Virus record (IMG/VR): IMGVR_UViG_3300025151_000216
Coordinates: 1-28,399 of that record
DNA length: 28,399 bases
Reading direction: 5' to 3' (one strand)
From: a virus
Shown here in pieces: positions 1 through 28,399 of this stretch. Below the pieces are notes generated by a model. It saw only the letters and a list, made by a program, of their open reading frames with translations, had not been told where the DNA came from and did not search any database. Each line of letters opens with the position of its first letter. Within the stretch, counting starts at the first letter, position 1. The translations under genes and the position numbers were made by a program.

Positions 1-1904
1 CCTATATCTTGTGATGCTGTATAACTACCAGGAGCAAAAATACCATCCATTCTTTGGTCTGTATTTACAGGCAATCTTAAGAATCCTGTAGTCACACCAG
101 TATAGTTTCCACCACCATATGCGTCTCCACTACCAAGATGATATGGTGTTAAGTCAGCGACAATACCTTGTAAGTAATTACTGGTAGAAAATGCGATACA
201 AGCATCACTAGCAATAACAATTTTACTTTGTAAACCTTGATAACCTAAGTATGCAGATCCACCATTTGCAAATGTACAATAATAATCATCTACAGTAGTA
301 GGAACACCAGGTGGATTAATAACAACTCTTGGTTGACCAGGATACAATCCTGTTGTTTGTTCACCAATAGAAAGACCTAAACCAACAGATGTATTAAAGT
401 GACTTAAACCAAATACGTTTCTTGTTCCTGATGCATAGTTTGTATCTTCTGACCTAATAGCAGTCAAACCAGTCAAGATACCTGCAAATGACCCTTGTGT
501 GAAGAGTTCAACATTTACGTTTGCACCATCACTGAATGTTACTCCTGCACCAGTGAATTCTGCATTACCAAAATATTCAGCATCACCTATTACCGCGAGT
601 TTCTTACCTGGTCGTGATGTACCGACACCAACATTTCCTTCATTACCTACAGTAAATCTTCTTTGTGCTCTTGCACTTGTTGAATTTCTTGTATATACCG
701 AAATATTACCACCTTCATTACCTTGTTGTTCATAAACAAGTGCACCACCAGAAGTGTTACCCATGCCGACACCAAATCCTATACCAATAGTGGCAGCATC
801 TTTATCATCTTTATTTCTTAGGAATACATGATAATTAGGTGGTTCATTATCTGTAGTAATACCAGAATAGGTGTTACCAGTTGGGTCTAACAGTCCATCA
901 ATGAGTACACCACCATTAGTTGTTACTGCAATACCAGTATTTGTAGTACCAACACCAACTGTTTTGGCAAATATATTGCTTACAGAAATATCAGGTTCTA
1001 ATCGTAGACCTGTGGCATTACCTGCTACATCACCAGTAACAGAACCTGCAAAACCTGCTGTTGCTGTTACAATACCAGTGACACTAAGACCAGCACCAGC
1101 AATCAAATGGTTGACTGACGTACTGATAGAAAGTTTACCGTTGATTGTTGCATCACCTAGTGCAGTCAGAGTGGTGATACCAATAGTAGGATCTCCCTGT
1201 AATCCAAATGCAGTCCTAGCAAATCCTGCAGTCTGGGCGATACCAGACATAAATGATAAATCACCTCTATAAGAGAGTGCTGTTACAATACCACCAAACT
1301 CTCCATGTTGATCTACAAAAATATCTCCCTTAACATCTTGCCCGTCAAAATTACCCGTCTTTACAGTCAGTCGGTGTGTTACAATCGTCGTACCAATACC
1401 GACACTTGCAAGTCTATAAATGTCCTCTGTATTTGCTGCAACCAGTGCTGGCGGTGCTTCAGACGTAGATGTCCAACCAGAGACAGGAACATTAGATAAT
1501 GTAGATCCATCACCATGAAATGCGATTGCTTCAAATCTACCTGAATTGGCAAAAAATGTAATACCAAATCCAACCTGCATTGTTGCACCAGTCTGAATAC
1601 CAGCGTAACTAGTACCAATACCAATAACAGTACCTGGATTAGTTGTACCCGCACCTAATCCTTTATATCCCGTTACATCATCAAACTCATAGAAAGTTGT
1701 AATACCAGATAATTCTAGGTTTCGGAAAGAAACCACACCAGTATTGGATAGTTTACCAGAAACTAAGAGTTCACCAACTACCTCTGCCTGTCTTTGCGGA
1801 GTAGAAGTACCAATACCAACTCGATTATTAGCGACGACAAGAGATTCTCCAGATACCTGGATACCGTCTCTGACTGTAAATACCTTTCTAAAATTTTGTG
1901 CCAT
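1..1904 (-). CDS. Tail-fibre-like virion structural protein (partial, 3' end outside window)
   Basis: The reading frame is open from an ATG at 1904 to the window edge, giving 634 residues with no stop, so the C-terminus is missing. It begins MAQNFRKVFTVRDGIQVSGE and is rich in short Gly/Thr/Val repeats such as GIGTSTP, GVGTTNTG and VTGDVAGNATG. These resemble the 'VGIGTTSP' repeats of phage tail fibres and trimeric adhesins. No enzymatic motif is visible. It lies 49 bases downstream of the giant beta-helical protein on the same strand, with a CTAAATA late-type promoter in the gap, so it is probably a late virion protein acting in host recognition. No good Shine-Dalgarno is visible. The structural class is fairly sure; the exact role and any T4 counterpart (gp10, gp12 or gp37-like) are not. 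Confidence 0.72.
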   Translation of the reverse strand, partial: MAQNFRKVFTVRDGIQVSGESLVVANNRVGIGTSTPQRQAEVVGELLVSGKLSNTGVVSFRNLELSGITTFYEFDDVTGYKGLGAGTTNPGTVIGIGTSYAGIQTGATMQVGFGITFFANSGRFEAIAFHGDGSTLSNVPVSGWTSTSEAPPALVAANTEDIYRLASVGIGTTIVTHRLTVKTGNFDGQDVKGDIFVDQHGEFGGIVTALSYRGDLSFMSGIAQTAGFARTAFGLQGDPTIGITTLTALGDATINGKLSISTSVNHLIAGAGLSVTGIVTATAGFAGSVTGDVAGNATGLRLEPDISVSNIFAKTVGVGTTNTGIAVTTNGGVLIDGLLDPTGNTYSGITTDNEPPNYHVFLRNKDDKDAATIGIGFGVGMGNTSGGALVYEQQGNEGGNISVYTRNSTSARAQRRFTVGNEGNVGVGTSRPGKKLAVIGDAEYFGNAEFTGAGVTFSDGANVNVELFTQGSFAGILTGLTAIRSEDTNYASGTRNVFGLSHFNTSVGLGLSIGEQTTGLYPGQPRVVINPPGVPTTVDDYYCTFANGGSAYLGYQGLQSKIVIASDACIAFSTSNYLQGIVADLTPYHLGSGDAYGGGNYTGVTTGFLRLPVNTDQRMDGIFAPGSYTASQDI

Positions 1905-1940
1905 TATTCAAATAGTTATAGCGCGGGATACTATTTTAAG

Positions 1941-1947
1941 TATTTAG
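1941..1947 (-). promoter_or_regulatory. Late-type promoter CTAAATA for the fibre-like gene
   Basis: Minus strand reads CTAAATA, a one-base variant of the end of the T4 late -10 box TATAAATA. It sits in the 49-base gap between the 1721-residue protein and the fibre-like protein, about 37 bases before the start codon. The same heptamer recurs upstream of other late genes here (7154, 8872). Confidence 0.45.
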
Positions 1948-1952
1948 TGCGA

Positions 1953-4900
1953 TTAGAACTCGGTAGGATACCAATTATTATCATTGGTATTGAATACAAA
2001 TCCAATCGCTGCATGATCTTGGTTAATAATGAATTGAGTTTCAGAATATCCCATTACATTTCTAGTGGGATTAGGTGAAACTGTCTGGAATGTGAGTGTA
2101 ATATTATTGACAGATGCATTACCAGAAATGTCAATTACTTTGAAGTTCTTAGCAGCAGTTCCTGGATCTGGAACGGTCAATGCAACAGTTCCACCAGAGG
2201 TATTAACAAATGCGACTGTACCAAGTTCAATAGTATCACCATCTGCTTTGACGCTAGTGTTAAGTGAACCAACTGTTAGTGAACCATCAATGGTTAAGTT
2301 ACCACCGAAACTACCGTTTCCACCAAAGGAACCGATACCAGTTGCAGTTACATCACCAGTGACATTAAGATTACCAGTTAATTGTGTCTTAGCATCAATA
2401 ATAAATTTATCACCATCAATCAATACATCATCGTTAATTTTTATCTCATTCTGGAATGTTACAGGACCATCGAACTGAGATAAGATTGTTTTAGATGCAC
2501 CACCCTCAACCTTAAGTCTCTGAGAGATAGTAACTTCATCAAAGTCACCTATAACAGCAGTGCCCTCTTCACCCGTAACAGATGCAATTGGTGTATCATA
2601 ACTTGTCTCTCTACCAGTTGCAGAAGAAACAGATTTGTTACCAATAAAGAAGTCACCATCGTTGTTCATACCAGTGTATACAACAACACCACCAGATAAT
2701 TCCTGTGCTTGGGCAAGGAATGTTTCCATAGGTGTTAGTGTAATATCCTGAACAGCAGGTAGACCAGTAGAATAGTTACCTGGACCATAACCAAGATATT
2801 CAAACGTGTGACCAGATGCTCTTAAGATTGAGTTTCTACGAAGTTCTACGGGAATTGCCTTAATCTTTTTAACTTTGGAATCAATAGGATGAATTTTCTT
2901 CTCTGTACCAAAGTAACCTCTAAGAACAGTAAGACCATCATTATTAACACCAGAAAGATCATTTCTGGATATTCTCATAATCTCATTGTTGACCTGTACA
3001 TAATGACCAATCTTGTATCTTGCAGTAGAACCAACACCAACAGATCCAGAAGTATCAGTGAAGATACCAACTCTGATAATATTATCAGCATCAGTATCAC
3101 CAATTGCTTCTTTTAATGAACCTATTTCATTATCATAAAATGGCATACCTCTACCACCAATCTTCTCGTCAGCAGATCCTAGAATTGAACCAGCATTAGC
3201 TGTCATACCACCTTTGTAAACAGTAGCAGCATTGATAATATTTGGATTATAAGTTTTGGTAGAGAATTGTGATGTGCTTGCAACGTTTTCAACAAGGAAG
3301 TTAAAATATTTTGGTTGATCTGGAGTTTGCGTACCAGCAGCAGAAACTTTATTATTAAAGGAATCAACAACTCTGAAAGCATTACCTTGTACAAGACCGT
3401 GACCACCAGCAAGACCTGTAGTTGTAAATGTTGCAATACCAGCAGATGCATTAAAGTCAACAGATGATATTTCAACGGAAGGACCTGTGTTTATATAAAA
3501 CTGTTCAGCTACTACTACTTGGTCACCTTCAGTCATTGCGACTGCGACACTTGTAGAAGATGGAATTTTTACAACTCTGTAGAAACAGTCAGAAACTGTA
3601 GATATACCAGTAAATTGTAAAACATCACCAATACCATGTGAAATTTCATTTGCTGCGGTTGTTACTTGAGCACCAGAGAAACCTTCAATTTCTAAAACTT
3701 CACCACCAACATAACCAGCACCACCAGCAGTGATAGTACATTCAATAACTGATCCGCTACTAACAATAATCTTTGCTAATGCACCATCCCAAGTAGTTGT
3801 ACCAGTATTAAATAGTTTCTTATTATAGTAAACTCCATCAGCAAAACCAGAACCAGCATTACTAATATTAGATACCAGTTGTAGTTTTCCAAATTCATGG
3901 AATGTGGATGTTGTAATTGTTGCAATACCAGATGCTTCGGAAGTTGCAATACTTACCATAGTAATACCAATACCAATATCCTTGACAAAATTGTCTATCG
4001 CTTCTCTGGTCAAAGACTTTTTCTTATCGTTAAGAACAGTCAATCCAATTGGAGTTCTCTTGGCATAAGTTTGAGAAGGTAGTGGGTTATCATCCCAGTT
4101 GTCTCTATCCAACTGTGGGTAGAAATCTTCAACGGGTTGAGTAAAATTACGATCATTAAACTCAATGTCTAATGGATAAGATGCACTAACAAAGTCTGCC
4201 TGTGAGATACCATCATTAAATCCTTGTGCAAAATCTTCAAGAATGTTTGGACGGAAGATAAAGAAGTTTGCATTAATTTGGTTCTTTTCAAATCTTGGTA
4301 ACTTACTATCTCTTACAGATGTATCATTCTGGAATACACCAGGATCACCACTAGTAATTGCATATTTAAGTGTATGTGCATCTACAACCTCAATAATTTG
4401 GTAACGACCATTGTAACCTTGATTATCGATTGAATTAATATTATTTGCACTCTTAACTCCTCTGACATTGATAAGATGTCCTTTTTTCATTGTATGTGGT
4501 CTTTCTGAGAAGAGTGTTACTGTTGCGGTAACACTATCATAGGAACATGTACCAATAAATCTTGGGTTTCTATCATATTGGTATTGTTCTTGAGTAATTT
4601 GGACAGGATCAAAAAGAATATCACTAGTGCTCTTAGATTCCTGAACAACGAAACCATCACTAGGATCTCTTGCATCATCCGCTTCCTTAGGAATGAACAT
4701 TCTAGCAGTATAGATTCTTTCATCAAGAGATCTATTTTCCTGAACTCTATTAAACCATGTTTCAGAAGTCGCTTCACCTATACCTGCTACACCTTTAGAA
4801 ACTAATTGAGGGTATATTTCATTAAATCTATCAACTTTAATAAACCAGTTACTCTTGTTAGGATCAAATTGAACAGGATGTCCTACATTACCAGGTATTT

Positions 4901-7118
4901 TATCAGAAACTCTAGAGATAATCTGTAAACTACCATCAGTCTTGACGTTATTGAGGTTAAGACCTTTTCCATTTAGAGCGTTAGTTAAGTTTGATGCGAA
5001 CTTAAGTGTGTTCGTTGATGTACGAATGACATAATATAATCTGTGATCAGTAATACCATCAGGAATATTACCTTGATCTTGAATTACAATTACTGACTCA
5101 CCAGTAATAAATGTATGATTACCATTAGTGTTTAAGGTTGTTTCATCATTTGGACCTCCAATTGTACCAACAACCTGTGTTTGTTTGAATCCAATATTTT
5201 CACCAGCAGCAATAGTCGAAGATACAGAAACAGTATTATCCATCATCTGGATGTTTGCAAAATATGTTTCTCCAATACCAGTATTGCTAAGGTTTACGTA
5301 TAGTTTATCAAAGTCTTTTGCACCAACTTTGAAACCCTGTGCACCTGATGGTGGTACACCTGTTTCTGCTGTAAAATCTTTAAGGTATAAGTGAGAAGAA
5401 ACACCAACAGCTGTTGTTAAACCAACATCAAGAGTAAGATAATTAATCTTGGTTTCTACAGAACTTGGAATTGCTTTTGGTGGAACTAAACCAGTAATAT
5501 AAATTTGATCGTCCTTACCGAAAGATTCTTTCTTGAATCCATCTGCATATAGAGAAATTTGACCAAAGTTAGAGTTAGAGTTGGTAATTGATTGGTCACC
5601 ACCAGATCTTACTTGGAAGTGTCTTGCAAATCCGATAGCGAAAACCGAAACGACCTGACATACACCATCATTGGTGAATTTCATATGGCATGTTTCCCAA
5701 CCCTTTCTATAGACTGCTCTACTATCTAAGTGATATACTTGCTCACTGTTTGTTGAGGAAGAACCAGCAGGTAGGTCAGCACCATAAGAAGGTGTGCTAA
5801 TGTTAATACCATCATATGTACCAGCGTTCTTATTATATTTTACAAAAGCACGGTCATCTTTTTGTAGAGAAATTGCCGTATACTGCGCTGTAACCATGGA
5901 ACGGAAACCATCTGCCTTACTTCCATCACCATGACATCCGTTTATACCATAAACAGAACGTAGGGAGATGTTAAAGATATATGGAGATGCACCCTTAACA
6001 GTATCAGATTCAACTGTAACTCTTGGACTGGATGTTGATGGTGTTGGATCTAGGTTTACAGGAATAACTGATAACGTATATGTAAACTTAGTATCAGTAA
6101 CAACGTTAGTTACAGTCGTACTGACGTTATAGTTGGCAACGTTGATACCAGTAATTCTAATAGGAGTACCAATATCAAGTAAGTGTGGTACGTCTGTATC
6201 AACAGTAACAGTTGTGGTTGGAGTAGTACCATCACCAGAAATGATATTAGAAATAGCAATAGGATCAGATGCTAGTGCACCAACAATTTCCCACTCTGTT
6301 CTTTGTTTATCAAAGTCACCCTGTTGATCTGGCCACTGGAATGCAATAGGTCTGTTAGTATTAGGACCGAAGGCATGAGTCAACTTATAATAATACATGC
6401 TCAAGTCAGTATAATTATAACCTGGTGCCTTATTAACACCGTCTGCAAACTCAAATGCAGTTAGTTTATGGTGAGAGAATAGAGGTCTGGAAACGTATAA
6501 CTGGTTTGTAAAGTTTTGATGGTTAGTATATACTGTACCATTAGGGTCAGCATCAAAAATAGTAAACTGCCAAATGTAACATAGACCAGTGATTCTGAAG
6601 ATAGCACTTTCAGGAGTATCAGGGTCTGTAGGGTTTGGAACATATTTCGGTCTTATTTTGGTTTTTCTAAGGTCAAGACCAACTATAGAAGTACCACGGG
6701 GAAGAATAGTACCACCATTAACACTATTAAACTTATATAAATCGTTATCTTCTTGGGAAAGGTCAAAGTTTGAGTTTAAGGTTAGTCCAAACTCAGTGGA
6801 CGCAACAGACTGAGCACCAGCAGGTGAAACTGCTTTAGCACCAAGATTATCTACAATACCATATCCAGGTCTATTATCAATCAAATGTTCACCAGGGAAC
6901 AATAGAATCGTTGTTTTATCAATAATATCATTATCTTTTCCTCGTACATACGAGAAACGGGCAGATTCTAACATCGCCCTCTGAATTGTTTTAAAGGGTT
7001 TCGTTAGCGAGTTACCCTGATTATCAAGACTGTCGGTAGAGTCAATATCACTTGGATTGACGTATAATATACGACCTTCAGTATTCTTAATAAAATTTTC
7101 TAGCTTACTAAGAGGCAT
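1953..7118 (-). CDS. Giant beta-helical virion structural protein (1721 aa)
   Basis: The largest protein in the window. Residues ~17-55 carry a right-handed beta-helix opening signature (ILYVNPSD..., then LTKPFKTIQRAM), the form seen in pectate-lyase-like phage tail proteins. A long Ser/Thr/Gly/Asn-rich beta region with many 'ITGI' and 'VTVDTDVPH' type strands follows. The last ~200 residues contain fibre-type repeats (GNLNVTGDVTATGIGSFGG) and a compact C-terminal cap ending NNWYPTEF. I see no catalytic signature. Large proteins of this type are usual in T4-like cyanophages and are annotated as virion structural, wedge/fibre-connector or gp10-like. The ATG at 7118 has a modest AGGGAAAG ribosome site, and a CTAAATA box lies 36 bases upstream. 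The family-level structural assignment is solid; equating it with a specific T4 gene is not. Confidence 0.75.
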   Translation of the reverse strand: MPLSKLENFIKNTEGRILYVNPSDIDSTDSLDNQGNSLTKPFKTIQRAMLESARFSYVRGKDNDIIDKTTILLFPGEHLIDNRPGYGIVDNLGAKAVSPAGAQSVASTEFGLTLNSNFDLSQEDNDLYKFNSVNGGTILPRGTSIVGLDLRKTKIRPKYVPNPTDPDTPESAIFRITGLCYIWQFTIFDADPNGTVYTNHQNFTNQLYVSRPLFSHHKLTAFEFADGVNKAPGYNYTDLSMYYYKLTHAFGPNTNRPIAFQWPDQQGDFDKQRTEWEIVGALASDPIAISNIISGDGTTPTTTVTVDTDVPHLLDIGTPIRITGINVANYNVSTTVTNVVTDTKFTYTLSVIPVNLDPTPSTSSPRVTVESDTVKGASPYIFNISLRSVYGINGCHGDGSKADGFRSMVTAQYTAISLQKDDRAFVKYNKNAGTYDGINISTPSYGADLPAGSSSTNSEQVYHLDSRAVYRKGWETCHMKFTNDGVCQVVSVFAIGFARHFQVRSGGDQSITNSNSNFGQISLYADGFKKESFGKDDQIYITGLVPPKAIPSSVETKINYLTLDVGLTTAVGVSSHLYLKDFTAETGVPPSGAQGFKVGAKDFDKLYVNLSNTGIGETYFANIQMMDNTVSVSSTIAAGENIGFKQTQVVGTIGGPNDETTLNTNGNHTFITGESVIVIQDQGNIPDGITDHRLYYVIRTSTNTLKFASNLTNALNGKGLNLNNVKTDGSLQIISRVSDKIPGNVGHPVQFDPNKSNWFIKVDRFNEIYPQLVSKGVAGIGEATSETWFNRVQENRSLDERIYTARMFIPKEADDARDPSDGFVVQESKSTSDILFDPVQITQEQYQYDRNPRFIGTCSYDSVTATVTLFSERPHTMKKGHLINVRGVKSANNINSIDNQGYNGRYQIIEVVDAHTLKYAITSGDPGVFQNDTSVRDSKLPRFEKNQINANFFIFRPNILEDFAQGFNDGISQADFVSASYPLDIEFNDRNFTQPVEDFYPQLDRDNWDDNPLPSQTYAKRTPIGLTVLNDKKKSLTREAIDNFVKDIGIGITMVSIATSEASGIATITTSTFHEFGKLQLVSNISNAGSGFADGVYYNKKLFNTGTTTWDGALAKIIVSSGSVIECTITAGGAGYVGGEVLEIEGFSGAQVTTAANEISHGIGDVLQFTGISTVSDCFYRVVKIPSSTSVAVAMTEGDQVVVAEQFYINTGPSVEISSVDFNASAGIATFTTTGLAGGHGLVQGNAFRVVDSFNNKVSAAGTQTPDQPKYFNFLVENVASTSQFSTKTYNPNIINAATVYKGGMTANAGSILGSADEKIGGRGMPFYDNEIGSLKEAIGDTDADNIIRVGIFTDTSGSVGVGSTARYKIGHYVQVNNEIMRISRNDLSGVNNDGLTVLRGYFGTEKKIHPIDSKVKKIKAIPVELRRNSILRASGHTFEYLGYGPGNYSTGLPAVQDITLTPMETFLAQAQELSGGVVVYTGMNNDGDFFIGNKSVSSATGRETSYDTPIASVTGEEGTAVIGDFDEVTISQRLKVEGGASKTILSQFDGPVTFQNEIKINDDVLIDGDKFIIDAKTQLTGNLNVTGDVTATGIGSFGGNGSFGGNLTIDGSLTVGSLNTSVKADGDTIELGTVAFVNTSGGTVALTVPDPGTAAKNFKVIDISGNASVNNITLTFQTVSPNPTRNVMGYSETQFIINQDHAAIGFVFNTNDNNWYPTEF

Positions 7119-7153
7119 CTTTCCCTATGCTAATACAAAATGTTATGCTAATC

Positions 7154-7160
7154 TATTTAG
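7154..7160 (-). promoter_or_regulatory. Late-type promoter CTAAATA for the giant virion gene
   Basis: Minus strand reads CTAAATAG in the 88-base gap between the small cassette (ending at 7207) and the giant protein start at 7118. Spacing to the ATG (about 35 bases) suits a T4-type late promoter with a short leader. Confidence 0.5.
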
Positions 7161-7206
7161 AAGACTAAAAGATCCATTATGTATATGTATGCTTGTTTCT
7201 AACTAA

Positions 7207-7536
7207 TTATGGTAGATCTTCCCATTTTACAGGATTTTTTATCTCCATATCCATCAATCCTTTTACTTCAGATGGAGTTTCTATAATCTCAGGAGCAAAT
7301 TGTTTTGCTTCCTCTTCTTCCCATATCTTTTTAATCTCTTCTGATTGCCTATCAATATCTCTCATCGTATTTGCAATCTTAATATCAATCCATTTATCCT
7401 TTAACCACTTAATAATACCTGACGCAAGGAAAGAGATGGGAAAGCGTTGCTTCTTTGCCCACCTCTCTGCCTTTTCATACCAAGGATCTGTACCTTTACC
7501 AAAGGATTTTTCAAACTCGAACTTCATGTCTTCCAC
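7207..7536 (-). CDS. Hypothetical protein (109 aa), end of small cassette
   Basis: Not recognised. A charged, mostly helical protein with an aromatic/basic N-terminal half (WYEKAERWAKKQRFP, IIKWLKDKW) and an acidic Glu-rich stretch near residues 65-80 (EEIKKIWEEEEAKQF). It has no transmembrane segment or catalytic motif. The ATG at 7536 overlaps the end of the preceding gene (stop at 7524) by 13 bases, so the two are translationally coupled. It is the last gene of a four-gene cassette served by the sigma70-type promoter at 8300-8328, which suggests an early or middle host-takeover role rather than a virion part. This is inference from position only. Confidence 0.6.
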   Translation of the reverse strand: MEDMKFEFEKSFGKGTDPWYEKAERWAKKQRFPISFLASGIIKWLKDKWIDIKIANTMRDIDRQSEEIKKIWEEEEAKQFAPEIIETPSEVKGLMDMEIKNPVKWEDLP

Positions 7537-7748
7537 TCTTTCTTTTCATAATCAAAGTTAGGATGTGGTAAAGCACTTACAACAGGATCTTTAGTCTTAT
7601 TTTTAATTACAATAAATCTATCAGCAGCAAATGTACCTGCCAAATTTACCTCTATTTCATCACTATCTTGCCAATTGATACTACCATCTTTTTTGGTATG
7701 TAACATTGCTTCTTGGATCTTATCAATAATTTCTTGTGTTAGTTTCAT
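7524..7748 (-). CDS. Hypothetical protein (74 aa)
   Basis: Not recognised. A small soluble protein with an N-terminal helix (LTQEIIDKIQEAM), a predicted beta section (EIEVNLAGTF, RFIVIKNKT) and a polar C-terminus. Its start overlaps the end of the 95-residue gene by four bases (ATGA-type junction at 7745-7748), and its end overlaps the next gene by 13 bases, so three genes are read as a tight coupled unit. No functional motif is visible. Confidence 0.6.
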   Translation of the reverse strand: MKLTQEIIDKIQEAMLHTKKDGSINWQDSDEIEVNLAGTFAADRFIVIKNKTKDPVVSALPHPNFDYEKKEWKT

Positions 7749-8032
7749 TGTGCGAGATCAGGTAATAATTCTGGATTGTCTACATTCAACTCAAAAAGAC
7801 ATGGATGCATCTGTTCAAGAGACAGATAATTAGACGCTCTCCACAACTCTTCTGGTTCAATAGGTTCTTGTGAATCTGCTTCTGCTATTACTTCTGGATG
7901 ATCTTGCATCAGTGAAGGTAATTCATCAAAGGTAAATGGAGTACCTTGAATGTAATAGAATAAACAGATTGTAGATTTTTTATTATACCAACGGTAGTCT
8001 GCCGTTAGTAGATATTGAAAAGAAGATTCCAT
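7745..8032 (-). CDS. Hypothetical acidic protein (95 aa)
   Basis: Not recognised. The first 30 residues are aromatic and possibly beta-rich (FQYLLTADYRWYN, ICLFYYIQGTPF). The rest is strongly acidic with many Glu/Asp/Pro (QEPIEPEELWRASNYL, ending PELLPDLAQ). A small acidic protein of this kind could be an inhibitor or partner-binding factor, but nothing in the sequence shows that. It follows the 72-residue gene after 25 bases that contain an AATAAATA box (8051-8058), so it may be driven by both the cassette promoter and a late-type promoter. Confidence 0.6.
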   Translation of the reverse strand: MESSFQYLLTADYRWYNKKSTICLFYYIQGTPFTFDELPSLMQDHPEVIAEADSQEPIEPEELWRASNYLSLEQMHPCLFELNVDNPELLPDLAQ

Positions 8033-8050
8033 GTCTTATCATCTTTTCAA

Positions 8051-8058
8051 TATTTATT
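8051..8058 (-). promoter_or_regulatory. Possible late-type promoter AATAAATA inside the small cassette
   Basis: Minus strand reads AATAAATA, one base from TATAAATA, in the 25-base gap just upstream of the 95-residue gene. It may let the downstream cassette genes be expressed late as well. The match is short and the region is A+T rich. Confidence 0.3.
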
Positions 8059-8276
8059 CATCTAAGACTTACTGCAGGTTCTGCATATAAAACTTGGGTA
8101 GGTTCCAAACTGTCTCTGACAAACTCAAGGATATTTGTAAATTGTTGGAAACTATCACATTGGACTTCCTTTTCCTCACCTTTATCACTAAGCAAAACGA
8201 AAGAGCGAGTGCAGATGTCCACAACAACTCCGAAAACAAGAGAGTCTGTTTCTTCGATAGAGAAATCTGGATTCAT
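8058..8276 (-). CDS. Hypothetical protein (72 aa), first gene of small cassette
   Basis: Not recognised. It contains a short beta-rich core (LVFGVVVDICTRSFVLLSDKG followed by KEVQCDSF) and a helical segment (FTNILEFVRDSL), which together suggest a small compact barrel-like fold. It is the first gene after a near-consensus sigma70 promoter, 24 bases downstream of its -10 box. No clear Shine-Dalgarno precedes the ATG (context AACAAAATTCC), so the transcript has a very short leader. It is probably expressed early in infection; function unknown. Confidence 0.6.
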   Translation of the reverse strand: MNPDFSIEETDSLVFGVVVDICTRSFVLLSDKGEEKEVQCDSFQQFTNILEFVRDSLEPTQVLYAEPAVSLR

Positions 8277-8299
8277 GGAATTTTGTTAATTACTCATAT

Positions 8300-8328
8300 A
8301 GTATAGAGCATAACCCACCCCTTGTCAA
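8300..8328 (-). promoter_or_regulatory. Sigma70-type promoter of the small cassette
   Basis: Minus strand has -35 TTGACA (8323-8328), a 17-base spacer and -10 TATACT (8300-8305), matching 11 of 12 consensus bases with ideal spacing. It lies directly after the stop codon of the spike-like gene (8333) and before the 72-residue gene. This is a host-polymerase (early) promoter in an otherwise late structural region. Confidence 0.8.
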
Positions 8329-8332
8329 TCCC

Positions 8333-8866
8333 CTATCTCACATTAGGTGCTCTGGTAAGGAGTTGTTCTTTTGCGACACGGGATCCTTTGAAGGCAGATC
8401 CACTGAAACTGGATGCACCACCTGGCAGCAGTTTTCTATTTGCTTGCCAACTTCCTTTACTAAAAGAACTACTGGCAGCTGTTGCAGTTGCAGTATAGTT
8501 TTTTGAATTATGAGAAAATGTCTTTGCCTTGATCGAAACTCCATTCGATGCTTCAATAACAATATTTTCTCCCTTTAAAACAATTGTGCCATTATCAGCA
8601 GTTACTTGATAACTTCCATTATGACACATAAACATCATATCAAGTCCACCTTCTCCAGTGATACCTGCATCTACTTCTATACTTTTATCACTATGCCATC
8701 TAAAAGTTCCGTTTTCTGAAAAACTATGGAAGGCAACATCCTCCTGTAAGTTTACAGAATACATTTTATATGCTTCTTCTCCACCAGTTCCAACCTCATT
8801 AGCAGAAGAAATTGCTAAGTTAGGTCCGAACTGTTTTACATATGATGGTTCTTTTGTATTTCTCAT
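8333..8866 (-). CDS. Beta-helical spike-like baseplate protein (177 aa)
   Basis: The first part is a globular region with a Gly-rich turn (NEVGTGGEEAY). Residues ~55-115 consist of short hydrophobic strands at regular spacing (FRWHSDKSIEVDAG, YQVTADNGTIVLKG, NIVIEASNGVSIKA). This is the pattern of the triple-stranded beta-helix in phage spikes and VgrG, and of the T4 gp5 C-terminal needle. The C-terminal third is Ser/Ala/Lys-rich and low in complexity. It starts 8 bases before the gp5-like stop codon would end the upstream message, with a CTAAATA box overlapping that stop. Because the gp5-like protein lacks an obvious needle repeat, this gene may supply a separate spike part. Function is inferred from pattern and neighbours. 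Confidence 0.6.
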   Translation of the reverse strand: MRNTKEPSYVKQFGPNLAISSANEVGTGGEEAYKMYSVNLQEDVAFHSFSENGTFRWHSDKSIEVDAGITGEGGLDMMFMCHNGSYQVTADNGTIVLKGENIVIEASNGVSIKAKTFSHNSKNYTATATAASSSFSKGSWQANRKLLPGGASSFSGSAFKGSRVAKEQLLTRAPNVR

Positions 8867-8871
8867 ATCAA

Positions 8872-8878
8872 TATTTAG
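8872..8878 (-). promoter_or_regulatory. Late-type promoter CTAAATA overlapping the gp5 stop codon
   Basis: Minus strand reads ACTAAATATTGATATG, with the box only a few bases ahead of the spike-like start codon at 8866. The same CTAAATATT string occurs just before other genes (22053-22059, 23527-23533). A true promoter here would yield an almost leaderless message. Confidence 0.3.
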
Positions 8879-11800
8879 TAACCGCCTCCATAGCCGCCAC
8901 CGCCACCACCACTGCTAGGTGGAGGAGGGGGAGGAGAACTTGGTGGACTTGATGATGGAGGTGGTGATGATTGAGTTGTTGTAGTTTGTGTACCACCACT
9001 AGATGATGTAGTTGTTGTAGTAGGATCAGCAGAGAATCCTGACTGAGAACTGACTGCATCTTGTAATGAAGTTCCGTAATTTAAAACATTTTCATCCACT
9101 GTTGTAGTAGCTGCTTCAGTACCTTGTAATGGTAACACAACTTGATCAGCAGACGATGCTGCACCTGCTACAGTCGATGCATCTGGGATTGTATCAGCAT
9201 TTGCAATACTTGCATCAGGAGTAGTGTAGATAATAACACTAAACTTAGTATGAACTTGACCCGTCATCAAAATTCCATTCTTATGTGAATGGTATGCACC
9301 ATAGTAAGGACGACCATTTACAAATCCAACTGGTATTTTAGCACCTTGAGTTGACCAGTAACCTACACAATCAATAATTCTCCTGTATCCATATGTTTCA
9401 ACGGGTTCTCTATTATCTAAGATAGGATAAATTTTTGCTCCTTTACCAGTATCAGAAACAAGTTTGATGTTTGGTAATTCATCATATAAAACTGGTTCAA
9501 GAATATCTGCACCGACCAGTTTACCTAGAGAGATAACAGGTTTCAGTGCCTTTGTATTGAATTCGTCAGTAACTTTATAATTAGATCCCATATTAACAAT
9601 ATTAATGGTGTTAATGTAACCACCTTCTTTACCTATACTGACTACTCTATTAGGAGTATCGTTTGTAATAGTCTCTGGACAAACATTAGGTGGATATGAT
9701 TGACCAGGAGATTTAACAGTGATTCTTAATAACTGACCATATGTAGGAGATCCTGTATTAAAATCAATCTTTGCTTCAGCAATACATCCAAACCCTTGGT
9801 TTGAGTGATCTTTTACAACAATTTTTGGTGTTTTCTTATATCCCTCGCCAGGATCTACAACTTGAATTGCAAGAACACCAGTTCCACCAACGGCAGCAGC
9901 AAATTGTCCAACTTCTTCCTCTGTTGGGACTCTTTCAAAAATTGGTGCTACTGTTGCATTTTTAGTTGCATTACCTCCAACAATTTCAACAATCAAACCA
10001 CTACATACAGGTGGTCCTGTGTAACACTTACCTAATACTCCCCCATCATATGTTGGATCAGCAGAGTATGGGGTTTCATTTTGAAATAATAATTGTTTAT
10101 CTCTTGATTCGCCAGCAGCAATTGGAGTTACTCTCATTACTCTGTCCTTATCTACAACTGGAACAGTGTAACCACCACCACCTAAAACTATACCAAAATT
10201 AGGTGCACCATCAACAGGTTCAATAGGTTCGTAAACTGATTCTGATGACCAGACCCGATCAGTAATATTAATTAAACCATTAATTGGTTCTAATGGAATG
10301 AGATATGGTTTACATGCTTCATCTAATCCATAACCAATTTCAACTGTTGCTCTAACCATTAAGTTTTCTGCAACACACTTAGGAACATCTGCGGGACTTT
10401 CTGCAATAAATCTTAGTGTTCTTGCTACATGAGTTTTCATTCTGGATGTAACATCATCTTCTACAGTTTGTAAGATATCATTTTGTGCTTCTTCAAATGC
10501 AACAATAGGATCTTCAAATTCAAGTTGTCTGTCTAATCCTGCTTGATGTGCTGCTGTTTTCATTGCAGTTGTAATACCAGTATTTCCACCTTGAAACTGT
10601 CCAATACCTGATGTTGTAATACCAAGAGCTTGATAATACAATGCATTAAGTTTTTTCTCATAGAAAAGTTTATATTGTTTTTCTAAACCATCAGGAGTTC
10701 TACTTGTAACTTCATCATTAACTCCCTTCAAAGCAATCTCAATCATCGGTCTAATGACCTTAATTATTTTCTCTGCTGTTCTTGCAATTTCTATATTTGA
10801 ATCGTAAACTCCTCTAGTTGTTTGGAGTTTAGTGACAGTATTATTAATAGCAGAATCGATACTAGAAATAGCAGTACTTCCACCCGCAGGTTCAACTCTT
10901 AGACCATTTGCCAAACTATCTGTATTTGGTGCTCCAGACTTTTTATTTCTTGCCATCATTGAAGAGGCATTTTTTGCAGAGATTAAAGAGTCTAATGCAT
11001 CATTACCTGAAGGAATAACCGCAGTTAGAGATGTTTGATTTTGATATCCACCTGGTTGAGTAATATACTGAGCAAGGTTTGCATTTGATATTGATGCGAA
11101 TGACTTAATATTATTTGCAATCGTGGCAGCATCTTGTCCAATAGCAGCAATAACACCAGTAGCAGCTTCTGTTGCCTTTAGTGCCTGTGTTGCAGCACCT
11201 AAAAGATCACCCGCTGCTGCTGAAGTGACTGCTCCAGAAATTGCTTCTGATATTACACTTGATGATCCACTCAAAACACCCTGAGTAGCACCTCTAATTG
11301 CTCCACCAGCATTACTAACAACATCTGTTACTTGACCAGAAACACCTGAAACCTCAGCCATACCTCCACTGACTGCACCTAAAGCACTATCTAATGCTCC
11401 TGATACAGACTCCAATTGATCTGTTAAGTTTCCACCTAACAAACCATCAACAACTCCCCCTTGAGAATTTTTAGGATTTCTTGCAGCAGGCAGATTGACA
11501 ACCCCTTGGTTATCATTTGCTTCTTCCTGACCCATCTTGGAAGTTCCAACAATTTCGTCAGTGTAACCAGTAAAAGGTTTAAATCCTTGTGTATCTTCAG
11601 TGCTTGCTTCTCCTGCTTTTACCTGAGGAGTTCTTCCAAATAAACCTAAAATGACAGGGAGTTGTCCATCATCTCCATCTAAGAAGAATCCGAATACAAC
11701 GTCTCCCTGTCTAATCATACAAGACTCCGACGTGTTCGCTGCACCACTACCAGCAGTAGGGGGCATTAACACATGAGCATATGGTAGGTCTTCATCTGTA

Positions 11801-11967
11801 ATAGTAGCATCAAAGGGATGATACCCCATGATTCTAATTTTATATCTATTGCCCCAACCACCTTCTCTTTGTTTAGATTGTTTGGTAGAAGGTGCTACTT
11901 GAGCAATAAACCATCTAAAGCCATCACGTCCTACAAAATTACTTTTAAACGCTGCTTCTTCGATCAT
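8875..11967 (-). CDS. gp5: Baseplate central hub protein, gp5-like (1030 aa, no lysozyme domain seen)
   Basis: The N-terminal ~125 residues match the OB-fold domain of T4 gp5/VgrG-type hub proteins (FRWFIAQVAPS, then YKIRIMGYHPFDA, EDLPYAHVLMPPTAGSG, QGDVVFGFFLDGDDGQLPVILG). T4 gp5 has a lysozyme domain next; here I find no T4-lysozyme-like catalytic region. Instead there is an Ala/Gly/Ser-rich helical stretch (~170-300), a long middle region, beta domains (~620-850), and a motif near residues 885-905 (PYYGAYHSHKNGILMTGQ) of the YHxHxxGxxMTG kind. The C-terminus is a Pro/Ser run followed by poly-Gly ending YGGGY. Its ATG overlaps the CP12 stop codon (TAATG). Family usual length is ~575 residues in T4, so this one is greatly enlarged. 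The hub assignment is strong; how the C-terminal domains work is unknown. Confidence 0.85.
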   Translation of the reverse strand: MIEEAAFKSNFVGRDGFRWFIAQVAPSTKQSKQREGGWGNRYKIRIMGYHPFDATITDEDLPYAHVLMPPTAGSGAANTSESCMIRQGDVVFGFFLDGDDGQLPVILGLFGRTPQVKAGEASTEDTQGFKPFTGYTDEIVGTSKMGQEEANDNQGVVNLPAARNPKNSQGGVVDGLLGGNLTDQLESVSGALDSALGAVSGGMAEVSGVSGQVTDVVSNAGGAIRGATQGVLSGSSSVISEAISGAVTSAAAGDLLGAATQALKATEAATGVIAAIGQDAATIANNIKSFASISNANLAQYITQPGGYQNQTSLTAVIPSGNDALDSLISAKNASSMMARNKKSGAPNTDSLANGLRVEPAGGSTAISSIDSAINNTVTKLQTTRGVYDSNIEIARTAEKIIKVIRPMIEIALKGVNDEVTSRTPDGLEKQYKLFYEKKLNALYYQALGITTSGIGQFQGGNTGITTAMKTAAHQAGLDRQLEFEDPIVAFEEAQNDILQTVEDDVTSRMKTHVARTLRFIAESPADVPKCVAENLMVRATVEIGYGLDEACKPYLIPLEPINGLINITDRVWSSESVYEPIEPVDGAPNFGIVLGGGGYTVPVVDKDRVMRVTPIAAGESRDKQLLFQNETPYSADPTYDGGVLGKCYTGPPVCSGLIVEIVGGNATKNATVAPIFERVPTEEEVGQFAAAVGGTGVLAIQVVDPGEGYKKTPKIVVKDHSNQGFGCIAEAKIDFNTGSPTYGQLLRITVKSPGQSYPPNVCPETITNDTPNRVVSIGKEGGYINTINIVNMGSNYKVTDEFNTKALKPVISLGKLVGADILEPVLYDELPNIKLVSDTGKGAKIYPILDNREPVETYGYRRIIDCVGYWSTQGAKIPVGFVNGRPYYGAYHSHKNGILMTGQVHTKFSVIIYTTPDASIANADTIPDASTVAGAASSADQVVLPLQGTEAATTTVDENVLNYGTSLQDAVSSQSGFSADPTTTTTSSSGGTQTTTTQSSPPPSSSPPSSPPPPPPSSGGGGGGYGGGY

Positions 11968-12194
11968 TAGTCGTCATAAACCAAACATTCAGGTTCATCT
12001 GGGTGATTATCACAAAATAGTTCTAAGGCATTTGGGTCATGATGATCTCCTGCTTCAATCTCTTTCTTATGATGTCCAACATACTCCTGTAATTCAAATA
12101 GTTCGTCTTTTGCATGCCTCTTCATGGGTTCAGAAGTTTTTGGATCTTCAATAAGGTCCTTGTCGTGTTGGATGTGTTCTTCTATGCTTTTCAT
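11967..12194 (-). CDS. cp12: CP12-like Calvin-cycle inhibitor (75 aa)
   Basis: The C-terminus (residues 57-75) reads LELFCDNHPDEPECLVYDD. This is the hallmark of CP12: a redox cysteine pair (C61, C70) bracketing a Pro (P65), then ECxVYDD, which inserts into GAPDH. In cyanobacteria CP12 bridges GAPDH and phosphoribulokinase in the dark and stops the Calvin cycle. Phage copies are thought to steer host carbon toward the pentose phosphate pathway and nucleotides. The N-terminal cysteine pair of classical CP12, used for phosphoribulokinase binding, is absent; that half is a charged His/Lys/Glu helix. Length is normal for the family. A strong AGGAGT ribosome site precedes the ATG in the 20-base gap after gp27, and the stop overlaps the gp5 start, so it is embedded in the hub operon. 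Confidence 0.88.
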   Translation of the reverse strand: MKSIEEHIQHDKDLIEDPKTSEPMKRHAKDELFELQEYVGHHKKEIEAGDHHDPNALELFCDNHPDEPECLVYDD

Positions 12195-12214
12195 TTTAAA
12201 CTCCTATTTGTAAG

Positions 12215-13522
12215 TTATTTTCTACCGTATGAATCTCTCACTAATAACATAGATGTCAGAGAGTCTCTTTGGGTAAATTGATGGCAAAGTTCCTTTATCA
12301 TATATAGTCCACTTGTGTGCTCGTCAAACTCATTTCCCTTTTCAAAACTTTGGTTTTTAAAGAATAACTTAACAATCATACCTACTCTTAAATCAGAGTT
12401 ACATGCGACTGTAACTTGAACTGCTTGAGTCATCAGTAGATTATAACGAGCAATGGATTGTGATTGAACTTTTGCTGGATCTGAATTAACGTCAACTTTG
12501 ACGTCTGGATCCATTGTACCTCGATCTAGTATTCTTGTCATCAGCCTTGTTGGGTAATCTCCAAGACTTTCACTACTACCTGCTTCAATTGGTGGTAGTT
12601 CGGGAGGTTCTCCCATTACTTCCATTTGTTCAGCAAATTCTTTCAATTTATATGTAAACTGGGGAAATTCAAATGTCAGGGGATCAAAGAAAACATTATG
12701 AGATGAAAAGGCACCAGTTCTAAGTTTCTCTAAAATATTTGTATTCTGTTTAAAAGTATAAGACATAATCTTATTTGCTGTATCTTTAACACCAGATTCA
12801 AGAGCACTTTTTTGTACTGTATCTTCTTTATATTCTGCGTATGGTTCTTGTTTGATTAATTCATCTATTGATTTAAAGTAGTGACCATCAAGTGTTTGAT
12901 AGAAAAAATATCCTGCTGTTGAATCTTTTTTACCACTGGCAGGAATTGCTTTGCCAGCTAACCATGTTAGTACAGTAAATGGTTTTCTGAGATTACCAAT
13001 AAATCCATATTGATTTTTACATGAGTCAATGTTATCTTCTGGTAATTCAATTTTTAAAAATTCTTCTGCAATTTGTTTTACAGAAATATCAATTTTTTGA
13101 GTAGTCGGATATTTCTTTGTTACTCTGGAAGTTTCATTTGTAATTGCAGATCTAGACACTAAATTTAATGTAAATATTTCTCTATTACCATCAGTCATAA
13201 TCTCACTAACACCACCAACATAAAGTGGATCTTCAGTCAAATCAATACCATCACCGACAACGGTTTTTACCTTAATTGATACTCTTTCTCCACCAATAAT
13301 AGGTAAACCTTGTAGTAATGCTTTAGTACCACCAACTCCTTTAAAATCTTCGATATCACCACCACCAGAGGATTGAACTAATACTCTAGCGGTTACTGTT
13401 GGAGAAAATACATCTTCAAAGTATTGAAAAGATATGACACCAAATCTAAGGTCTACATCTCTAGAACCATCATTAGACTCGATGATAAACTCTTCATAAT
13501 TTGCTGCTTGATCTGCACTCAT
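12215..13522 (-). CDS. gp27: Baseplate hub protein, gp27-like (435 aa)
   Basis: The length is close to T4 gp27 (391 residues), and the layout suits the hub ring protein that seats the gp5 trimer and joins the tail tube to the baseplate. It opens with a tube-like beta domain (DLRFGVISFQYFEDVFSPTV, LLQGLPIIGGERVSIKVK). It also has a gp27-type insertion with YFFYQTLDGHYFKSIDELI (~205-225), and a C-terminal beta domain with VACNSDLRVGMIVKLFF and a closing TSMLLVRDSYGRK. It sits directly upstream of CP12 and gp5, and the T4 gp27-gp5 complex makes that pairing meaningful. The start is one base after the stop of the upstream hub gene. The call rests on fold-level pattern and position rather than an unmistakable motif. 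Confidence 0.72.
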   Translation of the reverse strand: MSADQAANYEEFIIESNDGSRDVDLRFGVISFQYFEDVFSPTVTARVLVQSSGGGDIEDFKGVGGTKALLQGLPIIGGERVSIKVKTVVGDGIDLTEDPLYVGGVSEIMTDGNREIFTLNLVSRSAITNETSRVTKKYPTTQKIDISVKQIAEEFLKIELPEDNIDSCKNQYGFIGNLRKPFTVLTWLAGKAIPASGKKDSTAGYFFYQTLDGHYFKSIDELIKQEPYAEYKEDTVQKSALESGVKDTANKIMSYTFKQNTNILEKLRTGAFSSHNVFFDPLTFEFPQFTYKLKEFAEQMEVMGEPPELPPIEAGSSESLGDYPTRLMTRILDRGTMDPDVKVDVNSDPAKVQSQSIARYNLLMTQAVQVTVACNSDLRVGMIVKLFFKNQSFEKGNEFDEHTSGLYMIKELCHQFTQRDSLTSMLLVRDSYGRK

Positions 13523-13523
13523 T

Positions 13524-14960
13524 TTATTGGTATGCTAATGCTGTTAATACTCTAGTCCTCTGCATAGTATTTAACAGAGTATCGATATCAGGTGTAGGAA
13601 CTCCTGAACCACCACCTACAACTATTGGTGGACTTGGTGGTGCAGAAGGTACAGACATTGTTGGCACTTGCTGAGACAATACTGCTCGATTAATTTGCCC
13701 TTGCATATCACTCATTGGAGAATCAATATCTTTAGCAGCAGTAATATTATCTACAGTTGTAGACTTAGAAGATGGTGCTGCAGCAACACTTGCTGGTTTT
13801 ATTGGTTCATCTCCTTTGAAAGAAACGTGGATATGATCCATGTGGTCAGCATCATCTTTCCACTTCAGTTCATTGATGCCAAGTTTTTTCTTATTAGCAC
13901 CAAGCATTGAAGCTATTTGATTTAATCTCTCTTCACCTTGACCTGCAATAGGAATATCAAGTGCTTCACCAGAACTATGGAAAGAATTAGAAGCTCTTTT
14001 CATCATACTTTCTAAACCAGAACCAGTAAAACCAGTTTTGATATTGAAGTCTGGGTGCTGCCAAACACCAACACCTTGATCAGTGAGCATCTTACCAACT
14101 GAAACTGCATTTAGATAACCATTAGTTGCCTTAGTTTTTGGTTTACCATCACCCAATTGATTAGCCAATTCAATAACTTTAGGGTCTTTCATTTTTGCTT
14201 CTAATTCTTCTTGACTAACTTGTTTTTTGTAGTCAACCTTAGGTGCTTCTTTCTTTTTTTCTTCTGTTAATTCAGATTCGTCTACAGTATTATTTTTTAC
14301 TTCCTTATCTACGATACCAAATGATTGGGAAACAGTCTTGTCTAAATCCTTTGGATCTTTAAAATCTTGAAACGTTAGTACTTTTAAAACATTAAGGGCA
14401 CTTTCAAAGTATGCACTAAATGAAGTTGTTATATCAGTAAATTCAGAACTAATTTTTTCCATATCTGGAGGAGTCAATGTAAATAAAGACTTGGCTAGTT
14501 CATACACAATTACAGATACACTCTGAAAGAATTGATAAACAAATCCAACTGTTTTTGCTATTCCATCAAAAATTGCTTTAAGTTGTGGTGTAATTGTCTT
14601 TATCATTTCTATCATTTGAGGTATTTTACCTGCTAAGAATCCTGCAAAAATGGATAAGAAACCTTCTACCAATCCATCAAGCATATTACCACCCTTTTTC
14701 TTTACAGCGGAGACAATCATATTATCTTTTGCTTCTTTCTTTTTCTCTACTTTTAGACTGTCAGCTTCATCTGCTTTTCTTTTCTGACCTTTGATCATCG
14801 CTTTTTGATCTTTCAAAAACTTTTGTTTTTTTGCTGTAAAAATTTCTTTTTTACCTAAAAATTTGGCTATAGAAAGAACAGTAGTATCAATACTCTTCAT
14901 AGAAAGAGTTGATCTTTTTAATTTATCTTCGTTAACTTTTGGTAATTCTACTTTTGCCAT
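13524..14960 (-). CDS. Tape-measure/hub-like protein with M15-type zinc peptidase domain (478 aa)
   Basis: Residues 1-90 are a Lys-rich helical region. Residues 93-160 hold a hydrophobic tape-measure-like segment (MLDGLVEGFLSIFAGFLAGK, then further hydrophobic helices), and ~215-260 is an acidic/basic linker. Residues ~255-385 carry a peptidase M15 (D-Ala-D-Ala carboxypeptidase/VanY-like) signature: SFHSSGEALD with H328 and D335, and DHMDHIHVSF with D375, H376 and H378. These are the expected zinc and catalytic positions. The C-terminus is Pro/Ser-rich. It is a tandem partial paralogue of the next upstream gene, sharing the 93-121 segment. Position in the hub operon (where T4 has 27-28-29) suggests a tail-borne wall-cutting tip protein, which would replace the lysozyme missing from gp5. 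The peptidase call is firm on motifs; tail location is inferred. Confidence 0.78.
   Translation of the reverse strand: MAKVELPKVNEDKLKRSTLSMKSIDTTVLSIAKFLGKKEIFTAKKQKFLKDQKAMIKGQKRKADEADSLKVEKKKEAKDNMIVSAVKKKGGNMLDGLVEGFLSIFAGFLAGKIPQMIEMIKTITPQLKAIFDGIAKTVGFVYQFFQSVSVIVYELAKSLFTLTPPDMEKISSEFTDITTSFSAYFESALNVLKVLTFQDFKDPKDLDKTVSQSFGIVDKEVKNNTVDESELTEEKKKEAPKVDYKKQVSQEELEAKMKDPKVIELANQLGDGKPKTKATNGYLNAVSVGKMLTDQGVGVWQHPDFNIKTGFTGSGLESMMKRASNSFHSSGEALDIPIAGQGEERLNQIASMLGANKKKLGINELKWKDDADHMDHIHVSFKGDEPIKPASVAAAPSSKSTTVDNITAAKDIDSPMSDMQGQINRAVLSQQVPTMSVPSAPPSPPIVVGGGSGVPTPDIDTLLNTMQRTRVLTALAYQ
14650..14684. repeat. 35-bp direct repeat shared by the two tape-measure-like paralogues, copy 1
   Basis: This segment matches 15902-15936 at 32 of 35 positions (plus strand begins ATGGATAAGAAACCTTCTA in both). 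It encodes the MLDGLxEGFLSI core in both proteins. The proteins around it have diverged much further. Confidence 0.7.
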
Positions 14961-14970
14961 TTACTTTACC

Positions 14971-16293
14971 TTAGAAGTCTGCCATGCAATTATATTGAAT
15001 CGCAGCAAACATTGGATAGAAATTTTTAGGATTTTTAGATGGAATTGACTTGGAACTATTCCCACCACCTCTTGGACGACTCAAACTACTAGTTTGAGAT
15101 TTTGTAGTAGGCATTACTGTAGGTGTTGCCAAAGGAATAACAAGTGGTGTTGATTCTGGTTTTTGTTGAGCAACTGTTTTATTATTTTTTACTTTAGATG
15201 GTTCTACTTGCGATAACTCGGTCTTGTAGGGTTCAACAATCGCAGCTCCTGATCTAGTGACAGGAACAGCATTATTCATTTGTTCTTGTGTAAAACTCTT
15301 TCCAGTTAAAACCTTGGGTTGTATAACAGGATTCTTTTTATTACCCTTACCCTTCATATCGCCAACTTCATCTGAACTTGATGAGTTATTTAAATTAACA
15401 TCTACCTCAGATTTCTTATCAAATACTTTATCACTAAAATTTTCATTATAAGTCTTTTCTGAACTTTGAATCTCAGCACTACCTTCAGGTTTCTTATATC
15501 CTATAGTTCTTCCACGGGCATTCTTTATTGGTTCACCCTTATACTCTCCTTCTGTTTTGTCACCACCAGTTATCCAGTTCCAACCTTTCTTGAAGACACC
15601 ACCAATCATACCAGGAAGATTAGTTACAAAATTCCATGCCGTTTTCAGTCCTTCAAATATTTTTTCTCCAACTCCAACAATAAAATCTACAAATCCTTTT
15701 ATTCCTTTTCCTAGAAAATCAAAACCACCTTTAAAGAAATCAATAATACCAACAACTATATCTTTGACAAAATTAAATGCTTCCTTGATACCTTCAACAA
15801 TGCTGTTAACAACATCCATCACAGCTTTTGAAACTGTGTCCCATGTTGCTTTAATACCTTCTATTATTTCTGGTAATTTACCAGCGATAAATCCCATCAT
15901 AATGGATAAGAAACCTTCTATCAATCCATCTAACATACCTTTTACATTAGTTACTTTCTTAGCAACATCACCAATGTTCTTGATTCCTCCCATAATAGGA
16001 CTGGCAAATGATTTAGCTTCTGCACTCTTTCTTTCCTGACTTTTTGCTTGTAACGCTGCGTTCTTATCATCTTGTAAATTATCTTCTTGTAATTCTAAAT
16101 CCTTTGTCAGTATTTGAAGTATTGATTTTAAATTTCGATCTATACTTCCTAAAACCTCATCATTAAAACCAGCAACCATGACTTGTTGAGTAACTCCACC
16201 AACTTGATCTGTCTGACTATTTCTTCCCATCATACTTCTAGCAAGAGCACTGCCCTTACTTTCTTGTCTTCTTGGTAGGAATGAATCAGCCAT
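14971..16293 (-). CDS. Tape-measure/hub-like structural protein (440 aa)
   Basis: Residues 1-110 are polar and helical with a coiled-coil character (SILQILTKDLELQEDNLQDD). Residues 120-260 are a chain of hydrophobic, Gly-spaced amphipathic helices (MLDGLIEGFLSIMMGFIAGK, then repeated 'FVKDIVVGIIDFFKGG' and 'GIKGFVDFIVGVG' type units), as in phage tape-measure proteins. The C-terminal half is low-complexity, Lys/Ser/Pro-rich. It follows gp26 and the 57-residue ORF, the position of tape-measure genes after tail chaperones, and its ATG lies inside the end of that ORF (CATGGCTGA). It is shorter than T4 gp29 (590 residues). I consider it a hub/tape-measure relative, without being able to name it as gp29. 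Confidence 0.6.
   Translation of the reverse strand: MADSFLPRRQESKGSALARSMMGRNSQTDQVGGVTQQVMVAGFNDEVLGSIDRNLKSILQILTKDLELQEDNLQDDKNAALQAKSQERKSAEAKSFASPIMGGIKNIGDVAKKVTNVKGMLDGLIEGFLSIMMGFIAGKLPEIIEGIKATWDTVSKAVMDVVNSIVEGIKEAFNFVKDIVVGIIDFFKGGFDFLGKGIKGFVDFIVGVGEKIFEGLKTAWNFVTNLPGMIGGVFKKGWNWITGGDKTEGEYKGEPIKNARGRTIGYKKPEGSAEIQSSEKTYNENFSDKVFDKKSEVDVNLNNSSSSDEVGDMKGKGNKKNPVIQPKVLTGKSFTQEQMNNAVPVTRSGAAIVEPYKTELSQVEPSKVKNNKTVAQQKPESTPLVIPLATPTVMPTTKSQTSSLSRPRGGGNSSKSIPSKNPKNFYPMFAAIQYNCMADF
15902..15936. repeat. 35-bp direct repeat shared by the two tape-measure-like paralogues, copy 2
   Basis: Partner of 14650-14684 (three mismatches). It marks the shared hydrophobic module and suggests duplication of the gene or gene conversion between the two copies. 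Confidence 0.7.
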
Positions 16294-16459
16294 GTTGCTG
16301 TGCTTTTAAGTTTTCCTCTTCGATGTGTTGTTGGAGAAGGGAAACATAAATTTCTCTTTCCCAAGGAATCATATTTTCAAGCTCTGTCAAAGAGTATTTA
16401 TGGTACTGCATCAAGGCAAAATTTAACTTAAAGTATGACACAAGATCCTCTTGTGCCAT
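16286..16459 (-). CDS. 57-residue gp51/'T'-like tail chaperone ORF, probably also made as a -1 frameshift extension of gp26
   Basis: A short ORF between gp26 and the first tape-measure-like gene, beginning MAQEDLVSYFKLNFALMQYH and containing IPWEREIYVSLLQQHIEEE. A Pro-Trp-Glu-Arg block followed by a hydrophobic helix is typical of the second part of phage tail-assembly chaperones. No Shine-Dalgarno precedes its ATG: the upstream bases are the T-run and stop codon of gp26, only two bases away. Its frame is exactly -1 to gp26 and is entered by slippage on the heptamer at 16468-16474, giving a predicted ~297-residue fusion. Independent translation by coupling from the gp26 stop is the alternative. 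Its TGA lies inside the next gene's start (CATGGCTGA). Confidence 0.7.
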   Translation of the reverse strand: MAQEDLVSYFKLNFALMQYHKYSLTELENMIPWEREIYVSLLQQHIEEENLKAQQHG

Positions 16460-16474
16460 TATTATACGAAAAAA
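16437..16474 (-). promoter_or_regulatory. Candidate programmed -1 ribosomal frameshift site (slippery heptamer plus hairpin)
   Basis: Minus strand: T TTT TTC at 16474-16468, in phase with the gp26 codons (TCT TTT TTC GTA TAA). Ten bases later an 8-bp hairpin follows: GGCACAAG at 16457-16450, loop AGGAT, CTTGTGTC at 16444-16437, with one G-U pair. A -1 slip continues as CGT ATA ATA ATG GCA, straight into the 57-codon ORF. Confidence 0.72.
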
Positions 16475-17178
16475 GACGCCAAACCCTCAAGCACCACATT
16501 ATTTTCAACCCCAGTTTTGGGATTCTTAACTGTCATCTTATGTGAAAGTTTAGGCATAGTATCAAAAAACTGTTCTACTTCTTTGAACTGTTTAGTGTTT
16601 AGTTGATCTAGGAATGCTATTCTTTCTTTTTCAGTGTAATCAGATCCTGGCCATGCTTCTTCATCAGTATAAATCTGGTCAATACATCCAGCGATCATTT
16701 TAAATGATGCATCTACATTAGTACCATCAAAATCAAAATTACTCTTAATAAACTGTTCCATTGAAGGATACTTTAACCTTAAGGAGAGGTTTTTATCCAA
16801 TTTAATATCTGTTTTATGATTTTCCTTTCTTTCTACTTTAATATCATCAAGGTTGACTGCGACATCTACTTTTGTTTCCCCGTCATCAGAACAGGTTACA
16901 ACTAAATCTACAACCTCACCGATAGACTTGGCACGAACATTCAAGAAGAGATACTCAATATCAAAGGTAGGTAATTTATCTACCTTAACACCTCTGGTAA
17001 TTATACATGAATTAAGAACGTCAGTAATTGCGTTTGTAATTTGTTTTGTATCTTCAGACTCCATTGCAAGGATAAGGATTTTCTCTTCCTTGACTAAAAA
17101 TGGACGATATTTAATTTTCTTGTCGTTCGATGGCAAATTCAACTCATACGTAGGAGTTGTAATGGTTGGTAACGGCAT
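16462..17178 (-). CDS. gp26: Baseplate hub assembly protein gp26 (T4 baseplate family), candidate tail-assembly chaperone
   Basis: The start region (MPLPTITTPTYELNLPSNDK, then KIKYRPFLVKEEKILILAME) is the characteristic N-terminus of the T4-type gp26 baseplate hub family, and 238 residues is the usual length (T4 gp26 is 208). The middle carries CIITRGVKVDKLPTFDIEYLFLNVRAKSIG, also typical. The family contributes to hub assembly in T4. Here it lies directly upstream of tape-measure-like genes and ends with a slippery T-run, which suits a role as the 'G'-type tape-measure chaperone. A TATAAATT box, one base from the T4 late consensus, lies just before the ATG and a CCTATATAATATA string further upstream. 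A gp51 label cannot be fully excluded, as the two names are sometimes exchanged. Confidence 0.8.
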   Translation of the reverse strand: MPLPTITTPTYELNLPSNDKKIKYRPFLVKEEKILILAMESEDTKQITNAITDVLNSCIITRGVKVDKLPTFDIEYLFLNVRAKSIGEVVDLVVTCSDDGETKVDVAVNLDDIKVERKENHKTDIKLDKNLSLRLKYPSMEQFIKSNFDFDGTNVDASFKMIAGCIDQIYTDEEAWPGSDYTEKERIAFLDQLNTKQFKEVEQFFDTMPKLSHKMTVKNPKTGVENNVVLEGLASFFV

Positions 17179-17208
17179 AATTTATAATTTCAGTATATTA
17201 TATAGGGG

Positions 17209-18192
17209 TCAAATAAAACGTTGTCTGACAGAATCAATAGATCCCTGTAAATCTCTAGCATTTCTAGAAATACCTGCAAGACTGTTTGCAGCACTATTGA
17301 TTTTACCTAGAGCTGAGGTTCCACCAAAGGCAGCAGCAGAAGCAATAGCAAGACCACCTAATTGAGGAATAAAGTTACCGAAAGTTCCTTGAGATACAGA
17401 TTTACTATCAATTGCACCACAAACATAACGATCGTATGCTAAACTAACAGTCATTTGAAGAATTTGTGATCCTTCATATGAAACGGGAATAGCAACAATG
17501 TCAAAAGGAAAACATCCAATAAAGTTATATTCTATCTGATACTGATAGTCTCTGTCAAATTTTTTAATTTGTATAGTGTCACATTTGTAACCTTGTTGTG
17601 GATATTTCATTCTTATATAATATCCTGGTCTTGCTTGATCAAAAACTCCATCTCTAGTTTGTGCACCACTAGCAATATATTCCATCCAGTGCTCAAAAAA
17701 CTTTAATGTCTTATATTCTTTATCAACATAGAAAGTAAGATCAATAGGGGCAAATATTCTTGTATGTGCAAAGTTTTCTCTAACACCCATAAAGTTTGTT
17801 ATCTCAGAAACAGGATACTTAGATGTTGGGAGAGAAGCACTACTACACAATAAACCTAGTTCTCTAGTAATAAAATCTGTATCAACTCCCTTATTTCGTA
17901 AGAATCCACTAAGATTAGATAGATTCATAAAACCAGCAAAGGATACTTCATAATGAGAAGTCTGTGCCAGTCTACCAAACTGAGCAATGGTTTCTGACAT
18001 TCCTTTCGCTGTTCCAGGACCTGACCTATTACCAGTATATCCTGCACCACCACCACTTAAAGCGTCAGCGATGTCATTAGCATTGTTGAGAATACCAGAT
18101 ACTTTCTTTATTGCTTTACTATTAGGGAATATGCTTGCTGCTAATCTTCCATATCCAGCAGCAATCTGAGCACCCTTTGCAAGATTTTGCAC
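17209..18192 (-). CDS. gp54: Baseplate tail-tube initiator gp54 (327 aa)
   Basis: The length equals T4 gp54 (320 residues), and the tube-fold core matches the family: HYEVSFAGFMNLSNLSGFL, then LLCSSASLPTSKYP, RIFAPIDLTFYVDKEYK, and a closing strand set YNFIGCFPFDIVAIPVSYEG plus LQMTVSLAYDRYV. T4 gp54 has an equivalent GCIPISV...SYDG...FDVTFAYR. It caps the central baseplate and starts polymerisation of the gp19 tube. The N- and C-termini are helical and Ala/Gly-rich, as in T4. The start is GTG at 18192; the frame is closed upstream by a stop before any ATG, and no clear ribosome site is seen. It diverges from gp4, sharing a 52-base promoter region. Confidence 0.85.
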   Translation of the reverse strand: MQNLAKGAQIAAGYGRLAASIFPNSKAIKKVSGILNNANDIADALSGGGAGYTGNRSGPGTAKGMSETIAQFGRLAQTSHYEVSFAGFMNLSNLSGFLRNKGVDTDFITRELGLLCSSASLPTSKYPVSEITNFMGVRENFAHTRIFAPIDLTFYVDKEYKTLKFFEHWMEYIASGAQTRDGVFDQARPGYYIRMKYPQQGYKCDTIQIKKFDRDYQYQIEYNFIGCFPFDIVAIPVSYEGSQILQMTVSLAYDRYVCGAIDSKSVSQGTFGNFIPQLGGLAIASAAAFGGTSALGKINSAANSLAGISRNARDLQGSIDSVRQRFI

Positions 18193-18210
18193 GTTTGTTG
18201 TTATGATTTG

Positions 18211-18225
18211 CCTATACTATATAGG
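18211..18225. promoter_or_regulatory. Perfect inverted repeat in the gp54/gp4 divergent region
   Basis: CCTATA-CTA-TATAGG is symmetric and lies midway between two divergent late genes. It contains TATACT or TATAGT -10-like hexamers on both strands. A related CCTATATAATATA string lies upstream of gp26 (minus strand, around 17193-17206). It could be a shared regulator site or a pair of back-to-back -10 boxes. Confidence 0.35.
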
Positions 18226-18233
18226 AAGGTAGT

Positions 18234-18241
18234 GATAAATA
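18234..18241 (+). promoter_or_regulatory. Late-type promoter GATAAATA ahead of gp4
   Basis: GATAAATA differs from the T4 late box only at the first base. It ends four bases before the gp4 ATG, so a start from it would give a leaderless message. The strong AGGAAGG at 18222-18228 is about 16 bases before the ATG, which is long for a ribosome site. Confidence 0.35.
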
Positions 18242-18244
18242 TTA

Positions 18245-18682
18245 ATGGCATATAAAGGAAAATATAGACCAACCAATCCTAAAAAGTACAAAGGTGATCC
18301 AACAAACATCATCTATCGTTCATTATGGGAAAGAAAGTTTATGGTTTATTGTGACTTAAATGATAATATCTTAGAATGGGGAAGTGAAGAATTTTTCATA
18401 CCATATCGTTCTCCCTTAGATAATAGAGTACATAGATATTTTCCTGACTTTTATATTAAATATATAAAATCCAATGGATCTATTTGTAGATCTATCATTG
18501 AAGTGAAACCAGATAAACAAACAAGACCTCCTAAGAAACCAAAAAGAAAATCAAAAGGATACATGTACGAGGTAACCCAATATGTCACAAATGAGGCAAA
18601 ATGGGATGCTGCCAAAGAATTTTGTAAAGACAGACTTTGGGAATTCAGAATATTTACTGAAAAAGAATTAGGTATTAAGTAA
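18245..18682 (+). CDS. gp4: Head completion protein gp4 (TnsA-nuclease-like fold, 145 aa)
   Basis: Length and sequence fit the T4 gp4 (gp50/65) head-completion family, needed after packaging to make filled heads competent for tail joining. It begins MAYKGKYRPTNPKKY and carries residues spaced like a TnsA/PD-(D/E)XK nuclease fold: E29 in SLWERKF, PDF at 67-69 in HRYFPDFYI, and EVK at 86-88 in SIIEVKP. The helix after that is Lys/Arg-rich (KKPKRKSKG). It is the first gene of the only plus-strand operon; its stop overlaps the next ATG by one base (TAATG). Enzymatic activity has not been assumed; only the fold signature is seen. Confidence 0.85.
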   Translation: MAYKGKYRPTNPKKYKGDPTNIIYRSLWERKFMVYCDLNDNILEWGSEEFFIPYRSPLDNRVHRYFPDFYIKYIKSNGSICRSIIEVKPDKQTRPPKKPKRKSKGYMYEVTQYVTNEAKWDAAKEFCKDRLWEFRIFTEKELGIK

Positions 18683-19053
18683 TGGTATTAAATCCACCAA
18701 CATACAATAGACTTACTCCTATTGTGGAAGAGTTGAATGGTATGGAAGATCCTGATGATATGATGTTGTCAATTATATCAGTTTTAGATGAGAGTGGAAC
18801 TGTTCCAGAGGTAGGACAATATTATACATTCATTTATAAACCAAAGACACCTAATATTACATATGATGAGCACCCATTAATAGCATGTACAGAGATTACA
18901 GAATGGGGATTTAAAGGTATTAATTTTCATCATGGTGGAGAGTTAAGATTCTATACATTCCCAGAAATTGTAGGTCAAGTGCACCTAGTTAGAGGGAGTG
19001 AATTTGAAGATATTAAGCATATTCCGTATGCCAGAATAAAAACTAGCAGATAA
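18682..19053 (+). CDS. Conserved hypothetical protein between gp4 and gp48 (123 aa)
   Basis: Not recognised. The N-terminal third is acidic and helical (EELNGMEDPDDMMLSIISVL). The rest is a beta-rich domain with YYTFIYKPKTPNITYDEHPL, then ITEWGFKGINFHHGG and a Val/His-rich end. The 'YD..PL......WGF.G.N.H' arrangement recurs in small phage proteins I have seen but cannot name. It is translationally coupled to gp4 (TAATG) and followed by a clear late promoter for gp48, so it belongs to the late morphogenesis set; a role in head closure or tail assembly is only a positional guess. Confidence 0.6.
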   Translation: MVLNPPTYNRLTPIVEELNGMEDPDDMMLSIISVLDESGTVPEVGQYYTFIYKPKTPNITYDEHPLIACTEITEWGFKGINFHHGGELRFYTFPEIVGQVHLVRGSEFEDIKHIPYARIKTSR

Positions 19054-19056
19054 CTC

Positions 19057-19064
19057 TATAAATA
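19057..19064 (+). promoter_or_regulatory. T4-type late promoter TATAAATA for gp48-gp53
   Basis: Exact TATAAATA within the 36-base gap between the 123-residue gene and gp48, 25 bases before the start codon. It is the best-placed late-promoter match in the window, and would be read by the gp55/gp33/clamp-modified host polymerase. Confidence 0.8.
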
Positions 19065-19089
19065 GTTTTGGAACCTCAATCGGAAAATA

Positions 19090-20070
19090 GTGGTTAGATT
19101 TACTGAAGTACCTACTACACTAGGCAAAATAGCAGATTATACCTCAAGATTAAGTAATGTTTTGGGATCTATCGCAGGTGGACAATCAGCAGGTAGTATC
19201 TTGCGATATCCTAGTGATATGATTGACTCTACAATGGATTATATGAAGATAACTTGTATTGAATATAAACCAGCTGGAGGATTAACCGAGGGTGGTGGTC
19301 TTAAAGTTCAAGAAGGTTCAGCGGTAAGTGCTGCTACAGGAAAACACAAAGCGACAATTATATTACCAATGCCAAAGGTTATACCAGATTCTCAGCAAGC
19401 AGGTTGGAACGAAAATCAAGTAGATGCTCTATCTTTGGCAGGATTTAGTGCAGCATCGGACTTGATCCAACCTCCAGACGAAGATAAAAATGCATTTGAA
19501 AACGCTGGTGTAACGATTCAAGGTTTGGTTGATAAAGTTGGTGATTCTGGTGGTGCCCTCATCAAACAATTTCAAAACAAAATGGCAGCAAATGCTGTCA
19601 ATGCATTAGGTGGAAATGTTGATACACAATCGATTCTTTCAAGAACTCAGGGACAAATTATCAACCAAAACAAAGAAGCACTATTCAGTGGTGTTGCCTT
19701 AAGGTCATTTCAATATGAGTTTGACTTGATCCCAAGAAGTCCAAAAGAAGGTCAAACAATTAAACAAATTATTAGAACTTTCAAACAATGCATGTCTGCA
19801 TCAAAAGGTTCAGAAGGAGTTTTCTTAAAAGCTCCAGATGTATGGAAAGTTGAATTCATGACAGGATCTCAACCACATAGATTTTTGAAAAGACATAAAG
19901 TTTGTGCACTAACGTCTGCTGGTATAAACTACACTGCTGCTGGACAGTATAGTACATATGAAGATGCAACACCAACTCAAATGAGATTATCATTGAGTTT
20001 TCAAGAACTTAACCCAATTTACAAAGAAGATTATGATACTGGTGAAGGTCTACGAGGAACAGGATACTAA
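19090..20070 (+). CDS. gp48: Baseplate tail-tube cap protein gp48 (326 aa)
   Basis: The family pattern of T4 gp48 (364 residues) is visible: a YMKITCIEYKPAG strand near the start, ATIILPMPKVIPDSQQAGW (T4 has NILLPRSKSDVD), then the tube-fold strand LRSFQYEFDLIPRSPKEGQT followed by a helix (IRTFKQCMSASKG), VWKVEFMTGS, and the closing LRLSLSFQELNPIYKEDY. gp48 sits on the baseplate hub, with gp54 above it, to begin the tail tube. The start is GTG at 19090 after a GGA ribosome site; the ORF begins MVRFTEVPTTLG. Its stop overlaps the gp53 ATG (TAATG). A perfect late promoter precedes it. Confidence 0.85.
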   Translation: MVRFTEVPTTLGKIADYTSRLSNVLGSIAGGQSAGSILRYPSDMIDSTMDYMKITCIEYKPAGGLTEGGGLKVQEGSAVSAATGKHKATIILPMPKVIPDSQQAGWNENQVDALSLAGFSAASDLIQPPDEDKNAFENAGVTIQGLVDKVGDSGGALIKQFQNKMAANAVNALGGNVDTQSILSRTQGQIINQNKEALFSGVALRSFQYEFDLIPRSPKEGQTIKQIIRTFKQCMSASKGSEGVFLKAPDVWKVEFMTGSQPHRFLKRHKVCALTSAGINYTAAGQYSTYEDATPTQMRLSLSFQELNPIYKEDYDTGEGLRGTGY

Positions 20071-20696
20071 TGGGATATTTCAGAGAACTACCAGATTTTG
20101 AATTTCAAAGTCCTTTTTCAACTTATAGAAACTCAAAAGACGAGTATATAAAAACTAAAAACCTCTTCAAGAGAATGAAACTTATTGATGAGGTTTATAA
20201 TAATGTCACTAGTTTTGACAGGTATATCATTCCAGATGGAGTTAGACCTGATCAAGTTGCCTTAGAATATTATAAAGATGAAGGACTGGACTATGTTATC
20301 CTAATCACTAATAATATTATCAATCTAAGGGATGAGTGGCCACTAGGAGGAGAAGACTTCTATAATTTTATCTACAGAAAGTATGGTAAAGATAATATCC
20401 AAAACATTCATCACCACGAAACAACTGAACTAAGAGATACTAATGATAAGTTAGTAGTTCCTGCAGGTAAGTTAGTTGATTCTAATTTCACAGTATATTT
20501 AAATGGAGTTGCAGTAAGTCCAGTAAAGAGTGTTTCTAACCTAGCATATGAATTTGAAGAAAACAATAAAAAAACTGAGATTTATTTGTTAAAACCTCAG
20601 TTCTTAGGATTGTTTATTAATGATTTAAGAACAGCATATAAGTATACTGTTTCTTCTCAACGAAGAAATGCAAAAACAAAGAGAGGATCTTATTAA
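20070..20696 (+). CDS. gp53: Baseplate wedge protein gp53 (208 aa)
   Basis: Length is near T4 gp53 (196 residues) and it shows the family start MGYFRELPDFEFQSPF (T4-type 'YF..LP...Y'). A LysM-like block follows at ~50-90 (RYIIPDGVRPDQVALEYY, then LDYVILITNNIINLRDEWPL), as found across the gp53 family. The C-terminus is basic (RRNAKTKRGSY). It connects neighbouring wedges when six assemble around the hub. It is translationally coupled to gp48. Its TAA stop overlaps the stop of convergent gp32 (shared TTAA at 20693-20696), and no terminator separates them. Confidence 0.88.
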   Translation: MGYFRELPDFEFQSPFSTYRNSKDEYIKTKNLFKRMKLIDEVYNNVTSFDRYIIPDGVRPDQVALEYYKDEGLDYVILITNNIINLRDEWPLGGEDFYNFIYRKYGKDNIQNIHHHETTELRDTNDKLVVPAGKLVDSNFTVYLNGVAVSPVKSVSNLAYEFEENNKKTEIYLLKPQFLGLFINDLRTAYKYTVSSQRRNAKTKRGSY

Positions 20697-21613
20697 GCCT
20701 CAGCAAGTTTCTGGAACTTTGCCATAATATCGTCAAGGTCATCATCACTTGATGGTTCTGATATCGTAGGTGTCTCAACCTTTCGATGTAAACCTTCACT
20801 ATAATCTTCTAATTCACCTCTACTATCATCTTCATCAGCAACTTCAGGATCAGGACGACGTACTGCTCCTTCTAGACCTAAAACAGTCTTCATACGTTTT
20901 TCAAGAATTTCATAATCCTTGAACTTATCAGCAGCAACAATTTCTGCAAGTCCATATTCTTTCTTCCAGATTGCTTCAAGTGCATCATCATCGTCTAAAA
21001 GTGGACTAACAGCAGCAAACTCAGAAGAATCATAGTTCCAGTAACCTGCAACTTTCTTGATCTTTAGTTTGAAGTTAGCACCTCTCCAGAAATCGAAAGG
21101 ATCGATTGCTTCTTCATCTTCAAATTCAGGTTGCATAGCAGCGAGGATCTTATCATAGATCTTCTTACCAAACTTGAATAAGAATACACCACCCTCATTT
21201 TCAGGGTTAGTAGGATCTTTTACAACATAAATGTTTGCGTAGTAAGAGAGTTTACGTTTCTGACTACGGGCAATTTCTTTATTAGCATCAGTACCACTAT
21301 TCCAAAGTTCGGAATTGTATGCAGATACAGGATCTTTACCACCAATTGTAGTCCTAGAGTTCTCAATATACCATCCACCAGGACCTTTAAATGCGTGAGT
21401 ATATAACTTTACGAATGGCATATCTTCGCCATCAGGTGCAGGTAAGAATCTGATAACAGCATAACCGTTACCTGCTTTATCTACTTCAGGTTTCCATAAG
21501 CGATCATCGCCAGAACCACCCTGAGCAGATTTGTTTTGTTTTTCTATTTCTTTTACCAGTTTGCTAGTAAGAGATCCGAGTTTAGATTGTTTTTTAAGAT
21601 TTGAAAAAGACAT
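20693..21613 (-). CDS. gp32: Single-stranded DNA-binding protein gp32 (306 aa)
   Basis: Clear gp32 by order of segments: basic N-terminal B domain (LKKQSKLGSLTSKL), GNGYAVIRFLPAP (T4 GNGQAVIRFLPS), HAFKGPGGWYIE, SYYANIYVVKDPTNPENEGG (T4 SYWANILVVKDPAAPENEG), FGKKIYDKI, WRGANFKLKIKKVAGYWNYD, and an acidic C-terminal tail (SSDDDLDDIMAKFQKL) that recruits partner proteins. It coats ssDNA in replication, recombination and repair, and works with gp59 encoded just upstream. There are no cysteines: the three zinc ligands of T4 gp32 (C77, C87, C90) are replaced, although the His of HAF is kept. A consensus sigma70 promoter precedes it, so it can be made alone and early. Confidence 0.97.
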   Translation of the reverse strand: MSFSNLKKQSKLGSLTSKLVKEIEKQNKSAQGGSGDDRLWKPEVDKAGNGYAVIRFLPAPDGEDMPFVKLYTHAFKGPGGWYIENSRTTIGGKDPVSAYNSELWNSGTDANKEIARSQKRKLSYYANIYVVKDPTNPENEGGVFLFKFGKKIYDKILAAMQPEFEDEEAIDPFDFWRGANFKLKIKKVAGYWNYDSSEFAAVSPLLDDDDALEAIWKKEYGLAEIVAADKFKDYEILEKRMKTVLGLEGAVRRPDPEVADEDDSRGELEDYSEGLHRKVETPTISEPSSDDDLDDIMAKFQKLAEA

Positions 21614-21649
21614 TAGATTTGGCCTGTGTTTTTTTGTACGGATTTAGTT

Positions 21650-21678
21650 ATTATAGTGTATGATTGGTCAGTTGTCAA
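21650..21678 (-). promoter_or_regulatory. Consensus sigma70 promoter of gp32
   Basis: Minus strand has TTGACA (21673-21678), a 17-base spacer and TATAAT (21650-21655): a 12 of 12 match with ideal spacing. It overlaps the 3' end of the DUF1825-like gene. The gp32 leader is about 35 bases and contains a run of A (7 bases) but only a weak AGG ribosome site. Confidence 0.9.
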
Positions 21679-22006
21679 GTCCACTGGTTTTGATCACTTG
21701 TAACAGTGTCTCATCCATTGTGTCGAAGACTTCTGACATGTTTGTGCCTTCAGGAAATCCAAGCATCAGTGCTGATTGCTCGATTTTTTGTTTAAGTTCA
21801 ATTGCTTCAGGATCGTCTGTAAGAGTTAATCTTGCATACATAATCCTTTGTTTTTCAATAAGACTACGCAACTTGTCAATGTGCTCTTGTTTGTCCTCTT
21901 CGGTAAACGTCCGATAAGTGAAGAGAGAATTAAATATCTCTTCTTGAATATCAGTAATTTCTTTTAAGGACTGTTGTACGATTTTAGAATCGAAAAACTC
22001 ACTCAT
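21668..22006 (-). CDS. DUF1825-like conserved cyanophage/cyanobacterial protein (112 aa)
   Basis: Starts MSEFFDSKIVQQSLKEITDI, close to the cyanobacterial DUF1825 start (FFDSEIVQ...). It also has the family's central LIEKQRIMYARLTLTDDPEA and a short C-terminal helix. All-alpha, acidic, soluble; function unknown. I choose the second in-frame Met (ATG at 22006) over the one at 22039. It has a perfect AAAGGAGG ribosome site 10-12 bases upstream and an ATGA overlap with the gp59 stop, and it matches the family start. It lies between gp32 and gp59, suggesting a replication or recombination link. The gp32 promoter lies over its 3' end. Confidence 0.75.
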   Translation of the reverse strand: MSEFFDSKIVQQSLKEITDIQEEIFNSLFTYRTFTEEDKQEHIDKLRSLIEKQRIMYARLTLTDDPEAIELKQKIEQSALMLGFPEGTNMSEVFDTMDETLLQVIKTSGLDN

Positions 22007-22590
22007 TGACTTGTTGCCTCCTTTAGCATTTTTTGACACGAAAACACATTAATATTTAGGAAGGGAGTATACTTTTTAATTTTTAAACTTACGGTTTCCC
22101 ATACAGGATCTTTTAATTTATTATCAAAATAAGGAACAAAATTAAGAATCTTGTTCATAATAACCAGAGTCTCCAAATTAATTCTACCAGATAAGTATTT
22201 TTTTAGCAATATCGGGTGTCCCCTACACTCCATCACACTTTTAAAGTCTTCAGTATTAAATAATATCTCCAGATCTTCCTTATAATGGTAAGCAAGACTT
22301 TGATTGATTTTCAACCATGTATTATAATTATTTTCACCTTCTTTGATAATTTCACCAATCCAAACTGATTGTGGATTAGATGGATAAACAAAGTTTGCTA
22401 CAAAGTATTCTTTAATCTCACTATCAGTTTTCTGACGAGACATCTTCTCAAAAAAATACTTATCTTTCCTTCTATTAAAAGATGTCATAGATGCTGAAGT
22501 AGCACCATAATATCGGAAGTAATCGTAGGCAGGTTGAGTAAAATGCTGTTTGATCGCTAAGTATGTTTTGTAGCAATCAAAAGCAGTCAT
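22003..22590 (-). CDS. gp59: Helicase loader gp59 (195 aa)
   Basis: gp59 loads the gp41 helicase onto gp32-coated forks. The T4 family pattern is seen: FDCYKTYLAIKQHF (T4 KSVYKLYLMIKQHM), FNRRKDKYFFEKMSRQ (T4 YQKRRDKYFFQKLSEK), IKEYFVANFV, SVWIGEII (T4 DAWIGDI), and a C-terminal helical domain (SGRINLETLVIMNKILNF; T4 SNIISFETFILLDSFLNI). An upstream Met at 22647 would overlap gp33 by 61 bases. I choose ATG 22590, which overlaps the gp33 stop as ATGA and starts right before the conserved domain. Its neighbours gp33 and gp32 match the T4 arrangement. Confidence 0.92.
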   Translation of the reverse strand: MTAFDCYKTYLAIKQHFTQPAYDYFRYYGATSASMTSFNRRKDKYFFEKMSRQKTDSEIKEYFVANFVYPSNPQSVWIGEIIKEGENNYNTWLKINQSLAYHYKEDLEILFNTEDFKSVMECRGHPILLKKYLSGRINLETLVIMNKILNFVPYFDNKLKDPVWETVSLKIKKYTPFLNINVFSCQKMLKEATSQ

Positions 22591-22844
22591 ACGGGTAGTT
22601 TTGCTCGACTTGTTTTCTTTAGAAAATTCAATTGCGTGGCATCCCATCTTAATTTTTCTTTCAGTGGTTTAGATACTAATTTTGTCACAGAATCAACCTC
22701 AATCTCATTCTTTTCACAAAACAAAATAATTGCGTCAATGTAATTGACATTCTCTTGTGTGGCAATATTTTCAATTTCAAGAGCAAAACTCTGTTTGCAC
22801 ATGAATTTTTCTTTTAGGACTTCATCTAGAGTTTCTTTAGGCAT
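22587..22844 (-). CDS. gp33: Late-transcription coactivator gp33 (85 aa)
   Basis: The last ~35 residues show the gp33 signature: EIEVDSVTKLVSKPLKEKLRWDA followed by LNFLK (T4-type 'VESVASLISPSLKEKIEAEA'). The middle helix (VNYIDAIILFCEKNEIE) also matches. gp33 bridges host RNA polymerase to the gp45 sliding clamp for late promoters. It is shorter than T4 gp33 (112 residues). The start ATG overlaps the end of the nuclease gene by 8 bases, and its stop overlaps the gp59 start. Position next to gp59 is as in T4. Confidence 0.88.
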   Translation of the reverse strand: MPKETLDEVLKEKFMCKQSFALEIENIATQENVNYIDAIILFCEKNEIEVDSVTKLVSKPLKEKLRWDATQLNFLKKTSRAKLPV

Positions 22845-23514
22845 ATTCTTTTAGTTTGTGTTTGATGAATTCTTGGATGTATTGGATTAATTCCTTTATA
22901 TACTTTGATTTGTCACGTTCGATATAAACTTCGCAATCTCCATCTTCACATGCCATGATAATAACAAACTTCTTTACAGTAAGTCCAGTGAGTTCATACA
23001 ACATACATGCGTATGCACAACACTGTACGAAATAGTGGTCAATCCACTCTCGCGGCTTAGGTGATTTGGAAGTTTTGAAATCAATGATAGCAAGTTCACC
23101 ATCATATTCTGCTATACAGTCAACAGTTCCAGCAATGCCAAGTTCTTTGCTGTACATTGATGACTCTAGTGCATGAATATTAGTAATACTATCCAGAAAA
23201 GGTTTTGCTATATTGAATAGCATTTTAGAGATAGGCAATACATCTGTAGGTGCTTGCTCATTCTTTAAATAATATTCTGTAAGAGTGTGCATATCAGTAC
23301 CACGACTTGTAGCCGCTTTCGTGATACGGTCAGCTTCTTTATCACCAACCTTTTTTCTCCACTTTGCAAACTTTGCTCTATTCCTGTGACTAGTAACAGA
23401 GGTTATGGACACTAAATCTAGCATCTCACCACCATCTTCTACTTGATAATATCTGACTCCATCAACAGTCTTACGACTGAGTTTAGGAAGATTCAAATTG
23501 ACATGATTAAACAT
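22837..23514 (-). CDS. PD-(D/E)XK exonuclease, RecB/Cas4-like (225 aa)
   Basis: Nuclease motifs appear in order: RGTDMH (H76), E117 in ALESS, GTVDC (D132), AIIDFKTSK (D145, K147), and QCCAYA (Q164, Y168), the Q-x3-Y helix of the RecB/lambda-exonuclease subgroup. This fold cuts DNA with two metal ions. Cyanophage versions are annotated as exonucleases and may degrade host DNA or act in recombination. It lies between phoH and gp33 in a coupled operon. The start ATG is 7 bases after the PhoH stop; a CTAAATATT string overlaps that stop. The exact substrate is unknown. Confidence 0.85.
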   Translation of the reverse strand: MFNHVNLNLPKLSRKTVDGVRYYQVEDGGEMLDLVSITSVTSHRNRAKFAKWRKKVGDKEADRITKAATSRGTDMHTLTEYYLKNEQAPTDVLPISKMLFNIAKPFLDSITNIHALESSMYSKELGIAGTVDCIAEYDGELAIIDFKTSKSPKPREWIDHYFVQCCAYACMLYELTGLTVKKFVIIMACEDGDCEVYIERDKSKYIKELIQYIQEFIKHKLKEYA

Positions 23515-23521
23515 TGAGTAT

Positions 23522-24271
23522 TTAAATATTTAGGGCAAGTTTAGTAGCGATGTATTTTTTGACTAAACCAGACCTGACAATATCATTCACTGTAAACTCA
23601 GTGATTCCAAACTCATCTTCCATGTTACGGATAATCTTAATAAAGTCAAGAATACCGTTTCTTTCGTAAGTTTTAGTCAAGTCAGATTGTGATGCGTCAC
23701 CACATAACATAATTTTGGTGTTTTCACCAACACGAGTGATTATACTATCAAGTTCGTGAAAATTCAAGTTTTGGCATTCATCAATAATCAAAATTGCATT
23801 ATCAAATGTTGTACCACGAATAAAACTAGTAGACCAGAATGAAATAGTTGATTGTGCTTTAAGATTACCATACAACATTTCAAAATCTGCATCTGATGGC
23901 ATTTCAAACATATACTTTACCATATTCTTATAAGGAATCTGATAAAGAGCAGATTTATCTTCATGATCTCCTGGTAGAAAACCAATCTCACGAGTGGAAA
24001 CTAAAGAACGAACAATATAAATTTTTTCATATGGTGTTCTTTCATTTAAAACTTCTTTCAGTGCATTATACAGGACAATAAAGGTTTTTCCTGTACCTGC
24101 TGCACCATATGCAAAGATATTTTTACCTTTTTTATAGTCATCAAAGAGTTTTTCTTGATTTTCTGTAAGAGGTTTCACATCAAGTAAGAAATCAGAATTA
24201 ATTGGTTTCTTACGCTTCATCTGTTTAGCCGTCATTCCTACTCCAATTGGAGAATCTTTTTTTCTGGGCAT
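23522..24271 (-). CDS. phoH: PhoH-like P-loop ATPase (249 aa)
   Basis: Walker A GAAGTGKT at 56-63 and Walker B/DE motif ILIIDECQN (D164, E165) in the PhoH arrangement. A characteristic YEKIYIVRSLVSTREIGFLPG segment lies between them, and MLCGDASQSD (sensor-like, ~200-210) follows. Length is normal for the phage PhoH group. PhoH is nearly universal in marine T4-like phages. Its cellular role is unsettled (RNA helicase/ribonuclease or phosphate-stress related), and I see no additional domain that decides it. The gene is five bases downstream of the 83-residue gene. Confidence 0.95.
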   Translation of the reverse strand: MPRKKDSPIGVGMTAKQMKRKKPINSDFLLDVKPLTENQEKLFDDYKKGKNIFAYGAAGTGKTFIVLYNALKEVLNERTPYEKIYIVRSLVSTREIGFLPGDHEDKSALYQIPYKNMVKYMFEMPSDADFEMLYGNLKAQSTISFWSTSFIRGTTFDNAILIIDECQNLNFHELDSIITRVGENTKIMLCGDASQSDLTKTYERNGILDFIKIIRNMEDEFGITEFTVNDIVRSGLVKKYIATKLALNI

Positions 24272-24275
24272 GTGT

Positions 24276-24527
24276 TTAAGAAATTTTCTTTACTTTAGAT
24301 CCTGGTGATTTTGATGCTCTTTCTAGAACTTCATTCCATCCTGGTTTAGAACGGATTAGTTTGTTTTGCCAATCTCCAACTTCTCCAGGTTGAGGACAAG
24401 TTGAGGGATCAGACCAGTCGCGTTTCCAGTCTGGGTTGTCTTCACACCACTGTGACCACTTAGTGACGCTCATTACGACTTCTTTTTGTTCTCCAGTTTC
24501 TTTATGAATAACGGGATACGTTGCCAT
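24276..24527 (-). CDS. Small conserved protein upstream of phoH (83 aa)
   Basis: Reads MATYPVIHKETGEQKEVVMS, then WSQWCEDNPDWKRDWSD and a C-terminal GWNEVLERASKSPGSKVKK. The layout (TYPV...TGE...MS....W...NP..., ending PGSxVxK) is that of a small phage family related in outline to FmdB-type regulators but lacking the CxxC zinc pair. It has only two cysteines. Function unknown. A GATAAATA box and an AAGGAAAAG ribosome site precede the ATG. It is tightly linked to phoH. Confidence 0.7.
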   Translation of the reverse strand: MATYPVIHKETGEQKEVVMSVTKWSQWCEDNPDWKRDWSDPSTCPQPGEVGDWQNKLIRSKPGWNEVLERASKSPGSKVKKIS

Positions 24528-24545
24528 ACTTTTCCTTAGGTAATT

Positions 24546-24553
24546 TATTTATC
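24546..24553 (-). promoter_or_regulatory. Late-type promoter GATAAATA after thyX
   Basis: Minus strand reads GATAAATA, overlapping the thyX TGA stop and 19 bases ahead of the 83-residue gene start. It could give phoH and the downstream replication genes late expression in addition to read-through. Confidence 0.45.
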
Positions 24554-25211
24554 ACCACTCAAGAGCGGTTGCAATATCAGGGAATTGTTCCTTGAATATT
24601 ACTCTAACTTCTTCTGCAATCTCCATGTGCTCTTTCTGAGTTCCATGTGCAGAACGAAGATCAATATAATGAATCCACGATCTCACAGAACCTTTCATAT
24701 AGAGTCTAGTAGGAGTTGCCAATGGTAATACAAAACGGGCAGATTCTTTTGCGACACCAAGTTCAAGCATCTGTGCATATAGTGCCTCAGCAGAAGAAAA
24801 CAAAGTTTTCATTTGTACTTCTAGTTTCTGTTTTGTAAATTCATCAAGATCATCAGTAGAGTTCTGACGATTCTTGGTATCCTGTCTACGAAGTTGTGGA
24901 GATTTAATTTCTCCCAAGTTATTCGTATCAGCATATCTTTGTGAAAACTCTTGATATGTAAATGAACGATGACGTAGCACTTGAGCAGCAAGACCACGAG
25001 TAGTATTGATTTCTACTGTCATATCTGCCTGTTCAAAGATACTCCAGTGTTTATGATTAATACAATACTTCAAAAGACCTGCAGAAGTATCAAACTTAGT
25101 TTGATTGTTTGGGTTACTTACACGAGCACAGTAGGTAATGACTTCTTGAGCATCTTTACCCTCAAGTTCACCTGCTCCTTTAGAAACAGAGATTAGTTTA
25201 ACATTACTCAT
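24552..25211 (-). CDS. thyX: Flavin-dependent thymidylate synthase ThyX (219 aa)
   Basis: Converts dUMP to dTMP with methylene-THF, FAD and NADPH, for phage DNA synthesis. The defining RHRx7S motif is present: R80-H81-R82, SFTYQEF, S90, followed by QRY. Supporting segments are EQADMTVEINTTRGLAAQVLRH and ARFVLPLATPTRLYMKG, then SWIHYIDLRS with the C-terminal Arg used for substrate binding. Length is typical. Its ATG overlaps the stop of the 57-residue upstream gene (GGATGAG). It heads the DNA-metabolism block by position. Confidence 0.97.
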   Translation of the reverse strand: MSNVKLISVSKGAGELEGKDAQEVITYCARVSNPNNQTKFDTSAGLLKYCINHKHWSIFEQADMTVEINTTRGLAAQVLRHRSFTYQEFSQRYADTNNLGEIKSPQLRRQDTKNRQNSTDDLDEFTKQKLEVQMKTLFSSAEALYAQMLELGVAKESARFVLPLATPTRLYMKGSVRSWIHYIDLRSAHGTQKEHMEIAEEVRVIFKEQFPDIATALEW

Positions 25212-25381
25212 CCGAATCCTTTACCTCTAGTTGCGTTTTTTTGTCGTTCTTCTGCTTCTCGCAGTTGTTCCTTAAGATACTCCATTTCTTCAATATTATA
25301 ATTGAAAGGTTGTTTGAGTGCCTCTTTGATGTTTTTGATTAACCACTTGTTTTCATCCATATTGATCTTAGGAGTAATCAT
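25208..25381 (-). CDS. Small hypothetical protein upstream of thyX (57 aa)
   Basis: Begins MITPKINMDENKWLIKNIKE and is highly charged and helical, with a coiled-coil-like IEEMEYLKEQLREAEERQK and a basic Gly/Lys end. Starts are possible at 25381 (overlapping the upstream stop as TGATG) or at Met8 (25360). I chose the first for the coupling. The stop overlaps the ThyX start. Function unknown, but the coupling on both sides supports a real gene. Confidence 0.6.
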   Translation of the reverse strand: MITPKINMDENKWLIKNIKEALKQPFNYNIEEMEYLKEQLREAEERQKNATRGKGFG

Positions 25382-25551
25382 CAGTCTGGGTAACCATCAT
25401 CGTCACCTAAAACTTCATCATAACTTGCGTAAGTATCTTTAGGTGGGGTGTTAGAAACGTATGCATTAGTATCTGAATAAACTTCAGATTCTAATTCATC
25501 AACTACCTCTTTAAGTGCCATGAGAAGAACTTTTAGTTTTCCTTTATTCAT
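25381..25551 (-). CDS. Small acidic hypothetical protein (56 aa), first of the thyX operon
   Basis: A short helix (KLKVLLMALKEVVDELESEV) followed by an acidic disordered tail ending DEVLGDDDGYPD. It is the first gene after the promoter at 25571-25599, with the ATG about 20 bases from the -10 box and a GAAAGG ribosome site. Its stop overlaps the next gene's ATG. Not recognised. Confidence 0.6.
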   Translation of the reverse strand: MNKGKLKVLLMALKEVVDELESEVYSDTNAYVSNTPPKDTYASYDEVLGDDDGYPD

Positions 25552-25570
25552 GTTTATTGCCTTTCGACTA

Positions 25571-25599
25571 ATTATACTATAAAAAAAGAGGGGTGTAAA
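25571..25599 (-). promoter_or_regulatory. Sigma70-type promoter embedded in a terminator (thyX operon)
   Basis: Minus strand has TTTACA (25594-25599), a 17-base spacer and TATAAT (25571-25576), matching 11 of 12 consensus bases. The -35 lies in the loop of the terminator hairpin 25587-25607, and the -10 follows the terminator's T-run. Confidence 0.8.
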
Positions 25600-25607
25600 C
25601 CCCCTCT
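25580..25607 (-). terminator. Intrinsic terminator of the small-gene operon
   Basis: Perfect 7-bp stem AGAGGGG/CCCCTCT with a 7-base loop. On the minus strand seven T follow, right after the stop of the 28-residue ORF (25611). On the plus strand the trailing T-run is poorer (GTTTTATTTT), so it may also act weakly in that direction. Confidence 0.85.
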
Positions 25608-25610
25608 GTT

Positions 25611-25697
25611 TTATTTTCCGTATAGGAACTGAACTTCAGCAGTTATGATTGTGAGAAAGATAGCAGATGCTATGCATATCTCTAGAGTTTCAATCAC
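25611..25697 (-). CDS. 28-residue single-span membrane peptide
   Basis: A GTG start overlaps the stop of the 41-residue gene (AAGTGA). The peptide runs IETLEICIASAIFLTIITAE and ends VQFLYGK, forming one hydrophobic span of about 15-17 residues with a short polar end. It ends two bases before the terminator stem, filling the only free space in the operon. Size and shape recall the tiny subunits of photosystems and cytochrome b6f, but I cannot match it to PsbI, PsbT, PetN or PetG. It could also be a lysis- or membrane-acting phage peptide. Support is coupling plus exact fit before the terminator. Confidence 0.5.
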   Translation of the reverse strand: MIETLEICIASAIFLTIITAEVQFLYGK

Positions 25698-25819
25698 TTA
25701 AGACTTGTAAGTTCTTTTTCTTGTCTTACACCACGGTAAGATAGATCGACCTTGTTAGTCTGCTTTGCCTTGTCCCTATTTGTATCATATTTGATACCAC
25801 GGTATGTGACTTGTGCCAT
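25694..25819 (-). CDS. DUF4278-like small protein (41 aa)
   Basis: Begins MAQVTYRGIKYDTNRDKAK and contains a second LSYRGV. The paired 'TYRGxxYD ... LxYRGV' strands are the mark of the short cyanobacterial DUF4278 family, which also occurs in cyanophages. Function unknown. A strong AGGAGA ribosome site lies 6-7 bases ahead of the ATG. It is followed by the overlapping 28-residue membrane peptide. Too short to be found by length cut-offs, but the ribosome site and family pattern make it credible. Confidence 0.75.
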   Translation of the reverse strand: MAQVTYRGIKYDTNRDKAKQTNKVDLSYRGVRQEKELTSLK

Positions 25820-25852
25820 TTGGTTTCTCCTAAAGTAGTTGGACTTTTACAT

Positions 25853-25924
25853 CCGTTCCTTCAGTCGGCTTTTGCGTCCCTTTCGGGATGAACGTACCCG
25901 TTCCGAGTCGGCTTACTTGCGTCC
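25853..25924. repeat. Pair of G+C-rich 27-bp direct repeats
   Basis: Units at 25853-25879 and 25898-25924 share CCGTTCC, AGTCGGCTT and TTGCGTCC with small insertions. Between them lies CCCTTTCGGG (25878-25887), able to form a small hairpin, and CGTTC/GAACG (25854-25858 and 25890-25894) can enclose it. The local base composition is much richer in G+C than the surroundings. The second unit overlaps the 3' end of the 68-residue gene. Confidence 0.7.
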
Positions 25925-26119
25925 AATGCTCCATGGTCTGCAATTTTGTTCTGGTACCTTGGTATAGAAGTAATCAATAAGATACTCCTTAGCATCAGGT
26001 GTGTGGTTCTTATCACTAAGAATCTCAACCCTTGCTTCGTTCCATTCATCACATGACATTTCCCAATGGGTAGCATCATGTTCAGCAAATAGAAATACCA
26101 GTAGTGCTAGACTATGCAT
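25913..26119 (-). CDS. Hypothetical protein (68 aa)
   Basis: Begins MHSLALLVFLFAEHDATHWE and contains MSCDEWNEARVEILSD, then KEYLIDYFYTKVPEQ. The first 12 residues are hydrophobic but too short and uncharged to call a signal peptide. Not recognised. It follows a promoter-like region with a hairpin (26135-26166), and its last few codons lie in the G+C-rich repeat, so the natural C-terminus may have been altered by repeat insertion. No clear ribosome site. Confidence 0.55.
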   Translation of the reverse strand: MHSLALLVFLFAEHDATHWEMSCDEWNEARVEILSDKNHTPDAKEYLIDYFYTKVPEQNCRPWSIGRK

Positions 26120-26134
26120 TTGGATGAACGTAAA

Positions 26135-26166
26135 GGTATGTTAGCATACCCACACTATATAGTCAA
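26135..26166 (-). promoter_or_regulatory. Possible sigma70-type promoter with an overlapping inverted repeat
   Basis: Minus strand has TTGACT (26161-26166), a 17-base spacer and TAACAT (26138-26143). A perfect inverted repeat GGTATG-CTAA-CATACC (26135-26150) covers the -10, so a regulator or RNA hairpin could act here. The -10 match is only fair. Confidence 0.4.
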
Positions 26167-26328
26167 CTAACTTTGTAAATTGTGATACAGTTTAGGTTCG
26201 TGTTTCCGTAATAGTTTCGCATATTCCACTTCTTGGGTGGTATACAACTCAGGATTTTCTTTAGCTCGTTTTATTAAAATTTTTGCAGCTTTTCTACTCT
26301 TCATATAGGTATTTATACTTTTTCTCAT
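26167..26328 (-). CDS. Small basic hypothetical protein (53 aa, or 45 aa from the inner start)
   Basis: A basic, helical protein: KSRKAAKILIKRAKENPELY and then EVEYAKLLRKHEPKLYH. The ATG at 26328 directly follows the stop of the coiled-coil gene (TAGATG), indicating coupling. A second in-frame ATG at 26304 lies six bases after an exact TATAAATA (26310-26317) and gives 45 residues. Not recognised; a nucleic-acid-binding role would fit the charge but is not shown. Confidence 0.6.
   Translation of the reverse strand: MRKSINTYMKSRKAAKILIKRAKENPELYTTQEVEYAKLLRKHEPKLYHNLQS
26310..26317 (-). promoter_or_regulatory. Exact late promoter box TATAAATA inside the 53-aa ORF
   Basis: Minus strand reads TATAAATA between the two candidate start codons (26328 and 26304). 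If used, transcription would begin almost at the inner ATG, giving a leaderless or very short-leader message. Confidence 0.4.
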
Positions 26329-26646
26329 CTAATGAGAATGATTATCTAATTCAATACTAATCCTTTCTATCTTGTTATAGTTATGTTGTAACTCATTACG
26401 TAAATCCATATCATCTTGTTCAGTTTGCAATAATCTAAGAGAAAGTGAATTAATTTCATCTTCACGATCAGCTAATCTTTCATGTAGTTCTTGTATTTTA
26501 TCTTTTAACATTACTATATGAGTTTGTGCTTCTTCCATCTCTTTATTGGAAGTTTTAAGTATTTCAAAAAGGTCGTTTATTAACTCTTGCAAATCCACCA
26601 TTTGTTTGGTCTCTGGATTTTCATATTTTCTGTAAACGTAAGTCAT
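26329..26646 (-). CDS. Coiled-coil protein (105 aa)
   Basis: After a short start (MTYVYRKYENPETKQMVDLQ), almost the whole protein is one long heptad-rich helix (LINDLFEILKTSN, HIVMLKDKIQELHERLADRE, LSLRLLQTEQDDMDLRNEL), strongly predicted to form a coiled coil. Function unknown; such proteins in phages can be scaffolds or adaptors. It follows the terminator at 26690-26722 and a CATAAATA box (26667-26674), so it probably starts a late unit. Confidence 0.65.
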   Translation of the reverse strand: MTYVYRKYENPETKQMVDLQELINDLFEILKTSNKEMEEAQTHIVMLKDKIQELHERLADREDEINSLSLRLLQTEQDDMDLRNELQHNYNKIERISIELDNHSH

Positions 26647-26666
26647 AATGATACTTTATAATGAAT

Positions 26667-26674
26667 TATTTATG
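26667..26674 (-). promoter_or_regulatory. Late-type promoter CATAAATA for the coiled-coil gene
   Basis: Minus strand reads CATAAATA, one base off the T4 late consensus, 20 bases ahead of the ATG at 26646 and just past an intrinsic terminator. Confidence 0.5.
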
Positions 26675-26683
26675 CGACCCTCT

Positions 26684-26722
26684 GGACAAAAAATTTGGCG
26701 GAATTTTTTTTCCGCCTTTTTT
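26684..26722. terminator. Bidirectional intrinsic terminator
   Basis: A 7-bp stem GGCGGAA (26697-26703)/TTCCGCC (26710-26716). On the plus strand it is followed by six T; on the minus strand by AAATTTTTTG. It follows the stop of the 129-residue gene (26727) and separates it from the coiled-coil gene. Confidence 0.85.
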
Positions 26723-26726
26723 GTAA

Positions 26727-27116
26727 TTACTTCTTCTTTTTGGTTTGAGGTTTTTGAGAATACTTCCAAAGAGTTGGACTAATAGTACCTTCTCCAAAGT
26801 CAATCGACTTCAAGACACCTGGTCCGAAGTAATCATAATATAAATCGAAGATGTCAACTCGTTTGCCTCTAATAAGGTCACGAGAAGTAGTACCACCAAA
26901 TTCATAGGTGACAATCACTGCATCAGAAGGTTGATTTTTATTTTTTAGTTTCTCAGGAGTACCATTCTCTAAAAGAATTTCACAAGAGTACTTCTTCTGA
27001 AGATTAATCTTCTCATCTTGAGTCCACTTATCTGGGACTCTATCCCCAAGATCTTTCGGGGAAGGCTTCTTTGACTGTTTCGTAGGTGAGTTTGTACTTT
27101 TCTCCAAGTTTTCCAT
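26727..27116 (-). CDS. Hypothetical protein (129 aa at most, start uncertain)
   Basis: The body from about residue 24 (DRVPDKWTQDEKINLQKKYS, then AVIVTYEFGGTTSRDLIRG and VDIFDLYYDYFGPG) looks like a small folded domain, with a Lys-rich tail. The only ATG (27116) lies 77 bases inside the upstream gene, and the resulting first ~22 residues are Lys/Ser/Pro low-complexity. A real start may be a non-ATG codon near 27040, or entry by a +1 shift from the upstream gene. Not recognised. It ends 5 bases before the terminator. Confidence 0.6.
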   Translation of the reverse strand: MENLEKSTNSPTKQSKKPSPKDLGDRVPDKWTQDEKINLQKKYSCEILLENGTPEKLKNKNQPSDAVIVTYEFGGTTSRDLIRGKRVDIFDLYYDYFGPGVLKSIDFGEGTISPTLWKYSQKPQTKKKK

Positions 27117-27498
27117 CCTTTGCTAAACAAATAACTTCTGCTTCATCCTCGTTTAAACCTTCAAGAAGTTGAATGAACAACATTTCTCTACGATTACGAG
27201 TTATTGTTGGATCTCCACCTTTGCAGAATTTGTAGAGATTACGATACTCATGAATTAAGCGTGTGTGCTCAGTTCCTTTTGGAGCATCATTGGGGGTGTA
27301 AGGAACTTCACCATCAGGAACTGCCGACTCAATGTTAGGGTCATAATTCCATACAAGAACAGCAATCAATCCTTGATTTGTGGATCGTTCCTGTAGTATT
27401 TCAATCTTTTTTGCTTTAGTTCTTTGTTTTGAAACCGCTTCTAGGATTTCAGAGACAAGAGCATCTTTAGGTAACTTTGTTTTTGTTTTTGTGGGCAT
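27040..27498 (-). CDS. Conserved phage protein of unknown function (DUF6433-like, 152 aa)
   Basis: Contains LIHEYRNLYKFCKGGDPTIT, RREMLFIQLLEGLNEDEAEV and a final AFPERSWG. The 'LY.F.KGG....RRE.LFIQLLEGL...EA' and C-terminal 'AFP...WG' pattern fits a small family widespread in marine T4-like phages, which I believe is DUF6433. It is mostly helical with a basic N-terminus. Function unknown. It starts two bases after the membrane-protein stop at 27501. Confidence 0.75.
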   Translation of the reverse strand: MPTKTKTKLPKDALVSEILEAVSKQRTKAKKIEILQERSTNQGLIAVLVWNYDPNIESAVPDGEVPYTPNDAPKGTEHTRLIHEYRNLYKFCKGGDPTITRNRREMLFIQLLEGLNEDEAEVICLAKDGKLGEKYKLTYETVKEAFPERSWG

Positions 27499-27500
27499 AA

Positions 27501-27752
27501 TTAATCATCTAATGGTTCAATGTCCTCGCTATTATCAAATTTAAATGCGATTAGTTGATCTGTTAATAGATTTCCATGTTCGTCATACATCAGTTCAGGG
27601 TGCATTGAATATGTTTCCTCTTCGGAGGATTCATTATTTTCATGGTAGGTAAACATGTATTCTCTTGCTATCCATCCTAGCATAGTTCCGACAGTTAATG
27701 CAATAATAGAAACGATGGAACCTATCGTAAGTGCTGCAATGGGATCTAACAT
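27501..27752 (-). CDS. Small single-span membrane protein (83 aa)
   Basis: Residues ~4-29 (IAALTIGSIVSIIALTVGTM, then LGWIAREY) form one transmembrane helix near the N-terminus. The remaining ~50 residues are acidic and soluble (MHPELMYDEHGNLL, ending DNSEDIEPLDD). A clear AAGGAG ribosome site lies 6-8 bases before the ATG. Not recognised by function; probably an inner-membrane host-takeover protein. Confidence 0.72.
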   Translation of the reverse strand: MLDPIAALTIGSIVSIIALTVGTMLGWIAREYMFTYHENNESSEEETYSMHPELMYDEHGNLLTDQLIAFKFDNSEDIEPLDD

Positions 27753-27771
27753 TTGAAACTCCTTGAACTTT

Positions 27772-27954
27772 TTACTCTTCTATCTTTGATATATTCAAAG
27801 AAATTTTAAAGTAAAACTTGATTTCTCTTCGGAGAAAAGAAACAGTTTTATCCAAGACTACTTTTAAAGTCTCTGGTTTTGGTTTTGGTTCTTCCTTTTT
27901 CTTACCTCCATTGAGTAACAGTTCAATACCTCTATTTATCTCGATGTCAGACAA
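27772..27954 (-). CDS. Small basic hypothetical protein (60 aa)
   Basis: Begins MSDIEINRGIELLLNGGKKK, then a Lys/Pro/Glu linker and a C-terminal amphipathic, aromatic segment (VSFLRREIKFYFKISLNI). The ATG overlaps the 3' end of the glutaredoxin gene by 8 bases, so it is co-translated with it. Function unknown. Confidence 0.6.
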   Translation of the reverse strand: MSDIEINRGIELLLNGGKKKEEPKPKPETLKVVLDKTVSFLRREIKFYFKISLNISKIEE

Positions 27955-28198
27955 TGTTTCGTTCCTTTAAGAATTTGACAGTTTCACTACAACCACCGAT
28001 GAATTCCTCATCACCAAGGTCAGATGACATGGTCACTTTTGGGAATGTAGAACCTTCACCGAACTTAGAATAAAATTCTTCTCGGTCAAAGTCAGTTCCC
28101 AATTTTAAGATATCATGTTGTAGTTCCGCTAATTGTAGCACCTTTTCTACTTTAGTGCAATAGGGACATCCATTTTTAGAATAAACTGTGAATTGCAT
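27947..28198 (-). CDS. Glutaredoxin (83 aa)
   Basis: Classic dithiol glutaredoxin: active site CPYC (C11-C14) in YSKNGCPYC, cis-Pro loop TFPKV (51-55), and a glutathione-binding GGCSE (68-72). Length is normal. In T4-like phages glutaredoxin/NrdC-type proteins hand electrons to ribonucleotide reductase for dNTP supply. Its ATG directly follows an eight-T run of the hairpin at 28206-28225, so there is no Shine-Dalgarno at all. Translation must be leaderless-like or rely on something else in the leader. Confidence 0.95.
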   Translation of the reverse strand: MQFTVYSKNGCPYCTKVEKVLQLAELQHDILKLGTDFDREEFYSKFGEGSTFPKVTMSSDLGDEEFIGGCSETVKFLKERNIV

Positions 28199-28225
28199 AA
28201 AAAAAAGAGGGTTGTTACACCCTCT
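28199..28225 (-). terminator. Terminator-like hairpin abutting the glutaredoxin start
   Basis: Stem AGAGGG (minus 28225-28220)/CCCTCT (28211-28206), loop TGTAACAA, then eight T (28206-28199) running straight into the ATG at 28198. It ends the upstream partial gene, whose stop is 19 bases before. The stem sequence is nearly that of the terminator at 25587-25607. Confidence 0.8.
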
Positions 28226-28226
28226 A

Positions 28227-28255
28227 ATTATATCACAAATAATTTATATCATCAA
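28227..28255 (-). promoter_or_regulatory. Sigma70-type promoter of the glutaredoxin operon
   Basis: Minus strand has TTGATG (28250-28255), a 17-base spacer and TATAAT (28227-28232), with TGA just before the -10. It overlaps the end of the upstream gene. The expected start (~28219-28221) falls inside the hairpin at 28206-28225. Confidence 0.65.
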
Positions 28256-28399
28256 CATTGCATGTTGAAGTTCTTTTGCGTGTTTGAGTTCATCCTCTGC
28301 TATCTCTGCTATCTTCTTATCTTCTGGATGATATGAAAGATACTTGATGTAAGTTTCATATGCATGCTTTTCAATCTTCATGTTGATATCATAAGCGTT
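28244..28399 (-). CDS. Partial helical protein, possibly ferritin-like (C-terminal 51 aa)
   Basis: Open from the window edge to a TAA at 28244; the start lies outside. The visible part is all helix and contains EKHAYETYIKYLSYHP and IAEIAEDELKHAKEL. The E-D-E-L-K-H-A block has the ExxH spacing of a ferritin/rubrerythrin-type diiron helix, but one helix is too little to be sure. It is followed by the promoter and hairpin of the glutaredoxin operon. Confidence 0.55.
   Translation of the reverse strand, partial: NAYDINMKIEKHAYETYIKYLSYHPEDKKIAEIAEDELKHAKELQHAMLMI

Follow-up and report, generated by a model that had tools for sequence, protein, structure and literature searches.

Comparative evidence for a probable programmed -1 frameshift joining gp26 to a gp51-like domain in an uncultivated cyanophage and its relatives

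Organization of the gp26 locus

The sequence analysed is a contig of an uncultivated cyanophage (IMGVR_UViG_3300025151_000216), and the whole stretch of 28,399 nt is referred to as the window; the junction described here is on its minus strand, as are all other features for which coordinates are given. The gp26 gene, proposed below to be the short form of a tail-assembly chaperone (TAC-N), encodes 238 aa (16462..17178) and matched PF12322 T4_baseplate (E=2.4e-76) and phrog_150, annotated as 'baseplate hub' (E=3.2e-82). Located directly upstream of it is a tail-tube-like gene (17209..18192; phrog_45 tail tube, E=3e-45; PF23849, E=5e-13). The 3' end of gp26 reads GCG TCT TTT TTC GTA TAA, which contains the slippery heptamer T_TTT_TTC (16468..16474) in the gp26 frame, followed after one codon (GTA) by the TAA stop codon (16462..16464). 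A previous reading of this DNA, made from the sequence only, had reported a canonical heptamer in phase with gp26 near its stop, and the heptamer was found as described, at 16474-16468.

The segment that would be read in the -1 frame after the heptamer consists of RII plus 57 aa (16286..16468). It is gp51-like, was matched by phrog_634 ('baseplate hub assembly catalyst', E=1.3e-26) and is proposed to be a TAC-C domain. The small ORF that can be annotated within it has 57 codons (16286-16459), is in the -1 frame relative to gp26, and also matched phrog_150 in its C-terminal part, which gave an initial hint that fused forms exist. A -1 slip at the heptamer is predicted to yield a fusion of 297 residues (237+3+57; TAC-NC, 16286..17178) reading ...ASFF-RII-MAQEDL..., a product suggested by the geometry of the frames and by its single-ORF counterpart in T4-type gp51. 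The coordinates and the translation agreed with the earlier statement that the 57-codon ORF is exactly in the -1 frame and would give a fusion of about 297 residues, and the ORF was likewise confirmed to lack its own Shine-Dalgarno sequence, as none was present within about 15 nt. Only this 57-codon C-domain ORF, and no full-length long-form gene of the kind found in T4, was located next to gp26 in the window, and an NCBIfam search returned nothing above the curated cut-offs. Among the predicted tryptic peptides, TGVENNVVLEGLASFFR is specific to the fusion and TGVENNVVLEGLASFFV to the short form, and IIMAQEDLVSYFK versus MAQEDLVSYFK would separate the fusion from a product of re-initiation.

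Directly downstream is a tape-measure-like gene of 440 aa (14971..16293) that shares 8 bases with the end of the small ORF; many PHROG tape-measure families matched its product weakly (best E=1.3e-8). Several tape-measure-like genes had been expected here; by PHROG matches the 440-aa product was the only one among the downstream genes to bear this out. The resulting order of tail tube, gp26, -1 ORF and tape-measure-like gene is the placement of chaperones of the lambda G/GT type.

Conservation of the heptamer and of the frame

The window is AT-rich, and in-phase heptamers of the XXXYYYZ form are no rarity in it: 48 were counted in 8331 main-ORF codons, including 16 with T6 or A6. The heptamer alone therefore means little, and the argument must rest on its conservation. 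Two protein-pattern scans of viral contigs (IMG/VR) yielded 160 loci and 132 distinct junctions for analysis; no search pattern overlay the heptamer. One locus (L149) was excluded for an early stop in its gp26 frame, and scans seeded with the Ahp1 and KVP40 proteins retrieved nothing or two loci.

We found that NNT TTT TTC was kept in all 132 distinct junctions: the codons TTT TTC were invariant, the preceding codon always ended in T, and neither the heptamer nor its phase ever varied. Every junction counted had the gp51 domain in the -1 frame at an offset of +5, and the domain was never in another frame. Of the gp26 columns that are conserved and degenerate, 55 in number, only those of the two slippery Phe codons were invariant at the codon level. 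Elsewhere in gp26, Phe was encoded by TTT 1057 times and by TTC 344 times, and the other conserved Phe columns contained both codons. With 132 of 132 distinct relatives sharing it, the conservation of the heptamer does not fit chance.

Elements flanking the heptamer

A stem-loop of 11 bp with a 3-nt loop, ATGGCACAAGA-GGA-TCTTGTGTCAT (16435..16459), lies 8 nt past the heptamer and includes the small ORF's ATG, which this proposed 3' stimulator would bury. The earlier reading was right that a hairpin is present downstream, but had described it as 8 bp long and ten bases away. In 124 sequences, the region downstream of the heptamer folded with greater stability than its synonymous shuffles did (mean z -2.3). 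In the group to which the window belongs, a 13-pair structure was 88% paired with covariation above that of all 500 shuffles (0/500), although these 76 sequences were picked to fit the long stem, a choice that favours it. A set picked without regard to pairing, namely every sequence that encodes Ala at codon 2 (80 in all), showed that base 3 of this Ala codon tracks base 2 of codon 7 (T-A, A-T, G-C). When relatedness was allowed for, correlated change at the stem pair amounted to about 5 to 0.3 independent pairs with a median p of 0.06, so the covariation on the tree is suggestive only. In a second clade this place is taken by a different short hairpin, and 19 of 120 sequences failed both core-pair criteria. 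A single hairpin common to all relatives was ruled out by at least two alternative stems at this position. As comparison among the relatives shows, the heptamer and the stem bear marks of selection. Aligning the junction across relatives was the check suggested along with the earlier reading, and its outcome was favourable: relatives retained the heptamer and the -1 offset, a stem was present in most of them, and the ORF was never in a different frame.

Upstream of the heptamer, the Shine-Dalgarno-like motif GAGGG (16484..16488) ends at a distance of 9 nt. GAGG or AAGG was present at this site in 132 of 132 relatives; such a 4-nt match is forced by a conserved Glu-Gly. The evidence lies in the choice of codons: the Glu codon at -8 was GAG in 80% of cases versus 28% elsewhere, and GAA at this codon went with GGG (Fisher 1e-9). 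Pairing with the anti-Shine-Dalgarno sequence was strongest at the element (mean -7.5 kcal/mol, z -1.4 versus synonymous draws). Longer exact Shine-Dalgarno matches were not enriched among the relatives, and the element therefore rests on codon choice and duplex energy, which make an upstream stimulator of this kind probable.

An upstream Shine-Dalgarno-like element, a slippery heptamer and a 3' stem-loop also make up the frameshift cassette of E. coli dnaX. With its heptamer and a probable upstream element, the junction in the window resembles this cassette and is similar in spacing, including the stem-loop at short distance (11 bp, 8 nt, z -2.3, covariation). E. coli dnaX differs in its heptamer, A_AAA_AAG, and in being an unrelated gene in which the slip gives a shorter product.

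Loss of the start codon of the small ORF

The small ORF has an ATG 2 nt past the gp26 stop in 106 of the 132 relatives, the window included. This ATG is missing in 26 of 132, being replaced by CTG, CTA, CTC, CTT or ATT, and some of the relatives without it have an ATG three codons further on. In the L049 group there was no start until a TTG at codon 5, and in L068, the L111 group and L139 there was no ATG, GTG or TTG in frame before codon 16. On the gp26 tree, the presence of the ATG changed 12 times, with at least 8 changes forced by well-supported branches, and the heptamer never changed. The same was seen in complete cultured genomes, where no ATG, GTG or TTG occurred before codon 16 in ACG-2014b, S-MbCM6 and HTVC008M and no start occurred before codon 15 in ACG-2014d; for Aeromonas 65 and C48C1, none of the three codons was present within the 18 codons scanned. 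Since some complete cultured genomes have no start codon before the conserved domain, the fusion would be the only plausible product there.

In the records examined, gp26 and gp51 were annotated as two genes, either as hub proteins or as hypothetical, or the second one was omitted. The annotations of ACG-2014b, ACG-2014d, S-MbCM6 and S-WAM2 have a gap at the C-domain; in deposited cyanophage genomes this domain was left out of the annotation, apparently for want of an ATG.

Distribution among phages and relationship to T4 gp26 and gp51

TTTTTTC with the domain in the -1 frame was also found in KVP40, Aeromonas 65, Ahp1, LPCS28 and BUCT608, and the same layout was found with TTTTTTG in RHph_Y68 and with TTTTTTT in HTVC008M and C48C1. 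The Ackermannviridae Det7, JA15 and Kuja (L169, L173 and L192) keep the -1 frame with a shorter T run and have no clean XXXYYYZ site.

In searches against five sequences, the gp26 profile matched T4 gp26 (E=3e-28) and the profile of the -1 domain matched the C-terminus of T4 gp51, residues 207-245 (E=1e-7). The fusion was also matched by gp51 of Aeromonas phage ZHF, as one continuous stretch (residues 13-290). On the evidence of these matches, T4-type gp51 is the same fusion encoded as a single ORF. Whereas gp26 and the -1 domain of the window resemble T4 gp26 and the C-terminus of T4 gp51, respectively, T4 has gp26 and gp51 as separate genes on opposite strands, with gp51 as an in-frame fusion and no frameshift.

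The predicted structure of gp26 was of good quality (pLDDT 85). A fold search of the PDB with this model returned tail chaperones among the matches, none of them significant (2ob9, E=0.8; 3klu, E=3.4; HK97, YqbN), and no solved tail-chaperone relative emerged when the PDB was searched by sequence with the profile of gp26, the top matches being designed helical proteins. From its position and its likeness to T4 gp26 and gp51, the gene pair most likely encodes tail-assembly chaperones TAC-N and TAC-NC of the lambda G/GT type. A T4 review (PMC3004832) counts gp26 and gp51 among the hub assembly chaperones, with gp51 absent from the particle, and notes genetic evidence for a possible presence of gp26 in the hub. 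The proposal that gp26 is better seen as a chaperone than as a part of the hub is in agreement with this review, despite the genetic evidence noted there.

Proposed mechanism and alternative explanations

The frameshift proposed from the sequence at the junction of gp26 and the 57-codon ORF is supported by the comparisons above, and the sequence-based tests that were run with a view to refuting it did not do so. A programmed -1 ribosomal frameshift very probably makes two tail-assembly chaperones from one gene at this locus. Most ribosomes would stop at the TAA and yield gp26 (TAC-N, 238 aa), and a minority would slip back one base on U_UUU_UUC into the -1 frame and yield the 297-aa TAC-NC with its gp51-like C-terminal domain. 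The 11-bp stem 8 nt past the heptamer probably stimulates the slip, and GAGGG 9 nt upstream may assist it in the manner of dnaX. Because the ATG lies within the stem, the stem should in addition keep the C-domain from being translated separately. If lambda G/GT is a guide, the tape-measure protein would be coated by gp26, and tail-tube subunits would be brought in by the fused domain. We infer the slippage and its efficiency, the roles of the stem and the upstream element, and the chaperone function.

The locus could also encode two separate proteins, with gp51 made by termination-reinitiation at TAATAATG and no frameshift. The ATG lying 2 nt beyond the gp26 stop in most relatives and the two genes annotated in public records are in line with this, but 26 of 132 relatives lack the ATG, which underwent at least 8 changes on the tree against a constant heptamer and lies inside a conserved stem, and in several genomes the domain is preceded by no usable start. 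Coupling would moreover leave the invariant TTT TTC codons unexplained, and we consider separate proteins very unlikely. It is also unlikely, though less sharply so, that both products are made, with some free C-domain arising by re-initiation alongside the frameshift fusion where the ATG is kept. Most members do retain the ATG, and its place 2 nt past the gp26 stop in the window allows some re-initiation, but it has no upstream Shine-Dalgarno sequence, is buried in the stem, and its retention is labile on the tree.

Transcriptional rather than ribosomal slippage, acting on the T6 tract, could yield the fusion as well, and all 132 relatives carry six consecutive T, with longer runs in C48C1 and HTVC008M. 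Six T are short for polymerase slippage, however, and the run was not lengthened in the 132 relatives; the phase, the downstream stem and the upstream element suit a ribosomal event, which leaves the transcriptional route highly improbable. It is scarcely credible that the conservation stems from a constraint on protein or DNA that has nothing to do with frameshifting: gp26 does have a conserved Phe-Phe at its C-terminus, but TTT and TTC are mixed at other conserved Phe columns, the -1 domain is conserved as a protein even without a start codon, and T4-type gp51 carries the domain fused.

For the programmed ribosomal frameshift, we tentatively suggest that the stem has a dual role, both stimulating the slip and burying the start of the C-domain, so that the domain would be made essentially only in fused form; several lineages have lost the start codon and kept the heptamer, which would leave them the fusion as the sole product. 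We found no earlier report of such a dual role, with Vladimirov et al. 2022 represented by the papers that cite it.

Comparison with known frameshifted chaperones

Vladimirov, Gautam & Davidson (2022, Virology 566:9-15) are said to have described frameshifting as conserved in several T4-like groups, with T4 using genes 26 and 51. According to the papers that cite this work, some T4-like phages do not frameshift but have one gene each for the short and the long form (PMC10274946), and poly-T slip sites are present in TAC-N genes of T4-like phages (PMC12846349). As far as these citing papers describe them, the T4-like chaperones share with the window the gp26/gp51 family, the short/long scheme and the poly-T slip site in TAC-N. 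The sequence-only reading had been aware of no frameshifted chaperone described for T4-type gp26/gp51, a view that these reports of chaperones and slip sites overturn. By their account the mechanism is already known for T4-like phages, and the contig is a further member. The comparative data strongly support the mechanism already proposed for these phages, and, relative to earlier work as seen through its citing papers, they add the loss of the start codon, the stem that buries it and the upstream element. Reading gp26 and gp51 as one frameshifted chaperone pair gives them a testable function in the tail building of abundant ocean phages.

In lambda G/GT (Xu, Hendrix & Duda 2004; reviewed in PMC5009743), a -1 slip likewise occurs close to where a chaperone gene ends, and this gene is located between the tail-tube and tape-measure genes. 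In contrast to that system, no homology of gp26 to a solved tail chaperone was detectable by sequence, and the downstream segment of the window is short, often having its own ATG in relatives. A conserved -1 poly-T slip upstream of the tape-measure gene is likewise present in Vandenendeviridae and Andersonviridae (Pseudomonas phage Adele, PMC12846349), but the motif there is GTTTTT and the phage families are different.

Other features of the tail gene cluster

A second in-phase TTTTTTC was found at codon 205 of the phrog_350 tail gene (12215-13522), far from its 3' end, and is probably there by chance. The 478-aa product encoded at 13524-14960 had a weak endolysin PHROG match (phrog_894, E 0.002, residues 316-394) and possibly contains a peptidase domain within a tail protein. 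A CP12-like gene (PF02672, E 3e-13; 11967-12194), a photosynthesis-regulating host gene, is located inside the tail gene cluster, with the gene of tail protein family phrog_350 on one side and a hub/tail-lysozyme-like gene on the other.
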